A stretch of DNA of 64,000 nucleotides from a virus. The notes below the pieces were generated by a model. That model ran no database searches. It saw only the letters and a list, made by a program, of their open reading frames with translations, and was not told the origin of the DNA. The position numbers and the translations under genes were made by a program. This document shows, piece by piece, positions 1-64,000 of the stretch (its first letter is position 1; every line of letters begins with the position of its first letter). The stretch spans positions 62,001 through 126,000 of IMG/VR virus record IMGVR_UViG_3300027833_000015. The stretch is one strand, 5' to 3'.

Positions 1-954
1 TTGTTCATTACTATATGATAGAAAAAACACAGAAGAATATTGGATAGATTCCAACACGTTTATTGTGTCTGATATAGTACCACGAGGTTGCCATGTGCCC
101 GTTTCTCCTGTACTCGCAGGAGTTTGTGTAGAGGGTAATAGAACCATCTTACCGAGGTCGCTGAATACCCGAGCATGTCGGCATGCTTGTGCCATAGACA
201 ACTCAAGGTTTGCTGATACGTTCTCTTTGATGTCATGTGTTTGATATGATGCATCGTCATCCGAAGGGAGAACAAGCAGGTTCATTTTCGCGGCATTGTA
301 TGCAGACTGTTCAGCGGTTGTGCCGTCAGTCTTTCTATAGATGTTATATGGAGTTGATGTTGAAGCAGTCGTATCAGAGAAGGCAGAATTATTCCACACT
401 TCCCATGATCCACCCTGCATAGCAGAGGGATTGGTGGTGCCTATACGAAACGAACCCACACTCTCTGTTGACAATGAATACTGCAACAGTCTCTTACCAA
501 ACATTATAGTATAATCAGAGTCCATTTCACGGATGTCACCGTCAGAATCGACAGCAACTAATCTGCTGGCGAGCGATCCCGATTGTGTCGGGTAATCGAT
601 ATGACTCAAACTATCACGGGCAGAACTATCATAACACTGGAATAGTGGAGTGGTGGTAGTTGAACTGCTCAGAGAAGTTCCTGGGTGTGTGCCAACTGCC
701 TGATTGTAGAATGTGTCCGTGTACGAACCAATCTGAATCATGTCCGAATCCGCTACACGTGTCGCATAACGATCAATGGAACCATGATAGTTTCTGGCGT
801 CATCATCAACCGTGCCAAGGTTACTGGCAGGATGATTATCTACAATATATTTCTCTGCGAAGATTGAGAGAGATTCTTCTTCTGCTGCTGTCAATGAGCG
901 CAGGTCTGCGCCCGTACCCTTCAGCGTCAGAGGTATTGATTTCGAATGTGCCAT
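1..954 (-). CDS. Tail-fibre-region structural protein, 3' end beyond window
   Basis: An open frame of 318 codons begins at the ATG at 954 and runs without a stop to base 1, so the C-terminus lies outside the window. The protein begins MAHSKSIPLTLKGTG and is rich in Ser, Thr, Asp and Asn, with no membrane segment. I do not recognise a named domain. It is the last readable gene of the fibre/baseplate operon, 14 bases after the stop of the 219-aa fibre-like gene. A virion structural or fibre-associated role is inferred from position and composition only. It could equally be a fibre-bound accessory protein. Confidence 0.75.
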   Translation of the reverse strand, partial: MAHSKSIPLTLKGTGADLRSLTAAEEESLSIFAEKYIVDNHPASNLGTVDDDARNYHGSIDRYATRVADSDMIQIGSYTDTFYNQAVGTHPGTSLSSSTTTTPLFQCYDSSARDSLSHIDYPTQSGSLASRLVAVDSDGDIREMDSDYTIMFGKRLLQYSLSTESVGSFRIGTTNPSAMQGGSWEVWNNSAFSDTTASTSTPYNIYRKTDGTTAEQSAYNAAKMNLLVLPSDDDASYQTHDIKENVSANLELSMAQACRHARVFSDLGKMVLLPSTQTPASTGETGTWQPRGTISDTINVLESIQYSSVFFLSYSNEQ

Positions 955-968
955 GTACTAACCTCTGA

Positions 969-1628
969 TTATGGATTCAACAGAGTGCCAGCAGCGTTGT
1001 AGACATTGGGGATACGAGCATTCACCTCGTCTATTGCGCCATGCACTGTGTTGGCAGATATCTCACTACTACTTATACTACCTGTACCAGTGGTTGGCAG
1101 GGTGATTGAACCATAGAACTGCGAGTTGGCGTTGGTGAATCTGAGGGCATTCGTATTACTTGCGCCTGATTTAATTCTCAATTGCCCTGACGCTTGGGAG
1201 AGTTGTGCAAAGTTGACCCCACCATCTCTTAGTACAATGTCACCGCCATTAGCATCAAGGACGATATCATTTGGAGTGATAATAGAGAACGTGCTGGTTG
1301 CAGTAATATTGTTATCGCTGGCATCAAACACTGCTTCTATTTCGTTTATTGCAGCAACCAAGTTCGACTTGTCAGTGGTGTCCAGAGTAGAGATAACTCC
1401 AATCTCTATATCATGTTCGTTGATTGCATCTATAAGACTCTTGGCGGTTGTGGTGATTCCTGTGAGAGAGAATACAGAACTTCCTGGAAGTGGACCAAAT
1501 GCTGAGTCGAGATATGCCAAGTCAGAATCGAGTTGGGTGCGACCAAGGTTAAGTTTGTCGACCAACTGTTGGAATGTGTCTGTGGTCTGATATATCGGTT
1601 GGTCTTTTGGTTGCCATTCAATGGTCAT
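969..1628 (-). CDS. Putative tail fibre protein
   Basis: The 219-aa product starts MTIEWQPKDQPIYQ. An N-terminal part of about 100 residues has spaced hydrophobic positions (LVAAINEIEAV, SLIDAINEHD), a pattern common in trimeric phage fibres. A central Asn/Gly/Ser-rich part (IVLDANGGDIVLRDGG) resembles short beta-strand repeats of fibre shafts, and the tail (GAIDEVNARIPN) is typical of fibre ends. It likely belongs to the host-recognition apparatus. It follows a small coiled-coil gene by one base. The fibre role is inferred from sequence style and position. Confidence 0.65.
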   Translation of the reverse strand: MTIEWQPKDQPIYQTTDTFQQLVDKLNLGRTQLDSDLAYLDSAFGPLPGSSVFSLTGITTTAKSLIDAINEHDIEIGVISTLDTTDKSNLVAAINEIEAVFDASDNNITATSTFSIITPNDIVLDANGGDIVLRDGGVNFAQLSQASGQLRIKSGASNTNALRFTNANSQFYGSITLPTTGTGSISSSEISANTVHGAIDEVNARIPNVYNAAGTLLNP

Positions 1629-1629
1629 C

Positions 1630-1860
1630 TTATTTTCCTTCTACCAGAGTTTGTATTAGTGCTTTGAGTTCTGCCATCTCATCCTTCAGGGAAGAGATCT
1701 CGGTCTTCATATTATCTTTTGTTTCTCGTTCTTGTATTGAAAACTCCTTGCGCTTTCGTGCAAGGAGTATATCATCTTCGTTAGTATTTATAACGGTTCC
1801 TGTCTCTATATTCTTATACCAACCAGACATACCCTTTACTTTGACAAGGTTCGCTTCCAT
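1630..1860 (-). CDS. Small conserved phage protein with C-terminal coiled coil
   Basis: The 76-aa product starts at the ATG at 1860, which overlaps the stop of the giant upstream gene as TAATG; an upstream in-frame ATG at 1908 would give a long overlap and is less likely. The N-terminal half (KVKGMSGWYKNIETGTVINT) matches a short motif I recognise from many T4-like phage proteins of unknown function. The C-terminal half (EISSLKDEMAELKALIQTL) is a heptad-patterned coiled coil. It sits between structural genes, so a small structural or assembly role is plausible but not shown. Confidence 0.75.
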   Translation of the reverse strand: MEANLVKVKGMSGWYKNIETGTVINTNEDDILLARKRKEFSIQERETKDNMKTEISSLKDEMAELKALIQTLVEGK

Positions 1861-4800
1861 TACGTGAGAGCAATGGAGCGAATAGACTGCAATATGGGTG
1901 CCTGACAATTGTTGGATGTCTTCATAACAACCTTCAACTGAAACGATACAAAGGAGGGCAGGTCGCCATCTTCGCCACCAATGAGGTACTTGTACTCAGA
2001 GTACTGCTGTTCCTCTTCATTATTGACCCATGTGTTCTTCAAAGGGAAGTTTTGACTATTCATCTGTGTCCAAGATTTATTATACAGATCCTCATCACTT
2101 GTAACACCAGTACGATAGTACAGAGTGATGCTCGCCAATGGAGGCACATACGCATCAATGAATACACGTACACCGCCAGAACCCTGACCCAGTTGAACAG
2201 TCTTGGTTATGTGCTTCGAAGGACTCGAACCAGATAAAGAGGCAGTCTCAGAGACCCAATCAGCAGGTTTGTTACGGACACCAGGATAGGCAACCTCACT
2301 ATCTGAATCAACCTGATTGTCGATAACATTATCTATGAGCAGCATGCTGAGATTCTGTGCGTCGATTATAGGAGTTATATCAGAAACATACCCAAACTCC
2401 TTGGCAATGGAACCTGTTAATCCACCGAAGTTCGAACGTTGGAGAGACGACAAGTTTGCTCCTACAACAACCGATGCCGTGTTGCCGCCCAGTGGGAACA
2501 ATTTCTTCAGTACTTGGTCGTCGTTGCCAAGGTATCTTGGTTTGTTGAAGTAGTGCGTAACCTGATTACCAAGCGGTGTATTAACATTGTCGATGTCAAA
2601 CCGTGGGTCGCCACCTGCTTCACCAGTGTTACTGACCTCTGCGTGACTCATACCAGTTACGAAAGATCCTTGATAAGATATTTTCGTAGCATCGAAGAGT
2701 TCGTCTGCGAAGTCCACCGTTGCTTCACTGAAAGACATTGCTCGGTTTGTTTCTATGACTGATGCACCGAACCCACCTTTGCTTGTAAATAGAGCACTAG
2801 AATTCGCGCCAAGTGGGTCTGCTAAGTCCACATAATACCCTTGTGTGTCTGGGTCTGTGACTCTGTTTTGTGGATGTTGTATCACATTATCAGCAACGCC
2901 TCTGTAAATTCCTGCTGGAAGGTTTTCCATACCCACGGAGTCACCAGTACCCAGACCATGATTCGCATGATGAACCCTATAGCGTGAATTCGACAGATTA
3001 TCTACAGTCAATGATCTGGCACGGTTGTGCAAGAATTTTTCCGCGTTTTGACTATAGAAGTTCGCTGAACCTGCTGGTTTGAACTTTGCAGTATAGATAC
3101 GATATGCCATATCCTGATTCTGCTTTGGAGTCCATGTAGAACCATTCTGCGACAAGAACAACGAACCAGTGGCAGGTTGTTTGCTTACTCGCTTGGTGGT
3201 TGAACCCAATACTTCATCGTATGTTGACGCAACATATGCTTCATACTCGTCACAATCAGAGAGGAGGACGATAGCATATTCTTCACCGTTTCTGATGAAT
3301 ACAGGTTCTTCTAATTCGAATGTTACAGGGCGTGCCAATACGCTTGACAAGTTGTTTTTGTTCATACCGCTTATCGCTTGTCGCACAGAAGAAGCAGATT
3401 TATATACTCTGTGTTGGTTGCTGATCGAGTCACGTTCTGGAACACCAGAAGTAGTGCCCCTTATCTGAAGTTGGATAGCAGTGTTCTCGAACTGACTGCC
3501 TACTGCTGGAGCACTACGCAGGAAGACGTCAACCTTGGTAATGAATACACCAGGAACATCGTTTGCAGCAGCGAGAGCGAAGGTCTGTGCCAGAGGGTCG
3601 CAGTATTGATAATATCCTGTAACATTAACTACAGGATCTCCAACTGGTTGCGGGTTGCTGCTGGCATAGTATGCGTCCGAGTATGTAAGAGTTCGGGTCG
3701 AATGCATCTGGTTCTGTCTTACCTTTCGTGTACCATTTGCATCATAAAAAGACCGTGCAGTGCTTAGTGGTTTTGCGTTGTCGTTATCGACAGAAATATC
3801 AAGGAGTTTCACCTCGGTTTGTTTTGCCGCAAATTTCCACCCGATGGCATCATATGTTGCTGCGCTCTTCCCACCATAGGTAAGTGCCGCATTCTTTTGC
3901 GCCCTCTGCCAGTTTCGCCATTCATTTTCAGATGAAAACCGAGTAGAAAGAGGTACAGAAATGCTTGATGTATTCGGAATCCACATCTCGAAATACAACT
4001 CTCCATTCAGGTCACTCACCAAACGTTGTGCAGATGCACTTGTTGTTGGGTGGCCAGTAAGGTTAACATTGGTTGATGGCAGTGGCAGATTTTGAACTCC
4101 TGCTGCTTTATCATTTAACCAATCTGCCTTGGTGCGTGTCTTGATCCACTGCGACATTGGCGTGCCATCAAAGAACATGTAGTATCGGTGATTGGAGCGC
4201 AAACCTTTTGCATGACAGAACACACGCTTCTGGCGCATCCAAGGCATGGACATCGAAAGAACTATCTTATCCTGTCTCCTTGTCACGACGGTGGAATCAC
4301 CGACCTTACGGGTTGTGACACTCTGTCGCTGCGATGAATATTGTTTCGAAGTGATTGTGATAACAGGGCGTCTACGTCGACCAGACTTGGGGTCGATTGC
4401 CCAATTGCCATAATATCTCTTGGACGATGTTCTGCTGTATGTTACGTTCCTTGGATAAAGAGTTTGTCCACTCTTACGGGTGATTGTTGACGCTGATACA
4501 ATCTTGTCTGGTAATCGAGTTGTGTCACTCCAGTTATCAACTGCTGGGTGTAACGCTAATATACCCTCACCCGTGAAGACATTGAATGGGTTTACATTAT
4601 AGTATCCAAATTCTTCATAGGCACTTCCTGGACCACGCCAAGAAATAACTTCCTGTTTCATGCTGGGGTCAAGAACCTCGAAGTAATCCAACATAACCAA
4701 TTCGCCCTTTTGAACCACATTTGCATTCAAGACAGGTCGTCTGGAGGCAGGCAAGAAGTTTGTCTTCTCATACTCAAACCCAACATGTTCAACATTAAAC

Positions 4801-7553
4801 TTGCTATTCAATGTATGCAGGTCTTCGTTCATAGAAGATGTTGCAAATGACTCATCATCAATGAATGCGTTTTGCACAGAGGTTGCAGTAAATGCGTACC
4901 CTTGAGAGAAGTCCTCAATAAAGAATCCAGTCTTTGAGCGTATCGCACCTTCAGAAGTCACCTCTACAAGATTACTTGCTTCTGCTTCCATTGCAGTGAG
5001 GGTGACTGTCTCTTCGAGGTTAGAAAGTCTATCTTCGAGTTCAGCAACGTCGGACATCTTATATCCGCGATACTTCCGACGGTTGAACCTAACGTCATTC
5101 TGATCCTTGACGTTTCCTGGAAGGAGCACATCAAACAATACCATCTGCTTATCGTATTCAGTTGGAGGAACCGCTTGTTGTCCTTCTTCACCCTTGTTGA
5201 CAACAATAATAGGTTTGAAGTCTTCGCCATATGTTAAGGCGATATGGTCGAGGCGCATGTTATAGAAAACCACATCATACACAATACCATCACCATCGCG
5301 TGGCATATCAAAGCGATCAGTTGCGCCCATATTGTTTGCGTTTGGGTCTAACTTTGGTCGAAAGTCGATGTAATCATGCATCTCATATTCTTCTCCGCTG
5401 ATGGGAGATTTGTATGTCGGGATATCACCGTAGTCGAACAAAGGCAGGGTTGGTGTTGCAGTAGTTCGAAGTGCGTATGAATTAACAGAGAAGTAGTCAC
5501 CTGTTGTTCCGTGATCAAAATACCCAACCTTACATGTTAGTGTTGTCACCGCATCACCAATTCCGTCTGGGGTCAATTGTATTGGACCATAGAAGTTGTC
5601 GCGCTGACCGCCATCAAAGATAACCTCTTCGAGATAATCTATAGTGCCATCAAGTGCTTCTAAGAGTTCAACACCATCATAGAGGTCGGTGAACTTAAAG
5701 ACGTCACCAGCAGGGTCACCAGCAGATGTTCTTGTTGCAGTAAAAGTTTCTGTCTTATAAACCTTTGTTCTGTGAGCAGGGGCAGACTTGGTTACATAGA
5801 AATAAACGTGACATACATCCCCAGCGGTGCCAGTTGTCGTAATTGTCGCTTGGTTGTTGACGATGATGATATTGCCACTAGGAACTCGATCGACTTTGTC
5901 CTGAGTGGTGTTTATAATTATCCACTCGCCTTTATCAACGAGGTCTTCATTCGCGCCACAGGAGACAACGATCTTGAGGTTTGCTGCTACGGTATCTGTA
6001 TCGAAGCGTTGAACCGTTATTGCAGTCGGAAGCATAGAACTCACACGACCTCCAGGAACCTCAAAAAGAGAGATACTGGTTGACGGGTCTTTGATATACA
6101 ACTGATTATCTTCAAGACCGACCACTGCACCTGGAGTCGATGCGCCAGTGCTATTGATCTTTCGAACATCTCTAAAGTTGTTAGAACCGATCATCTTCGT
6201 ATCGTACAGGTACATGCGATATGCGTCACTGTCTTCAGTGTTACGGGAAACAAGCGACTTCAACCGAGTGTTACCGATAACAGAACCACCTGAATTCAGG
6301 AGAGATAATTTCTCCTGCTGATTGAGCGTTGTGGTGAATGAACCCAGTGAGGTGTCACCAGCAGCATCGGTCGGAGCATCGAAAGTGACATAGTTTTTAT
6401 ACCCAACCTGCATGCCTTGATCGATCTCTGCTTTGGTCGATAATGGTTTTGGTGCAGAGAAACTAGACCACTGGGTGTGCTCAAGATAATAACCATCAAG
6501 GTATGCGAGAGGTGGAGTACCAAACATTGCCCCAGGAATATTATAGAGTATCTTCTCTGCGGAGTCAGCGTTACGGAATTGAACAACAAAGTCGTTGACA
6601 ATGAAATCACCGTGGGTGGCACTATGCCTTTGCGCCATGCGCTTTTCGATCATATTATAGTCTTGGTTGCCTTCTTTGATCTGTACGATCTTTGAAGAAC
6701 GAACTGTGGCAAACGTCACAAAAGAAGTGTCGTCAGCGACGGTGGCACGAGTGTTCAGTATCATGCTTATACGATATCGGTCTGCTCCTGGAGCAGAAAG
6801 GTTTGGTCGAGAACCTTGGTTGTCGTATAACCTAACATCATCAGAAACAGTTACGATATCTTGCACTACTTCAAAACCAACCTCACAATCAACAAGACCT
6901 TCGTACTTGCTGATTACAGCAGTTTGTTTAGGGACATATACGAAGTGACCTTGTGTATAGAACTCTGCGCTCTGCAATGAGAAGAGGACACCAAGACCGA
7001 CAGACAGCAATTCGGATTCTGCTGGTTGTGTGTATACAGTCAATGTTGGCATTCCACTGCCACCGATAGCAGTAAGAGTATCACCTTCGAGGGCAACCAG
7101 AGGAGATGCTTGAACGTCATTGGATGTCGCATTCGTTTGGTTGTATGATATATAACGACCGTACAGAGTTGCTTGATCATCACCTGTGGCGTCGACAACC
7201 CATGTTACTTGAAACTGAAGACCGAGGGTGCCGCTTTGCGGTGGAGTTTGGAATGCTGTGCCGATAAAACTTTCGACAGTTATACCAGCAGAGAGGTTCA
7301 AACTTTCTACAATGATGTAGTCGGAGATGTCCGTACTGGCACCAGATGACTTCGGGGATACAGCAGCACCATCCATGAAGATGTTGTCTGCCATACGAGT
7401 GACCTGTTTTTGCAGAATAGTCTGCAACTGGTTCAACTCTCGTCCTTGAAGTGCACGCCCAGAATTAAATAAGACTTTGTGATAACCATCGCTATCCCTG
7501 TAGTCGTCTTTATATGTTCCTGAGAATGTTGTTCCTGTAAACTGGTTTGCCAT
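1860..7553 (-). CDS. Giant DUF4815-type tail/baseplate structural protein
   Basis: At 1897 aa this is the largest gene here. The N-terminus (SGTYKDDYRDSDGYHKVLFN, then GRALQGRELNQLQTILQKQV) is the signature of DUF4815 proteins, large structural proteins found beside gp8 in marine T4-like phages. The rest is beta-rich, with no membrane segments or signal peptide; residues around 1050-1130 are rich in Arg and Ser. It lies where T4 carries genes 9-12, just after gp8, so a peripheral baseplate or fibre-attachment role is likely. AAAGGAAAG lies just before the start. Exact equivalence to T4 gp10 is not claimed. Confidence 0.8.
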   Translation of the reverse strand: MANQFTGTTFSGTYKDDYRDSDGYHKVLFNSGRALQGRELNQLQTILQKQVTRMADNIFMDGAAVSPKSSGASTDISDYIIVESLNLSAGITVESFIGTAFQTPPQSGTLGLQFQVTWVVDATGDDQATLYGRYISYNQTNATSNDVQASPLVALEGDTLTAIGGSGMPTLTVYTQPAESELLSVGLGVLFSLQSAEFYTQGHFVYVPKQTAVISKYEGLVDCEVGFEVVQDIVTVSDDVRLYDNQGSRPNLSAPGADRYRISMILNTRATVADDTSFVTFATVRSSKIVQIKEGNQDYNMIEKRMAQRHSATHGDFIVNDFVVQFRNADSAEKILYNIPGAMFGTPPLAYLDGYYLEHTQWSSFSAPKPLSTKAEIDQGMQVGYKNYVTFDAPTDAAGDTSLGSFTTTLNQQEKLSLLNSGGSVIGNTRLKSLVSRNTEDSDAYRMYLYDTKMIGSNNFRDVRKINSTGASTPGAVVGLEDNQLYIKDPSTSISLFEVPGGRVSSMLPTAITVQRFDTDTVAANLKIVVSCGANEDLVDKGEWIIINTTQDKVDRVPSGNIIIVNNQATITTTGTAGDVCHVYFYVTKSAPAHRTKVYKTETFTATRTSAGDPAGDVFKFTDLYDGVELLEALDGTIDYLEEVIFDGGQRDNFYGPIQLTPDGIGDAVTTLTCKVGYFDHGTTGDYFSVNSYALRTTATPTLPLFDYGDIPTYKSPISGEEYEMHDYIDFRPKLDPNANNMGATDRFDMPRDGDGIVYDVVFYNMRLDHIALTYGEDFKPIIVVNKGEEGQQAVPPTEYDKQMVLFDVLLPGNVKDQNDVRFNRRKYRGYKMSDVAELEDRLSNLEETVTLTAMEAEASNLVEVTSEGAIRSKTGFFIEDFSQGYAFTATSVQNAFIDDESFATSSMNEDLHTLNSKFNVEHVGFEYEKTNFLPASRRPVLNANVVQKGELVMLDYFEVLDPSMKQEVISWRGPGSAYEEFGYYNVNPFNVFTGEGILALHPAVDNWSDTTRLPDKIVSASTITRKSGQTLYPRNVTYSRTSSKRYYGNWAIDPKSGRRRRPVITITSKQYSSQRQSVTTRKVGDSTVVTRRQDKIVLSMSMPWMRQKRVFCHAKGLRSNHRYYMFFDGTPMSQWIKTRTKADWLNDKAAGVQNLPLPSTNVNLTGHPTTSASAQRLVSDLNGELYFEMWIPNTSSISVPLSTRFSSENEWRNWQRAQKNAALTYGGKSAATYDAIGWKFAAKQTEVKLLDISVDNDNAKPLSTARSFYDANGTRKVRQNQMHSTRTLTYSDAYYASSNPQPVGDPVVNVTGYYQYCDPLAQTFALAAANDVPGVFITKVDVFLRSAPAVGSQFENTAIQLQIRGTTSGVPERDSISNQHRVYKSASSVRQAISGMNKNNLSSVLARPVTFELEEPVFIRNGEEYAIVLLSDCDEYEAYVASTYDEVLGSTTKRVSKQPATGSLFLSQNGSTWTPKQNQDMAYRIYTAKFKPAGSANFYSQNAEKFLHNRARSLTVDNLSNSRYRVHHANHGLGTGDSVGMENLPAGIYRGVADNVIQHPQNRVTDPDTQGYYVDLADPLGANSSALFTSKGGFGASVIETNRAMSFSEATVDFADELFDATKISYQGSFVTGMSHAEVSNTGEAGGDPRFDIDNVNTPLGNQVTHYFNKPRYLGNDDQVLKKLFPLGGNTASVVVGANLSSLQRSNFGGLTGSIAKEFGYVSDITPIIDAQNLSMLLIDNVIDNQVDSDSEVAYPGVRNKPADWVSETASLSGSSPSKHITKTVQLGQGSGGVRVFIDAYVPPLASITLYYRTGVTSDEDLYNKSWTQMNSQNFPLKNTWVNNEEEQQYSEYKYLIGGEDGDLPSFVSFQLKVVMKTSNNCQAPILQSIRSIALT

Positions 7554-7566
7554 TTCTTACTTTCCT

Positions 7567-9063
7567 TTAGAGGTCAATTACTACCTTGATATCTTCTATT
7601 TGATCAGCGTCACGAGAAACTGCTATTCTGTTATCTATGTATATAACTTCTCCGCTGTATACATCAACCTCTGATGGACGAAGAACTGGTTGAAGGTTGA
7701 TACCGATTGGTGTTGCTGTACCGCCACCACCGCTGATCTGACATACTGAATAACTATCAAAGGCAGAGTAACCAGTTTCTCTTGTTTGGTGTACGAACAT
7801 TATTCCGCGAGCAGCATCGTAGAAGTCTATGATTGCTACAGAACCTGCTTGTGTGATCGTTTGATCGCCTGTGATGTTTTCAGGTACTAGACTTGCTGTG
7901 TTTACATACAACCTCTTGAAAGCAGACAGAGTTGGTGCCGTACACTCAGGGACTTCAACAAATGAAGCAAACTGAGCAGAGTCTTTCACTGGGTTGCGGA
8001 CGATTCCGATTTGTCGGAAGTCATTAGTTGTTTGGAAGTCGTCGTTCTCGTTTCCATTCAACTGCGAATTAAACATCATGGCAGAAGAATGAAGATCAAG
8101 TGTACTGTTGCCGCCCATGCCCGAGTCACCAGAAATAAGAGCGCGAAGTATTGCACCAGATCCAGAACCACCAGAGACCTTAATGGAAGCATCAGCATAG
8201 TCTCGACCGAATACGAAATCGGCATCGTCAGAGTTATTCTTCATGAAGATGTCGGTTATCCCGCCATTAAAAATCTTCGCAGAAGCAGTTGCAGGAGTGG
8301 GGACTTGGCCAAATCCCTGTCGTGCGCGACCAGTTATAGTGATGGTCGGAGCACTGGTATAACCAGTTCCAGGGTTTTCAATATGAATGCCAATGAGTTG
8401 TCCAGGGATTGCTCCTGCCTGTATACCACGTTGTTGTAGTCTAGACACAGAAAGATCCTCATCCGCTGGACCACCTGCTGCTTCATCGACAACTCGCTCG
8501 ACTGGCATGTAGGTTGATGTCAGGAACTTTCGTGCTTCAGCGGCACCGATGTTGTATAGGAACTTCCAGTAGTATCCGTCTTGTCCAGCACTGAATACTT
8601 CTGTGCTATTATTGGTTGGTTTAAATAAAGATGCGCGAGGAGTTCCACCAACAGTCCTGCCTTGTTTAATGCAAACATACACGTTGTTATCGTCTGTTAG
8701 TACATAATATGGGTTTGGGGCAAATGCGCCACTGGCAGTTGTGCCACTTTTAATTTCGGTATTTGAACCATACTCTGATGACCATCCTTCATAGAAGTTG
8801 CCAGCAATCCAAGAGAAACGAGGAACAACGTATGAGACGTCAGGCACCTGTTTCATTGATTGGATAGATGAGCGGAACACCAAACTCTCCTCAGTTCCAG
8901 AGTATGGAGTAGGTGGGAGGGATTCTTCATTCCATTCCTCAGAACGCCCAATAGCAATGTAGTGTCTGTCAGAATCCCCAAGAGCGACGCCAACGTTCTG
9001 TGTGCGGTCGAATATACTTACCAGCATTTCGCGTTTGAGTACATCTGTAATTGTTGCTGCCAT
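7567..9063 (-). CDS. gp8: Baseplate wedge subunit gp8-like
   Basis: The 498-aa product begins MAATITDVLKREMLVSIFD and contains RHYIAIGRSEEWNEESLPP, a pattern of gp8-family wedge proteins in T4-like phages. In T4, gp8 joins gp7 and gp10 in the wedge at the periphery of the baseplate. T4 gp8 is 334 aa; the longer form here matches marine relatives. The gene follows gp7 and precedes the DUF4815 gene, conserving the T4 order 6-7-8. It has its own late promoter 53 bases upstream of the ATG. Confidence 0.85.
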   Translation of the reverse strand: MAATITDVLKREMLVSIFDRTQNVGVALGDSDRHYIAIGRSEEWNEESLPPTPYSGTEESLVFRSSIQSMKQVPDVSYVVPRFSWIAGNFYEGWSSEYGSNTEIKSGTTASGAFAPNPYYVLTDDNNVYVCIKQGRTVGGTPRASLFKPTNNSTEVFSAGQDGYYWKFLYNIGAAEARKFLTSTYMPVERVVDEAAGGPADEDLSVSRLQQRGIQAGAIPGQLIGIHIENPGTGYTSAPTITITGRARQGFGQVPTPATASAKIFNGGITDIFMKNNSDDADFVFGRDYADASIKVSGGSGSGAILRALISGDSGMGGNSTLDLHSSAMMFNSQLNGNENDDFQTTNDFRQIGIVRNPVKDSAQFASFVEVPECTAPTLSAFKRLYVNTASLVPENITGDQTITQAGSVAIIDFYDAARGIMFVHQTRETGYSAFDSYSVCQISGGGGTATPIGINLQPVLRPSEVDVYSGEVIYIDNRIAVSRDADQIEDIKVVIDL

Positions 9064-9115
9064 ACTTTGTCCCTTTACAACTTGCCTTGTTGTTTACAAT
9101 TGTTTAATATAGATC

Positions 9116-9123
9116 TATTTATA
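9116..9123 (-). promoter_or_regulatory. T4-type late promoter TATAAATA for gp8
   Basis: TATAAATA reads on the minus strand in the gap between gp7 and gp8, 53 bases before the gp8 start and followed by GAT. This is an exact match to the T4 late promoter box used by gp55/gp33/gp45-dependent RNA polymerase. Its intergenic position and recurrence upstream of other operons support function. Confidence 0.75.
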
Positions 9124-9145
9124 CTCTTCTCGGGAGCGTATAAAA

Positions 9146-12100
9146 TTATTGTTCAACCCAATCAGTACCGTCGAATAGATAAACATCACCATCCGTTTCG
9201 AGTCGGACAGGATGACCAGCAGCATATGTGCCTGTGCGCCAAGATTCTGTTCCACCTGTGCCGTCATCATAGTACCATTTCTCATTAAGATCACGAAGAC
9301 CAGTATTGACATCTATGTCCCATAATGTCTCTTCTGTCTTAATTCCCGCAGCGTCACCATTGAATATTTCTTCACTCACCATGAGGTTGTCCCTGTAGTA
9401 TTCTTGCTTGATACGGAAACCGCTGGTGTTATAATATATCTTGCGCGTGATCGGTGCGTTCAAGGTCGGTGTGTCCACTGCCTTGACAAAATTACGCTGG
9501 GTCACCAAACCATTCGCATAAATATCTTGCTGAGTCATTGCGAATAAAGCGTAGATGTTTGGCACTTCGCCTAAGTGAACCGTCGAAGATACCCCTGTTG
9601 CTGTTGCTGGATCCAATACAATTGCCTCGGTATTTCCGTCTGGGGAACTCCATATTTTGTAAGTCCAATCAAAATTGGCAGGTTTTGCTGACAGTACATC
9701 AATAGAATTACTTGTCGTTGTTACAATCAATTGGTTGCTGATTCTTCCTTTCAATCCACTGTGCTCTACCGCACGTGCGGTGTATGTACCAGCGTCTCCT
9801 ACAGAAACAGTAGTTCCGCTTATCGAAAGGGCACTACCGATTGGAACATTGTCTTTGAAGATCTCGTATCCTTTTGTTTCGTAGTGGTTTTCTCCAGGAA
9901 TAAGTTCAATCGAACCACCTTCTATCCGCAGATATGGGGAGTCTGGTAATCTAACAACCGAGACAAACAGGTCAGTTTGTCTTTGGTGTATAAGGTCGCC
10001 AGAATCAGGTTCAGCACCTGTGCCATCTGGGAATTTAGTAGCACTCATCCAATTTGGTGGGGTTCCAGTTCCCCTCAAGGCAGGTGGTATGAGACGAGAC
10101 TCTAGGTCGGTGATGATCTTATCTTTATCAATGCCACGTGCCTGTGTGCCCAATTCTCCTCGTGTAATTCCAGTGAAGGTAGTTGATGTTATGCCCGTAT
10201 ATCCTATGACTTCGCCATTGGGTGATGCTATATAACCACTTGTCGGGAACCCAGCAGTACTGCTAACATTTAATGGCGAAGTGCTTGTGGTGCTTGCCAC
10301 ATGAGTTGTGAGTCTAGTAGACTGGCCATTTTCAATATCAAAGTTGCTTACGAAAGCAACCTTGGTTCCATCTGGACTACCCTTTCCGTCGTAGTCCCAT
10401 GGTTCCGACTGGTCGCCTTGAGTGTTTCCATTAGCATCGAGTATAGGATATATGAGGCGTGTACGAGAAGCGGGAACGAATTTTGTGGCACCTGTTCTGA
10501 GGTCAAGAATTTTACCGTCACTAAAAATCCACCGACCGCTCTTGCCGCATGCGCCTGGATCTGACACACGAGAGTTTGCAAGTCGTTCCATGTTACTTGG
10601 CCACGGTTCGTCCCACTTACGACCAACCAATTGCTGGTTGCCGATCAGATGCCACATACCATCGCCAGACCAGCACTGGTGGCCATCGCCCAAGAAAGTT
10701 GTCGCCTTGCGGATGTTACCGCCATCAAGGTCAGACCAACTACGACTTTGCCCGAATGGTGCAGTAGTCTCGTTCTCTCCTGCTGTTTTATTTCTCATCA
10801 TAACAACAGGGCGGTTGACGTCGGGGTTGGGTAGTGGTCGCTTGCCAGATCCATCGCCCAACTGAGTCGGGATATTAACAGTTCCGTCATTTTCAAGTCG
10901 GACTGATTTATATTCTCCCGACAGTATCGGGTTGTGGACATTGATATCGTCCCAATCGCGGTAACGCTGAACACCATAGAGGTGTGAATCGTTTGCGCTA
11001 GTTTCACCCAAATTCTCTATACCATAACCGATAGTTTCTATAGTATCGGTCGCGACAGTGTATCGTTTAACTGCTGCACCTGAGTTGGATGATGTGTCAT
11101 ACTTCGCGCCACCTGTGTCGGTGTATTCGACGAAGAATAATGTGTTGTCGGTCTTGCCCCAGCGAGGTTCGGTACCAAAAGCAACAAATTGGTCGGAGTC
11201 ATTGGCCAAGTCTAGTAATCGTACTTGTCTTTGCCTGTCCAATGAACCGCTGGTCCATCTATCAACAAGCAGGTACTGGCCATCGTGACTCCAAGACTGA
11301 GTATTGTGATAGTTGTGGTAGTCTCTCATGGTTGGGTTGTTGGTCATCCTCCACATGGGTGATGCAATAGCGGTGTCGGGGTCAATGAATTCAGACCTGC
11401 TCAGCAACCCAGAAACAGTCAGGGTAGCAGTGACATCAATGGTGGGATCTGTTGACACTACGGTGCCACGTATGAGTAAGGAATGACCTCCCCCACTTCC
11501 GTCTCCCCCTGCAAATCGGTCATTGTACCCGTATATCGGAACATTTTCAATTGGGTGTACATAGTCGTAGTGCCAAACATCTTCGTCCATCAGGTTGATG
11601 ATGTTAGACATATCAATGTATGTCTCATCCATTGTACGAGCGTTGATGTCATCTGCGTTTGCCATATTCTCGTACTGGGTATGCCAGTTCGCCACTGTTT
11701 GTGGTTTGAATTGATCGTTAATACGAGACAGTACCTTATATCCATTTGGACCTGGACCAATCTCTGCATAGGAAGTTGAATGTAAACCCAGATTGTTCTG
11801 AGCAAGCATTACTCTTGCTGTTCCTTCTAATACGATAGGTGGCGGTGGTTGTATAATGGCATCTGGCATTGCTCCCAATCCACTACTGATCTGCCATATT
11901 GCACGCTGCGCGAGCGGAATGTCACGAATCATCAAGTAGGTAGACGACAATGCCACTTGGCCAGAGAGGTACATACCTGCTGGGTGGACGAATGTCTTAT
12001 ATGCTTCTTGCCATAAGTTGACAGACAATGGTGTTGAAACCAACAAACCATACAGTTGGTAGAATTTGTTATCAGTTATGCGCTTGTCCGTTACATCAGC

Positions 12101-12826
12101 ACCAATAGATGTAAAGGTAGATAAGTTTGTCTGTATGCGTATTGTTACTCCATCTGGAAGAACACCCGTTTGTGTGTTAACCACACCGAGAGCGGGATCG
12201 TCGTGTACGAGGAGGACAACCTTGTTGTTCGCGTAGTCAATTCTGAAGTGAACGCCTTCTAACAACTGGGCGGTCTTCGTCAGCGAGTCAGAGGGGTCAA
12301 CGTATGGGGTGGTGACTTCAACAGTACCATTCGGGAAAGTCAAATCGAAGTCTGAATCGGAAATAGAACCAGAACCAGTATACTCTACAGTTTCTGCTGT
12401 GGGTTCTCCCACGATAAACATTTCATCACGACCATAACCTACTTCGATGTCCACACCAAAGAAGATACGGAAGAATTGTTTGATCGAAAACTCAGTACCC
12501 TTCGACCGATACAACAGACTGGAGTACTGAAGAGCAGATCGTTTGTCGTTGAAAGACTCGAAGTATGGTTTGCCTAACAACAGTTCGTTGGATATGTATG
12601 AGAGAAATTCTTCTCTTGTTTGTACTATGTCCCGAGCGACCATCAGGTCTTTGATATCAGAGACAGGGTTTGATGAGTCTTCTAGACTCTTATAATATGC
12701 CTTGAGGAAAGCAACGAGTTTTGGATATCGTTCCAGATAGTGTTCAGGGAGAACAGTCTCGACTTCGTAGCGATCGAATTTAAGATCGCGACGATAGATA
12801 TCTGTTAGCGTTTTATCAAGGGACAT
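9146..12826 (-). CDS. gp7: Baseplate wedge subunit gp7-like with inserted beta-propeller and Ig-like module
   Basis: The 1226-aa product begins MSLDKTLTDIYRRDLKFDR; residues 1-300 (LVAFLKAYYKSLED, KGTEFSIKQFFRIFFGVDIE) match the gp7 wedge core of marine T4-like phages. Residues about 505-845 look like a TolB/oligogalacturonate-lyase-type propeller, with recurring blade signatures SHDGQYLLV, GDGHQCWSGDGMWH and SPDGTKVAFVSN. Residues about 960-1040 resemble an Ig-like fold (VSVGDAGTYTARAVE). The C-terminal 150 residues are an Asp/Trp-rich beta repeat ending FDGTDWVEQ. T4 gp7 is 1032 aa. The gene lies between gp6 and gp8 as in T4. The inserted modules may bind or process surface polysaccharide; that is inference. 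Confidence 0.8.
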   Translation of the reverse strand: MSLDKTLTDIYRRDLKFDRYEVETVLPEHYLERYPKLVAFLKAYYKSLEDSSNPVSDIKDLMVARDIVQTREEFLSYISNELLLGKPYFESFNDKRSALQYSSLLYRSKGTEFSIKQFFRIFFGVDIEVGYGRDEMFIVGEPTAETVEYTGSGSISDSDFDLTFPNGTVEVTTPYVDPSDSLTKTAQLLEGVHFRIDYANNKVVLLVHDDPALGVVNTQTGVLPDGVTIRIQTNLSTFTSIGADVTDKRITDNKFYQLYGLLVSTPLSVNLWQEAYKTFVHPAGMYLSGQVALSSTYLMIRDIPLAQRAIWQISSGLGAMPDAIIQPPPPIVLEGTARVMLAQNNLGLHSTSYAEIGPGPNGYKVLSRINDQFKPQTVANWHTQYENMANADDINARTMDETYIDMSNIINLMDEDVWHYDYVHPIENVPIYGYNDRFAGGDGSGGGHSLLIRGTVVSTDPTIDVTATLTVSGLLSRSEFIDPDTAIASPMWRMTNNPTMRDYHNYHNTQSWSHDGQYLLVDRWTSGSLDRQRQVRLLDLANDSDQFVAFGTEPRWGKTDNTLFFVEYTDTGGAKYDTSSNSGAAVKRYTVATDTIETIGYGIENLGETSANDSHLYGVQRYRDWDDINVHNPILSGEYKSVRLENDGTVNIPTQLGDGSGKRPLPNPDVNRPVVMMRNKTAGENETTAPFGQSRSWSDLDGGNIRKATTFLGDGHQCWSGDGMWHLIGNQQLVGRKWDEPWPSNMERLANSRVSDPGACGKSGRWIFSDGKILDLRTGATKFVPASRTRLIYPILDANGNTQGDQSEPWDYDGKGSPDGTKVAFVSNFDIENGQSTRLTTHVASTTSTSPLNVSSTAGFPTSGYIASPNGEVIGYTGITSTTFTGITRGELGTQARGIDKDKIITDLESRLIPPALRGTGTPPNWMSATKFPDGTGAEPDSGDLIHQRQTDLFVSVVRLPDSPYLRIEGGSIELIPGENHYETKGYEIFKDNVPIGSALSISGTTVSVGDAGTYTARAVEHSGLKGRISNQLIVTTTSNSIDVLSAKPANFDWTYKIWSSPDGNTEAIVLDPATATGVSSTVHLGEVPNIYALFAMTQQDIYANGLVTQRNFVKAVDTPTLNAPITRKIYYNTSGFRIKQEYYRDNLMVSEEIFNGDAAGIKTEETLWDIDVNTGLRDLNEKWYYDDGTGGTESWRTGTYAAGHPVRLETDGDVYLFDGTDWVEQ

Positions 12827-12831
12827 ATATT

Positions 12832-14736
12832 CTACCTAGTGTCGACAATTACTGCTTGAGTGAATGATTGGTCTGCATCATACTTCACGATATTATTCCG
12901 CACAGAGTTAATAACAGACTGGTTGGCAGGAACTGCGAATACCTTTATATAGTTCACCGAGTTGGGCACTGATTGCACAGTCAGTGATGTGATAGTCACG
13001 TTGCCTGTTAACTTATCATATGACCCCACGTTGTCGAGAACAATTTCGCCTTCTGTATCAATCATCTCAAGAGTGTTTGTTGCCTGTACTTGAAAGATGA
13101 CAGGGGTCACACCTGGACCAGAGATCTGAGTCCTTTGATCGAGTTTGTTTCGTATTGTGACAGTCTTGTTCTCATAAGAAAACTGCGAAGAGTATACGGA
13201 CGCAGAAGTAGATTGTTGGGCATCCCTTATAGGTGTTGGGAAAGAAACTGTATAGTCTCTTGTTGTTGCCAACTGTGGAACAATGCGTCTGTTGATAATA
13301 ACGTTCGCGCGAGATGATAACACAGAAGGATCCGTGGCATCGATATCAGTCAGTAAGTTGGACAGGCGAAATACTTGGGCAAACTTTCCTGTATTCTCTA
13401 TGAAGTAATCAGCAATAGACTGATCGACTGCTGCGCGAATGGAAGACGGAGACGCTCCAGACAGTGCAGGGTTGAACTGAAAGAACACCTCAGTAGAAAT
13501 ATATGTTACGACAGGGTCGGTGAATGTCAAAGAGAAAGAAGCAATCTGAAACTGGTCAGCAAGTGCAATAATGCCTTGTCGCGTGTTAGAGATTGCTGTG
13601 GCATTAAGGTTCTCTTTCCATACAATGGAAGTGAACACCGTACCGTAATCAGGTTCTGGGTTATCTTCACCACCCCAAGACTGAATGTCGGTGATGAATG
13701 TCGAATACTTCTTCAGTATCAGTGTAGAGTAGTCGTCAGAAGTTACCATTCTATTCTGTGCAGCAAACTGGTATGGTGCGTTCTTACGAATCGACTCAAT
13801 ACCTTCTTTTTCACCACCACCTGCTGCTCTCTGTATAACACTCACGGATAAATTATTCGGTGGAATTATAACCGAACCCAGTTTCACGTCAGATATAACT
13901 TCTACTGAAGAGATACCATTCGCCAAGTCTCCAGAGGTTCGAAGATAATCTACTTCGACAACCTGTCCTCCAGTCGGTGCAACACCAAGGGAAGTGCCAT
14001 TACCAAAAGACACTTCATAGTATGCATTGGGCGATTCGCGAAGAACATATAACCGAGAGGTAGAACTAACTGTTGATGCGTCAAGCAGATTTGTGTATAA
14101 GGAGAACTCACCACCATCTGTGATGGCAGAACTTTGGTCTTCAAACACTTTTATGATTGCTGTTGCAATATCAATTTCTTGGTCAGGAAGAACATAGACA
14201 GCATCGTTCGAATTACCGACTATAAATTGTAGACTGCGGTTGTCACCTTCGTGAAGTACGATTGGATTGTCTGGTGATGCTACAGGAAAAAATGTATAGA
14301 TGCCATTACTTCTTGTTGCTTTAAGGGCGAGTCTATTAGAGAACGTATAGTCAATGTCGTCTCTCGTTCCACGACAAATCAGTTCTCCAGGTTGTATAGA
14401 ATAGTTTTCGTCAAGTGATGGGATACCAACAGCATTCACTGCAAATGATATAGTCATTTCTGATGACTTCTTGGAGTCAGGAATATAACCCAATGACTCG
14501 GAAAGGGATATGACAGAAGGACGCAACTGTGCGGTGACAAGGAAAGATTCGTTCAGCGCAAAGTTTGTTTGCAATGCATTGTAGTGCGTGTTGTATGCAA
14601 GAACGTCGAGCACACTGCTTATGCCAGAACCCTCAAAGTCGTAGTCGTTGAATTCTCCAGTCGTCTTCAGGTACGTCTTGAGGTTTTCTTTGATCGTCTG
14701 AAAGTCTAGTTCAGTTGATTTGATTGTTGTGGTCAT
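12832..14736 (-). CDS. gp6: Baseplate wedge subunit gp6
   Basis: The 634-aa product (T4 gp6 is 660 aa) begins with TIKSTELDFQTIKENLKTYL, then FNDYDFEGSGISSVLDVLAY and NTHYNALQTNFALNES, a clear gp6 signature of the Baseplate_J-like superfamily. gp6 forms the ring holding the wedges together around the hub. The start overlaps the gp25 stop at 14736 and the stop lies 5 bases before gp7, so 25-6-7 are one translationally tight unit. Confidence 0.92.
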   Translation of the reverse strand: MTTTIKSTELDFQTIKENLKTYLKTTGEFNDYDFEGSGISSVLDVLAYNTHYNALQTNFALNESFLVTAQLRPSVISLSESLGYIPDSKKSSEMTISFAVNAVGIPSLDENYSIQPGELICRGTRDDIDYTFSNRLALKATRSNGIYTFFPVASPDNPIVLHEGDNRSLQFIVGNSNDAVYVLPDQEIDIATAIIKVFEDQSSAITDGGEFSLYTNLLDASTVSSTSRLYVLRESPNAYYEVSFGNGTSLGVAPTGGQVVEVDYLRTSGDLANGISSVEVISDVKLGSVIIPPNNLSVSVIQRAAGGGEKEGIESIRKNAPYQFAAQNRMVTSDDYSTLILKKYSTFITDIQSWGGEDNPEPDYGTVFTSIVWKENLNATAISNTRQGIIALADQFQIASFSLTFTDPVVTYISTEVFFQFNPALSGASPSSIRAAVDQSIADYFIENTGKFAQVFRLSNLLTDIDATDPSVLSSRANVIINRRIVPQLATTRDYTVSFPTPIRDAQQSTSASVYSSQFSYENKTVTIRNKLDQRTQISGPGVTPVIFQVQATNTLEMIDTEGEIVLDNVGSYDKLTGNVTITSLTVQSVPNSVNYIKVFAVPANQSVINSVRNNIVKYDADQSFTQAVIVDTR

Positions 14737-15230
14737 TATCGAAACCTATTTAGATTAATGGTCGTTGTGAATCCATTATTATTTATTGTCAGTTCAACTA
14801 TGATGCGGACAGTATTGAGTACACGTTCGCCAAAGTTTGAGATACCCTGCTCTATAAGTTGATCACCAACGTAGTATTGTACCTTTTCTACATGCGCCCT
14901 TGGTTCCCAGCGTTTGATTTCTGTTTCTATTCTGGTTGTCAGTACAGATTCTGAGAAGTTAAGGTGCATATCAAAGAGCATTGCAGATATGTTTGCACCA
15001 AACGTTGGTTCGAATGGTTTTTCAAGGGTGTTTGTCATTAGGATATTTTGCACTGCTTGTTCAACAGCGCGGATATCTAACTTTTTATATATGTCTCCAG
15101 TGTATACACCATTCTCATCTGGACTACCCGTCTTGGGGGTGAACGAAAGGTCGATGTCAGAATAAAATTTCTTCTTCGTTGTAACCTTTGTCGACGGTGT
15201 CAGTCCAGGTGATATTCTTTGTAGTGCCAT
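14736..15230 (-). CDS. gp25: Baseplate wedge subunit gp25
   Basis: The 164-aa product carries the gp25/GpW-like core: LTNTLEKPFEP-type region, then FGANISAMLFDMHLNFSES and IETEIKRWEPRAHVEKV. gp25 connects wedge, tube and sheath and is related to type VI secretion TssE. It resembles lysozyme in length but no catalytic residues are expected. It is the first gene of the 25-6-7 unit and has its own late promoter about 28 bases upstream. Confidence 0.92.
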   Translation of the reverse strand: MALQRISPGLTPSTKVTTKKKFYSDIDLSFTPKTGSPDENGVYTGDIYKKLDIRAVEQAVQNILMTNTLEKPFEPTFGANISAMLFDMHLNFSESVLTTRIETEIKRWEPRAHVEKVQYYVGDQLIEQGISNFGERVLNTVRIIVELTINNNGFTTTINLNRFR

Positions 15231-15257
15231 GGTGCGCTCCAGTTGATCTACTGGATC

Positions 15258-15265
15258 TATTTATA
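15258..15265 (-). promoter_or_regulatory. T4-type late promoter TATAAATA for gp25 operon
   Basis: Minus-strand TATAAATA followed by GATC lies in the 46-base gap between the spike gene and gp25. The context (GTATAAATAGATC) matches the gp8 promoter closely. Confidence 0.75.
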
Positions 15266-15276
15266 CGCCTTCCAAC

Positions 15277-17721
15277 CTATGTTTCACCTATGTGAACAAG
15301 TTCGTTGCTCGAGTAGACTTTGCGGTTGAAATACGTGCACGCATACATACGATAAATTGCCTCAAAAGAAGGAGTCACTTCTGGCATGATAACGATCAAC
15401 TGTTGAGTCATTGTTCCATCTGGACGAGTTGTATCGTAATCCAATGACAACTGCTCATAGAACAGGTGGTCGCGAATGTATAATGCGAGGTCATATGTTG
15501 CTGCAAAATCGATCTTACCATGAGCATCATATAATGTGTACACAACCGCACGACCACTGTGCTTCAATTCACTTATGGTTTGTGGTATCGTGTTTCGAGA
15601 TTTTTGTATTTGCAAACCACCCAACTCATACTTAAATGGTTCTGTCCAGTATCGAGATCTCGTCGAAACTGATGGGTCGTACTGTTCGCGAATACCAGTG
15701 GCAGGTTTGTAATACCCTTCGGTAACTTGTAATCGATACGATGAGAATTCCTTTACAGCAGCGACTGCTTCCATCAACTCTGCATGCAAGTACCATTGCC
15801 GTGCAAGGTTTTGTCTGTCAGTAAGCATTGGTACTGAATCAATGGAGCACTTAGATCCAGGTGCACCAAAGAATTTAGATATAGTCGTTGACCTAGACAA
15901 CTTGGTCGAACTACTTATTGGGGCAGTTTGCGTGTCTGGGTTGTATATTGGATCTGCGACTATAGTCCGTGTGACTCCCTTTCTATTTTTTGGCATGAAT
16001 GTCTTTGAAATCCTTTCTATTGGATTACCAAGGAGAGTCTTACCGAACGCAGGAGTGGGAGATGCACCGCTGCGTCTCAACACGCCATAAGTTCCTGTAG
16101 GTGAACCTAAGAAATATCTCGGGTTCAATCTATTTTCAGTCACAAGGGAAACGATGCATTGTTCCCCATTAAGTTGGCCATCTGGTGCCGACTTACTATC
16201 CTGAGCACCCTCAAGAGTCCTCAGTTTCGAGCGTATCTCTGCTGTACTTGGAGTGTGCTTGAAGTAATGTGTATACTGATCGAGTTTAGATATCTTATTT
16301 TCAATAGTGTTATCCTTATCGACAACAACTTGCCGCACAGCATACGGTGAAATTTTATTCCACAATTCCCACCAGTTTCTTGTAGTGCTGAATTCATATG
16401 GAGTATCTACCCCACAGCGTGCTTTAGCAAGATCGTGGGAGGTGTCCAAGTCTTCATGGTTGAAGATCATGTATCGTATGTCTTCGTCCCAGAACATTTG
16501 ATACACGGGCGTTTCATAATTTTTATATTCTGACTCCCCGATAAAATCCTGTATGTCTGGCAGGTTAGAATATCCCTCATAAGGTTTTGAAACCGCATCG
16601 ATTATAATTTGCGCTGCTGTGCCTGCTTCGCCAGTGCTATCAGGAGTTGCTGATACCGCAAGTGCCGCTGACCCTGCTATTGCAGCAGATGTGGCATAAA
16701 TTGAATGCAGTGCTTCTGTTGCCATAAGTGAACGGTGAGCAGATTGTGCGTACTGAGCAAAATTAGATGTGTGTGCCTCGGACGCTTTGCCTATGAGGTT
16801 GCCTTGGAATACAGTTTTTCTACCGTTGTCATCGTCTGGACCAGTGTATAGTTTGCCAGTGTATATGAAATTCTCACCACCAATCTTTCCCGTTGCTCCT
16901 GTGACGACAACGTCATCACCAGAGATAACAGTGTTCGCACCAGATGAGGTAGTGAATTTCTGTTGTGCTGTGAATCGATTGTGTCTGGCAGAGTTCACAA
17001 TGAAGTCTCTGGCACTAATCATCCGTATGTCTTTCTTCGAAACAAATTTCACTTCCGAAGAATAGAAGTTAAACACGTCACCCCAGACCTTCACGTCTTG
17101 GTTGCCACGAACCAGTGTGCTGTGTATGTCAGCAACTTCTGTCAGGTGAGATCCGTTTACAGTGTGGTTGAAGTTTGCACCAACCCTCAAGTTATACGTG
17201 CCGCCCACGTCGACATTGTAGTCGCCATTGACAGTCAGGTTCAGGTCACCGTTGTATGTCAGGTTTCCTGCTCCACTTACGACCAACTCATGGTCTGCTC
17301 CAACAACCTGGATTTGGTGTGAACGTGATGCAATGGCAACAGAACCGTCTTGCTTCAACTCTACACCAGCACCTGTGTGGTGCTTGATCAGTATGCGCTC
17401 GTTTCCTGGAGTGTCGTCAATCTCGAACGAGTGGCCAGAAGGAGTGGTGTTTGCTTGGTTGAATGGATATATCGAAGACGTGGCGAATGGAACGTCAAAA
17501 CTGACACCCATAGTTGATCCACCCATCCAGAGATCGTTTATAATAATCCCACGAGCAGCACCACTTACGCTTGACTGGAACCAGTTATCTCTTTTCGGAT
17601 ATTCACCAGTCGGGTCAGCGTATCCATCTTGTGGGACGCCTGTAGTAGACTCTGCTTCGATCCCCCACACCCCTGCAGAAGTGTTTAGACGATCACCAAT
17701 CTTTGAATTATTCGTTGTCAA
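15277..17721 (-). CDS. Beta-helical baseplate spike (gp5 C-terminal-like) with unknown C-terminal domain
   Basis: The 814-aa product has a central region (about residues 90-260) of alternating short strands such as LTYNGDLNLTVNGDYNVDVG and TYNLRVGANFNHTVNG. This is typical of the triple-stranded beta-helix of gp5/VgrG needles. The N-terminal part lacks the usual OB-fold and lysozyme, which are in the separate gene at 21542-22414. Residues about 640-800 form a globular domain (ARQWYLHAELMEAVA, KIDFAATYDLALYIRD) that I do not recognise. It overlaps the amidase gene by 4 bases. A membrane-piercing spike role is inferred from family knowledge. Confidence 0.75.
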   Translation of the reverse strand: MTTNNSKIGDRLNTSAGVWGIEAESTTGVPQDGYADPTGEYPKRDNWFQSSVSGAARGIIINDLWMGGSTMGVSFDVPFATSSIYPFNQANTTPSGHSFEIDDTPGNERILIKHHTGAGVELKQDGSVAIASRSHQIQVVGADHELVVSGAGNLTYNGDLNLTVNGDYNVDVGGTYNLRVGANFNHTVNGSHLTEVADIHSTLVRGNQDVKVWGDVFNFYSSEVKFVSKKDIRMISARDFIVNSARHNRFTAQQKFTTSSGANTVISGDDVVVTGATGKIGGENFIYTGKLYTGPDDDNGRKTVFQGNLIGKASEAHTSNFAQYAQSAHRSLMATEALHSIYATSAAIAGSAALAVSATPDSTGEAGTAAQIIIDAVSKPYEGYSNLPDIQDFIGESEYKNYETPVYQMFWDEDIRYMIFNHEDLDTSHDLAKARCGVDTPYEFSTTRNWWELWNKISPYAVRQVVVDKDNTIENKISKLDQYTHYFKHTPSTAEIRSKLRTLEGAQDSKSAPDGQLNGEQCIVSLVTENRLNPRYFLGSPTGTYGVLRRSGASPTPAFGKTLLGNPIERISKTFMPKNRKGVTRTIVADPIYNPDTQTAPISSSTKLSRSTTISKFFGAPGSKCSIDSVPMLTDRQNLARQWYLHAELMEAVAAVKEFSSYRLQVTEGYYKPATGIREQYDPSVSTRSRYWTEPFKYELGGLQIQKSRNTIPQTISELKHSGRAVVYTLYDAHGKIDFAATYDLALYIRDHLFYEQLSLDYDTTRPDGTMTQQLIVIMPEVTPSFEAIYRMYACTYFNRKVYSSNELVHIGET

Positions 17722-19226
17722 AAGTTTTGCTCCACTATATCGATATTCTTATTTAGTGGTTCTAGAGTACTGGATATCCCTTTGCCCTCGAGTATCTCAA
17801 GGAGGTCTGTCGGAGACAGTGCTGACTGTTCGTATGAATTACTGTACATAGTTTGTTTACTGAAGTTATTTAAAGCATACTCTCTCACGTCAAATCCAGG
17901 GTCTACCTGCTCAGGGTCAATGTCCATGTGACCCAGAACCTGACCTCCAGGAAAATGGACAAAGAAAGTTTGCATTATTTGATAGAACGAATTATACTGA
18001 GACAGAGTCAGTGAACGGGCAGAAGCAACTTCGTACAGATCGTCAGAACCACTCGACACATTAAGACCTCCGACAAAACAAACACCAATAGAATATGCGT
18101 TATGGTTGTTGGTGGGGCAGTGTCTGCCTGGATAGTTTAAAGGCATCCCGCGTTCCACAGAACCATCCCTGCGGATGAGCAGGTGGTATGTATACTGGTC
18201 ATCATACATACTGAATCCGTTTAGGTATGCATTGGTGTATGTCTCCGTCCAATGCACGATCATCTCACTGACAGGTCTTGTGATGGTCGCCATGTCAGCA
18301 GAGAGTTCTTCAACAGAAGTAATGTCCTGTGAAAATTCTAAGTAGAACTCATTACCATCTACCACATATGGGTTGGGTCCAGGAAGTGGGGTTTCCTGAC
18401 TGATGGTGCCTGCGATGGTGCCTCTTGTTTGTGCCGAGGTATCCTTTAGTTGCCGTATAGATGCAGGAGACCCAGACGCCTGCTTCACATATATGGCAAC
18501 CAGTTCATCTCTTCCCTCACCCGAAAGTGTATCCAAGTCGAGGGCAAGTGGTGGTGGTTCTATGTCTGATGTGGGGTCTGGAATCAGCGTATCGCTGAAA
18601 AATGGGTTTGTCAGTGATGCTGGGGGCAGGTTAGGGATATCTCGTAATGGTTGAATAAAACCACTTCCCTCCATGAACGTGTATATGACATCTGCGGATA
18701 CTTTACTCAACTCTGATACTGATAAAATACCGCTGAATGATGATGAGATAAGCAACCTTGTGCCGCCAGTCAACTCCTCGGTTATCGATGCGAGTTGGTC
18801 GCTGATGCCGAATGCGCCAAGTACCGCATCAAACCCACCTGTGACTGCCAGTAGTTTTTGCTCATACAGGTTCACAAAACCATCAAGTTGATTTGTTATG
18901 ATAGCATCAACATTGAAGTCGCCTGCATTGATTGAACCGAATACGCTGTTCGACTGTAACACAGCAGACAGGGATTCTTTTGTCAAGGAAGGTGTGAAAG
19001 GCAACATCATATCTGCGACAGTGGTATACATTTCCAGAGGAATGTTTCCTGCGATGTCAGGGTCGAGACCCTTCATCACACCTGCCACATAACTGGCGAT
19101 TCCAGTGCGCACTGATTCGGGCATCGTGCCGCCACTCAAAGATGCGATGTTGTCCGCAGTCCCTTTGGCATTCTGTATGCCAGTTGCGACCATATTATTG
19201 AGGTTTGATTGAAAGGGTATTGCCAT
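17718..19226 (-). CDS. Virion-associated N-acetylmuramoyl-L-alanine amidase fused to structural domain
   Basis: I take the ATG at 19226 (MAIPFQSNLNN), 502 aa, since the longer form from 19286 would overlap the upstream gene by 44 bases. Residues 1-300 are helical and Ala/Ser-rich, with no recognised domain. Residues 320-445 are an Amidase_2/PGRP-like domain: EMIVHWTET (His325), YHLLIRRDGSVERG, and GHMDIDPEQVDPGFD (His433 and the Asp-Pro-Gly zinc site). It should cut the peptide stem of peptidoglycan during infection. Placement between spike and hub genes argues for a baseplate-borne enzyme rather than an endolysin. Confidence 0.8.
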   Translation of the reverse strand: MAIPFQSNLNNMVATGIQNAKGTADNIASLSGGTMPESVRTGIASYVAGVMKGLDPDIAGNIPLEMYTTVADMMLPFTPSLTKESLSAVLQSNSVFGSINAGDFNVDAIITNQLDGFVNLYEQKLLAVTGGFDAVLGAFGISDQLASITEELTGGTRLLISSSFSGILSVSELSKVSADVIYTFMEGSGFIQPLRDIPNLPPASLTNPFFSDTLIPDPTSDIEPPPLALDLDTLSGEGRDELVAIYVKQASGSPASIRQLKDTSAQTRGTIAGTISQETPLPGPNPYVVDGNEFYLEFSQDITSVEELSADMATITRPVSEMIVHWTETYTNAYLNGFSMYDDQYTYHLLIRRDGSVERGMPLNYPGRHCPTNNHNAYSIGVCFVGGLNVSSGSDDLYEVASARSLTLSQYNSFYQIMQTFFVHFPGGQVLGHMDIDPEQVDPGFDVREYALNNFSKQTMYSNSYEQSALSPTDLLEILEGKGISSTLEPLNKNIDIVEQNF

Positions 19227-19242
19227 GATTGTGCCTAATCTA

Positions 19243-20616
19243 TTAAGGTGCGTTTTGGACACCAAAGAATGGTTGGTCGTATCCAAACCATTGTCGGTGG
19301 TATAGACTGCGCTTTAGCACTCCATTAAAGTATTTTGGTTTTGGTGCTGGTCTGTTAAAAAATGACTGAGAACTATTCGACTGCAACTTTCCGTCCCAAG
19401 GTTCTTTTGCAATGTTTCCCCTCTTGTAATCAACCCGACCAAGTCTTACTTCTCTTCTTCCCGTATATACTTCGCGCTGGCCAGCGACTTTTCCTCGGAC
19501 GGTATAATCAACAAACTCATAAGCGTTCGGGTCATCTTTATCTATCGACTGCATAGTTGCATATGCGATGTTGAGATGGTAAGAACCACCTGCGTCAAGG
19601 AGAGGTATCTCAGGTGTGGTCCGTCCCTCAGCGGATTCATCAAAGATTTCTTTTGACGTTGTATAGTCTAAAAAGAATCCTCTTACCGCAGGTGCCGTAA
19701 CAACACCATCAATTGCTTCCATTCCAGGATCTCGCGAGAACCAGAGGACTGCCTGTTCTGTTATAACCCCTGTTGGTACGATGAACTGCATCGTGGCGAA
19801 ATAGTCTGTATAGTTCGGCATTGTTATAGGCATCGAAAGAACCTGATCTGGTCGCACAAAGATAAAGTCTATCTCGTTGGGGATTCCCGCCCAAGTTGGC
19901 GTGTCGAAGTATGATGGCGAGTATCCATTAGCAGGATGAAAGCACATACCAAGCGAGGGAACAGCACTACTTCCAAAACCGCAAGTAGGGTTGGGGAATT
20001 TACCATTAACCGAACCAGGATATGCAGACGGGAGGATTAGTGCATCGTCTATGACAATGGGAGTGTCATTCCATTCTGGAGGGTACTGAAATTGTGGTGT
20101 ACTCGAATACACTGGTGGTGGGTTGGGCACTTCAGGCGTAGGTGCTGGTGCGGGGATTATGCTGCCCGATCCAGAGGTAGCGATATTTGGAGTGGTCTCG
20201 ATAGTGAGCATAAGTTCTGGTACACCGACTTCGTCGTCAAACTTCTCGATGTTGATGAAGTAGTCTGTTGATGTATTCAACTTTGCAACGCGAGTGTCGA
20301 CAGCACTTTCACCGCCTTGATCATAATCTATAACAAAGTATCCTGAACGATTCTGCACCAGAGAATTGCCAGATATTGGTGGGTCTCCTGGATTATCTTT
20401 AGATATCCATGCATTATAACTTGGCGCAATACCAGCACCCAAATGAGCATGAATGATCTCGCCTACATCGCCATCAAATGGAGTGGTAGAGAACTTCACA
20501 CTACGAATCTTGTCTGTCGGTACTGTGATCTTCTCTTGATAATCAGTACCAATACCGAGGGTTGCTGAGTCGAGCGCGCCCGCATATAAGACTGTGTCTG
20601 GGATAATGAATGTCAT
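19243..20616 (-). CDS. Baseplate/tail structural protein of unknown function
   Basis: The 457-aa product has two beta-rich halves joined by a proline-rich linker near residues 153-185 (IIPAPAPTPEVPNPPPVYS). The first half begins MTFIIPDTVLYAGALDSA; the second contains CGFGSSAVPSLGMCFHPANG. A basic, aromatic C-terminus ends GYDQPFFGVQNAP. No catalytic motif is visible. It overlaps the 309-aa gene by 4 bases and lies 16 bases before the chosen amidase start, within the hub cluster. A virion role is inferred from position; the two-domain layout would suit an adaptor or surface-binding protein. Confidence 0.7.
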   Translation of the reverse strand: MTFIIPDTVLYAGALDSATLGIGTDYQEKITVPTDKIRSVKFSTTPFDGDVGEIIHAHLGAGIAPSYNAWISKDNPGDPPISGNSLVQNRSGYFVIDYDQGGESAVDTRVAKLNTSTDYFINIEKFDDEVGVPELMLTIETTPNIATSGSGSIIPAPAPTPEVPNPPPVYSSTPQFQYPPEWNDTPIVIDDALILPSAYPGSVNGKFPNPTCGFGSSAVPSLGMCFHPANGYSPSYFDTPTWAGIPNEIDFIFVRPDQVLSMPITMPNYTDYFATMQFIVPTGVITEQAVLWFSRDPGMEAIDGVVTAPAVRGFFLDYTTSKEIFDESAEGRTTPEIPLLDAGGSYHLNIAYATMQSIDKDDPNAYEFVDYTVRGKVAGQREVYTGRREVRLGRVDYKRGNIAKEPWDGKLQSNSSQSFFNRPAPKPKYFNGVLKRSLYHRQWFGYDQPFFGVQNAP

Positions 20617-21542
20617 AATTTTTTATCGTACGTGGGATCTGTAGACAATGGGGAAATATATTCCATGATCCTTTTCTTATCAGATGAAGACACTTGCATA
20701 CGATTCTTTGGTGCCCAGTTTCCTCTGCGCTTGGCGACTTGCGGTATGCCCCCGACGCCATCGCTATTATTAAACGTTTGGTCCAGCATGGTAGAAATGC
20801 TTTCAGGTTGTGCAGAGTTGATGACAATGAGGGGGAAGTTGTGTCTCTCATTGTCTACATCGTAGACTTGCGAGTCATTGAATGTTGCAGTGACACCACT
20901 GTATGCTCGGGGACGAGTTACCGAATATGTACCATTGCCGTTATGCGTGCGGGGTGCAATTCCACCCACTGATGACATTATGTTATGATACCCGATCCTG
21001 CCTTCATCCTGAGCAAACGTTCTCCTTTCTATCCATCCCCACAAGAACCCTGGTGCTGGAGGCAGATTTTGAGGGTCATAGGTTTCGCCTTCTTCCAGTT
21101 TCGGAAGTTCGATAATTAGTTCCCGCTCCACCCGAGCATAATATGGTCCAGGATATACATTCGGACGTTCGTCATATATCTGATCTTCACCATTTTCGTC
21201 GCAGTTACGGAAACAACTGTTTTTTATGGTTGCCTGTCTTGTCGGTAGTTGCATCTCACCGTTAATGAATAATATCCCAGTACCATATGTAATGTGATCG
21301 ATCTCTGTAACTTCTTCTGTGACTGCAATCCAACCGTCTTGACGACCTTGCTTGCTCGCGGAACCATTGAGTCTTCCAAACCGTTCGAAGTCTCTGTTCG
21401 AGTATCTACCGATAATTGACATGTTGGCAAGGAACCATGAGCGTATTGCACCTGCTGCGTTGGCGGTCAGATCCTTTACATCAAGTTGTTCATATAGGTT
21501 TGATACAAAAGTATTTACCTCATCTAATCTAACTTTAAGCAT
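20613..21542 (-). CDS. Hub-region structural protein of unknown function
   Basis: The 309-aa product begins MLKVRLDEVNTFVSNLYEQL and contains two aromatic-rich stretches (AAGAIRSWFLANMSIIGRYS; APGFLWGWIERRTFAQDEGR). There is no signal peptide or membrane helix. It starts at 21542, overlapping the stop of the OB-fold/lysozyme gene, and overlaps the next gene by 4 bases, so it is made together with hub proteins. I do not recognise the family. Confidence 0.7.
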   Translation of the reverse strand: MLKVRLDEVNTFVSNLYEQLDVKDLTANAAGAIRSWFLANMSIIGRYSNRDFERFGRLNGSASKQGRQDGWIAVTEEVTEIDHITYGTGILFINGEMQLPTRQATIKNSCFRNCDENGEDQIYDERPNVYPGPYYARVERELIIELPKLEEGETYDPQNLPPAPGFLWGWIERRTFAQDEGRIGYHNIMSSVGGIAPRTHNGNGTYSVTRPRAYSGVTATFNDSQVYDVDNERHNFPLIVINSAQPESISTMLDQTFNNSDGVGGIPQVAKRRGNWAPKNRMQVSSSDKKRIMEYISPLSTDPTYDKKL

Positions 21543-22414
21543 TATCTTCCTCCGATCGTATCGCGGTATTGGTGCGCCAAAGCAATGGCGTCTGCTATGT
21601 TGACGGGTGTTAATGGGTGTAGATAGTATTTAGCGAGATACAAAACATGCTGGTCCATATCCCGAGTTCGTATCATTTTAGAATATGCTATTGACCGACT
21701 CGTCTTCAATTCATGCAAGACATACATCAACTGCCCTTGGTAGTCGGTAGTTTGACGAGAAGGAGAAAGTCTTTGTATGTATGAAACAAAGCGAGCATAG
21801 CGAGATGAGTCGGTGGGATATCCAACAATACCAAAACCGTTGCTCTCATTGTATTGGTCTAGTCCAGTGGCAGCATACAGCACAGCAGTAATGGAACATG
21901 CCTCGTATGATGTCATTCCGTTGTCTATAAAGAATCGTACCACACCAGCGGGATCTGAACCTAATGGTGCACCTACAGTTCCTGGGTTGTTGATATAGAA
22001 GACTGGGTCTTGCATCTGCGAGTTAGACTGCACGAAGTCGTACGCGAATGAATTAGTTGAGATATCTTGTCTTTGTGCTGCTTGTACACTTGTCGGATAT
22101 TCTACCCTCGGCAAAGAACCAAGTACCATAGGCAACTGTGAGTGTGTTCCATCAAGGAACATGCCAAAGACAAGAGTTGATGGTAATATCTGGCAGTGTG
22201 TACCGAACCCAGAACCACCAAATGTATCACTCGGTGTCATGACCTGCGCCCATGGTAGATCTTTTTGCGGGATGTCGTTCGTGTCGCCTGAGTGTATGCC
22301 GTGGATACGAACTTGCACTCGACCTTCCAGACCATATGGTGGAGAATTATCTATTACAGTTGCAACAAACCATCGGAAGTCGTCACCGTAATATTCTTTA
22401 TTCAAGATGCTCAT
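21542..22414 (-). CDS. gp5: Baseplate hub OB-fold and tail lysozyme protein (gp5 N-terminal-like)
   Basis: The 290-aa product has an N-terminal OB-fold typical of gp5_N (FRWFVATVIDNSPPYGLEGR, VQVRIHGIHSGD, PMVLGSLP). Residues about 160-290 match a phage tail-lysozyme type domain (VVRFFIDNGMTSYEACSIT, then GLDQYNESNGFGIVGYPTD). In T4, gp5 joins these two parts to a C-terminal beta-helix in one protein; here the helix is encoded separately at 15277-17721. The enzyme would locally open peptidoglycan during tail contraction. It overlaps the gp27-like gene by 4 bases. Confidence 0.8.
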   Translation of the reverse strand: MSILNKEYYGDDFRWFVATVIDNSPPYGLEGRVQVRIHGIHSGDTNDIPQKDLPWAQVMTPSDTFGGSGFGTHCQILPSTLVFGMFLDGTHSQLPMVLGSLPRVEYPTSVQAAQRQDISTNSFAYDFVQSNSQMQDPVFYINNPGTVGAPLGSDPAGVVRFFIDNGMTSYEACSITAVLYAATGLDQYNESNGFGIVGYPTDSSRYARFVSYIQRLSPSRQTTDYQGQLMYVLHELKTSRSIAYSKMIRTRDMDQHVLYLAKYYLHPLTPVNIADAIALAHQYRDTIGGR

Positions 22415-23790
22415 ACTAGGCGTGGACCCCTTGATGCGAATTTAGAAATAGTCACGACAATTTCGTGTGTGGTGCCTTTGAATATATTTCTACATCTATG
22501 TATCAAATACTTCCCCGACAGTTCTTCATTAAAAGCATCGGGAGAGTCTTCGTCTGTATTAGAATTCAAGAAGTCGATCATAACTGTATCGCCCACAGAG
22601 ACACCAGAGTTACCATCGCGCAGTGCCTGCATGAAAGCAATTCCTGGTATTACTATATCAAACATATTCTTGTTTAGCATACTTTTGACAGCGGGTCCAC
22701 GAAGTTTGTTTACATTGTCAGACGCATCCTGCGTGTCGTGATAACTATTCACGGAACCATATGTACCATAGGATGTTATCGTGCAGTATTCACGAGAGTT
22801 CAATTCATGCATGGACTTTTCTTTGCCACCAACTCTTAGTTTATTGTCTTCGTCATAGATGTTTTGGTTCGCGCCAAACGGAACCACTCGCATTTTCTCC
22901 AATCTCGAAAGGTGTTCTTTGATGGAGTAATGTTTCCTATCCACATCACTTGTGTATGTGTCGACAGTTTTTATAGAAGAACCGATAGAACCTTCGTACA
23001 CCATCTTCAGCGTGTCTTGTATATTCTCAACCTTGATGCCCTTGACTGTGACCCCCTGTTCCGACAGGTTGCTCCCCCCTACATCTGCTGCTGCTGCTGC
23101 GGAGTAGATGAGAGGGACATCTTCATTGTAGGTTGGCGCGTTCATCATTTGCTCAAGGTTGCCAAAACGAACAGTGTCTCTGCCATCTACTTGGTCGTAG
23201 ATAGTTTGCCAAGTATAGAACGGGGAACCAATCAAAGTTGTGGCGCGATCGAGCAACCACTCAACTGTCTCGAGAGGAGTGAGGTATGGGATAAGAACCT
23301 TCACTGGACCTTGTAGGGAAGACCACCCACCTGTATATGATATATCAACGTCAACGTCAAGATGGTTCTTCAACACTGCCTCGGCAGTCAGTTCGAGTTT
23401 TCCTGTATACGATCGAGATACCCTTATGTTGGGATCGCGATATGCGTGAGGAGAGATAAGGTTGATGTGATATATTTCTGTTCGGTCAGTCACCTTGTTC
23501 GTCAGTATAATTGAAACGAGATTGAGTACGATAGTGAAACTCAAATTACCAACAGACTCATCAGCAGACTCAATAGTGAACCGAATCTGTTCTGTGCCGA
23601 GAGGTTTTATCTCATCAAAGACTCCAATGTCATCCATGCAAACGAGTTGCGCGGTCACATAAGGTCGCTCGATGTCTTCAAAGAAGGACAACTCACCGAT
23701 GTAGTTGGTGATATTATATTCTTTATCGAGTCTGTCAGCAAATATCACTGCTTCGGTGATCTTATACTCTTGTGCTCGCTGCAACGCCAT
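22411..23790 (-). CDS. gp27: Baseplate hub subunit gp27-like
   Basis: The 459-aa product begins with YKITEAVIFADRLDKEYNIT and ends with GKYLIHRCRNIFKGTTHEIV, the typical opening and closing of gp27/GpD-type hub proteins. In T4 gp27 (391 aa) trimerises as the platform between gp5 and the tail tube. The start at 23790 overlaps the gp53 stop, and the stop overlaps the gp5-type gene, giving the contiguous order 53-27-5. Assignment rests on sequence style and context. Confidence 0.8.
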   Translation of the reverse strand: MALQRAQEYKITEAVIFADRLDKEYNITNYIGELSFFEDIERPYVTAQLVCMDDIGVFDEIKPLGTEQIRFTIESADESVGNLSFTIVLNLVSIILTNKVTDRTEIYHINLISPHAYRDPNIRVSRSYTGKLELTAEAVLKNHLDVDVDISYTGGWSSLQGPVKVLIPYLTPLETVEWLLDRATTLIGSPFYTWQTIYDQVDGRDTVRFGNLEQMMNAPTYNEDVPLIYSAAAAADVGGSNLSEQGVTVKGIKVENIQDTLKMVYEGSIGSSIKTVDTYTSDVDRKHYSIKEHLSRLEKMRVVPFGANQNIYDEDNKLRVGGKEKSMHELNSREYCTITSYGTYGSVNSYHDTQDASDNVNKLRGPAVKSMLNKNMFDIVIPGIAFMQALRDGNSGVSVGDTVMIDFLNSNTDEDSPDAFNEELSGKYLIHRCRNIFKGTTHEIVVTISKFASRGPRLV

Positions 23791-24659
23791 TACAATCTCT
23801 GCTTCAATAGCATGTTGAATTCAGAGATAACAGTGAGTACTGTTTCGGGACGAAGAATCGAGATGGTACGTTTTTCGTCATTGAGATCTTGGAGTCTCTG
23901 GAGGTATGATATAGACTGCATGGTGCTCACTGAAGTCCAGTCGAACGCATACGGTGCTGTTGCAGAGAATGATGGAAACACCCAATCTTTTTTGGAATCT
24001 TCATAGTGGTGTATTGCATCATGACCAGCGTATGATTTCTCTATTGAAGTTGTCTCGATAACCTGTGGTTCGAACGTGGGGTTTGCTGTTAATTGATCAG
24101 CGATATATGTTGAGGCATCAGCAGCAGAGATAACATGCAATGCGTCTCCCCGTCCGAGTGGAGCGCAACCAGTACAATCCAACCATAAAGTTGCGAGGTT
24201 ATCATCTATTCGAATTATCTGAGCAGCAAATTTTGTTTCTGGGGCATACACCCAAGACCCCACTAGAAAATTGTCCGAGGAGCAAAGCGGTGCCTCAGAG
24301 ACACCCCCAAACTGTTGTATTATACTAATACCGTTGGTGCTCAACGCCATGTTCGGGTAATACTCTATTGAGCGTTCATAAACTTCCCAGTCAGCAAGTG
24401 GCCAACCGTTCGTTCTTAGATGTTCGTTGTTGAGGAACAATGTCCAATAGTAGTCGGTTGTACCATAAACCTCGTACGAGAGTTGGTCTGGTCGCTGGTT
24501 GCTCTTGATATAATACGACTGATAATATATGTGCTCCTCGCGGAGTTGGTCGAATGTATCAATGAACACCGATAAGTTTTGGAAAGAAACAGGTGCTTCA
24601 TGATCTCCAAAATTATAATCGACGGTGGGAAACTTTTCAAAAAACTTAGTACCTGACAT
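23790..24659 (-). CDS. gp53: Baseplate wedge subunit gp53
   Basis: The 289-aa product carries the gp53 core QRPDQLSYEVYGTTDYYWTL followed by FLNNEHLRTNGWPLADWEVY, a LysM-like signature conserved in T4-like wedge proteins. gp53 locks the wedges and triggers assembly onto the hub. The C-terminal half (residues about 120-289) is less conserved. The protein is longer than T4 gp53 (196 aa), as in marine relatives. One-base overlaps with both neighbours show translational coupling. Confidence 0.9.
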   Translation of the reverse strand: MSGTKFFEKFPTVDYNFGDHEAPVSFQNLSVFIDTFDQLREEHIYYQSYYIKSNQRPDQLSYEVYGTTDYYWTLFLNNEHLRTNGWPLADWEVYERSIEYYPNMALSTNGISIIQQFGGVSEAPLCSSDNFLVGSWVYAPETKFAAQIIRIDDNLATLWLDCTGCAPLGRGDALHVISAADASTYIADQLTANPTFEPQVIETTSIEKSYAGHDAIHHYEDSKKDWVFPSFSATAPYAFDWTSVSTMQSISYLQRLQDLNDEKRTISILRPETVLTVISEFNMLLKQRL

Positions 24660-25423
24660 TAGAATCCGAATCCTATATCTTTTCTGCTTAGTGGTTTAGA
24701 CTCCATAAAGGTCATGGCGATGTCTATCTCTGCGAAATATGGTTTGCCGTTCTTTCCGCGCAGGAATGTTTGATTCGCTGAGTTGTAACTTGTCGTGAAC
24801 GAATCCAGATATGCGGGTGCTATCTTTTGTGCTGGGAGTTCTTTGTTGCCATAGAATTGCTGTATAAAGAACCTGTCTGGAAAGTTATAACCAGCACTGG
24901 CGTTGATGCCGAGACCCTGTGCTTGTATCATAGAAGGATACAACTCAGTCCTGAAAACTTTGATTATCCGTCCAATCATTTCTGCTTCTGCTTCAGACAC
25001 AGGTTGTAATTTGAATTGGAAAGAGAATGAGCGCAGATTGACCTGCTTAAATAATGCGCGAGTGTTTGGGTTTGGTGCCACCTTGTTTCTTGCCCTTGCT
25101 ACCTCTGCTGCTCCTGGAGAGAAAGTCTTCGTGATACCGTTGACAAGCAGTCCCTGAATACCTTTGTCGGCAAGTTGCTCGGAAGGTATACTGAAATCAG
25201 GGGCAGCATTTCCGTCAGCAATTGCACCACCTACTGCACCGAGTTCAGCGTTCTCATATTCTACCTTGTCGGCATACTGGACGCCTTGAGGGAGGAACAA
25301 GTGTATTGTGTTACCTTTAAACTTCGCATTGTCAGTATCACTACGCTCAAGTGAGTCAACCAATGAGAATCGGATTTCTCCTTTATACGACTCAGCGTCG
25401 AGGGGGAACCTTAATTCTGCCAT
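24659..25423 (-). CDS. gp48: Baseplate-tail tube cap protein (gp48/gp54-like)
   Basis: The 254-aa product begins MAELRFPLDAESYKGEIRFS and contains NPNTRALFKQVNLRSFSFQF, then EMIGRIIKVFRTELYPSMIQ, a pattern of gp48-type tube-initiator proteins that share the tail-tube fold. These proteins cap the hub and start tube polymerisation. T4 gp48 is 364 aa, so this is a short form; gp54 is an alternative assignment. It leads the 48-53-27-5 operon and has a late promoter 33 bases upstream. Confidence 0.8.
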   Translation of the reverse strand: MAELRFPLDAESYKGEIRFSLVDSLERSDTDNAKFKGNTIHLFLPQGVQYADKVEYENAELGAVGGAIADGNAAPDFSIPSEQLADKGIQGLLVNGITKTFSPGAAEVARARNKVAPNPNTRALFKQVNLRSFSFQFKLQPVSEAEAEMIGRIIKVFRTELYPSMIQAQGLGINASAGYNFPDRFFIQQFYGNKELPAQKIAPAYLDSFTTSYNSANQTFLRGKNGKPYFAEIDIAMTFMESKPLSRKDIGFGF

Positions 25424-25456
25424 CTTCTTCTGCCTAAATAGGTTTATCTTTCAATC

Positions 25457-25464
25457 TATTTATA
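25457..25464 (-). promoter_or_regulatory. T4-type late promoter TATAAATA for the gp48-gp53-hub operon
   Basis: Minus-strand TATAAATA followed by GATTG lies in the 45-base divergent region between gp48 (minus) and gp4 (plus). On the plus strand a weaker CCTAAATA at 25433-25440 could serve gp4 in the opposite direction. Confidence 0.75.
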
Positions 25465-25468
25465 CACC

Positions 25469-25978
25469 ATGAACAAGACTTATAAAGGCAAATACAAAGT
25501 CAAGAACCCAAAGAAGTATAAAGGGGACGTGAACAACGTTGTCTATAGAAGTGGTTGGGAACGTGATGTGATGGTATACCTTGACGACCACACTGGTGTT
25601 GCTGAGTGGAACAGTGAAGATTTTATAATAAGATACTTCTATGAAGTTGATAAGAAGAACCACAACTACCACATGGACTTCTGGATAAAGTTCACCAACG
25701 GAACTATCCTACTTGTTGAAGTCAAACCCAAACGTCAGACAGAACCACCCAAGTCTAAGAACCCTCGGTCAAAGAGGGGACTCACAGAAGCGTTCGCGTA
25801 CATAAAGAACCGCAACAAGTGGGATGCAGCAGAGAAGGTTGCCAAGGATAATGGTTATGGTTTTGTTATCTGGACAGAAGTCGAGTTGACAGAAATGGGC
25901 ATCCTCAAGAAAACTCCTGGCACCATCAAGAAACTGAAACCGATGGCACCTTACCGCAAGAAGAAGAAAAAGACTTAA
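25469..25978 (+). CDS. gp4: Head completion protein gp4
   Basis: The 169-aa basic product contains VVYRSGWERDVMVYLDDH, EWNSEDFIIRYFYEVDKK, HMDFWIKFTNGTILLVEVKP and KWDAAEKVAKDNGYGFVIWT. This is the gp4 family, with a nuclease-like D-x(n)-E-V-K core (HMDFW...LVEVK). In T4, gp4 completes the filled head before tail joining. It ends in a poly-Lys tail. It is the only convincing plus-strand gene in the window, and its TAA shares the palindrome TTAA with the stop of the convergent tape-measure gene. Confidence 0.9.
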   Translation: MNKTYKGKYKVKNPKKYKGDVNNVVYRSGWERDVMVYLDDHTGVAEWNSEDFIIRYFYEVDKKNHNYHMDFWIKFTNGTILLVEVKPKRQTEPPKSKNPRSKRGLTEAFAYIKNRNKWDAAEKVAKDNGYGFVIWTEVELTEMGILKKTPGTIKKLKPMAPYRKKKKKT

Positions 25979-27834
25979 CCTCTTCGTCTCCTGTCGGTTC
26001 GATCGCTGGCATCCATAGCATTCGGCATAGCACCACGGTGAGTCGTGTTGCTCACATTCGTTGTGGTTGACGGTGCGTTGACCGCGACAGCAGCACCCCC
26101 TCCAGCACCTGCAAGATCAGACTTACCATCATTCATCTTTGTTGTGCTTTGCTGCATTTGAGCAGAGGCAGCAAGGGAAGTGCCAGAACCTGCCATGGAA
26201 GGTCTAACTGTCTCCACTTCCTGTCCATATGTATCAGCAAACATAGATGCCTTTTCAAAATCATCGAATGTCTCAACTTGTCCAGACATAGGGTCAAACA
26301 CCCTGAACGTAGATCCTTCACTACCTGCTGGTGCTTTGATCGAACCTGACATTGGGAGACCAGTTACAGGGTCGCGTTGCATGGCAGTAGCGACAGTTGC
26401 CGTCTTCGAAGACGGTTCGCTAATACCCATCTCTGCTTGGATCTGAGCGAGTTCTTCGGGTGGGATTGATGCCAAAAATGCATCGCTTTTTGCCTTTGAT
26501 GCTGCTGCATTCACTTTTGCTTGTGCTGCCTCATCTGGTGTCATTTCAGGCGAGACCTGCTTTATTGCAGCAAGTAGTGAGTCATCACCAGACGGTGCCG
26601 ACCCTCCTGTCATTTGCCTCAACATGTCTTTGACCAACTTCATCTGGTCGTCAGAGAGGTCATCGTCGTTTACGATTGCCTGTAGTTGTTCTGGTGTGGC
26701 ACTCGCAAGCATGCTCTCATCTACCACTGAGTCAACGTTACCAGTAAGTCCTACTGTGTTCTTCTCATACAGACCAGAGTTTTTCGCTGCTCTCTCAGCA
26801 TCATTTTGTTGCCCTTGATCTAATTCTATCACAGGTGCTTCGGGTTCAGTCGATTCGGGAAATGATATACCCAAGAACTTTGCTGCGGTGGCACCGATGT
26901 CTATGATCCAATCGATGAATGCACCAATCCCGTCGAACATTGCTGCCATACCTTTCCGTGCAGGTTCAAAGTTTTCCCAGACTTTCATGACATATCCCCC
27001 TACCGTCTTTGCGATGTCGACGAAAACGTCTTGAATGTCACCCATAAGAGAGAAGAAGTCACTGACAATAGCAGACAAAGTATCAAAGATGGTGAATGAA
27101 TCGAGGAAATCACTGACGAAGTTTCCTTCACCAAGTATAGAAGTTGCAATGTAAGACAGTCCGTCTTTGAGGAAGTCGAGAGGCAATGTGACAACTTTCA
27201 AGATACCTTGAAAGAATCCCTCAATTCCTGCCATAAGTTTTTCGGCAAAGGATCCTTCGTTGGCGTTAAAATAATCGAATGCTTGCATCAACCCATATAC
27301 AACTGCACCAATTGCAACACCAACTGCCAGTATGACAGGGATGAGGGGAATTATTACTGCTGTCATGGTACCAAACGCTGCACCAAGTCCACCCATCATT
27401 GCCGAGATAGGGAGAAAACTATCGAGCAGTCCTTCAACACCATCTTCACCCGCACCCTCTTTGCCTTTGTTGAATTCAGAAAGAAACTTGCTGCCCTTCT
27501 TTTCATCTTCCCCTTCGGGGTCTTTGTTTCTCTTTTTCTTTTTGGCGGCAAGTGCATCTGCGTCCAGTTCAGCATCTGACATTTCGAGCGCAGTAGCGAT
27601 TTGATTTTGACTGGCAATTTCAATGGTAGCAGGTATCACATCTAAGAAAGTCAACAGGATTCCTTCGATACGCAGGAGGGTCTGTGACATGAGATCCATC
27701 GAGTTGCCGTTGACTTCCTCAAGACTCTCAAACGTGCCTTCGATACTCTCGAATTGCGCGTCCATCAAAGCAGGAAGGTTTTGATTGAACAAAACCAACT
27801 CCTTTGATACACCTTCCAATATACTGTCTGCCAT
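25975..27834 (-). CDS. Tape-measure-like tail protein
   Basis: The start is taken at the ATG at 27834 (MADSILEGVSKELVLF), preceded by AAAGG and overlapping the stop of the frameshifted gp26 extension as TAATG; product 619 aa. Residues 1-80 are helical. Residues 95-135 are strongly charged. Residues 140-185 are a long Gly/Ala/Ile/Val hydrophobic stretch, typical of tape-measure proteins that insert into the inner membrane. The C-terminal 250 residues are Ala/Ser/Met/Gln-rich and end in RTDRRRRG. Position after a chaperone-type frameshift gene also fits a tape-measure role (T4 gp29 equivalent). Confidence 0.75.
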   Translation of the reverse strand: MADSILEGVSKELVLFNQNLPALMDAQFESIEGTFESLEEVNGNSMDLMSQTLLRIEGILLTFLDVIPATIEIASQNQIATALEMSDAELDADALAAKKKKRNKDPEGEDEKKGSKFLSEFNKGKEGAGEDGVEGLLDSFLPISAMMGGLGAAFGTMTAVIIPLIPVILAVGVAIGAVVYGLMQAFDYFNANEGSFAEKLMAGIEGFFQGILKVVTLPLDFLKDGLSYIATSILGEGNFVSDFLDSFTIFDTLSAIVSDFFSLMGDIQDVFVDIAKTVGGYVMKVWENFEPARKGMAAMFDGIGAFIDWIIDIGATAAKFLGISFPESTEPEAPVIELDQGQQNDAERAAKNSGLYEKNTVGLTGNVDSVVDESMLASATPEQLQAIVNDDDLSDDQMKLVKDMLRQMTGGSAPSGDDSLLAAIKQVSPEMTPDEAAQAKVNAAASKAKSDAFLASIPPEELAQIQAEMGISEPSSKTATVATAMQRDPVTGLPMSGSIKAPAGSEGSTFRVFDPMSGQVETFDDFEKASMFADTYGQEVETVRPSMAGSGTSLAASAQMQQSTTKMNDGKSDLAGAGGGAAVAVNAPSTTTNVSNTTHRGAMPNAMDASDRTDRRRRG

Positions 27835-28025
27835 TATCGTGCCGCCTTTCTCTGTTCCGCTTTCTCGTTTTCTTCTTTTATGTACTGAGTAAGCAACGCA
27901 ATGTAGATTGCCCTCTCCCACGGTAACATATTATCCAACTCCGTCAAACTATAATTATGGTGTTGCATCAAAGCGAAATTGGTCTTGTAATGGTTTACAA
28001 GGTTATCATGAGACAGGGTTATTAG
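27834..28025 (-). CDS. -1 frame extension of gp26 (tail assembly chaperone-type fusion)
   Basis: In the -1 frame relative to gp26, 63 codons continue from the slippery site to a TAA at 27834-27836. The peptide includes NHYKTNFALMQHHNYSLTEL and then MLPWERAIYIALLTQYIKEE, a well-formed helical segment of a type I recognise next to gp26 in T4-like phages. There is no good start codon at its head; the frame opens at a TGA just before the slippery run. Slippage would yield a 312-residue gp26 fusion. An internal ATG at MLPWERA is an alternative start. The extension lies just before the tape-measure gene, exactly as in lambda-like GT fusions. Confidence 0.7.
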   Translation of the reverse strand, partial: LITLSHDNLVNHYKTNFALMQHHNYSLTELDNMLPWERAIYIALLTQYIKEENEKAEQRKAAR

Positions 28026-28042
28026 AAAAAATCAGATAACCC
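28016..28042 (-). promoter_or_regulatory. Putative programmed -1 ribosomal frameshift site
   Basis: The minus strand reads T TTT TTC (28031-28025) directly before the gp26 TAA stop (28024-28022), a canonical X XXY YYZ slippery heptamer. It sits in the 13-base loop of a perfect 7-bp inverted repeat (GGGTTAT at 28042-28036, ATAACCC at 28022-28016). A second perfect 7-bp hairpin (CTTGTAA, loop ACCA, TTACAAG) follows at 28001-27984. Confidence 0.7.
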
Positions 28043-28771
28043 TTTCAACTCTACAGCGTTTTTGCTTCCACATTTAGTACACTCGAATTCCGCATTGTGT
28101 TTCAATGCAGGCATATTTTCTAAAAAGTCTGTCATCACCTTTAACTGATTCGCTGTCATATTATCGACAAACGCGATCATGTCTTCTAAGGATTCGTTTT
28201 TCGAATCAATTCTTTCGTCCTGTGTCAGAACAGCACCGATACAACTCGCCAGCAGTTCAATTACATTGGTGGACTTTTTCTCTTCTGCTTGAGAGACGCC
28301 CTCGCGTATCATAGTCTCATACGTGGGATACTTCATCTCCACAGATATTTCTGGTGTTATAACGACAACATTACCACCATCAGCAGCAGAGACAGATAAC
28401 TGGTCGAGGTCTATCGTGTATTCATTTTGCTCACCACAAGTTGTTCGCTTTGGGTTTATACCATCAATCAATGAAGTGCACGAGATCATTATCGTGGATG
28501 TTTCCCCTACAGACTTTGACCGTAGTTGGGTAAACATAAACTCGATGTCGAACGTGGCGAGTTGCTCTACATTTAAGTTTGCCTTTGGATCCACGCATGC
28601 GTTCAGAGTATCTGCCATGGCAGACAAACACATATGCATATCCTTTGACTCAAACGCTTGTAGTAATATCTTCTCTTCTTTGACCAAGTATGGTCGGTAT
28701 TTGACACGCTGCCCAGTTGAGGGGATTGTCATATTAAAATTCAGCGTTTCGTTAATCTTGGGTAATGCCAT
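28022..28771 (-). CDS. gp26: Baseplate hub assembly protein gp26-like
   Basis: The 249-aa product carries the gp26-type core: YRPYLVKEEKILLQAFESKD, ATFDIEFMFTQLRSKSVGET and LKVMTDFLENMPALKH. A C-terminal CTKC pair (FECTKCGSKN) resembles half a zinc ribbon; two earlier Cys (SCTS, TTCGE) could complete it. In T4 gp26 and gp51 act in hub assembly. The last codons GAT TTT TTC TAA form a slippery site, so a longer fusion is probably also made. It lies between a tail-tube-like gene and the tape-measure gene. Confidence 0.8.
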   Translation of the reverse strand: MALPKINETLNFNMTIPSTGQRVKYRPYLVKEEKILLQAFESKDMHMCLSAMADTLNACVDPKANLNVEQLATFDIEFMFTQLRSKSVGETSTIMISCTSLIDGINPKRTTCGEQNEYTIDLDQLSVSAADGGNVVVITPEISVEMKYPTYETMIREGVSQAEEKKSTNVIELLASCIGAVLTQDERIDSKNESLEDMIAFVDNMTANQLKVMTDFLENMPALKHNAEFECTKCGSKNAVELKGLSDFF

Positions 28772-28816
28772 TATATTAAACTCCAGTTCAATTGTGTAAT
28801 AAAGTATGTATGTATA

Positions 28817-29407
28817 TCAAAGCAAATCAAATCGATCGATTTGATCCTGCTTCTTCACAAGGTAATTTGAGTATGTAAAGTTTACAGTCAATTCCATTCC
28901 TGCTGTCTGTGCTTGATTATTTAGGTCTATCTCCGACATAGATATTGGATATGCCTTTATCAACTCCGTTTCGAATACGACAGAACCTGTCTTGTCCTTA
29001 TTCAGTTGGTATATGGTGACACTCTTCGCATAGTTTTCGTGGAACCCTGCCTCGAATGGTGGTGTTGGTGTTACTATACAATCCATCCACTCTTGGAAAT
29101 ATGTGCGAGCAGAATAGTCATTAGTCATATAGAAGGTTAGGTTGACCTCTTGGAAGTTGAATCCGTTGGCGACCTTGATCTGTTCCATACCGATCACCCT
29201 CTCCGCTGTGGTGATATTCTTTCCAGGAATTTTAGCAGCAGTACAAAGGTCACTCAGGTCTCGTCTGTCGACCAAATCATTTGCTGTGCCGCCAGCAGGT
29301 TTTACTGTACCCGAAAGTGTAGGGAGCAGTATTTTATATCGGTTTGACGATGCAAGTCCACCACTGGCGTCTATAACTCCCCTCAGTCTGTCTGTACTAA
29401 ATCTCAT
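28817..29407 (-). CDS. Tail-tube fold protein (gp19/gp54-like)
   Basis: The 196-aa product ends with YAKSVTIYQLNKDKTGSVVF, ELIKAYPISMSEIDLNNQAQ and TVNFTYSNYLVK, which is the conserved second half of T4 gp19-family tail-tube proteins. N-terminal SSNRYKILLPTLSG also fits. Because it sits in the hub/chaperone cluster and not beside a sheath gene, it may be a tube-initiator paralogue (gp54 role) rather than the major tube protein. It overlaps the upstream gene by 4 bases. Confidence 0.75.
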   Translation of the reverse strand: MRFSTDRLRGVIDASGGLASSNRYKILLPTLSGTVKPAGGTANDLVDRRDLSDLCTAAKIPGKNITTAERVIGMEQIKVANGFNFQEVNLTFYMTNDYSARTYFQEWMDCIVTPTPPFEAGFHENYAKSVTIYQLNKDKTGSVVFETELIKAYPISMSEIDLNNQAQTAGMELTVNFTYSNYLVKKQDQIDRFDLL

Positions 29408-30009
29408 ATTGGTTTCCTTGCCATTATCCTGCTCTCTTTATGCACTTTGCTTTCAGTTGCCTTCCTAAAGTATGCTGTTGGGAGATGCACTGCAACTTCC
29501 CATTCATTGGCAGGTACATTAGCAACCCTTCCTATCATATTCGAATACCGATACCGTTTGATGCAGGGTCTGTGTGCCTTCAGAAACGTCTTGCCTTGCA
29601 GATAGTCATAGTTGATCTTGAGTCTTGTCTTTGGTCCAAAATTATCTAACTGCGTAGTCGCTCGAGGTAGAAGGTTGTAGTACAACCGTTGCCTCAAGTC
29701 TATCGGGAGATAGTGCAGGTTGAGTCCAAGAAACCCTTCCTTGTATAATTCCAACATTATAACCAGAGGGAACCTGTCGTAGTATCTCAATGTCATTATG
29801 TTCTTCGGTTTATAGAAGAACATGTACATCCTACCGATGAAGTAAGTTGCCGCCACTGGCATCTGCGTCTTTATCTTGTTTCGGTTGACGTCCAGACCAT
29901 TTATCTCATCCATCTTATCAAAGAACCAATCACGGGATGCCTTTGTGTTAGCATCCAGACCTTCTGCTTCGAGTTGTTGCTTGTATATTTCGAATTGGTT
30001 CTCATCCAT
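29404..30009 (-). CDS. Conserved T4-like tail-region protein of unknown function
   Basis: The 201-aa product contains YFIGRMYMFFYKPKNIMTLR, YYDRFPLVIMLELYKEGFLG and LNLHYLPIDLRQRLYYNLLP. I recognise this strongly conserved block from many marine T4-like phages, but not a proven function. It is basic and aromatic, with no membrane segment. A late promoter lies 6 bases before the ATG, so its mRNA may be leaderless. It starts the late operon that includes the tube-like protein and gp26. Confidence 0.75.
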   Translation of the reverse strand: MDENQFEIYKQQLEAEGLDANTKASRDWFFDKMDEINGLDVNRNKIKTQMPVAATYFIGRMYMFFYKPKNIMTLRYYDRFPLVIMLELYKEGFLGLNLHYLPIDLRQRLYYNLLPRATTQLDNFGPKTRLKINYDYLQGKTFLKAHRPCIKRYRYSNMIGRVANVPANEWEVAVHLPTAYFRKATESKVHKESRIMARKPI

Positions 30010-30015
30010 ACTGTT

Positions 30016-30023
30016 TATTTATA
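30016..30023 (-). promoter_or_regulatory. T4-type late promoter TATAAATA abutting a start codon
   Basis: Minus-strand TATAAATA lies between the gp32 terminator and the 201-aa gene. Only six bases separate it from the ATG at 30009. T4 late promoters start transcription about six bases after the box, so the transcript would begin at or next to the ATG. Confidence 0.7.
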
Positions 30024-30050
30024 TAGATCGGAAGACTGTTTTTGAGGAAT

Positions 30051-30075
30051 AAAAAAAGCACCCCGCAGGGTGCTT
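30051..30075 (-). terminator. Rho-independent terminator of gp32
   Basis: On the minus strand the stem AGCACCC / GGGTGCT encloses a 4-base loop TGCG and runs straight into a tract of six further T. It lies about 25 bases after the gp32 stop and should isolate gp32 from the late operon downstream. Confidence 0.9.
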
Positions 30076-30098
30076 GCATAATCGAACAGATCTAGATG

Positions 30099-31013
30099 TT
30101 AGTCAGCGTTGGCCAACTTCTGGAAGTATGAGAAAGCATCCTCATCACCACCGTCGCCTGCTTCTTCAGCAGTGGCAGCAGCACTTACAGCAACCTCTGG
30201 TTCACGAGCAGTCGGGGCAGAAGGTGCCTCTTCAACTTTATCGATAGCAACGTCACCAGCAATTGTGGTTGGTGCAGTCTGTCCTAACACTTCAAACAGT
30301 TTAGTCTGTAGTGCGTCGAAAGACTTGTAGTTTGCTGGATCGATATACTGGTTGATATCGTGCAGACCATTCATAGTGGTTTGCAGTTCAGTTTCATTAC
30401 CACCGTGGAGTTCAGATGCTGCCTTGAACTCAGAACGATCGTAGTTGCGGTATCCCTCAACCTGACGGATCTTCAACTGGAAGTCAGCACCGTTCCAAAG
30501 ATCGAAAGGATCTACAGGAGTTTCTCCTGGGAACTGAGGTGACATCATGTCTTGGATCTTATCAAAGATCTTCTTACCGAACTGATACATGAAGACTTTG
30601 CCTTCGTTCTCAGGGGCAGATGGATCTGATACAACAAGGATGTTGCAGACGTAGTGAAGTCGACGCTTCTGTTTACGAACAGTCTCGCGGTCTTCCTCGT
30701 TGCCAGAGTTCCACAGTTTGGTGTTGTACTCGCCAAGAGGGTCTTGGTTGCCGAGGGAAGTCAGTGACTTCTCGATGTACCACTTACCAGTTGGTCCTTT
30801 GAAACCGTGGTCCCAGTATCGTACCCAAGGCACTTCGTTTTCAGAAGGGAGGAATCGGATGACAGCATAACCATTCTGCGCTTTGTCTACAGTTGGTTTC
30901 CAGATGTCTGGGTTGTCTTTGCGATCGGTTTTATCACCGCCACCTGCTTCTTGTGCAGCAGAGACGAGTTTGTTGATGTCATAACGACGTGATTTTAATT
31001 TACTAATATCCAT
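30099..31013 (-). CDS. gp32: Single-stranded DNA-binding protein gp32
   Basis: The 304-aa product begins with a basic cooperativity segment (MDISKLKSRRYDINKLVSAA), has the gp32 OB core (GYAVIRFLPSENEVPWVRYW, HGFKGPTGKWYIEKSLTSLG, then VEGYRNYDRSEFKA) and an acidic C-terminal tail (EEAGDGGDEDAFSYFQKLAN). This is the T4 gp32 plan. Most of the Cys ligands of the T4 zinc site are missing (only HYVC), as in marine relatives. It coats single-stranded DNA and organises replication, recombination and repair. A consensus sigma70 promoter lies upstream and a strong terminator downstream, so it is an independent early/middle unit. Confidence 0.95.
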   Translation of the reverse strand: MDISKLKSRRYDINKLVSAAQEAGGGDKTDRKDNPDIWKPTVDKAQNGYAVIRFLPSENEVPWVRYWDHGFKGPTGKWYIEKSLTSLGNQDPLGEYNTKLWNSGNEEDRETVRKQKRRLHYVCNILVVSDPSAPENEGKVFMYQFGKKIFDKIQDMMSPQFPGETPVDPFDLWNGADFQLKIRQVEGYRNYDRSEFKAASELHGGNETELQTTMNGLHDINQYIDPANYKSFDALQTKLFEVLGQTAPTTIAGDVAIDKVEEAPSAPTAREPEVAVSAAATAEEAGDGGDEDAFSYFQKLANAD

Positions 31014-31099
31014 ATTGGATCCTTATATTGCTGAAGTATGATTGTATTCGCCCGACAGTATTAGTCGAACATGCTTGGCAGTATGCGCCAAGAGTATCT

Positions 31100-31128
31100 A
31101 TAATAACCGAACGGGATTGATATGTCAA
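31100..31128 (-). promoter_or_regulatory. Strong sigma70-type promoter for gp32
   Basis: TTGACA (31128-31123) and TATTAT (31105-31100) are separated by exactly 17 bases on the minus strand, 86 bases before the gp32 ATG. This is a near-consensus host promoter. Confidence 0.8.
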
Positions 31129-31138
31129 CAGATGATTA

Positions 31139-31384
31139 TTATTCAAATGGCAACTCTGCTGATTTCTCTAAAAAGTTTAGACTCATCGCTTCTGCTTCCA
31201 ACTTTGCCTTGATGACAGTTGATACATACTTGCGAGCATCTTCCACTTCGATCTTATTTTCTTCACAGCAATGAATGACCGCATCGATGTACGACAGTCG
31301 GTGTTCTTGAACTGCTACTTCAACAAGTTTGCTGAACTTTGACTTGGTCAAGAACTCAAGAGCAGGATTGACTTCTTCAGTCAT
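31139..31384 (-). CDS. gp33: gp33-like late transcription coactivator
   Basis: Start taken at the ATG at 31384 (MTEEVNPALEFLTK), which overlaps the upstream small gene's stop; product 81 aa. It contains FSKLVEVAVQEHRLSYIDAV, HCCEENKIEVEDARKYVSTV and ends LEKSAELPFE. This matches gp33-type proteins found beside gp32 in T4-like phages. gp33 links RNA polymerase to the gp45 clamp at late promoters; the hydrophobic-acidic C-terminus would be the clamp contact. The TATAAATA boxes in this window are its expected targets. No gp55 gene is in the window. Confidence 0.8.
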   Translation of the reverse strand: MTEEVNPALEFLTKSKFSKLVEVAVQEHRLSYIDAVIHCCEENKIEVEDARKYVSTVIKAKLEAEAMSLNFLEKSAELPFE

Positions 31385-31553
31385 CTGCTTCTCCGTCTTT
31401 CTGCTCGGGTGCAACCGTAATGACCTGTGAATCTTTTTGCAGATCTTGAATCATTTTCGATACTTGACCGTATGGTTGCGACATAAGATAGTCGACTATA
31501 CTGTTGAACATTGGGCGGGATAAACCAACCAGTGTGTTTTCTTCGCTTTCCAT
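31377..31553 (-). CDS. Small conserved T4-like protein, 58 aa
   Basis: A short gene starts at the ATG at 31553 with AGGAG eight bases upstream, and ends in TGA at 31377, overlapping the gp33 start. The product begins MESEENTLVGLSRPMFNSIV and contains DYLMSQPYGQVSKMIQDLQK. The F-x(6)-YL-x(4)-Y pattern recurs in small proteins beside gp33 in T4-like phages, as I recall. Function unknown. Its overlap with gp33 suggests coupled translation. Confidence 0.7.
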   Translation of the reverse strand: MESEENTLVGLSRPMFNSIVDYLMSQPYGQVSKMIQDLQKDSQVITVAPEQKDGEADD

Positions 31554-31561
31554 ATTATCTC

Positions 31562-32137
31562 CTAATTGTACTCAGCGGCAAGTTCTTCTGTCCAGACTTC
31601 GTCGAGGTCAGGGTAGAACATACCCAGTGTGCGCTTGACAGACCCATCAGGGTTGTACGCATTCACGATTGATATGATGTTCATAGTTCCTTCTCTATTT
31701 GCACCATACTTGTGGTCAAGGTAGATACCGTCCTTGATGTATATTGCGAGGTTCTTTACATATGCCTCTGCGACCTGATACTCACGACGAGCGTTTGTAT
31801 CTTTTGAATCTTTCTGGTCACGCATTGCTCGCAGTTTATCTCGCCAATCTTTGAGTATCACCTTGGTGTTATTATAACTCAGCGGATGTGCGTCATCGAG
31901 AGCAGCAACGTCAGGGTGGCAGTTAGGTGCCTTGCCTGCATTCTTCTTCTCTCGTGCTGCTGCCAACCTTGCAACTGCTGCTGCTTTCTGCTCAGGGGAC
32001 ATCGGTTTACGAGTCCTCTTCACTTTGGTTGGTTTACGAGGAGCAACACCCATTTGTTCGAGCATTGCTACTTGTTTCTCTTCCTTCTTCTTGGCGCGTT
32101 TCTGCGCTGGAGTCAGGAGGTGGTCCATATCACTCAT
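31562..32137 (-). CDS. Conserved basic T4-like phage protein
   Basis: Start taken at the ATG at 32137 (MSDMDHLLTPAQKRAKK), coupled to the upstream stop as TAATG; 191 aa. Residues 1-75 are very basic and helical (KVKRTRKPMSPEQKAAAVAR). The C-terminal part (HPLSYNNTKVILKDWRDKLR, VKNLAIYIKDGIYLDHKYGA) is a conserved block seen in T4-like phages without known role. Nucleic-acid contact is plausible from charge alone. It belongs to the early cluster next to gp33. Confidence 0.7.
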   Translation of the reverse strand: MSDMDHLLTPAQKRAKKKEEKQVAMLEQMGVAPRKPTKVKRTRKPMSPEQKAAAVARLAAAREKKNAGKAPNCHPDVAALDDAHPLSYNNTKVILKDWRDKLRAMRDQKDSKDTNARREYQVAEAYVKNLAIYIKDGIYLDHKYGANREGTMNIISIVNAYNPDGSVKRTLGMFYPDLDEVWTEELAAEYN

Positions 32138-32406
32138 TATGATTTCCCGTTGTATTCGGTCAATGTGCTCAGGTTGAAAGACCTCCAACCAGCAGCATCA
32201 ATATCCCAGCAGACAACAAGGTCATCGGAGTTTGAAGGTGGGTTGGGAGAAGTCTCTTTGTGCTGGAGAGGAGAGATGAATGTGTTTAACAATGTCCCGT
32301 TCATCTCACGGAGTTCACCGTTCTTCTTTTCAAATTTAAAATTGACTGGACCCAGTTTCATTTGGGCAATGACAGTTTCTTTCTTTGGTATAAGTTGTTT
32401 CTTCAT
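32137..32406 (-). CDS. WYL_2-type SH3-like small protein
   Basis: The 89-aa product contains FKFEKKNGELREMNGTLLNT and, at the C-terminus, VVCWDIDAAGWRSFNLSTL. This is the pattern of the WYL_2/DUF2693-type Sm- or SH3-like fold common in T4-like phages (KxDGxxREMxxTL then WDxxxxxWRSF). Function unproven; possibly nucleic-acid or nucleotide binding. It overlaps both neighbours by a few bases. Confidence 0.7.
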   Translation of the reverse strand: MKKQLIPKKETVIAQMKLGPVNFKFEKKNGELREMNGTLLNTFISPLQHKETSPNPPSNSDDLVVCWDIDAAGWRSFNLSTLTEYNGKS

Positions 32407-32561
32407 GATACGTCCTTCGTCTCAATGTTCCATTTACGATCAGGATACTCGCGCTCGAGTCTCTCGACCATCTCTAAGGCAGCAGAGTATGTACTCGCTT
32501 GCCTTTTGTACGGGGACTCTTCTTGTCCTTCGTAGGTGATCAGTATTACTTCAGTTGCCAT
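32403..32561 (-). CDS. Small early protein, 52 aa
   Basis: Start at the ATG at 32561 with GAGGAA upstream; the stop TGA overlaps the next gene's ATG (ATGA). The product begins MATEVILITYEGQEESPYKR and continues ALEMVERLEREYPDRKWNIE, an alpha/beta-looking small protein. No known family recognised. Good start signal, ATGA coupling and minus-strand placement support a real gene. Confidence 0.6.
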   Translation of the reverse strand: MATEVILITYEGQEESPYKRQASTYSAALEMVERLEREYPDRKWNIETKDVS

Positions 32562-32592
32562 GTTATTCCTCGAGTGCAGACTCTATTATCGT

Positions 32593-32826
32593 TCAAACGG
32601 ATTCAGATGTCAAGCGACTGCGTGGAGTGATCGGCATGCTCCTCAAACGATACTCCCCGACGCTTGTTGCAAATATAGCATTGTCTTCATCAGTCCACTC
32701 TATTTTTACCTTCTCGGTGAGAGAGACTTCTGAGTGATTGAAGAGAAACTCTTCCTTCGCCTGTTGTAATGTGGCAAACCAAATGCTGTCATCGGGACTG
32801 TCGACAAAATACACTTTATCTCTCAT
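32593..32826 (-). CDS. Small early hypothetical protein, 77 aa
   Basis: The product begins MRDKVYFVDSPDDSIWFATL and continues QQAKEEFLFNHSEVSLTEKV, a small acidic alpha/beta protein. It lies 3 bases after the 82-aa gene's stop, in a run of small minus-strand genes served by promoters near 33.4 kb. No family recognised. Confidence 0.6.
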   Translation of the reverse strand: MRDKVYFVDSPDDSIWFATLQQAKEEFLFNHSEVSLTEKVKIEWTDEDNAIFATSVGEYRLRSMPITPRSRLTSESV

Positions 32827-32829
32827 GGT

Positions 32830-33078
32830 CTATGCCTCCAGTGTTTTCTCTGACATATAGAAACCACCATTGCGAAAACGGAAGTATGCTGATTTCACGT
32901 GCTGATCGTTTTTATCCAGTGTGAGTTGCATCTCTCCAAGATGTTCCGTACCCAACTCTGCCATGTGGGCATACCTGCGATGCAGTTCACGCATTGCACC
33001 CTCAAGGGTGGCGTGTATGGTTTGAAGGTAATCGCCTTCATAATCAACATTTTCTTCTATAACAAATACAGTGTTCAT
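32830..33078 (-). CDS. Small early hypothetical protein, 82 aa
   Basis: The product begins MNTVFVIEENVDYEGDYLQT and has a central helix (HATLEGAMRELHRRYAHMAE) followed by a beta-rich end (YFRFRNGGFYMSEKTLEA). The opening resembles small phage proteins that start with a beta strand and an acidic turn, but I do not know a function. It lies 2 bases after the coiled-coil gene's stop. Confidence 0.6.
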   Translation of the reverse strand: MNTVFVIEENVDYEGDYLQTIHATLEGAMRELHRRYAHMAELGTEHLGEMQLTLDKNDQHVKSAYFRFRNGGFYMSEKTLEA

Positions 33079-33080
33079 TT

Positions 33081-33335
33081 CTATCTTCCTTGCTTTGAAA
33101 GTTGTTCAACGTCTGACTCGTCTTCGGCAAAAATGCTTTCGAGTTTCCTTTGTGCGTCCTCGGCAGCAGCACGCTCTATCTGGAGTTTCCTTTGTGCTTG
33201 CTTCTGCATAGACTCGATGATACGCTGCTGGTCATCGCAAAGTTCGCGCAGTGCTTCGAGTTCTTGACGTGCCTGTTTCTTGGCATCGTCTGCGCCTTGG
33301 AGGTATGCTTGACTCATTTTATCTGCTACTGACAT
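33081..33335 (-). CDS. Small coiled-coil early protein, 84 aa
   Basis: The product is one long helix by eye: QARQELEALRELCDDQQRII then QAQRKLQIERAAAEDAQRKL, with heptad spacing of Leu and Ile. It begins MSVADKMSQAYLQGADDAKK with AGGAAGAG just upstream. It is the first gene after early-promoter copy A, whose -10 box is 38 bases upstream. A partner-binding or regulatory role is possible. Confidence 0.65.
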   Translation of the reverse strand: MSVADKMSQAYLQGADDAKKQARQELEALRELCDDQQRIIESMQKQAQRKLQIERAAAEDAQRKLESIFAEDESDVEQLSKQGR

Positions 33336-33372
33336 AATCTCTTCCTTTTGGTTTCTCTCTCAACTTGCAACC

Positions 33373-33425
33373 ATTATACCGCGATGAGGGTACAAAGGCA
33401 AAGTCTAAAAAAGTGAATAGAATCA
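33373..33425 (-). promoter_or_regulatory. Early promoter repeat, copy A
   Basis: Minus strand: box TGATTCTATT (33425-33416), then -35 TTGCCT (33401-33396), a 17-base spacer starting TTGTAC, and -10 TATAAT (33378-33373). The surrounding 80 bases (about 33356-33436) are about 90% identical to copy B. It precedes the coiled-coil gene. Confidence 0.8.
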
Positions 33426-33430
33426 ACAAC

Positions 33431-33655
33431 TTAGACAACAACCCTGAACCATGGTTGGTTACGGTTGCGAGCAGTATTGACCGCCACGAACCCCAGATCA
33501 GCGAAGTCGTACAATTCGTCTTTGATCTTCTGGAGATTTTCGCTGGTGGTATCGATGTTCGCCAACACTGCGATGCTATGTGCATTCAAAGACGAGTTGG
33601 ACTCGCTCAGTGCTTTCAGGATACCATATGCTGTTACTTCGTTTTTCATACTCAC
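33431..33655 (-). CDS. Small winged-helix-like early protein, 74 aa
   Basis: The product reads like a winged helix: helix 1 (AYGILKALSESNSS), a helix-turn-helix-like stretch (LNAHSIAVLANIDTTSENLQ, KIKDELYDFADLGF) and a terminal beta hairpin (VAVNTARNRNQPWFRVVV). That order is common to MarR/DprA-type DNA-binding domains. It lies between two copies of the early promoter repeat, so it could control those promoters; this is inference. It starts 31 bases after the -10 box of copy B. Confidence 0.65.
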   Translation of the reverse strand: MSMKNEVTAYGILKALSESNSSLNAHSIAVLANIDTTSENLQKIKDELYDFADLGFVAVNTARNRNQPWFRVVV

Positions 33656-33685
33656 TTCCTCTTGTGTTCTCTCTCAACTGCAACC

Positions 33686-33738
33686 ATTATAGCGCGATGA
33701 GGGTACAAAGACAAAGTCTGAAAAACTGAATAGAATCA
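33686..33738 (-). promoter_or_regulatory. Early promoter repeat, copy B
   Basis: Minus strand: TGATTCTATT (33738-33729), -35 TTGTCT (33714-33709), 17-base spacer starting TTGTAC, -10 TATAAT (33691-33686). Spacing is identical to copies A and C. It drives the winged-helix-like gene. Confidence 0.8.
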
Positions 33739-33743
33739 ACAAC

Positions 33744-34370
33744 TTACGTTGATGTGACGAATTCCACATTGGAGGGTGTGGGTATTTTGGTGTTGGGGTG
33801 CTTGTGATATAGGACGAATTTGGTGTCCTTGAACTCATTGAATATCCCCGTCCAGATCGGACGCCAGATATCAAGCAGTCTGTGGTTGTTGATACCACTA
33901 CGGTCACTGTTCAGGACAACGTCCGTGTACGAGCGCATGTTGTGGTCAAAGATCGAGTCGAATCCATACATGTGGATCTCGTCGGGTTGATGCCGTGTGG
34001 CGGCATAGTGAGTTGCGAGGTGTCCGCAATTGAAGTTTGTTGCACCGAGGTCGCCTTCGCCTGCATAAGAAGGAACTGTTGTATAGAATTCCCTGATGTG
34101 CGATGCATGCTTCATGGCAAATACTGGGCGAGATTCCATAAACATCTTCGGGCGAGTGCCACAGATCCAGTGAAATCCATTCAGATCAATCGAACCTTCT
34201 TCGAGAGCAAAGCACATCTTGAAGTCAACAATGCAGGTGGCATAAGGTCGGACAACTTCGAACGGTGGCATGTTACACACAATCAACTTGTCTGCGCGTT
34301 CGTACCGAATTGCTTCTGGCATCATCTGTGCCATGTCACCGTTGCCGAGTATGTGTAACTTCTTTGTCAT
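33744..34370 (-). CDS. Putative glycan-related protein (MptE/DUF115-like)
   Basis: The 208-aa product opens with a Rossmann-like LHILGNGDMAQMM and has a central FNCGHLATHYAATRHQPDEI then HMYGFDSIFDHNMRSYTDVV. The same combination occurs in MptE/DUF115-like proteins encoded in polysaccharide clusters and in phage genomes. It overlaps the GT8-like gene by 4 bases and closes the glycan operon. A glycosyl- or pyrophosphoryl-transfer role is inferred from family resemblance and context. Confidence 0.55.
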   Translation of the reverse strand: MTKKLHILGNGDMAQMMPEAIRYERADKLIVCNMPPFEVVRPYATCIVDFKMCFALEEGSIDLNGFHWICGTRPKMFMESRPVFAMKHASHIREFYTTVPSYAGEGDLGATNFNCGHLATHYAATRHQPDEIHMYGFDSIFDHNMRSYTDVVLNSDRSGINNHRLLDIWRPIWTGIFNEFKDTKFVLYHKHPNTKIPTPSNVEFVTST

Positions 34371-35014
34371 AGTTTCATCTGTTTACGAATTTCTAGATTA
34401 CCTTTCTCACCAGTCCAATGCATTATGACTGGATTGTTTGGAACGTTATTATCTATATGGTCTATTCTAAGCACATTAAACCTATGGGGGACGTCTGCTA
34501 TCATCATCACCTTACGCATAGCGTCACCACCTATCATAGCATGCAGAACTTCTTGGTCTCCGCGATGCTCCTTCTTCCCAGCAACATTCATCCACTGGCG
34601 TAGAACTGGGGGTCTTCCTTCAAACGCAATAACTCCAGTGTTGTACCAGTCGCCTTTCTCTGGTCTGCGCAAACTCCAAGGGTGATCTTTTATCATTGCC
34701 AGTTTGTTGTGGACAACATAGTTGAATATTTCTTTGGGGTCTGACATTACTTGGCAGTCTGTGTCTAACCAACAAACTCTGTTAAACTCTTGGTCTGACG
34801 CTTCAAGCATTGCTTCTATCTTCGAGAACCAACCATTTGATTTACAGGCGATAATACGATGAGCAAAACTAGACACGCTCTTCAGCATCTCTTCGCTCAT
34901 ACCAAAGTCGGCAATGATTAACGGAGTCTTGCTGTGCTTTGAATAGTTATCGATGAACCAAGGCAATTGCCACTCAGTGTTCTTATCACAACCTGTTAGG
35001 TAACATGCGGTCAT
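34367..35014 (-). CDS. GT8-like glycosyltransferase
   Basis: The 215-aa product has a DxD motif in RVCWLDTDCQVMSDPKEIF, preceded by KIEAMLEASDQEFN, and NTGVIAFEG further on, the layout of GT-A glycosyltransferases of the GT8 type. The closing IMHWTGEKGN resembles the metal-binding HxxG near the GT8 C-terminus. It overlaps both neighbours by 4 bases. Substrate unknown; it probably decorates phage or host surface glycans. Confidence 0.7.
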   Translation of the reverse strand: MTACYLTGCDKNTEWQLPWFIDNYSKHSKTPLIIADFGMSEEMLKSVSSFAHRIIACKSNGWFSKIEAMLEASDQEFNRVCWLDTDCQVMSDPKEIFNYVVHNKLAMIKDHPWSLRRPEKGDWYNTGVIAFEGRPPVLRQWMNVAGKKEHRGDQEVLHAMIGGDAMRKVMMIADVPHRFNVLRIDHIDNNVPNNPVIMHWTGEKGNLEIRKQMKL

Positions 35015-35655
35015 AGTATCCTATAGGTCTCCCCGTAGTTATGTTTCGCTATGCATCCTGCTGTGGTCTGCATGGTGCTAAAATCATCTCTCGCCTCAAC
35101 TGGCCAAGGATAATACTCTTCGACAAAATCAAAGTTGCTATTGCATATGAATAGGTCTGTAGTTTGACCCAGAGTTTTCGCCTTCTCTATCAGAACCTTT
35201 GCTGCTTTAGGTTTTACGATATATGCGTGTGCTCCAGGAAGGTACTGTTTCGAGACGAGAGTATTGACACCAAGTATCGGAGGAGTAATAAACTTGCCAT
35301 AACTTGGTGCACCCAGAGATAGCACTCCTTTGAAGTTAAGCGTGGTCGGGAGAAAGTTTGTGAAGACAGCATCGTGTTCAAGAACAAAAACATCGACGTT
35401 TTGTTCTACAGAGTATTGCCAAAGTTTGTGATGTGAAAGGAAAGCAGAAAGGCATGGTTCTAATCGGGAATACACTTCCCTAAATCCGTTGGTCTCTATT
35501 CCGAGGTTTTTGGCGATAGAAAGTGGATCATCTTTCGGAGTGTACGCTGGTGAAACTTCTACTTCTACACCATATTTTTTACCAGACCGCACACACCTCT
35601 GTGCGACTTGTACCGACTCTTCCATTCCAGTGATCGTTATAACAAATGCTTTCAT
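35011..35655 (-). CDS. GT25-like glycosyltransferase
   Basis: The 214-aa product starts MKAFVITITGMEESVQVAQR, has LSAFLSHHKLWQYSVEQNVD then VFVLEHDAVF, and GAHAYIVKPKAAKVLIEKAK. This is the GT25 (LgtB/LpsA-type) plan. The acidic motif is EHD where most GT25 enzymes have EDD, as in the other two GT25-like proteins here. It likely transfers a hexose to a surface glycan. It heads the two-gene run to 34367. Confidence 0.7.
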   Translation of the reverse strand: MKAFVITITGMEESVQVAQRCVRSGKKYGVEVEVSPAYTPKDDPLSIAKNLGIETNGFREVYSRLEPCLSAFLSHHKLWQYSVEQNVDVFVLEHDAVFTNFLPTTLNFKGVLSLGAPSYGKFITPPILGVNTLVSKQYLPGAHAYIVKPKAAKVLIEKAKTLGQTTDLFICNSNFDFVEEYYPWPVEARDDFSTMQTTAGCIAKHNYGETYRIL

Positions 35656-35783
35656 AACTTATGTCTTTTCTTCGGTTTACAATTATATAGTTGTGCTGCT
35701 GTTGTCTGATTACACGGAGACAAACGGAGACCAATCATGGAACCCAATACGTTAAGAGGAATATACTTTCCTCTCCATGTGCC
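35656..35783. other. Intergenic region with inverted repeat
   Basis: This 128-base gap holds an inverted repeat AGAGGAA / TTCCTCT near 35756-35775 and, closer to the next gene, CTATATAA at about 35684-35691. No coding sequence or clear T-tract is seen, so termination is uncertain. Confidence 0.4.
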
Positions 35784-36512
35784 CTAGTTTGTTGTAGTAG
35801 AAATTATCTTCCTGGCATAAGTTGCATATGGATACAACACTTTTAGTTCGGGAAATAACTGTCGGCACATAACAGCATCATTTGGCCACATCCCTATGCG
35901 TTGAACTTCAGCAAGAAGTTTCTTTGCGAGTGCGGGTCTGATGAGATACGCACTGTTGCCAGCAAGTCCCATTGGAAAAGGTGGTTCTGTCGGTTCGTCG
36001 ATGATGGGTACTCGGTGAATCCCGTCCCCACACGCTGCGACTTTTGCATGGAACAATTGTCCCTTGCGAGTATTGCCCCTCGGGTCATTTAACCCGACAG
36101 CACCCCATTTTGTATCTTCCATGATAACAGATATATCTATATCACGGATGAATTCTGCATCGTGCTCGAGTACCATGATTGGTTCGTTGGACTCAGCACA
36201 TAATTTCCATAGACGGTAATGACTCAGCGCACACGCTACGACCTTGTTCTGGTCTGCTGCTTGGTAAGTCCTCTTGTGCAACCCAGTGTACAAGCAGTAT
36301 CCGTCATCTTCTGTTCGGGTTGGCCATGACCATGCTATCTGTTTCCCGAACACATCCTGTATATGTTTATATATGTCTATTGGTTGCGTTGCCTCAAATG
36401 TATTAAACTTGACTGCTTGGGCGATCCAACAATTTCCACTAGATTGCGTGGCGTGACTTCCCAGCAAAGATAGAGGATGGTCTGACATTGTTATGATGTG
36501 TGCGTTTATCAT
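35784..36512 (-). CDS. GT25-like glycosyltransferase
   Basis: The 242-aa product contains VVACALSHYRLWKLCAESNE, IMVLEHDAEFIRDID and GNSAYLIRPALAKKLLAEVQ, three landmarks of GT25. The opening MINAHIITMSDHPLSLLGSH also fits. EHD replaces the usual EDD. It abuts the next GT25-like gene with no gap. Three divergent copies side by side suggest duplication and specialisation on related sugars. Confidence 0.7.
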   Translation of the reverse strand: MINAHIITMSDHPLSLLGSHATQSSGNCWIAQAVKFNTFEATQPIDIYKHIQDVFGKQIAWSWPTRTEDDGYCLYTGLHKRTYQAADQNKVVACALSHYRLWKLCAESNEPIMVLEHDAEFIRDIDISVIMEDTKWGAVGLNDPRGNTRKGQLFHAKVAACGDGIHRVPIIDEPTEPPFPMGLAGNSAYLIRPALAKKLLAEVQRIGMWPNDAVMCRQLFPELKVLYPYATYARKIISTTTN

Positions 36513-37196
36513 TTAGAATCCGTGGGATGTCTTCAGGTTCTTGCTATTAAACTTCACGGGAGCAGGAGAAATATAATCCATACTCACGTTCATACTATTT
36601 ATGAAGAAATCAGACTGGTCGATTCCGTGAGTTTCTAATGCATCCAATAACCTTCTAGCACCTTTCGGTGTGAGCGCATACGCAGCAGTTCCAGGTGCCA
36701 TGTCGCTAAATTTAAAAACATTGTCTTTGTAATATTTTAGTGGGTACGATATCGGAAACTTTCCTGCGCCTACAGGAAATTCATATCCCAAGAATTGTCT
36801 CAGCGCGAGTGGACTTGGTGCTTTGAACACGTGGTCGCAGTTTAGCAGAAGATATTCCGAGAATTTGATTTTGGGTGGAGGAGACACGCATATAGAATCG
36901 TGTTCGAAGAAACACATTCTCTTCTTGCCTCCAGCGACTTCTTGCCAGAAGTTAATGTGGTTGGTGAAGCAACTCATCTTGGTGTCGAATATTGCTTTGT
37001 CCTGTTTCTTAAAACCATCCAGTCTACCATTGGGGACGGGAGGTTTGTTATAGTGTTCGCTTTGAGAAACTGTCTTCGGTGTTACACCTGCGTGGAGTTC
37101 AACGTCCCAACCGTGGGAAATAAAACTCTTCAGCGAGTCATTTGCTTGCTGAGTAGATTCTGCATGACCTTCGATGTATATGATACGACCTTTCAC
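36513..37196 (-). CDS. Divergent GT25-like glycosyltransferase
   Basis: The 227-aa product starts MKGRIIYIEGHAESTQQAND and has MSCFTNHINFWQEVAGGKKR then MCFFEHDSICV and GTAAYALTPKGARRLLDALE. The arrangement is that of the two GT25-like neighbours, more diverged; EHD again stands at the acidic site. It overlaps the upstream methyltransferase gene by 4 bases. Confidence 0.6.
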   Translation of the reverse strand: MKGRIIYIEGHAESTQQANDSLKSFISHGWDVELHAGVTPKTVSQSEHYNKPPVPNGRLDGFKKQDKAIFDTKMSCFTNHINFWQEVAGGKKRMCFFEHDSICVSPPPKIKFSEYLLLNCDHVFKAPSPLALRQFLGYEFPVGAGKFPISYPLKYYKDNVFKFSDMAPGTAAYALTPKGARRLLDALETHGIDQSDFFINSMNVSMDYISPAPVKFNSKNLKTSHGF

Positions 37197-37744
37197 TTTC
37201 GCACCACCACAGTGGACTTCATAAAATACAAAGACTTATCGACGCCAACCTGTTGCGCCATAGACAGGAACTGAGAACTGCTTCTATCGTTTGGGTGATC
37301 TATGGCATGCTTCACCATGTCTGCGTTTCCAGATCTATGCTTCAATAGGACTTCTTCGAACCCAGCATTTTCAGTCAGACAGAGAAGTCCTTCTGGGGTA
37401 AACCTAAAGAAGTCTCCTGGCCAGTCATGAACCTGATACATGAAAGGGGATGACGCGATGAGCATGCCACCTTTATTGAGAACTCGGTACGCTTCCTCTA
37501 CGCACAACCATGGTTTCTTGCAGTGTTCGAGAACCTGATTCATTATAACGCAATCGAAAGACTCGTCTTCGTACGGAAGATCATCTGCGCTGACTTCAGG
37601 GAATTGCGAGATAGTAACCTCATCAAACTTGGACAACCATTCTTTGGTCTGACCGCTGATCTCGAGGACGGAGTTGTTCGGGTATTGGTTGTTTTCGAGA
37701 AACGACCCAACAACCCGCATGTACTCGAGTCGAGTCGCTTTCAT
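37193..37744 (-). CDS. SAM-dependent methyltransferase (Methyltransf_11-like)
   Basis: Start at the ATG at 37744, overlapping the upstream stop as ATGA; 183 aa. It shows SVLEISGQTKEW (motif I position, degenerate in Gly), DDLPYEDESFDCVIMNQVLE (motif II) and AYRVLNKGGMLIASSPF (motif III), the class I methyltransferase order. The first motif lacks the full GxGxG, so SAM binding needs testing. Located in the glycan cassette, it probably methylates a sugar or lipid. Confidence 0.7.
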   Translation of the reverse strand: MKATRLEYMRVVGSFLENNQYPNNSVLEISGQTKEWLSKFDEVTISQFPEVSADDLPYEDESFDCVIMNQVLEHCKKPWLCVEEAYRVLNKGGMLIASSPFMYQVHDWPGDFFRFTPEGLLCLTENAGFEEVLLKHRSGNADMVKHAIDHPNDRSSSQFLSMAQQVGVDKSLYFMKSTVVVRK

Positions 37745-38322
37745 GCAATTCTCTCGATGACAGTACATCCACACTTTCCGAGAGGAAGATCAGCAACAAC
37801 CTTCCATGTGTTGGGTTGCACCTTTTCGATAAACTGGGTCACAACCATGAACAGTTCCCTGCCCTTTTGGTTCACGTCATGGAATGCAATCCTTTTTGAA
37901 ACACTGCTGGCGTGAAGCATGAGTTCGTTCATCAGATAAACTGGATCGTGTAGACTGTCGATGTGCAGAAAGTCGCAGGGAGTAACGGAAGCGGTGTCTG
38001 TTGAACTCATCTCAAGTAGCGTGACCGTCTTACCAGAAGACTCTGCATAATCGTCGACAAACTTCTGCACAGATTGCCGATACTTGTTGTATGAAATGTC
38101 AACACCGACAACTTCTTCTACGCCATCCAGCGCGAGGAACATGGCGAATGTACCGCCTTGCCATACGCCCAACTCTTTCACAACGGCACAACCAGTGGCA
38201 TACTCTGCGAGCATTTTGTCACGATCGTTTTCATATACGTTGTGGGACATACAGTGTTGTAGTCTGACTTCGAAGCAATCTTCGAGGGTCTTGCACTTTG
38301 AATAATCTAATGGTGCTGCCAT
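37741..38322 (-). CDS. SAM-dependent methyltransferase (Methyltransf_24-like)
   Basis: The 193-aa product has VVKELGVWQGGTFAMFLAL (motif I), VEEVVGVDISYNKY (acidic strand end) and CDFLHIDSLHDPVYLMNELM, then RIAFHDVNQKG. The HID...FHD arrangement is that of Methyltransf_24 and cephalosporin-hydroxylase-like enzymes often found in polysaccharide clusters. It is coupled to the second methyltransferase by ATGA. Confidence 0.7.
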   Translation of the reverse strand: MAAPLDYSKCKTLEDCFEVRLQHCMSHNVYENDRDKMLAEYATGCAVVKELGVWQGGTFAMFLALDGVEEVVGVDISYNKYRQSVQKFVDDYAESSGKTVTLLEMSSTDTASVTPCDFLHIDSLHDPVYLMNELMLHASSVSKRIAFHDVNQKGRELFMVVTQFIEKVQPNTWKVVADLPLGKCGCTVIERIA

Positions 38323-38330
38323 GGTAGTAC

Positions 38331-39116
38331 CTATATTTGACTCATTAATGTATCGACGTCTTCACCGCGATCAGGCAGTTTGTTCTTGAGGAAGAAGTGT
38401 ACGAAATATGCATTAACTATGCTTTTTTCAGTCACACCATTATATAGTGCGTTGAATTTCCACTCCATATCCTGCACCTGCAATGGGACTTTCTTCACCC
38501 ACCAGTTGAGCAGGGTCTGGTCGGTCGACCATTTCCACGCACCGTCACCGTCTACAAATCGTTTGAACTCGACTCGGTTCAAGAACTCTCGAGCGTTCTG
38601 TCCTTTGAAGTGTTTGACGATTGACTTGTTCATAACAATCATGCCCATGTTATAGAACTTCGCGCCAAGGGTGTTCCATTGCCAATCAACGTCAGACAAA
38701 TTGCTATACTGCATGCGCGAGTAGTTGTATATCTTCTGCGCGTACTCGGGTGTGATCGGCATTTCTCTTTCAGCACAAGCACCGAAGTCGTATGCATAAC
38801 TATCAAAGTGCTCGAAGATGTTTGGCGCGTCTGGACGAATGTAGATGTCTGCGTCGATTATCGCAATGTCGTCGAATCGATAGAAGTAATCGAATGCGTT
38901 TTCTTTTTCAAAGATGGGGAGATACCCACCGTATTTCTTGTAGGATTCAGTAGACCTATTCGTGGCGAATATGTCGGGGCATATCCGAAGGATAGGTTGA
39001 CGTTGTACGATGTGTTCGATGCCATACTTCTTGCAGTAGTTGGCAACAGAATCTATGCAGTGTTCGTAGAGTTTAGACTTTGGTCCAACCGCGACTTGAT
39101 ATATCATTTGCTTCAT
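38331..39116 (-). CDS. GT8-like glycosyltransferase
   Basis: The 261-aa product has the DxD site in YRFDDIAIIDADIYIRPDAP, an MGMIVMNKSIVKHFKG stretch and a WSTDQTLLNWWVKKVPLQVQ segment, all features of GT-A enzymes with a GT8-type layout. The start MKQMIYQVAVGPKSKLYEH gives the first Rossmann strand. Nine bases separate it from the carbamoyltransferase upstream. Confidence 0.65.
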   Translation of the reverse strand: MKQMIYQVAVGPKSKLYEHCIDSVANYCKKYGIEHIVQRQPILRICPDIFATNRSTESYKKYGGYLPIFEKENAFDYFYRFDDIAIIDADIYIRPDAPNIFEHFDSYAYDFGACAEREMPITPEYAQKIYNYSRMQYSNLSDVDWQWNTLGAKFYNMGMIVMNKSIVKHFKGQNAREFLNRVEFKRFVDGDGAWKWSTDQTLLNWWVKKVPLQVQDMEWKFNALYNGVTEKSIVNAYFVHFFLKNKLPDRGEDVDTLMSQI

Positions 39117-39125
39117 TTACTTCCC

Positions 39126-40664
39126 TCAAGATGTCCATACATTGACACCGTATCTCATAGTGAAATCTTTTGCATCGTGCTCATCGTTTACCATGGGCAT
39201 CCCGCGTATGTTCAGAGAAGTATTTAGCAACATCGGAACACCTGTCCTTTTGTAGTAGCATTCGATGACTTGACGAAAGACGGACTGACAATCCTTCGGG
39301 ACTAACTGTACCCTGCCTGTACCATCAACGTGGGTGACGGATTTATAGTCGTGCTTGGCAATTGCGCAGTATTGCATCCACTGATTCATCGGTCCAGAGA
39401 AATATTCTTCTGCGTGTTCCTCGAGTATAGCAGGAGCAAACGGACGAAACTCTTGTCTCCGTTTGATTCTATTCACAGTCCCTTGTACGTCATACCGCAC
39501 ATCTGCTATCAGGGATCGGTTGCCGTATGCGCGTGTGCTGAACTCTGCGCGACCGTTGGCGATACCACAGACTTTATTCTTCATCAGGTCATCAACAACT
39601 TTCTCTGGGTCAAGATCGCCTTCAATATTGTATCCCAGAAACGGACTCGTCCAGTTGAGTCGGTCAATGCCAGTGTCTTGCATCAACTTCCAACCTGCTG
39701 CTCCCAAAGAGGCACCGCCATCTCCAGGGTTCACGTCAACCCACACATCATCAAACAACTCTTGTACGCGAGTGTTCGCCACGATGTTTTGCGCAACGCC
39801 ACCAGAGTAACACAGGTGTGTGCCGTACTTTCTCGCTTCACGCATTATATCAAGGATCATTTCCTCAACTGCGTACTGTAGTGATGCTGCTGCATCTGGT
39901 ATACTTTTACATTCTCTAATCAGCATGCTGACAATGGCGCGGAGTGGTTGCAGTTTAAACGCATACATCCGCTGCCAGTCTATTTCTATTTTTTCTGTTG
40001 GATCTATGCCAACGGTGCATTCGAACATGTCATACACTTTCTCCCAATGAGTCGGTTCACCATAACTGGCGAGACCCATGACCACATACTCATCCTCATT
40101 TGCCTTGAGGTTCATTTCAGGAATTTCGGTAGTGAAGAATGCGTAGAGATATCCAATTGATTTCGGAAATGTCATTTGCCAGACAAGTTTGAGATCGGAG
40201 TTGTATATTGCAGCAGAACGATATTCTCCGACACCATCGATAACCACGGTGACGCAATCACTTCGCTTGAAGTGCTCGGGTCTGGTCATAAAGGCACCAC
40301 AACCGTGGGACATATGGTGTTCGTTGGAAACTACGTTGGTTATGCTTCGGTGAAAATTCCAAGGCATGGTCTGACTGAGGACTTCGCCTGTCCACTTGTG
40401 GTGTTCCTTAACGAAACCTCTCCTGAATTCCTCACGTTTCTCCCAATCATCATTGAGTACCACCCAAATATTTGGATCTAGGTCAGCAATGATTTCGGTT
40501 CCACAGGTATCGATCCACTGTTGGGTGGGAATTAACCAGTCGTGTTTTTTCTTCGTGTAGCGTTCAGAAAGCGAGGCAAATTCTATATTGCCCTTATCAT
40601 CTATGCATGTAACTCCTGCATCGTGTAGAGTAAATCCACCGACGCCCACATACTTCTTGCCCAT
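39126..40664 (-). CDS. NodU/CmcH-family O-carbamoyltransferase
   Basis: The 512-aa product has the Kae1-like N-domain (VGVGGFTLHDAGVTCI, NEHHMSHGCGAF, VTVVIDGVGEYRSAAIY, YSGGVAQNIVANTRV) and the C-terminal YrdC-like part (RAYGNRSLIADVR, FRPFAPAILEEHAEEYF, LLNTSLNIRGMPMVN). HHMSH and the DGVGE motif match metal and nucleotide sites. It transfers a carbamoyl group, probably from carbamoyl phosphate, to a hydroxyl of a sugar or, as in some phages, a modified base. The glycan context favours a sugar. It starts at the stop of the holin-like gene. Confidence 0.85.
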   Translation of the reverse strand: MGKKYVGVGGFTLHDAGVTCIDDKGNIEFASLSERYTKKKHDWLIPTQQWIDTCGTEIIADLDPNIWVVLNDDWEKREEFRRGFVKEHHKWTGEVLSQTMPWNFHRSITNVVSNEHHMSHGCGAFMTRPEHFKRSDCVTVVIDGVGEYRSAAIYNSDLKLVWQMTFPKSIGYLYAFFTTEIPEMNLKANEDEYVVMGLASYGEPTHWEKVYDMFECTVGIDPTEKIEIDWQRMYAFKLQPLRAIVSMLIRECKSIPDAAASLQYAVEEMILDIMREARKYGTHLCYSGGVAQNIVANTRVQELFDDVWVDVNPGDGGASLGAAGWKLMQDTGIDRLNWTSPFLGYNIEGDLDPEKVVDDLMKNKVCGIANGRAEFSTRAYGNRSLIADVRYDVQGTVNRIKRRQEFRPFAPAILEEHAEEYFSGPMNQWMQYCAIAKHDYKSVTHVDGTGRVQLVPKDCQSVFRQVIECYYKRTGVPMLLNTSLNIRGMPMVNDEHDAKDFTMRYGVNVWTS

Positions 40665-41035
40665 TACTTATCACCATCTCCGCTTGATCGAGTGTACAGA
40701 CCAAACCATGCTGCACCTGCTCCGACAACTGTACTTATAAGACCTGCTTGGGCGAGGTCTGGAGAGTCGAGTTCCATGAACCACATTGTAGAGAAGTATA
40801 ACAGAACCATATACACGGAGATGAATGCTCGCGGAAATAGACGCCATGCGTCGATAGTCTTTGCTGCGTGTACCCATTTCTGCCATGGGTTGATCGCATG
40901 TTCCATTTTCAGTTCGCGGATCTGATCTTTGAGATCGGAGTTCTCATGTAAGATCGCCATGAACCTGTCGAGGTCAACTTCGACCTCGTTGCGATCAAAG
41001 TCGCCATGGAAATGCTGTTTCTTATCAGGCACCAA
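40664..41035 (-). CDS. Putative holin
   Basis: The 123-aa product has a charged N-terminal 55 residues, then hydrophobic segments at about residues 68-88 (RAFISVYMVLLYFSTMWFME) and 94-114 (AQAGLISTVVGAGAAWFGLY), and a short charged tail. This two-helix plan and its 11-base overlap with a T4-type lysozyme gene fit a class II-like holin that frees the endolysin. The T4 holin T has a different, single-helix plan, so homology is not claimed. Confidence 0.65.
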   Translation of the reverse strand: MVPDKKQHFHGDFDRNEVEVDLDRFMAILHENSDLKDQIRELKMEHAINPWQKWVHAAKTIDAWRLFPRAFISVYMVLLYFSTMWFMELDSPDLAQAGLISTVVGAGAAWFGLYTRSSGDGDK

Positions 41036-41489
41036 GGTACTCCATTCGAATCATCAGGCGTTCTGCTCTCTGACCAACCTGCTTGTACCAGCGAGAGTCC
41101 CTTCCCTCTTTCCCTGCTTCGTTCCAGTCTTGTCGAGCGATTGCTGCGTTCATCTTCCTGAACTTTGACAACCGTGTGCGTCCGAGGTTGAACATCATGT
41201 TGACAAGTATTGCCTTTAGTTCACCGCTGAACTCCCACCACTCTGAACCATACAGCGCAGCACATTCCATCTCTGCTTCACCGATGTCATGATCGAAACA
41301 CTCATCAACCCTGTCTGCGTCGACGTCTGTTCCTGCTGGCCAGTTGTACTCTGGGTCTGTCTCAAGCACAAGGTGTCCGATACCAAACGTCTTGTGACCC
41401 AGCGAGTCGATGTATATCTCTTCAACTCTACCTTCGTCCCACTCAAGGTCTTGTCGGAGTTTTGTCATATTAATTGTTGGGCATGTCAT
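41025..41489 (-). CDS. T4-type lysozyme endolysin (GH24)
   Basis: The 154-aa product has the GH24 catalytic triad: Glu19 in WDEGRVEEIY, Asp28 in YIDSLGHKTFGIGH and Thr34. The 9- and 6-residue spacings equal those of T4 lysozyme (Glu11, Asp20, Thr26). RTRLSKFRKMNAAI and GKEGRDSRWYKQVGQRAERL complete the fold. It cuts glycan strands of peptidoglycan at lysis. The length is close to T4 lysozyme (164 aa), with no signal peptide, so a holin is needed. Confidence 0.9.
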   Translation of the reverse strand: MTCPTINMTKLRQDLEWDEGRVEEIYIDSLGHKTFGIGHLVLETDPEYNWPAGTDVDADRVDECFDHDIGEAEMECAALYGSEWWEFSGELKAILVNMMFNLGRTRLSKFRKMNAAIARQDWNEAGKEGRDSRWYKQVGQRAERLMIRMEYLGA

Positions 41490-42199
41490 TATTTCGATTC
41501 CTTTGCAAGCATCTCTTTCGTCATTATATAGTCACGAACGAAGTCCGACCGTATAATGTCCTGCCAACCAAACTCTACGATAGTGAAGTTCTTCATGACT
41601 TCGAGTATGCGTAGAAATTGATGTATACCGTTCTTGTCTCCCTGCTTGACAAAGTCAGACTGGTAGTAGTCACCTGCAAACATAATCCTTGAGTCTATAC
41701 CAATCCTTGTTACGACTGAGTCGAGTTCATGGAATGTTAAGTTCTGCATTTCGTCAACGACTATGATAGCATTGTCGAATGTTGTACCACGGATAAAGGA
41801 TGTAGAGTGAAACTCAATTATGCCTTGCTCGACCAATTGATTGTACGACCCACCCTGCCCGAACATATCGTTTGTTAGTGACATGTATGGAGTGATGAAT
41901 GGTAGGAGTTTCTCTTCTGCTGTTCCAGGGAGGAAACCTACTTCTCTTGTTGGTACCACTGATCGTATAATGTGAATCTTCTCCCAAGGAGTAGACTTAT
42001 CCATTACGTCTTGTAGAGCAAGGTACAATGCAGTGAACGTCTTACCTGTTCCTGCTGAACCACTCAGTACCAAATGGTCGCCTTCTTTCCATGCGTCCCT
42101 TGCCTTCTTTTGATTATCTGTTAGTGCTTCAAACGTACCAAGGTCTTCGATCTTTAACCTACGAGGAGAGTCGTGGCGATGTCTCTTTGTTGATTGCAT
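41489..42199 (-). CDS. phoH: PhoH-like ATPase
   Basis: The 236-aa product has Walker A GSAGTGKTFTALYLAL (about residues 47-54), IHIIRSVVPTREVGFLPGTA, and Walker B NAIIVVDEMQNLTFHELDSV, the standard PhoH core. PhoH-like genes are widespread in marine T4-like phages; the role in infection is not settled and may involve RNA or phosphate stress. It overlaps the lysozyme start by one base. Confidence 0.92.
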   Translation of the reverse strand: MQSTKRHRHDSPRRLKIEDLGTFEALTDNQKKARDAWKEGDHLVLSGSAGTGKTFTALYLALQDVMDKSTPWEKIHIIRSVVPTREVGFLPGTAEEKLLPFITPYMSLTNDMFGQGGSYNQLVEQGIIEFHSTSFIRGTTFDNAIIVVDEMQNLTFHELDSVVTRIGIDSRIMFAGDYYQSDFVKQGDKNGIHQFLRILEVMKNFTIVEFGWQDIIRSDFVRDYIMTKEMLAKESK

Positions 42200-42201
42200 T
42201 G

Positions 42202-42435
42202 TCAGACCTTTATTGTGTTGCCGCGACCAGAATACTTCTTGGTCTGTTTAAGAATATCCTTCCATCCATCAGAAGTTTGTTTGAGAGTACCACCAACATG
42301 TGTTACTAACATAGGGGATCTCTTGTGCAGTATTTCTACTTCACCTGTATCAATCTTTTCTTTTATAGAAGAATACGAACACAGAAGTTCCTTCTCTTCT
42401 CCAGTCTCTATAACTCGAACATCATACAATGGCAT
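42202..42435 (-). CDS. Small FmdB-like early protein lacking zinc cysteines
   Basis: The 77-aa product begins MPLYDVRVIETGEEKELLCS and continues SSIKEKIDTGEVEILHKRSP. The opening resembles FmdB-type zinc-ribbon proteins (MPxYxxxxxxTGE), but only one Cys is present, so the ribbon is lost or it belongs to a T4-like family with the same start. It directly precedes phoH (2-base gap) and follows the promoter at 42555-42582. Confidence 0.65.
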   Translation of the reverse strand: MPLYDVRVIETGEEKELLCSYSSIKEKIDTGEVEILHKRSPMLVTHVGGTLKQTSDGWKDILKQTKKYSGRGNTIKV

Positions 42436-42554
42436 TAAAACAACTCCGATTAAATTTAAAGGTACACCTATAGTTAGTACAAACGTTATCTGTAGTATAA
42501 GTATTAGTGTGTTGAGAAAGAGTAGAATGTAGCAGGAGGCAGACGATGTTCTTT

Positions 42555-42582
42555 ATTATAAGCATCTCGAGTGAGAAAGCAA
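42555..42582 (-). promoter_or_regulatory. Sigma70-type promoter for the phoH unit
   Basis: Minus strand TTGCTT (42582-42577), 16-base spacer, TATAAT (42560-42555). The following 119 bases to the ATG at 42435 hold no convincing gene and form a long leader. It lies right after the terminator at 42612-42665. Confidence 0.65.
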
Positions 42583-42611
42583 CACCTTTTGTAAATTATT
42601 TTAAAATAGAT

Positions 42612-42665
42612 AAAAAGAGGTGACGTAACCCTGTCCGAAGACAGGGCACGAGATGCGATCACCTC
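42612..42665 (-). terminator. Two-tier terminator with UUCG tetraloop
   Basis: On the minus strand an outer stem GAGGTGA / TCACCTC (42665-42659 with 42623-42617) encloses an inner 7-bp stem CCCTGTC-TTCG-GACAGGG (42646-42629). TTTTTA follows at 42616-42611. It starts at the base after the stop of the 59-aa gene. UUCG is an extra-stable loop. Confidence 0.8.
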
Positions 42666-42845
42666 CTAATTACTTATCCGATTAGATTGGAGTTCGAGTT
42701 CATTGATGTAGTCATCAAGGAATGCTCGTTTCTTTTCCACCTTATGGGCAAGTTCCTCCTTGCCCTTTCTCGTTAGTTTATGAACATAATTCGATAATTC
42801 TGCGCTATCCTTGCGCAAACGTTCAAGTTGGTTTGATGTTACCAT
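42666..42845 (-). CDS. Small helical protein, 59 aa
   Basis: ATG at 42845, TAG at 42666. The product (MVTSNQLERLRKDSAELSNY, then KLTRKGKEELAHKVEKKRAF) is charged and wholly helical by eye, with a heptad-like spread of Leu. It precedes a strong terminator, which supports it being the last gene of the unit including the 149-aa gene. No function recognised. Confidence 0.6.
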   Translation of the reverse strand: MVTSNQLERLRKDSAELSNYVHKLTRKGKEELAHKVEKKRAFLDDYINELELQSNRISN

Positions 42846-42882
42846 AGGCGACTCCGATCTTAAGATAAGTGTTAAGGACGTG

Positions 42883-43332
42883 TCATAACAAATTAGGGAT
42901 TGCCTCCTTCACTCTTTTTACTGTCAACCCTTTGCATGGAGTTTTCTTCGCGACCATGTCGACCAGAATTTCAGCATCTTTTGGGTGGACAGATTCTAGC
43001 ATGCCAATAAAGATAGACTCTCTGCGCATAGCATTCATTTGATCTGCTTTGAGTCCCTTGACAAAATATGTTAATTTCATGTTCTGCTTGTGCCAACTGG
43101 AAGGTGCAGTCTCAGCAACCGATGGAGTAAATGGGGGTCTACTATCGGGGAGAAGAAACTGTATCTTTTCGTCGAACACACAACGAACGTAATCTGCGAA
43201 TGAGGTGTATGTTGTAAGGTAGTATCTGATCAGTTCTACCTTCTTAGCAGGTTTGGTTTCACTGCTAATTGATTCAATTATTTCATACAGTTCAAATCTC
43301 TTTGACCTGCCTTGTTGTGTTTCGGTTATCAT
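42883..43332 (-). CDS. Conserved T4-like protein (DUF6433-type)
   Basis: The 149-aa product contains ELYEIIESISSETKPAKKVE, FDEKIQFLLPDSRPPFTP and FVKGLKADQMNAMRRESIFI then MLESVHPKDAEILVDMVAKK. I recognise this layout from a conserved family in marine T4-like phages (DUF6433). The end (KGLTVKRVKEAIPNLL) is also conserved. Its role is unknown; in relatives it tends to sit near replication genes. CCTATATAAAACTA lies 20-30 bases upstream. Confidence 0.75.
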   Translation of the reverse strand: MITETQQGRSKRFELYEIIESISSETKPAKKVELIRYYLTTYTSFADYVRCVFDEKIQFLLPDSRPPFTPSVAETAPSSWHKQNMKLTYFVKGLKADQMNAMRRESIFIGMLESVHPKDAEILVDMVAKKTPCKGLTVKRVKEAIPNLL

Positions 43333-43422
43333 AAAAGTTTCCTCATAGTTTTATATAGGACTGGCGGCACGGTTTTCGGTGAATCATATACGTCATTATA
43401 CCTATAGGTTTATCATTTCAAA
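43333..43422. promoter_or_regulatory. Intergenic region with CCTATATAA element
   Basis: The 90-base gap carries minus-strand CCTATATAAAACTATGAGG at about 43362-43344, ending 11 bases before the ATG at 43332. The same CCTATATAA core occurs before the zinc-ribbon gene and before nrdA. Confidence 0.4.
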
Positions 43423-43848
43423 CTATGCTTTCTTATTGACAGAAAGATGCGTTCGATTGATTCTACAGTTGATGATGCCGTTGTAATAATCATCGTTGTG
43501 TAAGACCCCACGGTCGAACTGCTCCTTCGTTTCATAATAAGCACAGTCTCCTTTGGTTGCACATAAGCGAATAATCTCTCGCTTGAATGCATCTGCGCCA
43601 TACTGCTCACGCAACTCTTGAACCTTGACTGAACTTCCGAAGTAGTCTTTCCAGTCTGATTCGACCCGAGTGTGCTTCCTGCGCTTACGGGTCTTGGTGA
43701 TTGGCAGTGTCTTCTTTCTGTGGAAGAACTTCTTGCCGACATACTTCATGTCAGTGTTCAGTTCCGTTATGACATAGACGAAACCAACCCAGTGTTCAAG
43801 GGACTCGTACTCTGGCGCAAATTCCTCGCCTTCATAGATCCAGTTCAT
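43423..43848 (-). CDS. Putative GIY-YIG-like small nuclease
   Basis: Start taken at the ATG at 43848 (MNWIYEGEEFAPEYE), which overlaps the zinc-ribbon stop as ATGA; 141 aa. VGFVYVITELNTDMKYVGKK has the spacing of a GIY-YIG strand pair (VYV...YVG), followed by basic KTRKRRKHTRVESDWKDYFG and an acidic helix with Glu (AYYETKEQFDRGVL). Similar proteins recur in T4-like marine phages. Nuclease activity is inferred from this weak motif match only. Confidence 0.55.
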   Translation of the reverse strand: MNWIYEGEEFAPEYESLEHWVGFVYVITELNTDMKYVGKKFFHRKKTLPITKTRKRRKHTRVESDWKDYFGSSVKVQELREQYGADAFKREIIRLCATKGDCAYYETKEQFDRGVLHNDDYYNGIINCRINRTHLSVNKKA

Positions 43849-43970
43849 TGGGCAATAATTGGAGTGCCACACATCGGGCAATACTCGGGTTCAGTCCCGT
43901 CCATCGAATCAACAATCACTTCGGTGACGGATTCGCAGAGGTCGCACTCTATATTATAGTGGTCATCCAT
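43845..43970 (-). CDS. Tiny zinc-ribbon protein, 41 aa
   Basis: ATG at 43970 (an in-frame ATG at 43976 is equally possible), stop TGA overlapping the next ATG. The product has two CxxC pairs: CDLC near the start and CPMC in EPEYCPMCGTPIIAQ, a textbook zinc ribbon. It could bind nucleic acid or a protein partner. Translational coupling to the GIY-YIG-like gene suggests shared function. Confidence 0.75.
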   Translation of the reverse strand: MDDHYNIECDLCESVTEVIVDSMDGTEPEYCPMCGTPIIAQ

Positions 43971-44008
43971 TATCATAACTCTTTTCGTTCATAGTATTAT
44001 ATAGGCAG

Positions 44009-44989
44009 TCACTTAACTGCCCCCCAGACGTTCTTCCAGTCTCCGCTTATCGCGCCACGAGCATAGTCTGTAGACCTGTTCTCGAAGAAGTTGGTATGTG
44101 TTGGTGCGTTGATCATTTCTTCAACCCAGAGCAGTGGATTCTTCTTAACTTTAAAGATCCCCTTCATACCCAAACTGATTAGTCGACGGTCAGCGATGTA
44201 GCGGATATACTTCTTCACTTCTTCTGATGTCAACCCTTCCATTGGACCCATTGCAAACGCAAGGTCGATAAACTTGTCTTCCAGTTCTACCATGCGCTCA
44301 GCAATTGCGTAGATCTTTCCTTTCAGGTCATCGTTCCATATCTCTAGGTTTTCTTCGATGTATGTGCGAAACAGTTTGATCATTGACTCAGCGTGCATAG
44401 TTTCGTCGACGATAGACCAAGTGACAATCTGTCCCATGCCTTTCATCTTACCATGACGCGGAAAGTTCAGCAACATGATGAACGAGGAGAACAACTGCAT
44501 ACCTTCAGTGAATGCGGAGAACGCTGCTATGTTAGTGGCCACTGTTTCTTTCGTGCCGTCATTGGCAGACAGATCCATGAAGTAGTCGTGCTTCTCGCGC
44601 ATTGCCTCATACTCGAAGAATTCGTTGTACGTTGACTCGGGCATACCCAGAGTTTCGATTAGGTGCGAGTATGCAGCAACGTGCAGTGCTTCGCGTGCAG
44701 CGAAACCCATAAGCATCATGCGTACTTCAGGTTGTGGGAAGTGTGGCAGGTAGTTGTTGACATAACCACCAGCAACGTCGATGTCACCCTGCGTGAAGAA
44801 GCGAAATATGTTTGTCAGGAAACCCTTCTCTTCTGGAGTAACCTTACGCTGCCAGTCCTTGACATCTTCTGCCATAGCGACTTCTGTGTGCAACCAATGC
44901 GACTGCTCATGCTTCAACCAAGCATCATATGCCCATGGGTAATTGAATGGTTTGAAATATTCTCTTTCGTCTGTCAACTTTAACTTCAT
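44009..44989 (-). CDS. nrdB: Ribonucleotide reductase class I beta subunit
   Basis: The 326-aa product shows the di-iron ligands of NrdB in order: Asp in HTEVAMAEDVKDW, Glu and His in AAREALHVAAYSHL, Glu in FTEGMQLFSSFIM and Glu/His in VDETMHAESMIKLF. The Tyr following the first His (AAYSHL) is at the radical position. With NrdA it makes deoxynucleotides for phage replication. The gene starts at the stop of the 2OG oxygenase (4-base overlap) and is third in the nrdA-oxygenase-nrdB operon. Confidence 0.93.
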   Translation of the reverse strand: MKLKLTDEREYFKPFNYPWAYDAWLKHEQSHWLHTEVAMAEDVKDWQRKVTPEEKGFLTNIFRFFTQGDIDVAGGYVNNYLPHFPQPEVRMMLMGFAAREALHVAAYSHLIETLGMPESTYNEFFEYEAMREKHDYFMDLSANDGTKETVATNIAAFSAFTEGMQLFSSFIMLLNFPRHGKMKGMGQIVTWSIVDETMHAESMIKLFRTYIEENLEIWNDDLKGKIYAIAERMVELEDKFIDLAFAMGPMEGLTSEEVKKYIRYIADRRLISLGMKGIFKVKKNPLLWVEEMINAPTHTNFFENRSTDYARGAISGDWKNVWGAVK

Positions 44990-45549
44990 TCTCTTTCTTC
45001 CTTGCTTTTATCTGAAAACCATGCGACTAATACTAATCGCTCTCCTTCGTATACTTTTGAAACTCCGTGTTTCAGGTCTGGACCATAAATCAAACTCTCG
45101 CCTACGGTCACTGGTAGAACATCTGGGGTTATCTCCCGTCCATAGGGTGGGTGTGTTTCTTCGCCTCCGTTTCTGACGCAGTACTCGTTTGATGGTCTTG
45201 CTCTTTGGTCGTATCTTTCCATGACAAGAGAGTGGCCACCAACAAGATCGACATCGTCGAGGAGGGTGACTATGGTAAGGTCTGTGTTGTTATCATGGTG
45301 CATTCTCGTAAACGATCCTTTTACATATCGCAGAAAGTATACACCAATACAATGTTTGTGTTTAGAATATTTCATCAAAGTGTCTAAGAAACCAAACTCG
45401 AACTCATCACTAACCTTGAGATCTGCCCTTTCCATATCAAAAAGGTTATACATCTGAAACAATTTAAAGAAATCGAGACTTGCTGCCAAGTCCCTTGCAT
45501 CATTCAGTTCTTCCTCAGAAAGAACATTGTCCATTATATATCCTGACAT
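44986..45549 (-). CDS. 2-oxoglutarate/Fe(II)-dependent oxygenase
   Basis: Start taken at the ATG at 45549 (MSGYIMDNVLSEEELND), two bases after nrdA; 187 aa. TRMHHDNNTDLTIVTLLDDV holds the HxD iron site and LIYGPDLKHGVSKVYEGERL the distal His and the Arg for 2-oxoglutarate. The layout is prolyl-4-hydroxylase-like. Such genes are common in marine T4-like phages, with untested targets (protein, nucleic acid or nitrogen metabolism). Location inside the nrd operon suggests expression with DNA synthesis. Confidence 0.85.
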   Translation of the reverse strand: MSGYIMDNVLSEEELNDARDLAASLDFFKLFQMYNLFDMERADLKVSDEFEFGFLDTLMKYSKHKHCIGVYFLRYVKGSFTRMHHDNNTDLTIVTLLDDVDLVGGHSLVMERYDQRARPSNEYCVRNGGEETHPPYGREITPDVLPVTVGESLIYGPDLKHGVSKVYEGERLVLVAWFSDKSKEERE

Positions 45550-45551
45550 AC

Positions 45552-47354
45552 CTATCCCTCGCAGGCGCGACACTCGCTGTCATCAATAACAGCAGCGAGG
45601 TCGATCTCTTTGATCACGTCACGTTCGATACGCGCACTTACTTTGTCTGCCTTGCCGAGTTTCTCAGAACGACAGTAGTACATGGTCTTCACTCCGCGCT
45701 TCCACGCAAGGAAGTGTACCGTGTGAATGTATATGATGTTTGCATCTGGACGGAAGAACACATTGAGCGATTGTGCTTGATCGACGTGTGCTTGTCGGTC
45801 TGCTGCATGGTCGATAATCCAACGCTGATCTATTTCCATAGCAGTTTTGAACACATCCTTCTCCTCTGGTTGCAACCAACGCAGATGTTGAACCGAACCA
45901 TCGTTGGCGATAATGCTTGACCAAATTTCATCAGCATCCAGTTTGGTCGCCCCGAGTTCGATCTTGCGATCAATCAACTCAACAAGGTGCTTATTCTTAT
46001 TTAGAAATGCTCCTGAGAGGGTGTCCTGCCTGTATGCATTGGCGCGATATGGTTCAATGCTAGGCGAGGTGTTGCCCATGATGATGCTGCTGGATGCGTT
46101 TGGTGCGATCGCCATTGTGTGACTAAATCGTTGCCCTGTGCCTTCAGCGTCAGGTGCTTCACCACGTTCCGTGCCCAACTGAATGCTCGCCTCTGTCACT
46201 TTAGTCTTGATGTGAGAGAAGATGCGGTTGTTCAGTACCTTCGCCATAGCGCACTCGAATGGCATCGACTTCTTCTGGAGGTATGCGTGGAAACCCAGCG
46301 CACCGATACCGATTGACCGTTCGCGCATAGCAGAGAACCTTGCTCGCTTCACTGTATCTGGCGCGTTGTCGATGAAGAACTGTAGCACGTTGTCAAGCAT
46401 CTCTGCCATGTCACGCAGGAACATCGTGTTCTTGCTCCATGAGTCGTAGTGCTCAAGGTTGACAGATGACAAGCAACATACAGCAGTCCGTTCTTCGTTT
46501 GTTGGCAGGATGATCTCCGAACACAGGTTAGACTGGTGAATCTTCAGACCCAAGTCTTTCTGGAACTGAGGCATTGCTCGATTGCTTGTGTCGATATAGT
46601 GGATGTACGGTTCACCCGTTTCCATACGCAGTTCAAGTATCTTCTGCCATAGTTCTTTTGCTGAGACTGTTTCGCGAATCTCTCCGCTTGATGGGTCGGT
46701 CAGGTTCCAACCGTCATCTGCATCTTCGTCTTGCATACAGCGTTCGATAATCTCCATGAACCTATCGGAGATATTGATGCCGTGGTGCAGATTCAAGCAT
46801 CGACGATTGGGGTCACCTGTCGGTTTACGCATCTCGAGGAACTCTATTACATCTGGATGACTGATGTCAAGATAAGCAGCGTATGACCCTCGTCTTGTTT
46901 TACCTTGCCTGTACGCGAGCGAGGAGGCGTCGTATGTCTTGAGGTGTGGAATGACGCCAGTTGACTTGTCGTCTGAAGAACGGATACCAAACCCAATACC
47001 AACACCACCACCAAACATAGACAACCAGTTTGTCTCGGATAGATTGTCGACTAATCCTTCAGCAGTATCTTCGATGTAGTTTAGGAAGCAAGAGATTGGC
47101 ATCCCTTTGTTGGTGCGTCCGTATGCGAGGATTGGAGTTGAGTACGACAACCAGTGCTTTGAGGCATACTCGTAGAGTCTTTGCGCGTGTTCAGGATTGG
47201 AAGAGAAGGTCTTTGAAACAAAAGCGAATCTTTGTTGCGGAGAAGATTCATCTTCTCGCATATACGATTCTTTTAGTCTTGCCAGACCGAGAGGGTCAAA
47301 AAGTTCGTCACGTGTTATATCAATCTCGATACCGAGATAAGTTTCTTTAGGCAC
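45552..47354 (-). CDS. nrdA: Ribonucleotide reductase class I alpha subunit
   Basis: The 600-aa product is short for class Ia (E. coli 761 aa) and has no N-terminal ATP cone. It keeps the active site: Cys in MPISCFLNY, the N-x-C-x-E set in QSNLCSEIILPT, Cys in RTAVCCLSSVNLE, the C-terminal YY pair in KTMYYCRSEKLG and a terminal CxxC (ECRACEG) for thioredoxin/glutaredoxin reduction. Loss of the ATP cone removes dATP shut-off, as in many phage enzymes. CCTATATAA lies about 40 bases upstream. Confidence 0.93.
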   Translation of the reverse strand: MPKETYLGIEIDITRDELFDPLGLARLKESYMREDESSPQQRFAFVSKTFSSNPEHAQRLYEYASKHWLSYSTPILAYGRTNKGMPISCFLNYIEDTAEGLVDNLSETNWLSMFGGGVGIGFGIRSSDDKSTGVIPHLKTYDASSLAYRQGKTRRGSYAAYLDISHPDVIEFLEMRKPTGDPNRRCLNLHHGINISDRFMEIIERCMQDEDADDGWNLTDPSSGEIRETVSAKELWQKILELRMETGEPYIHYIDTSNRAMPQFQKDLGLKIHQSNLCSEIILPTNEERTAVCCLSSVNLEHYDSWSKNTMFLRDMAEMLDNVLQFFIDNAPDTVKRARFSAMRERSIGIGALGFHAYLQKKSMPFECAMAKVLNNRIFSHIKTKVTEASIQLGTERGEAPDAEGTGQRFSHTMAIAPNASSSIIMGNTSPSIEPYRANAYRQDTLSGAFLNKNKHLVELIDRKIELGATKLDADEIWSSIIANDGSVQHLRWLQPEEKDVFKTAMEIDQRWIIDHAADRQAHVDQAQSLNVFFRPDANIIYIHTVHFLAWKRGVKTMYYCRSEKLGKADKVSARIERDVIKEIDLAAVIDDSECRACEG

Positions 47355-47423
47355 TGGGCATATTCCTTATATAATTCTCTGGGGGTAGAGTTATATAGGC
47401 GTATGCTCAGTGGTAAAATATAG

Positions 47424-47446
47424 TACCCTAAAAATATTTTAGGGTA
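47424..47446 (-). terminator. Bidirectional-looking hairpin after the 536-aa polyprotein gene
   Basis: A perfect 10-bp stem TACCCTAAAA / TTTTAGGGTA with a 3-base loop lies 14 bases after the stop at 47460. The T-rich arm gives a run of T after the upper stem on the minus strand, followed by CTATATTTT. It separates the polyprotein locus from the nrd operon. Confidence 0.65.
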
Positions 47447-47459
47447 GTATTAACTGACG

Positions 47460-49070
47460 TTATGACCACTTATAATCAGACGCTTTGTAGGTCTTGCTGA
47501 ACTTGGCAAAGTCTTTCTTGATGTATCCTTTGTCTTGTTCTTTGCCTACGAGGTGACGTCCGCGCTTGGAGTCAAGGTAGTCTCTGACGTGAGTATCTTG
47601 TCCACCAGTATGCTTCTTGACATCAGCGTGGGTCTTCGCATATCCTGCTTTGGTCTTCGTTTCGTTACCGCCATGCTTGACGTTATGAGAAGTGTTGTAG
47701 TATCCACCACCTTCGTTTCCGCTCTTGACAGCAAGACCTTCTTGCATAGTCTTCTTGACGATCTTACCCACTGCCTTGTTGTTACCCTTGGCGCGTTTCG
47801 GGTCTTTAGATGCCTTGTTGTTGTAGCGAGTCAGAAGATCTGTGCTCAACTCATCAACCTGCTCGACAGATTCTTTGCGCACTCGATCATACAAGTCGCC
47901 ATTCCACTTCCAGTCTTTCTTATTGAAAGACTTTTTCTTCTTTTCCTTTTGATATTCTGCACTAGACAATTTATTAGTCTTACCAGCATTAGCACGTCCA
48001 GATTCTTCAACCTGCTCGACAGATTCTTTATGACTCAGGCGTGGTTTCTTTCGGGTATCTTTACGACCCTTCATGAAGTCTGCTTTGGACTTAACCTGCT
48101 TGACAGAAGAGTCGCGACTTGTGCTCTGGCCATCGGTAGGATTGATCGTTGATTCTTTCTGTGCGCGTTTGAGTTGTATCTGTTGTGAACGATCAGCACC
48201 GTCCATACGGTTGCTGTGCTTATCCATTGCCTTGGTGAATCGTGCTGCTTGCTTTTGAGTTGCTACACCACTTGCGCTCTTACGAACAGTGGCGATAGTT
48301 TTGTCCATTGTCTTACGCAGGTTCCTTCCACTTGTGGCATTCTTCCTGTCATAACGCTTCAGGAGTTTATTGCTCAACTCATCAACCTGCTCGACAGATT
48401 CGTTTTTCTTTGCGTAACGTGCTTTTTTGACAAGCGCAAACCCTTTAGTTCTATGGCGCAACTTATCGAGTTTAGTCAGACCACCTTTCTTATTGATATT
48501 ATTTGCTGCCCTTGACATACCAAATTCACGGTTCATAGATTTGTGAGAAAGAGTATCAGACCTAGAGTTTTGATCCTTATTCGCTTTCTTCAAATATGAT
48601 ATGCTGGTCGCTTTAGAGAGTTCATCAACTTGCTCGACAGATTCTTTGACTGGTTTGCGATTGAGGATATGTCTGCTGAATGAATCTTTGGAAATATTCT
48701 TATGAGCGGCATCTGCTGCTTTAGGATCTCTGCCATGCTTGACGACGATAGTTTCTTTCTTACCGTTCTTCTGTATACCAGTGCTGTGGGTAGAATACTC
48801 GTACTCTTGCTTCGCTGGTTTTGCTTTCGCTAATGCTGCTTTCTTCGCTTTCTTTTTTGCATTCGCTGCTATTTTGAGATAGTTGGAAGGGATCTTTGCT
48901 TCATCGACTTCAACTTCTTCTTTCTGTTGAATCCTTTTCTTGCCCATGATCTCGATGTAACGTCGAGTGACGGGAGCACGCTTCTTCTTTGAACCCATGT
49001 CAACGGTGTCTTGTGGAATACCAGCATCACCTGCTGTCATTGTTTCTGAGAAGTCACTAAACTTTTTCAT
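47460..49070 (-). CDS. Repeat polyprotein with capsid-targeting-like N-terminus
   Basis: The 536-aa, very Lys-rich product starts MKKFSDFSETMTAGDAG, resembling a T4 capsid-targeting sequence. It carries junction motifs ESVEQVDE or close variants ending at residues 57, 150, 231, 356 and 407, each followed by A, L or S. Between them lie basic segments, several of the form DELSxxLLxRYxxKA. Cleavage at all sites would give six basic peptides of roughly 50-130 aa. It resembles T4 internal head proteins only at the N-terminus. Peptide release by the prohead protease is inference; the repeats are plain in the sequence. Confidence 0.8.
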   Translation of the reverse strand: MKKFSDFSETMTAGDAGIPQDTVDMGSKKKRAPVTRRYIEIMGKKRIQQKEEVEVDEAKIPSNYLKIAANAKKKAKKAALAKAKPAKQEYEYSTHSTGIQKNGKKETIVVKHGRDPKAADAAHKNISKDSFSRHILNRKPVKESVEQVDELSKATSISYLKKANKDQNSRSDTLSHKSMNREFGMSRAANNINKKGGLTKLDKLRHRTKGFALVKKARYAKKNESVEQVDELSNKLLKRYDRKNATSGRNLRKTMDKTIATVRKSASGVATQKQAARFTKAMDKHSNRMDGADRSQQIQLKRAQKESTINPTDGQSTSRDSSVKQVKSKADFMKGRKDTRKKPRLSHKESVEQVEESGRANAGKTNKLSSAEYQKEKKKKSFNKKDWKWNGDLYDRVRKESVEQVDELSTDLLTRYNNKASKDPKRAKGNNKAVGKIVKKTMQEGLAVKSGNEGGGYYNTSHNVKHGGNETKTKAGYAKTHADVKKHTGGQDTHVRDYLDSKRGRHLVGKEQDKGYIKKDFAKFSKTYKASDYKWS

Positions 49071-49099
49071 TACTCTATCCTAGTATTAAACTTATGCAT

Positions 49100-49107
49100 C
49101 TATTTAG
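49100..49107 (-). promoter_or_regulatory. Possible variant late promoter CTAAATAG
   Basis: Minus-strand CTAAATAGAT about 30 bases upstream of the 536-aa gene matches the TATAAATAGAT late boxes except at the first bases. It lies in a 57-base gap; weaker than the seven exact boxes. Confidence 0.4.
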
Positions 49108-49127
49108 TCCAGCAGAGATCTGTGTCT

Positions 49128-49655
49128 CTACTTTCTTTCCAAGTAGAACACTGATTGTTGCGGAGTGGATTTTACTATTATCTTGAATTTCTTTCCGAAG
49201 AATTTCTTCGACATGCGGAGATAGAGTTTCTCTCTACTCGCCAGTGTCTTTGGGTTTGATCCTTTCGGTTTCTCTGCACCGAACGAAACATATTTTGGAT
49301 TTTCTTTCTTTATGAAGTCATCGCATATCTTCATAACAGTAGAGAATATCTTCAGAGCATCTCCACCGCCAGTAACATCATATGATGCTTTTCCGAGGGT
49401 AGTGTATTCCTTGCCGAATTTCGTCAAGACCTGCTTCGACCTTCGACTAAATCCGAGATCCCACATATAATAATCATCATCGTCTGCGTTTTCAGAACCG
49501 ACTATATCGACATCGAGTCGACTTCTTTCTGTCTTTCCGTCTTTGCCTGTGAATTCAGAATCGAACCCGTATGAGTATTCGTCTTCGGCAACCTTCCTGC
49601 CAGTGAACTTATATGAGGAATCAAACGCTTCGTTGAATTGTGAGAATGTTTTCAT
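49128..49655 (-). CDS. Putative internal head protein with capsid-targeting-like N-terminus, 175 aa
   Basis: The product starts MKTFSQFNEAFDSSYKF; M-K-T-F-x-x-F-x-E then Ala is the T4 internal-protein pattern (T4 MKTYQEFIAE then A, from memory). The rest is a small alpha/beta protein (DSEFTGKDGKTERSRLDVD, KIFSTVMKICDDFIKKENPK) of a type I have seen in marine T4-like phages without a function. The basic C-terminus fits DNA association. It starts at the stop of the ParB-like gene. Confidence 0.75.
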   Translation of the reverse strand: MKTFSQFNEAFDSSYKFTGRKVAEDEYSYGFDSEFTGKDGKTERSRLDVDIVGSENADDDDYYMWDLGFSRRSKQVLTKFGKEYTTLGKASYDVTGGGDALKIFSTVMKICDDFIKKENPKYVSFGAEKPKGSNPKTLASREKLYLRMSKKFFGKKFKIIVKSTPQQSVFYLERK

Positions 49656-50239
49656 TATACCTTTCCGTATGAAAACATTATGGGCATCTGCTTGATGCCG
49701 ACTGCCTTTGCAATTCCAAGTCTATGATTGCCTTCCCCCAGAAGAACTTCAACGTCACCGTTCTTTCTTCGGTCGATGGAAACATAACCGTGTTCTTTGA
49801 TTCCGTTCTTCTTGATGTCAGCAGTCAGTTTCTTCATCTCTGCTTCGGTGTTCTTACCAGTGTATCCACCAATCATCTTGCGGTCGTATTCTCTTATCTT
49901 CCACAACTCGCTTACGTCAATCATCGGTGTAAAGTTATCAGCAACCTTTAGGTTACCATTCGCAAATATCTTGATGATGTTCTCAAGTGTTACCTTACCA
50001 CCACATGCTTTTTTCAGTTCGCCTTGTGAACGGACATACTCAGAAAACCCTTCTTGTTTCTGCCCACTGTACTTCCGTGGTCTGTATTGTTTGTACGGAC
50101 TCTTTGGTTTGGCATACTTTGCGAGGACAGCATCCGACTTCTTCATCACCTTATTGATTTCTGCCTGAGAGACAGGTTCAAAGTCTGCGAGTAAGTCGTC
50201 GAGGAAACCCTCTTCGATAAACTGGGAAAATGATTTCAT
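49655..50239 (-). CDS. ParB/sulfiredoxin-like domain protein with capsid-targeting-like N-terminus
   Basis: The 194-aa product starts MKSFSQFIEEGFLDDLL, a capsid-targeting-like head with a predicted cut after Glu9 or Glu10. Residues about 135-190 resemble the ParB N-domain: LTADIKKNGIKEHGYVSIDR, then VEVLLGEGNHRLGIAKAVGI, the GExxxR-type nucleotide-binding box. ParB-like domains bind or hydrolyse CTP/ATP, and some act as nucleases. If packaged, it would enter the host with the DNA. It overlaps the next upstream gene by 4 bases. Confidence 0.7.
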   Translation of the reverse strand: MKSFSQFIEEGFLDDLLADFEPVSQAEINKVMKKSDAVLAKYAKPKSPYKQYRPRKYSGQKQEGFSEYVRSQGELKKACGGKVTLENIIKIFANGNLKVADNFTPMIDVSELWKIREYDRKMIGGYTGKNTEAEMKKLTADIKKNGIKEHGYVSIDRRKNGDVEVLLGEGNHRLGIAKAVGIKQMPIMFSYGKV

Positions 50240-50817
50240 CGTCTCAGTTCTTCACTGGCGACGTAGATCTTTTGGTTAGTGCGAATATGCACTGCTTCGA
50301 ATATGTCCAACCCGAGAATGTTGTCGAGTGGATATGCATTATCAAGCACACGGACTTTATCACCTGCCTTGCAGACTTCTTCGCACGTGCTCGCGAGGAC
50401 TTTGGGTTCAGCGAGTGTATACATGCCACTGGAGAGCATCCCGTCCTTGGCGCAAAACCAAGAGGTGTGTTCTACCAAGTCCAGTGTCGAGTCTAGGTCA
50501 CACGCCTCTACAATTCTCTCCACCCCTGCTTCCCCAAGGTCAAGGTGTTCTTTTATGAGGTAGAGTGCGGACGCATAGGAGGCGAGTTTGGATTTGCCTC
50601 CAGGGACTTTGGCGAGTAATTTCTTGAGGTTGAAGACCAGACGGTGGAATAAGTTGTATGCACTTTTCTCGTCATTGCCTTCGGGCGAGCGGAGTTTCTT
50701 TCCGTCTTTGTCTATAAGACCCATCTTGAATGCATTGCTATCTTCGAAACTGGTTGTCAGCAAACGCAAGAAGCGCAGCGTGTAGACCAAATCAGCAGTT
50801 TTAGAAAGTATACCCAT
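50236..50817 (-). CDS. Conserved T4-like protein of the head-core region
   Basis: The 193-aa product starts MGILSKTADLVYTLRFLRLL and has LFHRLVFNLKKLLAKVPGGK then SYASALYLIKEHLDLGEAGV, a block strongly conserved, as I recall, in marine T4-like phages. The C-terminal 60 residues (SKAGDKVRVLDN-like GDKVRVLDNAYPLDNILGLD) resemble a small KOW/SH3 barrel. Function unknown. One-base overlap with the 121-aa gene and 4-base overlap with the ParB-like gene place it in the same operon. Confidence 0.7.
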   Translation of the reverse strand: MGILSKTADLVYTLRFLRLLTTSFEDSNAFKMGLIDKDGKKLRSPEGNDEKSAYNLFHRLVFNLKKLLAKVPGGKSKLASYASALYLIKEHLDLGEAGVERIVEACDLDSTLDLVEHTSWFCAKDGMLSSGMYTLAEPKVLASTCEEVCKAGDKVRVLDNAYPLDNILGLDIFEAVHIRTNQKIYVASEELRR

Positions 50818-51182
50818 TAAATTGTTTCCAGTCTGGCGACCACTACAGGGTCTCCTATAATTCCTTCAAGATCGCCTTCTTTCAATGCAACAAGGTGTTC
50901 AAGAAATGGTTTTATCACACTGAGATTGTCTGGACCCAACTTGAACAGCAGCATAAGTATTGCTGGTTCATTACCAAACACATTCAATAATATGATAACA
51001 TGATTCAGTATCAATCGTTCACAGAGTTCACCGCCTCTGGTGTATCTGTTTATCAATCTCTTGATGTACTTAAAACGATTAAGTTCTTCGTAAAAATCTT
51101 CCGCATCTATCGCGCGAGGACTATAATAATTATTCGCAGCGTAGATGAGGAAGATTTCATCGTTTAGTTCTTTGACGATCAT
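50817..51182 (-). CDS. Conserved small T4-like protein, 121 aa
   Basis: The product contains DAEDFYEELNRFKYIKRLIN, RYTRGGELCERLILNHVIIL and LLFKLGPDNLSVIKPFLEHL, a helical family common in marine T4-like phages with no assigned role. It is translationally coupled to the 193-aa gene. No membrane segment despite the hydrophobic middle. Confidence 0.7.
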   Translation of the reverse strand: MIVKELNDEIFLIYAANNYYSPRAIDAEDFYEELNRFKYIKRLINRYTRGGELCERLILNHVIILLNVFGNEPAILMLLFKLGPDNLSVIKPFLEHLVALKEGDLEGIIGDPVVVARLETI

Positions 51183-51218
51183 GCAGATTCCTCTATAGTA
51201 TAGAGTTATCTATAACTT

Positions 51219-51557
51219 CTATTCGGAACGCAGTTCCAAGTCAGCAATCATGTTCACCTTAGTCATCCTTCGATCAAGTTCGATATCCAGAGTTCGACCA
51301 TAGTGTTCAATCTGCGACTTATTCATACGCATCAGAGTAGCAGCACTCTTTCGATCATCCTTGACCACTTCAACTTTATCAGAATGGTGCTCTGCTTCCA
51401 CTTTATCCATCTCGTCTTCGATATCAACCAGACTCATAGTCTGATGGTGGATGATACCTAGATCTTCGCTGTCACTCTTCATGAACTTGACAACAAAGGT
51501 GATGACGATACATGCTATTGCTCCGAGAGCAAGAACCTGTGGTGATAATAAATCCAT
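51219..51557 (-). CDS. Small membrane-anchored phage protein
   Basis: The 112-aa product has an N-terminal transmembrane helix (residues about 5-25, QVLALGAIACIVITFVVKFM) followed by an acidic then basic soluble part with a helical C-terminus (SQIEHYGRTLDIELDRRMTK). A predicted Nin-Cout topology follows from the flanking charges. Function unknown; it lies between a polyprotein gene and conserved head-region genes. Confidence 0.7.
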   Translation of the reverse strand: MDLLSPQVLALGAIACIVITFVVKFMKSDSEDLGIIHHQTMSLVDIEDEMDKVEAEHHSDKVEVVKDDRKSAATLMRMNKSQIEHYGRTLDIELDRRMTKVNMIADLELRSE

Positions 51558-51578
51558 AATAATTTCCTTAGTTTACGT

Positions 51579-53048
51579 TTAATCGTGATGAGTTTTTTGA
51601 CCAAGATTATCTTTTGTGTACCCTGTTGCCTTCATGTGCGCCTTATATGCTTTGTGGGAGTCACTACCCTTTCCACCAAGATGCTTCTTGACAAAATCAC
51701 CGTGAAACCCCTTCTTGCTACCCGACACCATGCCATTATCGTGGTTATTAGCATCTGCTGAGTGTTGCTTTACAGCGGATGCAGCGGATGCACCGTGAAC
51801 CTTTTTAATTCGGTTCAGAGTCGCCTTTGCCGCATGTCCTGCGCGTTCTGGGTCGGGGTGACCCATATCTGGATCTGAGTTACCATGGTGCTCAAAATGC
51901 TTTGCTGCAAGATGCCCCAAATCACTATTACTAGACTCCAGAATTTGACGAAGTTCTTCGATCTCCGTCTTCAGTGCATCAACTTCTTCAGTTACTTTTT
52001 TTTTAACAGGATTGACAACTGCCTTGTCGCCATTCTTGAGTTGATCAGAATTACCACGTGCTGGAGATGCTTTAGTAGCACGACCTGCTTTGGATACATC
52101 CTTGTGTCCCTGCTCTTCTTTGTCTTCGATGTCTTTCTCAGACTTCTTGTGCATAGCAATGAAGTCTTTTGACTTGTTAGACTCTTTATCAGCAATGCCT
52201 TCAGGGTTAGTTGCGCCCTTGGTGTGCTCGTCTGATTTCTCATCAAGACCTTGAAGGATAACAGCGAGGTCTTGCAACCATGCAGACTCTTCAACAGATT
52301 CTTTTCGAGTCGCTGGAACCTTTGCATACTTGCCTTTGATCTTGTCACCTGCCCAACCAGATCCAGTAACACGCTTGTCGAATTTTGCGTGAGAAGAGGC
52401 AGGTGGTTTCTTACCGCCATGATCAAACTTTGACATATGGTCTGTTGTTTGAGCGTCTGCTTTTTTCTTATATCGGGTCAACAGTTTCTTTGATAGTTCG
52501 TCCAGTTGCTCTTCGCACAGTCCATCGACAATATCTTCAACAGATTCTTTTCGAGTCGCTGGAACCTTTGCATACTTGCCTTTGATCTTGTCACCTGCCC
52601 AACCAGATCCAGTAACACGCTTGTCGAATTTTGCGTGGGATCCTGCTGGTGGTTTCTTACCGCCATGGTCGTACTTTGACATATGATCTGTTGTTTGAGC
52701 GTCTGCTTTTTTCTTGTATCGGGTCAACAGTTTCTTCGATAGTTCGTCCAGTTGCTCTTCGTCCAGACTCCCGACAAAATCTTCAACAGATTCTTTCTTG
52801 ACGCTTGGCAGGTCAGAGGCATCAGGGTTAGACTTGTCGCCTTTGCGCACTGGTGCTTTCTTGTTATGAGCAGCAGGTGCTTCTTCAACAACGTCTGCTT
52901 TGTTCTTCTTATTGCGGAGGTCAGCAAGGTCGTCGCCTTCGATGTCACCATCGTTATCGACGTCGAGTGCTTTCTGCTTGTCAGAAAGTTTCTTCTCTTG
53001 TACTTCCTGGAACGCAGTCCAGATTGCTTCGATTTCTTTAATGTCCAT
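51579..53048 (-). CDS. Repeat polyprotein with EF-hand-like loop and 82-residue tandem repeats
   Basis: The 489-aa product has a perfect 12-residue EF-hand-type loop at residues 29-40 (DVDNDGDIEGDD). Junctions ending in EEQLDE lie at residues 102 and 184, exactly 82 residues apart and both followed by LSKKLLTRYKKKADAQ; VVEE-A at 56 and VEE-S at 254 are further possible cut sites. The repeat unit is Lys/Gly-rich and ends RKESVE. The C-terminal 230 residues are Ser/His/Lys/Asp-rich and low complexity. No capsid-targeting start is visible, so packaging would rely on the repeats or core binding. A late promoter lies 37 bases upstream. Confidence 0.8.
   Translation of the reverse strand: MDIKEIEAIWTAFQEVQEKKLSDKQKALDVDNDGDIEGDDLADLRNKKNKADVVEEAPAAHNKKAPVRKGDKSNPDASDLPSVKKESVEDFVGSLDEEQLDELSKKLLTRYKKKADAQTTDHMSKYDHGGKKPPAGSHAKFDKRVTGSGWAGDKIKGKYAKVPATRKESVEDIVDGLCEEQLDELSKKLLTRYKKKADAQTTDHMSKFDHGGKKPPASSHAKFDKRVTGSGWAGDKIKGKYAKVPATRKESVEESAWLQDLAVILQGLDEKSDEHTKGATNPEGIADKESNKSKDFIAMHKKSEKDIEDKEEQGHKDVSKAGRATKASPARGNSDQLKNGDKAVVNPVKKKVTEEVDALKTEIEELRQILESSNSDLGHLAAKHFEHHGNSDPDMGHPDPERAGHAAKATLNRIKKVHGASAASAVKQHSADANNHDNGMVSGSKKGFHGDFVKKHLGGKGSDSHKAYKAHMKATGYTKDNLGQKTHHD
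52288..52779 (-). repeat. Two tandem 246-bp coding repeats (82 codons)
   Basis: Units begin at 52288 and 52534, with a third partial unit starting at 52780, at an exact 246-base period. The two full units differ at only a few bases (for example gaagaggca versus gatcctgct), indicating a recent in-frame duplication. Confidence 0.9.
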
Positions 53049-53064
53049 CTTGATACCTATTGTA

Positions 53065-53418
53065 TTATTCGTTTGAGTCGGTTCTATTTATACTATCTTC
53101 ATAGTACACTATTATACTTTGTTGCTGCTCGATGTATCTTCTTATTTCTGCCATGTTTAGTGACAAATTCTCATAGTCAGGAACCGAGATAGCGATATAG
53201 ACGTTGTCACCAGTTTCTTTCCTAAACTCCACCTTGAACTGTTCTTCGTTCTGAGGAGTAACAACGCGCCACTCTATGTCTTGCATTACGACAGCACGTG
53301 GACGACCCTTTGGTTCTATAACCTGATCGACATATTCAATTTTAGTTATTGTCTTTCCAGCACATCCGCTAATTAGCAGTAATAGACTCAAGGTTATCAA
53401 ATACCTTACGTGTACCAT
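53065..53418 (-). CDS. Outer-membrane spanin lipoprotein (Rz1-like)
   Basis: The 117-aa product has a signal sequence and lipobox (YLITLSLLLLISGCAG, Cys at about residue 19). The mature part is beta-rich (RAVVMQDIEWRVVTPQNEEQ) and acidic, not the usual proline-rich Rz1. It starts inside the 3' end of the inner-membrane spanin gene in another frame (50-base overlap), the classical Rz/Rz1 arrangement. It would join the inner spanin to fuse the membranes at lysis. Confidence 0.75.
   Translation of the reverse strand: MVHVRYLITLSLLLLISGCAGKTITKIEYVDQVIEPKGRPRAVVMQDIEWRVVTPQNEEQFKVEFRKETGDNVYIAISVPDYENLSLNMAEIRRYIEQQQSIIVYYEDSINRTDSNE
53085..53092 (-). promoter_or_regulatory. T4-type late promoter TATAAATA for the 489-aa polyprotein gene
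   Basis: Minus-strand TATAAATA followed by GAAC, 36 bases before the ATG at 53048, inside the last codons of the spanin lipoprotein gene. Confidence 0.7.
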
Positions 53419-53749
53419 TGTTTATAATCCTTTCTATCATTTCAGGTTTCCGTGTAGCAAGATTAGTCAGTTGATGATCCCTGAATATCTGCAACACCTC
53501 TTCGCGTTTCTCTTCAGCACTAAGCATGTTGGCAGAAAGTTCAACGTTCAACTCTGCCTGTGCTCTTGCTTGCTCGAGCAACTGCCCAACAGCAGCAGCG
53601 TTAGCAATTGCTGTTTCTTCAAGCACAGCGTTCTCTGCTATAAGGTTGTCTATCTTCTTGACCTGCCACCACACAATACCAGAAACACCACCAACTATAG
53701 TGGTGATGACAACTGCTATGATTGCATACTTCTGTACTGCACCAAACAT
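53369..53749 (-). CDS. Inner-membrane spanin (Rz-like)
   Basis: The 126-aa product has one N-terminal transmembrane helix (KYAIIAVVITTIVGGVSGIV, residues about 7-27) followed by a long helix rich in Glu, Ala and Leu (AENAVLEETAIANAAAVGQL, EEKREEVLQIFRDHQL), the coiled-coil plan of i-spanins. Its overlap with a lipoprotein gene supports the assignment. The C-terminal part (RKPEMIERIINNGTRKVFDN) is a block I have seen in related marine phages. Confidence 0.8.
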   Translation of the reverse strand: MFGAVQKYAIIAVVITTIVGGVSGIVWWQVKKIDNLIAENAVLEETAIANAAAVGQLLEQARAQAELNVELSANMLSAEEKREEVLQIFRDHQLTNLATRKPEMIERIINNGTRKVFDNLESITAN

Positions 53750-53750
53750 T

Positions 53751-56726
53751 TTACTTCATTCCTCTCAGTGCTTTGGTCATCAACACGACGAACTTACGCT
53801 TGTCGACAGGTTTCTGTATAGCATCATGCTTCTTCAGAAGAGCATCGATCTTACCTTTGCTCAACGCCACAGTACGAGTTGGCGAGACGAGAACATCGCC
53901 AGTTTTGTCGCCATGGTTCATAGAGTCTTGCGCGATACGGAGTTGCATGATGATGTTACGATCAGAAGCATCAGCAGAACCTTTGTGGGTTTTGCCCTTG
54001 GCAGTCTTTGTAGTAGTCTTCGCCTTTGGTGCTGCTTTCTTCGCTTTCTTCTCTGCTGCAACTGCTGCTTGTGCCTTTGCTTTCAGAGCGCGGAACTCTG
54101 GACCACGTGGTATGTTCTTTGGACCACCAACCATATCTTGCATCTTCTTGACTACAACATCAGACAGTGCTTCGTTGACTTTGCCCCAGTTACCTGAGAT
54201 TGAATCTGTCATAGTATCTTCTCCAAGTGATTTCTTTTTCTTCCTCAGCGCGACCAGTTTTTCGAGGTAGTGCTTACGCTGCCAGTGCTGGTCTGCTTGT
54301 GTTGGGTTCATTGGTCGTCTTTTGTGATCTGCCTGACCCTGTTTGATTTCTTGGGTAGTGTCTTTGATTTCACGGTTGACCTCTTTCATAGACCACTTTG
54401 GGTTTATATTGAGGACTAACTTTCTGCCTTCTTCAACTTGCCTGAAAGATTCGTTTTTCTGTTCTTTCTTTGCGTCATCGTATGCGCGTCTTGCTACCTG
54501 TTTGATTATCTTGCCTATGGCATGTGTAGTTTGACGTTGCGTTGAAGACATATCGTCCCCGTACACTATTTTGCCCTGCTCCTTCGCCTTTTTTTCTCCC
54601 TTGTTAAAACGAGGGTTTTGGCCAAGATTCCTCTTCTCTCCACTGGCCATTGTTCTTATATAACCTTTCTGTAGAGTTCCGAGTTTCGCTGCCACCTTTG
54701 CATCAACTGTCTTGAAAACATACTTATCAAGTTTGTCTCGACCACCTTGTTTAAATGCAGCAACGCCATCTTTCCTGACGAAGACGACAGACCTGACGAT
54801 CTTATCAAACTCGGGGTCTGCTTCCATTGCCATACGAATTTGATCTTCTAGTGCTTTGTCTTTCGCTTTTCTCTTATTTTTCTTGGTTGGTATTGCGGCA
54901 CCGACAGCAACAATAAAATCACGAATATCGTTCAACACGCCTTCATCAACTTGCTCGACAGATTCCATTCGACCTTGTACCTTATTCGTTGTATAACTAC
55001 CAACCTTGGTAGTCTTATTTGCGTTGTCAGCATACTTCTTTGCTGCTGATGCTGATTTGAAATTCTTTGAAGACGAATCTGCTTTGCCTTTCTCGTCGCG
55101 GAACTGGACGGAGAAATATGCTTCTTCAACTTGCTCAACAGATTCTTTGACACCCTTATACTTCTTTATTCCTTTTGCTACTTCCTTCTTCGCAGCGGTT
55201 TTACTAGAAATCCTCTCGATTTGTTGTATTGCACTTTGGTAAAAATTACTATCATATCTACTGAGAGTTTTTGGGAGTCCTCCAGATTTCTTGAGGTAGT
55301 GGTTTATGGTGTCTTTTGCATCATCAAGTAGTTCTGGTTCTTTCTCTTTTCGCGCTTGCGAACGATCCGCATCGTTCTGTTTACGGATACGCATAACGGA
55401 CGACCTTGTTGGTCCCCAAGTATTGAGACCGTGCACGCCACCGCCACGCGTGGACTCATCAACTTGCTGGACTGCTTCCCTGATGCTGACGTTTGGTGCA
55501 GGGTGTACGCTCGCAGACGGGTGGATCTCGATGAACTTTTCTCTGCCCGTCTCCATGTCCATTATCCTGCCTACAAAATCTTCGTCATTGTTATCTCTAC
55601 CCAGTTCAACATAGACAAAATACTTCTTTCCAACCAGTTCGACGGAAAGTCTTACGATCTTCTTCTTCTTTGACTTCGCCAGTTTGAATATGTTAGTCAC
55701 GACTCGTTTTACTTTTGCTGGTAAGTCGTCTTTGGACAGATAATTAGAAGATGCTTCGAGAACCTGCTGGTATGACTCAGTAGATGCGACCTTCGCTGTA
55801 CCAGTCTGCTTCTTGAGTCCTAACTTGATTCCTTTCTCTCGCTTGGCGCGGAGTTTAGAATCGCCTCTGGTCTTTGCATCGTCAGACTGATGCATAGACT
55901 TCGACAAGTAGTTGTGGACTTTGTCGTTTGACAACTCATCCAACTTGCTTGATTCTTTAGGGACACAATTCGGTACGGTCTTACCACCTTTCTTCTTGGT
56001 GCCTACCTGCTTGTGCGAGTCCCAACATGCTTCTGTTTGGACATCTTGGTGTGCGGGAACCATCTTGACACCAGTAGTGCCATCTGGTTTCTTGAATTTT
56101 ACTGGTTTCTTTGCAGAAGAATTTGGGTCACCTGCGTCTTCAGATACCCGATCATTCTCGCGCTCTTGCTTCTTGGCGAGTCGAACCTTTTGATTCGCGT
56201 GTCGCAGTTTCATTCTTGCTGAGTCCTTTTCTGATTTGGCGTTTTCGACAGATTCCTTTTGCAGTTCCGAACTTTGCATTCTATGCGATACGAGCGAGGA
56301 ATTATCTGCGAGACTAACACCATGAATGCCTTTCTTAGCAAGACCAGTCGCAGTACGATTGACTTTAACTTTCTTTCCATGTAACTCATGACCTTTCTTG
56401 TTCACTACACGAGTTGATCCCATCGGGTGTGGGTTCTTTGCTTCATCAACTTGCTCGACAGATTCGTTCTTGCTGTGTGTCCAACCTCTTGCCTTCAATA
56501 CAAGGTGGGTCGCTTTGCTATCTGCGCGCTTCGTCTCGCCTGTGTCTGGATGGAACATATCATGGGGTACAAACTCGTCAGCAGACTCATACCTGTTCGA
56601 GTGCTTGCTGTAACCACGCTTGTCGTCTTTCTTACGGTCGCGTTGGACAGTTGCCTTGTTGAAAGTTCTCATGTGTTTCGCAACTGGGTTGCCTTTGTTT
56701 GACGGTGGTGTGCTTTTATCTTTCAT
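53751..56726 (-). CDS. Giant basic repeat polyprotein, 991 aa
   Basis: This Lys-rich product carries QVDE/QVEE-type junctions ending at residues 95, 424, 535, 595 and 766, followed by A, S, A, G and G; further E-A or E-L candidates lie at 232, 264, 324 and 852. The segments differ: one with KQVGTKKKGGKTVPNCVPK, one beta-rich (KIVRLSVELVGKKYFVYVEL), one with a hydrophobic helix (DIRDFIVAVGAAIPTKK), and a last Ala/Lys-rich one. The arrangement suggests a precursor of about ten small proteins. It starts in ATGA overlap with the 62-aa gene. Function inferred only. Confidence 0.8.
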   Translation of the reverse strand: MKDKSTPPSNKGNPVAKHMRTFNKATVQRDRKKDDKRGYSKHSNRYESADEFVPHDMFHPDTGETKRADSKATHLVLKARGWTHSKNESVEQVDEAKNPHPMGSTRVVNKKGHELHGKKVKVNRTATGLAKKGIHGVSLADNSSLVSHRMQSSELQKESVENAKSEKDSARMKLRHANQKVRLAKKQERENDRVSEDAGDPNSSAKKPVKFKKPDGTTGVKMVPAHQDVQTEACWDSHKQVGTKKKGGKTVPNCVPKESSKLDELSNDKVHNYLSKSMHQSDDAKTRGDSKLRAKREKGIKLGLKKQTGTAKVASTESYQQVLEASSNYLSKDDLPAKVKRVVTNIFKLAKSKKKKIVRLSVELVGKKYFVYVELGRDNNDEDFVGRIMDMETGREKFIEIHPSASVHPAPNVSIREAVQQVDESTRGGGVHGLNTWGPTRSSVMRIRKQNDADRSQARKEKEPELLDDAKDTINHYLKKSGGLPKTLSRYDSNFYQSAIQQIERISSKTAAKKEVAKGIKKYKGVKESVEQVEEAYFSVQFRDEKGKADSSSKNFKSASAAKKYADNANKTTKVGSYTTNKVQGRMESVEQVDEGVLNDIRDFIVAVGAAIPTKKNKRKAKDKALEDQIRMAMEADPEFDKIVRSVVFVRKDGVAAFKQGGRDKLDKYVFKTVDAKVAAKLGTLQKGYIRTMASGEKRNLGQNPRFNKGEKKAKEQGKIVYGDDMSSTQRQTTHAIGKIIKQVARRAYDDAKKEQKNESFRQVEEGRKLVLNINPKWSMKEVNREIKDTTQEIKQGQADHKRRPMNPTQADQHWQRKHYLEKLVALRKKKKSLGEDTMTDSISGNWGKVNEALSDVVVKKMQDMVGGPKNIPRGPEFRALKAKAQAAVAAEKKAKKAAPKAKTTTKTAKGKTHKGSADASDRNIIMQLRIAQDSMNHGDKTGDVLVSPTRTVALSKGKIDALLKKHDAIQKPVDKRKFVVLMTKALRGMK

Positions 56727-56911
56727 GGGTTGCCTTTGTAATTTAGTGTAACTTCTTTACCCTGATATGTTGCTTCGGTGAACTCTTTAAACGACTTCAT
56801 GCCCGTCTCATTTGGCGTCAACTTCTTTGCTCGACGAACAGAGGCATCCGTGCCCCACTCATGCTTACATGGATCATACTGATCTGATTTCTTGTCCGTC
56901 TTTTTTCGCAT
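56723..56911 (-). CDS. Small protein with internal capsid-targeting-like start
   Basis: The 62-aa product begins MRKKTDKKSDQYDPCKHEWG, a type of short opening common in marine T4-like phages. Residue 38 is a Met starting MKSFKEFTEATYQGK, a capsid-targeting-like head with a predicted cut after Glu9. That ATG, at 56800, may be a second start giving a 25-aa peptide. The stop overlaps the giant polyprotein start (ATGA), so the two are coupled. Which start is used is not decided by the sequence. Confidence 0.65.
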   Translation of the reverse strand: MRKKTDKKSDQYDPCKHEWGTDASVRRAKKLTPNETGMKSFKEFTEATYQGKEVTLNYKGNP

Positions 56912-57061
56912 TTATCTTAACTTCTTCAACTCAAGTTCGTGGTGCTTGACTTTCTTCTTATCGAAGAACCGTGTACCCTTCAAGGCATGCAGTTTCATAA
57001 GAGCATCTTGATGAAACTTCTTATCTTCTTTGCCCTCATTAAACTCTCTGAACCTTATCAT
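56912..57061 (-). CDS. Tiny protein with capsid-targeting-like N-terminus, 49 aa
   Basis: ATG at 57061, TAA at 56912 directly before the next ATG (TAAATG). The product begins MIRFREFNEGKEDKKFHQDA, with F-x-x-F-x-E then Gly like the capsid-targeting heads of neighbours, and ends in a Lys-rich helix (KVKHHELELKKLR). If cut after Glu9 it would release a 40-residue basic peptide. An exact late promoter lies 25 bases upstream, which supports a real gene. Confidence 0.7.
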   Translation of the reverse strand: MIRFREFNEGKEDKKFHQDALMKLHALKGTRFFDKKKVKHHELELKKLR

Positions 57062-57085
57062 ACTACACCTTTATTGTTGTGGTTG

Positions 57086-57093
57086 TATTTATA
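57086..57093 (-). promoter_or_regulatory. T4-type late promoter TATAAATA for the 991-aa polyprotein operon
   Basis: Minus-strand TATATAAATA in the 36-base gap before the tiny 49-aa gene. It would drive the 49-aa, 62-aa and 991-aa genes as one late unit. Confidence 0.75.
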
Positions 57094-57097
57094 TATA

Positions 57098-57274
57098 CTA
57101 ATCATCAACATACTGTTCTGGGAATTGTGCTCGATGAGCGAGATTCATGAGTTCCTCAGTAGTAAATTGTTGTACGGGTGTGTCATCGGGATAGGAAACG
57201 ACGGTCATATCATTCAAACCGAACGCTGCGCTTCCTATTATTACCCATCCAAAACCTGCTGGTCTAGTTATCAT
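57098..57274 (-). CDS. Small hypothetical protein coupled to adhesin gene, 58 aa
   Basis: Start at the ATG at 57274, overlapping the upstream stop as ATGA. The product begins MITRPAGFGWVIIGSAAFGL and ends FTTEELMNLAHRAQFPEQYV. The first part is hydrophobic but broken by Gly and Pro, so not a clear membrane helix. No family recognised. Coupling suggests it partners the LRR/PKD protein, for example as an assembly factor. Confidence 0.6.
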   Translation of the reverse strand: MITRPAGFGWVIIGSAAFGLNDMTVVSYPDDTPVQQFTTEELMNLAHRAQFPEQYVDD

Positions 57275-58368
57275 GCTGTGCCTCCGTCGGCAATAATCCA
57301 ACCATAAGTGTCCACCAGCGTCTGTCGCGCTGCTGCTGCTGCGCCACCAGCAGTATATGTACTGCCACCAAACTTTACGTTATCTACATCAAACGGTGCT
57401 TGCGCTGCCCATGCAATTAACAAGGCATCGTATGTTGCGGTCGACATTTTTGCGGGTGCATCAAGAAAGCGATTGTCGAGAGAATTAGAACTATTTAAAG
57501 ATGATATATCCCATGTCTCTATTCCAGAAAGGTCGACAATATTGTCGAGATCTCTAAACATACTATTCATAGACTCTGCACTCGATGTATCAAGATTCGA
57601 CACATCTACAGTAGTTAATGCTGACGGTGCGAGCGAGGATCTAAAGAATGCGTTAAAATTTGTGATGCCACTTGTGTCAAATCCAGAACCAGAAAAGTCG
57701 ACATTGACTAACAGAGGGCAGTCGCGTAAAAATTCTTGCATTTTGTTTCCAACCATATTCATCGTAGTTGAACCTACGGTGAAGTCTGTTAGGTTACTGC
57801 AACCCTTGAATCCTCTTTTCAGGTTTCTCCAGTTTACATTACCCAACTGAAGAACCTTCTTGATTTTATCTTTGCTTACGGCATTGCCACCAAATCCGAG
57901 TCCTGGAAAACTTCCTGTAATGCGAACAGTATACTCGCCAGCAGTAGCATAAGTGTGTGTAAGACCAGAATCATTGAATGCGGTTACTGTTGTGTTGGCA
58001 GTACCGTCACCCCAATCAATGACTGCATTGACTGTTCCTATATTTCCTCCTATACTGGACATATCACATGGCCATGTAATACTTTCTCCGTCTGCTGTAG
58101 TTTCCCATAAAGTTTTGAATGATAGGTCGGGGTCGACCTCATCATATAATGCGCCTTGAGCATCCCAGAAATTCTTGCTGAGTTCGCCCATGTCTTCGCT
58201 CGTAGAACCCTTCCTTCGAACTCGGGTGTACGTTGAGAATATGCCGTTGACACGAATGCCGCCAGATTGTTTTAACCACAAAGGGCGCATTCTACTCTTT
58301 GGTCCTGGATCTACAGGTGAGTCGTTATACTCCCAATGGGGATTATTTGGGATGTCTCTCCACGCCAT
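57271..58368 (-). CDS. Adhesin-like protein with PKD and BspA/DUF285-type repeats
   Basis: The 365-aa product has an N-terminal 90-residue part (WRDIPNNPHWEYNDSPVDPG) that probably attaches to the virion. A PKD-like domain follows at about residues 110-155 (NAVIDWGDGT then LTHTYATAGEYTVRI), then BspA-like leucine-rich units (LKRGFKGCSNLTDFTVGS, VDVSNLDTSSAESMNSMFRD). No signal peptide. PKD and BspA repeats bind proteins or glycans, so a receptor-binding role is likely. It has its own late promoter set in an inverted repeat. Confidence 0.75.
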   Translation of the reverse strand: MAWRDIPNNPHWEYNDSPVDPGPKSRMRPLWLKQSGGIRVNGIFSTYTRVRRKGSTSEDMGELSKNFWDAQGALYDEVDPDLSFKTLWETTADGESITWPCDMSSIGGNIGTVNAVIDWGDGTANTTVTAFNDSGLTHTYATAGEYTVRITGSFPGLGFGGNAVSKDKIKKVLQLGNVNWRNLKRGFKGCSNLTDFTVGSTTMNMVGNKMQEFLRDCPLLVNVDFSGSGFDTSGITNFNAFFRSSLAPSALTTVDVSNLDTSSAESMNSMFRDLDNIVDLSGIETWDISSLNSSNSLDNRFLDAPAKMSTATYDALLIAWAAQAPFDVDNVKFGGSTYTAGGAAAAARQTLVDTYGWIIADGGTA

Positions 58369-58373
58369 TTACG

Positions 58374-58437
58374 GTCTATCCTTGTATTGTGAATGTAATC
58401 TTTCAACTATTTATACAATTCACAATTTAGGATAGAC
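58374..58437. repeat. Imperfect inverted repeat flanking a late promoter
   Basis: Arms at 58374-58394 and 58418-58437 share GTCTATCCT and ATTGTGAAT halves, interrupted by 2-3 bases. The 23-base centre holds the TATAAATA box. The arms could be operator half-sites or a terminator for the upstream 128-aa gene. Confidence 0.7.
58408..58415 (-). promoter_or_regulatory. T4-type late promoter TATAAATA for adhesin gene
   Basis: Exact minus-strand TATAAATA, 39 bases before the ATG at 58368, in the centre of the inverted repeat. Confidence 0.75.
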
Positions 58438-58449
58438 ACAAGGGGGAGT

Positions 58450-58836
58450 TTAGATTATGAACCAGTTTGTACCATTGCTTACGATAGTCACAGACTCCCA
58501 TTGGGCAGAAAGAACTTTAGTTGCATTACCATCAATCGTCTCTGCTGCATTAGCATCGAGCGTGACTGTGTTGGCAGCAGCAGTTTTCTTAACTATAAAC
58601 GTCTTGCCTTGATTAGCAACTGCTGTTGGGAGAACAATTGTAATCGAATTACTTGTTGTGTCCACGATAAAGATGCCATCGTCGTTTGTCGCAGTGGCAT
58701 TAGTGATTAAGTTTGTGACAGTATAGAGGGCAAAAATCTGTTCGAAGTTTGAATTCATTTTCATCCCAGCAGACCGAAGAGTGTCACCGTTTCCGTCGTT
58801 TCCAGTTTGACCAAGGTTCAGTAATTGTACGAGCAT
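58450..58836 (-). CDS. Small fibre-like protein, 128 aa
   Basis: The product begins MLVQLLNLGQTGNDGNGDTL then RSAGMKMNSNFEQIFALYTV, an opening very common in marine phage fibre proteins. The rest is a beta-rich end (NSITIVLPTAVANQGKTFIV, VTLDANAAETIDG, WESVTIVSNGTNWFII) typical of fibre tip domains. With the neighbouring PKD/BspA gene it forms a second host-recognition locus, over 55 kb from the main fibre cluster. Confidence 0.75.
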   Translation of the reverse strand: MLVQLLNLGQTGNDGNGDTLRSAGMKMNSNFEQIFALYTVTNLITNATATNDDGIFIVDTTSNSITIVLPTAVANQGKTFIVKKTAAANTVTLDANAAETIDGNATKVLSAQWESVTIVSNGTNWFII

Positions 58837-58854
58837 GGGTATATTCCTAATTGA

Positions 58855-59853
58855 TTATTTGATTCGTGATGCGAATGGGGTTATTCTTTTCTTCATCGCT
58901 TTCTGAAGACCAGCATTCTTTGATGCGTTTACTGTGGCATATCGTTTCTTGCCGCCACGGACAGGGTTTGGTATAAACTCTGCGCCAGTTGGTGCAGGGA
59001 TAAACTCTGCGCTTGACGGTATGTCGCTTCCTTCCTCGACTTTCTCAACTGCGTCCAACCATTTACGCTTAAACGTCTCTTCGCCCAGTTGGACTATTAT
59101 ATAGTTGCTACCGAGGTGTGTTATAATACCGACTTCGTCAGACTCCCTGACAACCACTTGGTCGCCCAGTTCAAACAGTTCGCCTTTGACAAACTTCTCT
59201 CGAGTCTCTGATACTGGTTCCAGTTCAACGTGCCGACTGAATACTGTATTCTCTTTGAGTCCCATACCTGAGCGCACATCCATATAGAGTTTCTTGGCGT
59301 CCTTGTTATTCATGCCACCCAGACCCTGCGAGAAATCAGCAAAGTTGTTGTCAGCAGCATGCTTACGCATCTTAGATGCCGACATACCATCAACTCCATC
59401 TGAATCTGGATCACGTTCACCAGCAGAGACGATATTGATTGACTGGAAGTTATAGAAACCGTGGTTGCCCTTCACACCATTGTACTTGTCGAGCAAGGTC
59501 TTGAACTCACGGACTCGGTCAGAACCAACAACCATAGTGACGGTCTTGAACCCTTGGTCGTAGAGATACGATGCTGCGTCAAATGGAGTGCGGACTTTCT
59601 TGTTCACGATAATCCTTCGCGCGTGTCTCGGGAACATCTTACGAACGTGCTTGACTTTATCGGTGTATGATAGTGGGTTCTTCTTGGCGTCTTGCGACTG
59701 AGACAAGAATACGAAATATGGGTTCTTACCAGATGCCTTGCCGAGTTTGTCGAGAAGTTTCTCGTGCCCGACAGTCGGTGGGTTCATACGACCGAATGTG
59801 AAGTATGCTGCCTTGCCGTCTTCAATAAGGTAGTCTTTGAATGATATAGGCAT
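58855..59853 (-). CDS. HIGH-motif nucleotidyltransferase with capsid-targeting-like head and KOW-like tail
   Basis: The 332-aa product begins MPISFKDYLIEDGKAAYF, a variant capsid-targeting head (F-x-x-Y-x-x-E then D). Residues 15-190 are a cytidylyltransferase/NMNAT-like domain: FTFGRMNPPTVGHEKLLDKL (the GxxxPxxxGH signature) and GMSASKMRKHAADNN (the ISxSxxR-like site). Residues about 230-270 form a KOW-like barrel (GDQVVVRESDEVGIITHLGS). The basic C-terminus ends KKRITPFASRIK. Similar enzymes occur in marine T4-like phages; the substrate is unknown. A possible junction VEKVEE-G lies before the tail. Confidence 0.8.
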   Translation of the reverse strand: MPISFKDYLIEDGKAAYFTFGRMNPPTVGHEKLLDKLGKASGKNPYFVFLSQSQDAKKNPLSYTDKVKHVRKMFPRHARRIIVNKKVRTPFDAASYLYDQGFKTVTMVVGSDRVREFKTLLDKYNGVKGNHGFYNFQSINIVSAGERDPDSDGVDGMSASKMRKHAADNNFADFSQGLGGMNNKDAKKLYMDVRSGMGLKENTVFSRHVELEPVSETREKFVKGELFELGDQVVVRESDEVGIITHLGSNYIIVQLGEETFKRKWLDAVEKVEEGSDIPSSAEFIPAPTGAEFIPNPVRGGKKRYATVNASKNAGLQKAMKKRITPFASRIK

Positions 59854-59854
59854 C

Positions 59855-60241
59855 TTACTTGTCGTCCTTACCTTTGTTTGCTTTGCGTTCTCTGTCCTGC
59901 TTGCGTATCGCTGGAATCATTTTCTTGGCCAGACGCGCAATGACTGCTGACTTCTTTGCCAGACGCTTTTCAATATCAGTCCGTCGAGAGAAAGACAATT
60001 CATCTTTGCCCGCACCCTTGGTCAACTTCTTCATCATTACAATTCTTGCTTGCCTGTTAGCGCGTTTCTTGACAGTGTCCATGTTAGGCGTTCTGCGCGC
60101 AGCACGTTCGCGACCAATCTTCATACGATTCTTCATCTTCTTCATGCGAAGAGATGCTTTGATTCTCTGTGAATGCGTGAGTGCCTCATCAGTCTGTTCG
60201 ACCTCTTGACTCTCCATAAACTCTATTAACGACTTCGGCAT
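59855..60241 (-). CDS. Highly basic internal-head-type protein with capsid-targeting-like head
   Basis: Start at the ATG at 60241, overlapping the upstream stop region; 128 aa. The head MPKSLIEFMESQEVEQTDEA has both a targeting-like F-x-E then S and a QTDE-A junction. The remainder is extremely Arg/Lys-rich and helical (KASLRMKKMKNRMKIGRERA, KRLAKKSAVIARLAKKMIPA), a family I recognise in marine T4-like phages. The charge suits DNA condensation in the head. It abuts the nucleotidyltransferase gene by one base. Confidence 0.8.
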   Translation of the reverse strand: MPKSLIEFMESQEVEQTDEALTHSQRIKASLRMKKMKNRMKIGRERAARRTPNMDTVKKRANRQARIVMMKKLTKGAGKDELSFSRRTDIEKRLAKKSAVIARLAKKMIPAIRKQDRERKANKGKDDK

Positions 60242-60242
60242 T

Positions 60243-61454
60243 CTACTTCCTGTTAGTATTCTCCCAACCCTTGAGGATATCAGGAGAGAAATTGTTGTAC
60301 GAGAATTCCATACGGTTGACCAGTTTGACAGCACCACCACCCAGTTTGTCTATAACGACAAAACCTTCTTGGTCAGTTACTCTATAACCTTTCTTGGTCC
60401 GTACAAAAGCATCGATTCCCGCTAACTTGCTCATTCTATTTATAAGGATCAATTTCGCTAATACTATTTTCTTTTGCAATTCGAACATTTGTATTAGTGC
60501 AGCAGTGTTACCTTTCGAGAAGAACTTCAACAGCAGGTTCAACTTCTGCTGTTGTGCCTTCTTGCCTTTCTCTGACTTACGCTTGCTGATCTCTTTGGTG
60601 TATTTAGTAGTCAACCAAGATTGTAGTTTGAGGACGTGAATCTTGCTATCAGGCAGAACTGTACCTGCTCGGACAAACGTGTTGTTGTATTGCTCGATCA
60701 ATTGGGGCAACTCGGGGTGCGCTTCCAACTCACGGAGCACACCACCTGAAATCTTGCGGAATATCTTTCCTGCGTCCTTGAGGTATGCGTCCACCTTCTT
60801 GGTGTTCTCAGCAGTCATGGTCGCTGTTCCGCTGAAATCGCGCAGCATGGCATCCTGTGACCAAATCTTCTTGGTCTTCTTCAGACGCTTCACGTCCACG
60901 CCATAAGACGCTGACATATTCTCGAATGAGTCGCCTTTGTATGTGGTGTGCCACACGATACCGATCTGCGCATCACGCACTGCCTTCGCTGCTGCGTCCT
61001 TATATGGGATTGCGTACACGAGTGTGTTCGGGTGGAATGTGGTGTATTTCTCACCGTCTATCCGAGTCGCCTCAACATCCGAGGCACTGAACAGGAAGTC
61101 GCCTTGTATGACACCTTTGATGCCAAGTAGTGGTAGCAACTCAAGAGCAGCATTCATCTTCTGGTTGAGGTCACCCGAGGTGTCTGCATCAACGTCTGCT
61201 TTGGTCTTATATACTTTGGGGTTCTTGTTGAAGATACCCTTCTTGGCGACAAAGAATTTGCCATCCGATGGATCTGTTCCAGCGAATATTGCTGGTGCGC
61301 CATCCCACTTCACTGAGACGTCACCTTTGTGTTTCCCGTGAAGCATGTTGCGCAATGAGACCAGACCAGCGATTGCTTGTCGAGTCCCGTCAACTCCACC
61401 ATAGAGGACTTTGTCCTCGATGTGGGTCATGTGAGTATTCTTGTCACCTGCCAT
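60243..61454 (-). CDS. DUF6267-type protein with nucleic-acid-ligase-like motifs
   Basis: The 403-aa product opens NTHMTHIEDKVLYGGVDGT and has SVKWDGAPAIF (KxDG at residues 49-52, ligase motif I position), VIQGDFLF (118-122, motif III-like), EGFVV (363-367, motif IV-like) and AVKLVNR (375-381, motif V-like). Residues 190-350 are a helical insert. The set matches covalent nucleotidyltransferases (DNA/RNA ligases, capping enzymes) in order. The family is known to me as DUF6267 in T4-like phages; catalysis is inferred. It lies between small early genes and head genes. Confidence 0.7.
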   Translation of the reverse strand: MAGDKNTHMTHIEDKVLYGGVDGTRQAIAGLVSLRNMLHGKHKGDVSVKWDGAPAIFAGTDPSDGKFFVAKKGIFNKNPKVYKTKADVDADTSGDLNQKMNAALELLPLLGIKGVIQGDFLFSASDVEATRIDGEKYTTFHPNTLVYAIPYKDAAAKAVRDAQIGIVWHTTYKGDSFENMSASYGVDVKRLKKTKKIWSQDAMLRDFSGTATMTAENTKKVDAYLKDAGKIFRKISGGVLRELEAHPELPQLIEQYNNTFVRAGTVLPDSKIHVLKLQSWLTTKYTKEISKRKSEKGKKAQQQKLNLLLKFFSKGNTAALIQMFELQKKIVLAKLILINRMSKLAGIDAFVRTKKGYRVTDQEGFVVIDKLGGGAVKLVNRMEFSYNNFSPDILKGWENTNRK

Positions 61455-61640
61455 CTACATACGCTCTATGATTGCAGCGATCTCATCGACCACCTTGGTG
61501 TCACGGATTGTTGCTTCTGTTTTCTCACGATACTTGACTGCGTTCCATCGCGCCAGTGCCGCTTCATTGTGGGCACGTGACTCGTATCCTACATCCAGAT
61601 CGACTCCGAGTGCTTCTGCTTCTTCTAAACTCATTTTCAT
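61455..61640 (-). CDS. Small early protein, 61 aa
   Basis: The product (MKMSLEEAEALGVDLDVGYE, then ARWNAVKYREKTEATIRDTK) is acidic at the start and helical throughout. It overlaps the 70-aa gene by 4 bases (ATGA) and abuts the ligase-like gene, so all three are one operon from early promoter copy C. No known family. Confidence 0.65.
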   Translation of the reverse strand: MKMSLEEAEALGVDLDVGYESRAHNEAALARWNAVKYREKTEATIRDTKVVDEIAAIIERM

Positions 61641-61849
61641 TTCAATTCTCCATTATCATCAAATTCCATCGTACCTTCAACCAGTCTGCGACATACCTCT
61701 TGCGAGACTGCTGTGGTTCGCCTAGACACGGATGCTTTAGTGTCGTGCATCCACCGCATATTCCGCGTTCGCATTTCTGCTTCATATGCGTTATCACGCA
61801 TAGTGGCCAGTTCTTGGTTGCTAATTTCTTTCAGGTTCAACATATTCAT
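61637..61849 (-). CDS. Small early protein, 70 aa
   Basis: The product (MNMLNLKEISNQELATMRDN, then MRTRNMRWMHDTKASVSRRT) is charged and helical, with GAGGAG six bases before the ATG. It is the first gene after early promoter copy C. I do not recognise a family. Confidence 0.65.
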   Translation of the reverse strand: MNMLNLKEISNQELATMRDNAYEAEMRTRNMRWMHDTKASVSRRTTAVSQEVCRRLVEGTMEFDDNGELK

Positions 61850-61869
61850 TTCTCCTCAATTCAGACTAT

Positions 61870-61922
61870 ATTATCTCGCAAATTGAGTACAAAAGCAAGT
61901 TCCGATAAACCTAATAGAATCA
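61870..61922 (-). promoter_or_regulatory. Early promoter repeat, copy C
   Basis: Minus strand: TGATTCTATT (61922-61913), -35 TTGCTT (61898-61893), 17-base spacer starting TTGTAC, -10 GATAAT (61875-61870). Spacing is the same as in copies A and B 28 kb away. Confidence 0.75.
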
Positions 61923-61933
61923 ATGACTTACGG

Positions 61934-62055
61934 TAGGAGGCGAGAGACGCCCTCTCGCGCCCTCGAGAGGACTCCTTCGAGTCCCTTCCCCAGCGTATCC
62001 GTGACCCTCGAAACGCTCTCTCGCGTCCTCCTCGCGCCTCCCGAGAGGAGAAATG
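61934..62055. other. GC-rich structured island of repeated hairpins
   Basis: This 120-base stretch is far richer in G and C than its surroundings and dense in CTCTCG/CGAGAG words. Perfect hairpins include CCTCTCG/CGAGAGG (61951-61970) and GGACTC/GAGTCC (61969-61984). A truncated copy of the TGATTCTATT box (TGATTCCATT, 62085-62076) flanks it. No gene is supported here. It could be a structured RNA, a terminator array, or a replication or packaging element. Confidence 0.65.
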
Positions 62056-62102
62056 AGGAGAAATAGGGAAACTTGAATGGAATCAACAGGTTATGTTTAT
62101 GC

Positions 62103-63515
62103 TCAGAATACTTTGACAAAATAACTGGACTGGTCAACGTCCGACTGTGCATAGCGAAATAACTTGGTGGCGACATCGTCTCTCTTTGTAGCACTGCCTG
62201 CCTGTACACGATCAATGAATAGCATACATATCAATTTACTATTTTTGAATTTGTAATCCTTTGCAGCAAGTTCGGCATAGAAGTCTTCTTCTTTCAGAAT
62301 CTTCTTTGATAATTTTGATTTGGAGTTGTGTTTTTTATATAAGTCCCACAGCAACTCTTGGTATGCACCATTCTTTTCATTAGACTTTATCCATGACACA
62401 AGTCCCGACTCAGTATCATAACCATTGTAGATGCCTTTACTACTTCCAAACACTTCACGACAATAGAAGTCAATATTACCACCGCCAATCTTTCCACCAG
62501 CAGCATCACCACCTTTGACTTCCCCTTGCCAAGAAGTCTCACCACTAAATGTACGAAACTGCACATCACCAACATTGGTGTGTATGTAGATATCTTGAGA
62601 GTTGAAGAACTCGCCCGTCTGCCCGAAAGTGAATCCCTCGTACTTGTAAGACTTCTGTCCAGCACGCGACTTCGGAGTGCCATATTCTTTGACCATTGCC
62701 TTTGAATTTTTTCCAACCTTCTTTAGAGAGATACCCAGCAGCGAAACTTTGGTGCCAGATCCCAAATTCCAAACTTTAGCATTGAGTTCGCCCCAACTGC
62801 TTGTGCATCCATCAAGAGGTTTGCTTGTGGGTGGTTCTGTTGATGCCCATATGTCTCCAGGATTCCACTTGTCGTTTGAGAAACTTCCAGGTGCCTGCTG
62901 GTCTTCAGATTTTTTATCTATCTTATGTGTTGTCTTTTTTGCCTCATAGAGATTCTTCATGAAGGTAGAGTCACGATGAAAGTATACTGGTGATGTCATC
63001 TTCTTGCCGAATTTTTTAAACAGTTCGTTTGCCGACTTCAGATAAACATCAGTCTCTATCCAATCTGATGGACCATTCTTTTGACAATCTTTAAGGGATG
63101 CGGATGCTTTAACATACTGTTCACCCTTCTTTAAGTTGGCATCGGACACACAATCGACTTGCTTTTTTGCGACGTTGAAGACATATGAGCAATAGTAACA
63201 TTGAAGAGACTCCGTATATTGGGTGTCTTCTGCACCACCACCAGAACCTGCACCACCACCAAAATCTTTATCTTTGAAAACTTTATTGTATGAAACAGTA
63301 GTGATGACTGATTTTTTCTTGCCAACATAATAGGATAGGGTCTTTGCTTTCTTGTCATATCTAACACCATTGACAACCTTTCCAGACTTATTCTTACCTA
63401 TAATAAATGGTCGTTTATCATCTATCTTTCTCTGAAAAATATCAGGTCTCTTGGTTCCAGCATACGGACCACCAGATGCGATTTTTGTCATATCTCCTGA
63501 TTTCAATTCTGCCAT
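62103..63515 (-). CDS. Conserved marine T4-like protein of unknown function, 470 aa
   Basis: The product begins MAELKSGDMTKIASGGPYAG and has a glycine-rich linker (FGGGAGSGGGAEDTQYTESL) followed by a CxxC pair (CYYCSYVFN). The middle has FSNDKWNPGDIWAST and KVSLLGISLKKVGKNS. VGDVQFRTFSGETSWQGEVK then GGDAAGGKIGGGNIDFYC lies near residues 315-355; D...E-x-K spacing there would fit a PD-(D/E)xK nuclease core, but this is weak. The family recurs in T4-like phages as I recall. Function open. Confidence 0.65.
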   Translation of the reverse strand: MAELKSGDMTKIASGGPYAGTKRPDIFQRKIDDKRPFIIGKNKSGKVVNGVRYDKKAKTLSYYVGKKKSVITTVSYNKVFKDKDFGGGAGSGGGAEDTQYTESLQCYYCSYVFNVAKKQVDCVSDANLKKGEQYVKASASLKDCQKNGPSDWIETDVYLKSANELFKKFGKKMTSPVYFHRDSTFMKNLYEAKKTTHKIDKKSEDQQAPGSFSNDKWNPGDIWASTEPPTSKPLDGCTSSWGELNAKVWNLGSGTKVSLLGISLKKVGKNSKAMVKEYGTPKSRAGQKSYKYEGFTFGQTGEFFNSQDIYIHTNVGDVQFRTFSGETSWQGEVKGGDAAGGKIGGGNIDFYCREVFGSSKGIYNGYDTESGLVSWIKSNEKNGAYQELLWDLYKKHNSKSKLSKKILKEEDFYAELAAKDYKFKNSKLICMLFIDRVQAGSATKRDDVATKLFRYAQSDVDQSSYFVKVF

Positions 63516-63584
63516 GTTATACTCCTCATAATACCCGTCGATTGAGCAGAATGCTCCTCGTCATAGGAAATCTTATCTATAACC

Positions 63585-64000
63585 TCACTTCTTGCGTCTT
63601 GCGATCACGATCAATCCAAACAATGCAGAACCAAACATCCATACTGCTGCGGGAATAGGAACTGCGCTGACATAAGAATAATCCACTTGGACATATGGTG
63701 AGTCACCGAATGCCATACAGTCGCTCCCCGATGAACACCCAGTGAATAAACTATCTGATTCAACACAGTTGCTATAGTTCCACCACCCACACTGAGCGTC
63801 TACACCATCTGAAAAGTCAATGAACACAGTGCTGTTCTCCATAAAGAGCGATGTTTGTAGTGCGTCAAGGGCAAAATCTATCTTGTACCTGTATGCATTA
63901 GTATTGTTAAACCCTTTCATTTGAATGTCGTATGCACCCATAGGTGTTATACGATTGAAGTCAATGCTGTCGCCACCACCGATATTGATGGAGGCGAATT
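63585..64000 (-). CDS. PEP-CTERM-type surface protein, 5' end beyond window
   Basis: The open frame continues past base 64000, so the N-terminus (and any signal peptide) is outside the window; an internal ATG at 63941 exists. The visible 138 residues are Asp/Ser/Cys-containing and beta-rich (IGGGDSIDF, IDFSDGVDAQCGWWNYS). They end in VPIPAAVWMFGSALFGLIVI then ARRKK, the classic PEP-CTERM sorting tail of gammaproteobacteria: a V-P-x-P box, a hydrophobic helix, and basic residues. Such proteins are cut by host exosortase. Unusual in a phage. Confidence 0.8.
   Translation of the reverse strand, partial: FASINIGGGDSIDFNRITPMGAYDIQMKGFNNTNAYRYKIDFALDALQTSLFMENSTVFIDFSDGVDAQCGWWNYSNCVESDSLFTGCSSGSDCMAFGDSPYVQVDYSYVSAVPIPAAVWMFGSALFGLIVIARRKK

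Follow-up and report, generated by a model that had tools for sequence, protein, structure and literature searches.

Vladimirov, Gautam and Davidson (2022, Virology 566:9-15) reportedly identified gp26 and gp51 as the tail-assembly chaperone genes of T4-like phages. Long-tailed phages as a rule produce their tail chaperones with a frameshift, T4 being named as an exception in a 2016 review (PMC5009743). In the lambda G/GT system, the short chaperone gene has a -1 frameshift close to its end and belongs to the block of genes upstream of the tape measure (PMC5009743). At the chaperone locus of the Vandenendeviridae and Andersonviridae, the -1 shift takes place on a T run (GTTTTT), also at the end of the short gene, and the -1 frame is uninterrupted in all genomes (PMC12846349). 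According to the same paper, the TAC-N (short-form) genes of T4-like phages carry a poly-T -1 signal, and according to another (PMC10885494) some T4-like phages have both a short and a long, fused copy. A further -1 slip on a homopolymer heptamer, that of E. coli dnaX, is stimulated by an upstream Shine-Dalgarno (SD) element (PMC5009743).

Here we analyse a chaperone locus in a 64,000-nucleotide stretch (the window) of a 153.9-kb virus record, which belongs to a marine T4-like phage. We propose, with a probability of about 0.94 given the comparison of related sequences, that the gp26/gp51 locus encodes a tail-assembly chaperone made in two forms through a -1 slip. The protein families are those of the T4-like gp26/gp51 chaperones, PF12322 in the short form and PF12322 plus an extension in the long form; however, T4 has two separate genes on opposite strands that lack the run, whereas a single locus would here make both forms by frameshifting. 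The strategy would be that of lambda G/GT, with a different slippery heptamer, here T_TTT_TTC. The Vandenendeviridae and Andersonviridae are other phage families, and their shorter run resembles the Ackermannviridae junctions described below. The dnaX site is also a homopolymer heptamer, and it has an upstream SD stimulator, for which an SD-like site is a candidate here, but it reads A_AAA_AAG instead of a T run, its product logic differs and no conserved downstream stem was found at the gp26 junctions. A first, sequence-only reading of this DNA had suggested that a frameshift in gp26 would connect two assembly strategies; the connection is supported, but it appears to have been made already in 2022.

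The gp26-gp51 locus

On the minus strand, genes for a single-stranded DNA-binding protein, the DNA end protector and the tail tube precede gp26 and the gp51 stretch, which are followed by a 619-aa gene, the baseplate tube cap and gp53. The putative short form of the chaperone, gp26 (28022..28771, minus strand, 249 aa), matches PF12322 (E 9e-54; 182.9 bits against a curated cut-off of 24.5, thus a family match) and phrog_150 (E 3e-55). PF12322 occurs as a single copy in the record from which the window is taken. The 3' end of gp26 reads ...GGG TTA TCT GAT TTT TTC TAA, so that the heptamer T_TTT_TTC (28025..28031, minus strand) adjoins the stop codon TAA (28022-28024).

The -1 frame extension (27834..28028, minus strand) consists of TTT, 63 codons and a TAA stop (27834-27836). 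Residues 2-62 of this stretch are covered by phrog_634 ("baseplate hub assembly catalyst", gp51; E 1e-27). The stretch also matches the C-terminal end (positions 235-281) of phrog_150, the gp26 family profile, which means that fused forms exist. The sequence-only reading had placed the heptamer directly before the gp26 stop, counted 63 open -1 codons up to the next gene and predicted a 312-aa fusion. All three points were borne out: the heptamer runs from 28031 to 28025 directly before the TAA at 28024-28022, the -1 frame ends at TAA 27836-27834, overlapping the ATG of the following gene, and the computed gp26-gp51 product has 312 aa.

The gene that directly follows gp26/gp51 (25975..27834, minus strand, 619 aa) is probably the tape measure. 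Its ATG overlaps the gp51 stop (TAATG), and position and length point to this role; the tape-measure profile match is weak (phrog_1272, E 0.028) and comparison of the protein with relatives gave no clear similarity. Between the probable tape measure and the gene for the tube cap, the plus strand carries a 169-aa gene (25469-25978), which by position alone would correspond to Mosig's head-completion gene.

Conservation of the junction in relatives

By tblastn, relatives of gp26 were detected in 727 phage records and the -1 stretch in 596; gp26 queries from ACP17, SRB7757 and KVP40 added almost no further relatives. The junction set comprised 226 related loci with 156 distinct junctions, which form 79 clusters at 85% identity, the effective number being about 46 at 80%. 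The conservation of TTTTTTC in homologues, proposed earlier as a check, could thus be examined directly. An in-phase T_TTT_TTN was present in 153 of the 156 distinct junctions, as TTTTTTC (85), TTTTTTT (60), TTTTTTA (5) or TTTTTTG (3). Its distance upstream of the gp26 stop is 0-2 codons in 152 of these 153 and 8 codons in the last. Past the stop, the -1 frame stays open for 53-66 codons in all 156 junctions; for the +1 frame, the median is 5 codons. Loci retrieved by gp26 alone all carried the heptamer (45/45), hence the result was not produced by searching with gp51.

The three junctions lacking T_TTT_TTN belong to phiMAM1, K475 and Cygsa01, the last of which groups with the Ackermannviridae in our tree. 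Together with three further Ackermannviridae, they have N_NTT_TTY and keep the -1 extension. Of these six loci from Ackermannviridae and near relatives, which combine the shorter site with a gp51-like extension, two have no ATG at the junction.

The window derives from an uncultivated virus contig, and the -1 overlap might therefore reflect a sequencing or assembly error, or gp51 might be a decayed gene. However, cultured, sequenced phages (KVP40, HTVC008M, cyanophages and phiM9) have the same junction, as do over 100 distinct contig sequences, and purifying selection acts on the -1 stretch (see below). Since homologues share the junction, error or decay is already refuted and keeps a negligible probability.

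Selection on the slippery codons and on the -1 frame

The Phe-Phe pairs at the junction are written as slippery T_TTT_TTY in 145 of 145 cases, versus 19 of 608 Phe-Phe pairs elsewhere in the same loci (Fisher p 6e-135, with relatedness among loci ignored). By this contrast, the choice of Phe codons at the junction is under selection at the nucleotide level. The presence of the heptamer in 153 of 156 junctions, taken with this codon choice, puts heptamer, phase and open -1 frame far beyond chance.

A fusion could also arise if RNA polymerase slipped on the T run, so that some mRNAs would gain an extra U and be translated in the ordinary way. The junction does consist of a run of 6-8 T's, yet polymerase slippage is independent of the reading phase, and all 153 runs of at least six T's begin at the third base of a codon, which fits ribosomal rather than transcriptional slippage. 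Moreover, natural bacterial cases use runs of about 9 (PMC5009743), whereas the runs here are mostly of 6; the second Phe codon is TTC in 85 of 153 junctions, and the upstream SD-like element would be purposeless. Polymerase slippage is thus extremely improbable, and we retain slippage of the ribosome.

Over codons 1-15 after the slip, dN/dS is 0.13 in the -1 frame, versus 1.36 and 2.68 in the other frames. In 117 of the 156 loci, the -1 frame has no ATG, GTG or TTG as far as 8 codons beyond the stop, and the first ATG usually comes 17-19 codons in. Comparison among relatives shows, from this substitution pattern, that translation in the -1 frame already covers codons which precede any start.

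These data bear on whether gp51 is instead a separate small protein, initiated at a start codon of its own or through reinitiation after termination at the gp26 stop. Database records do annotate gp51 as a gene of its own, and about a quarter of the relatives (39/156) have some start codon near the junction, in seven cases an ATG overlapping the stop. In KVP40, phiN3, phiM9, RHph_N34 and RHph_I1_9, TAATG or TGATG lies at the gp26 stop, and the heptamer is present as well; in phages with such an overlap, free gp51 might be made besides the fusion. However, a separate gp51 is at odds with the 117 junctions that have no start codon close to the stop; of the 39 that do, only 4 have an SD match of at least 4. 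In the window, the -1 extension has no start codon before codon 20, and a TGA stands in the -1 frame immediately 5' of the heptamer. In the -1 frame, purifying selection acts on codons that precede the first start, and the invariant heptamer, kept even beside TAATG, would be left unexplained. We therefore consider a separately initiated gp51 very unlikely and favour the ribosomal -1 slip.

Split genes of T4 as a natural control

T4 carries genes 26 and 51 separately, on opposite strands. T4 gp26 is PF12322 alone (E 9e-64), and T4 gp51 is PF12322 (E 4e-52, residues 1-201) followed by the extension (phrog_634, E 1e-23). T4 gp26 retains the two Phe residues but encodes them as TTC TTT; in 12 split-gene loci the gp26 end could be read, and it lacked the slippery run in every one. 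Separate genes lacking a run had been named by the sequence-only reading as evidence against the frameshift. T4-type phages do lack the run, but the objection fails as posed: the extension is already part of their long gp51, in support of the fusion.

In an unrooted tree of 37 domains, which has long branches, the split gp26 sequences form one group and the split gp51 sequences another, and the two together stand opposite all frameshifting forms across one branch (95/88). This topology is consistent with just one duplication in the T4 lineage, whereby T4-type phages would have exchanged the slip for two genes, a short gp26 and a long gp51. KVP40 and AsFcp_4, which are also Straboviridae, retain the slip. 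All together, conservation of the heptamer, its phase, selection at the codon level, purifying selection on the -1 frame ahead of start codons and the fused equivalent in T4 gp51 support, at the level of sequence, the programmed -1 frameshift that had been proposed to join gp26 to the downstream peptide.

Candidate stimulators of the slip

The junction, its conservation and the translation of the -1 frame emerge from comparison of sequences; the efficiency of the slip and its stimulators are inferred. The SD-like motif AAAGGG (28040..28045, minus strand), about 9 nt upstream of the heptamer, is a candidate stimulator. Family-wide, pairing with the anti-SD peaks at about this distance (mean -5.3 versus -0.7 kcal/mol), and GAG is favoured over GAA at the site (p 9e-4). 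Conserved Gly-Leu codons account for part of the signal and the split-gene T4 retains the motif, hence the sequences are suggestive of a role as a slip stimulator.

The two perfect hairpins pointed out by the sequence-only reading are both present on the minus strand. The first is a 7-bp stem, GGGTTAT/ATAACCC (28016..28042, arms 28042-28036 and 28022-28016), which holds the heptamer in its loop; the second, CTTGTAA-ACCA-TTACAAG (27984..28001), begins 23 nt after the heptamer. The junction region of the window folds better than shuffled sequences (z -2.4), and local folding dips in relatives, with a mean z of -1.3 at the junction and at +15..+65. No consensus RNA structure was found over 79 representatives, and no conserved canonical downstream structure. 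As a general stimulator, the second hairpin was rejected: it is fully paired in 29 of 153 relatives, and 23 nt exceeds the usual spacing.

In the register of the bracketing stem, relatives have a mean run of 5.1 bp, versus at most 3.6 in any other register; covariation beyond column composition is weak. With the 5' arm occupied by the ribosome, this stem cannot act as a roadblock. It may instead be a family-wide RNA element that brackets the heptamer, with an SD-like 5' arm and, after the stop, an anti-SD-like CCT in the 3' arm, and that tunes the slip by timing the release of the SD. We regard such an element as rather unlikely; if it does exist, the stem would act by controlling SD availability, unlike the usual downstream roadblock. 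A separate observation concerns position 28017 (minus strand), the third base of a -1-frame codon, at an offset of +13 from the P-site codon. C stands there in 73% of relatives versus a background of 15%, though the amino acid varies (A/G/T/S/C), which points to a constraint at the RNA level.

Probable chaperone role and proposed mechanism

The AlphaFold2 model of gp26 (pLDDT 88) gave no significant match with Foldseek alone. When the model was re-aligned to the Foldseek candidates, the top 2 of 690 chains were 3FGX (Z 8.6, 4.2 A over 88 residues) and HK97 gp13, 2OB9 (Z 7.2, 4.4 A over 87), the next chain having a Z of 4.6. PMC9603447 describes both as tail assembly chaperones. The Z scores are moderate, and the match covers the first ~100 residues of gp26 only. 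A profile search of solved structures returned no relative, and a model of the T4-type gp51 gave no chaperone match, which does not in itself exclude the fold. From the predicted fold, the gene position and the literature, we infer that gp26 has a chaperone role in this phage. Short and long forms sharing an N-terminal part are the sequence architecture in the 156 junctions, with T4 gp51 as a fused equivalent.

Most ribosomes would terminate at the gp26 stop and produce the 249-aa short form. A fraction would slip back by one base at T_TTT_TTC, the two Phe tRNAs re-pairing on TTT_TTT, probably helped by the upstream SD-like element, and would produce the long form of 312 aa, with the gp51 domain at its end. 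On the model of lambda G/GT, both forms may cover the tape measure while the tail is assembled, with the extension recruiting tail-tube subunits, and both may depart before the virion is completed.

Implications for T4-like phages

None of the annotated regions that we viewed lists gp26-gp51 as a joined, frameshifted product; in those phage records gp51 is given separately, truncated to an internal ATG, or is missing. Annotations may thus be corrected, a joined product being expected where gp51 is missing or listed separately, often in truncated form.

From the comparison of sequences, it is well supported that the gp26/gp51 slip represents the lambda G/GT strategy in T4-like phages. This lambda-style slip would be kept in a large part of the wider group of T4-like phages that we examined, with cyanophages, pelagiphages, rhizobial phages and KVP40-type vibriophages, and in a weaker form in Ackermannviridae. 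The classic T4 'catalyst' gp51 would then correspond to the long form of the chaperone, there encoded by a separate gene. T4 gp51 is required for tail assembly and is absent from the particle, which is what would be expected of a long chaperone form.

Follow-up and report, generated by a model that had tools for sequence, protein, structure and literature searches.

Likely capsid-cargo polyproteins, divided by Glu junctions, in a T4-like phage

The comparative sequence data suggest that three long chains encoded by a T4-like phage are likely to be capsid-cargo polyproteins processed by the prohead protease. Comparative sequence evidence supports this interpretation, which an earlier note had made from the sequence alone; cleavage is inferred, without cleavage or N-terminal data, and location in the virion of this phage is likewise an inference.

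The window analysed here is a stretch of 64,000 nucleotides, bases 62001-126000 of a 153,883-bp virus contig. Outside the window, the contig encodes a gp20 portal (PF07230), gp21 (PF03420, Peptidase_S77), a gp22 scaffold (PF25623) and gp23 (PF07068). As these four are of T4 type, the phage is T4-like. The presence of gp21 is shown by sequence: the Peptidase_S77 match has an E value of 2.2e-38, and the protein matches the T4 gp21 structure 5jbl. In the gp23 of this phage, FMTE stands where cleavage is expected, at the place of the T4 site FLTE. The acidic gp22-type scaffold is encoded separately, elsewhere in the genome, and a Pfam scan of the three chains found no match to the gp22-type T4 scaffold family.

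The three chains and their junctions

The three ORFs (Table 1) have the positions and sizes that the earlier note gave, at 536, 489 and 991 aa, all on the minus strand. Its description of all three as basic holds only in part. Among 139 minus-strand genes, the net charge of the 536-aa protein ranks first (+11.9 per 100 aa) and that of the 991-aa protein third (+8.5), against a median of -3.3; the 489-aa protein, at +0.8 per 100 aa, is nearly neutral. This protein is the weaker member, and treatment of the three chains as equally good examples was rejected.

The chains contain 11 junction copies: ESVEQVDE (five), ESVEQVEE (two), EAVQQVDE (one), ESFRQVEE (one) and EEQLDE (two). Four ESVEQVDE-type copies lie in the 536-aa protein and five in the 991-aa protein; both EEQLDE copies are in the 489-aa protein. 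L follows in five copies and A, G and S in two each, which bears out the claim of about a dozen copies followed mostly by A, G, S or L. Across 5000 residue shuffles of each protein, no single shuffle contained the motif more than once, and the junction regular expression had no match in any other predicted gene of the 154-kb genome. A related copy, EVEQTDE followed by A, occurs in the gene at 59855-60340. Within the window, the junction codons are nearly identical (GAA TCT GTC GAG CAR GTT GAT GAR).

The claimed division into about 20 segments is also only partly upheld. Strict junctions give ~14 segments, and reaching ~20 requires looser sites (EEVEVDE, ESSKLDE, VQTE, ESYQQVLE and the N-terminal MKKFSDFSE), several of which are backed by homologues. 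The segments are mostly 50-170 aa and are therefore small domains, not the internal peptides that had been proposed. Almost no functional matches to the modules were found in Pfam and PHROGs. An AlphaFold model of the 991-aa chain was poor (mean pLDDT 41) and no fold claim is drawn from it; because of this low confidence, the folding of the chain and the exposure of its linkers cannot be verified.

Conservation at the junctions centres on the Glu. Among homologues below 70% identity, 86% retain the junction Glu; the figure is 38% for the remaining Glu positions of these proteins and 34% for Glu in other proteins. The 10 positions upstream are nevertheless less conserved at junctions (2.4 identical, versus 3.4 and 4.2). 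Of 146 homologous module starts that lack the motif, 122 have Glu at P1; P3 is V, I, L, M or F in 67% (background 26%), Asp is enriched 6-fold at P2 and Ala 7-fold at P1'. The consensus derived from homology only is thus V/L/I-D-E followed by A. T4 gp21 cuts after Glu in L/I-X-E (PMC9026906). The claim that the junctions fit the gp21 rule stands: QVDE, QVEE and QLDE are all hydrophobic-x-E, and the homology-only consensus agrees. The fit is not exact, in that P3 is mostly V here, whereas T4 gp21 prefers L/I, and P3 is not hydrophobic in about one third of the homology-defined sites (for example, TDE).

Table 1. Positions of the chains, junctions and neighbouring genes in the window
Feature	Position	Strand	Remarks
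Polyprotein 1, 536 aa	47460..49070	-	N-terminal MKKFSDFSE targeting-like sequence and ~6 mostly basic modules; most basic protein of the genome
T4-type capsid-targeting-like N-terminus MKKFSDFSE	49044..49070	-	start of polyprotein 1
Looser junction EEVEVDE, then A	48900..48920	-	polyprotein 1; from sequence, homologous segment found elsewhere
Junction ESVEQVDE, then L	48621..48644	-	polyprotein 1
Junction ESVEQVDE, then L	48378..48401	-	polyprotein 1
Junction ESVEQVEE, then S	48003..48026	-	polyprotein 1
Junction ESVEQVDE, then L	47850..47873	-	polyprotein 1
175-aa protein	49128..49655	-	neighbour; targeting-like start MKTFSQFNE, then A
194-aa protein	49655..50239	-	targeting-like start MKSFSQFIEE, then G; relative L067 has MKSFSQFIRE, then G, last Glu kept
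Polyprotein 2, 489 aa	51579..53048	-	near neutral; two EEQLDE junctions
Tandem duplication of junction-plus-module unit	52288..52779	-	within polyprotein 2; 2 x 246 nt, 92% identical
Junction EEQLDE, then L	52743..52760	-	polyprotein 2
Junction EEQLDE, then L	52497..52514	-	polyprotein 2
Polyprotein 3, 991 aa	53751..56726	-	DUF7230 N-terminus and ~9 mostly basic modules
Junction ESVEQVDE, then A	56442..56465	-	polyprotein 3; L023 and L063 continue with different modules
Junction VQTE, then ACWDSHKQVG...VPNCVPK module	56031..56042	-	polyprotein 3; module is phrog_9737
Junction ESSKLDE, then L	55935..55955	-	polyprotein 3
Junction ESYQQVLE, then A	55755..55778	-	polyprotein 3; L063 has ESVEQVDE, then A, instead
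Junction EAVQQVDE, then S	55455..55478	-	polyprotein 3
Junction ESVEQVEE, then A	55122..55145	-	polyprotein 3
Junction ESVEQVDE, then G	54942..54965	-	polyprotein 3
Junction ESFRQVEE, then G	54429..54452	-	polyprotein 3; L023 has ESVEQVEE
Cytidylyltransferase/NMNAT-like protein	58855..59853	-	targeting-like start MPISFKDYLIE; homologues are virion proteins of S-CREM2 and S-SCSM1
Lys/Arg-rich helical module protein	59855..60340	-	likely start 60241; prefix MPKSLIEFMESQEVEQTDE, then module ALTHSQRIK...
DUF6267 protein	60243..61454	-	anchor of cargo locus; phage C48C1 ortholog starts MMLDFKNFITE
470-aa protein	62103..63515	-	homologue of S-SCSM1 ORF90, a virion protein

Modules are exchanged as cassettes at the Glu junctions

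Two checks suggested with the original interpretation were a search for the junction motif in other marine T4-like phages and for its co-occurrence with gp21. A scan of IMG/VR for ESVEQVDE returned 59 stretches, which served as the set of relatives, and many of these lie in Lys/Arg-rich proteins of 400-1300 aa. A gp21 homologue was found in 9 of 9 records longer than 100 kb that were tested, with only a distant match (32%) in record G003. A tblastn search of annotated phages with the two main proteins and the L047 chain gave no match at the limits used; unlike these queries, a short module query recovered cyanophage homologues.

Module order and company differ between the 991-aa protein and its IMG/VR relatives. 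In L063, window residues 13-108 are fused directly to 314-495; in L023, the window module 528-595 is placed after the first junction; and in L020, 588-775 lies ahead of 417-536 in a single chain that also holds modules of the 536-aa protein. Modules of polyprotein 1 recur in the polyproteins of both L020 and L046.

The ends of partial BLAST alignments were compared with the junctions, with the motif masked beforehand to prevent attraction by the shared motif. These ends fell at junctions in 180 of 616 cases (29%), where the null gives 10.5% (sd 1.1); the corresponding figures for proteins that contain three or more junctions are 41% and 11.8%. The offsets from alignment end to junction peak sharply at exactly 0 on both sides. 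In DNA comparison, L023 and L046 share a 360-nt module at 99.2% identity, which stops at the junction on either side. Across contigs, the motif Ser is encoded by TCN in 63 of 80 copies and by AGY in 17; the peptide is therefore kept, and not just the DNA. These data show that the segments between junctions are independent evolutionary units, swapped as cassettes at the Glu junctions. The chains also meet the criterion for a viral polyprotein of several units per ORF with protease-type sites between them.

One module gain or loss is visible among close relatives: the duplication at 52288-52779 is missing in L067, where the 489-aa protein has a 228-aa counterpart that lacks the repeated module.

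Targeting-like N-termini and the neighbouring putative cargo locus

The T4 capsid-targeting sequence (CTS) has been described (PMC9026906). As applied here, a targeting sequence has about 10 aa, aromatic positions and a terminal E. Besides the 536-aa protein, the neighbours at 49128, 49655, 56774-56800, 58855 and 59855 have targeting-like N-termini; none is evident in the 489- and 991-aa chains. With predicted cuts marked, the neighbour starts include MKTFSQFNE/A, MKSFSQFIEE/G, MKSFKEFTE/A and MPISFKDYLIE/D. Such N-termini occur in 13.5% of ORFs in these loci versus 1.6% expected, in an ORF set that is redundant.

At L067:15672-17316, three consecutive genes have near-identical targeting-like starts (MKSFSQFIRE, MKTFFQFNEA and MKSFSQFNEA), where the window has two. 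At 56723-56911, a 62-aa ORF carries MKSFKEFTEATYQGKEVTLN and then a stop; the L023 counterpart is a full 131-aa protein (ending NYWSRKAWNC), and the window ORF therefore looks like a deletion remnant.

The Lys/Arg-rich module adjoining DUF6267 allows internal junctions to be compared with targeting-sequence cleavage sites. Across 61 proteins of this family, Glu precedes the module in 57 as scored, and two further cases gain the Glu once register errors of the script are corrected. The prefix before the module ranges from 10 residues (MLSFKQFVSE) to a 336-residue multi-module chain. In phage C48C1, MLSFKQFVSE, a 10-residue prefix of T4 targeting type, is followed by VLDATQRR; another member has MSKPMGLKEFIKVVESPDE followed by ALTLPQR. 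L085 has a 39-residue propeptide ending in TTDE and then ALDFSQRR. L046 has a related propeptide, an insert of three modules with a Glu junction at the end of each, and finally RESVEQVDE before AFSVAQR. The comparison across this series is evidence that the internal junction performs the role of the targeting-sequence cleavage site.

The window copy of the module is modelled as a confident helical domain (pLDDT 87), with low confidence in the linker around the predicted site (residues 11-20, mean pLDDT 59). The helical model has no fold match in the PDB. The module type at 59855-60340 is common in marine T4-like phages, with 61 copies in the fetched loci. Another very long chain, a 1228-aa ORF at L115:3146-6829 in a DUF6267 locus, carries the module from residue 1124 after ...WESVDE.

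Virion proteomes of related cyanophages bear on location. In S-CREM2 virions, gp136 (start MQTFSMFFSE), gp137, gp154 (start MKNFSSFLTE) and gp160 (CW module) were detected (PMC10665884), and ORFs 29, 89, 90, 91, 92 and 93 are marked as virion proteins in the S-SCSM1 record (PMC9602691). S-SCSM1 ORF91 is homologous to window 58855-59853 and ORF90 to window 62103-63515. S-SCSM1 ORF29 and S-CREM2 gp160 contain CW...NCV modules of the same kind as those in the 991-aa protein. Both studies warn that carry-over might account for some of these detections (PMC10665884, PMC9602691), and the published proteomes are at protein level only, so that processing is not visible in them.

Proposed processing, rival explanations and known systems

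In the mechanism proposed here, the chains would enter the prohead core together with the scaffold. For the 536-aa protein and several neighbours, entry would be via the N-terminal capsid-targeting sequence; the other two chains have no obvious signal. Cleavage by gp21 after the Glu of each V-D/E-E junction would then yield ~14-20 separate domains, and these would remain in the head with the DNA and probably be injected. The junction would have a second role as a repeated, in-frame seam of ~24 nt for the gain, loss and exchange of single cargo modules. Cleavage, retention and virion location in this phage, injection and module function are all inferred, and it is by analogy that the chains are proposed to work like a T4 internal protein.

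One alternative is that the repeated sequence serves inside the chain as a short linear motif for targeting or core binding, through which a long chain binds the scaffold repeatedly and stays uncut. T4 targeting sequences do bind the core, mutation separates cleavage from targeting (PMC9026906), and cleavage data are absent for these chains. This explanation is nevertheless unlikely. Conservation is concentrated in the final residues (V-D-E then A), which fits a cleavage end and not the Phe/Tyr residues of targeting; the Glu is conserved while the upstream residues vary; and orthologues swap targeting-sequence cleavage sites for internal junctions one for one.

A second alternative is that the chains are expendable scaffold or core, like T4 gp22, gp67 and gp68, with the pieces made by gp21 leaving the head. 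In T4, cutting of the core proteins gives many fragments, most of which leave, and in SPN3US long propeptides undergo several cuts (PMC9026906, PMC10052503). Against this, the genome has a separate acidic gp22-type scaffold (PF25623), two of the chains are strongly basic, all are built of diverse exchangeable modules, and related modules have been detected in mature virions, which leaves the explanation very doubtful. Harder still to sustain is a third, in which the motif merely marks a recombination seam or is a neutral linker that shuffling left behind, and takes no part in processing. The nearly identical junction codons in the window and the exchange tracts that end at motif DNA speak for it. 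However, the split of Ser codons (TCN 63, AGY 17 of 80) shows a peptide kept beyond shared DNA descent, and the Glu persists where the remainder of the motif is absent. Finally, the chains might be cut not by gp21 in the prohead but later, once injected or in the course of infection, by a different Glu-specific protease of the host or of other origin. Sequence does not by itself identify the protease, but this last alternative is all but ruled out: in this phage group the enzyme known to cut at Glu is gp21, and sites of the same kind close the targeting sequences of genes nearby.

Processing of capsid-cargo polyproteins by gp21 remains the preferred reading. A bolder form of it, towards which the evidence leans only slightly, is that marine T4-like phages package one translation product from which the prohead protease makes many injected effector domains in fixed ratio, with the cleavage-site DNA as the exchange seam of a plug-and-play set. 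A polyprotein form, if real, would account for many of the large proteins of marine T4-like phages that are listed as hypothetical or 'structural', and one simple rule, to cut after the junction Glu, would predict many injected phage domains. It would also represent a natural route for loading several proteins into a phage head from one gene, and a clear case of one short sequence acting as both protease site and recombination seam.

The suggestion that such a strategy had not been described held within the open-access literature searched, where no description was found (most subscription papers lie outside it). Several known systems share parts of it. Inner-body and ejection proteins are processed by gp175 and gp245 in phiKZ and SPN3US, where the protease is also a divergent gp21 type, P1 is Glu and the head cargo is destined for the host. 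The products known there, however, are mature proteins that have lost an N-terminal propeptide, in some cases through repeated cuts, and not multi-cargo chains. T4 gp22, gp67 and gp68 likewise have several Glu sites for the prohead protease in a single protein, but these are scaffold or core proteins whose fragments mostly leave, whereas the chains described here are modular, mostly basic and present alongside the phage's own gp22-type scaffold. The cyanophage T4-GC119-type structural protein, S-SCSM1 ORF29 and ORF92, and S-CREM2 gp160 are multi-module and basic, with CW...NCV-like modules often after E or D, and those of S-SCSM1 and S-CREM2 are found in virions. They differ in having fewer and more variable junctions, without ESVEQVDE repeats, and are annotated only as structural, virion or hypothetical.

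The closest likeness is to T4 IPI, IPII, IPIII and Alt, which are small basic head cargo with an N-terminal MKxFxxF...E targeting sequence, a Glu before the mature domain and gp21 encoded in the genome. This simple form is present in the window, in neighbours of the chains. The T4 proteins have one mature domain each, whereas the chains consist of many fused domains, with internal cleavage-type junctions and cassette exchange. Because two chains lack a clear targeting sequence and each chain holds many domains, they are not classed as plain T4 internal proteins but as a variant of them, apparently unreported in the open-access literature searched.
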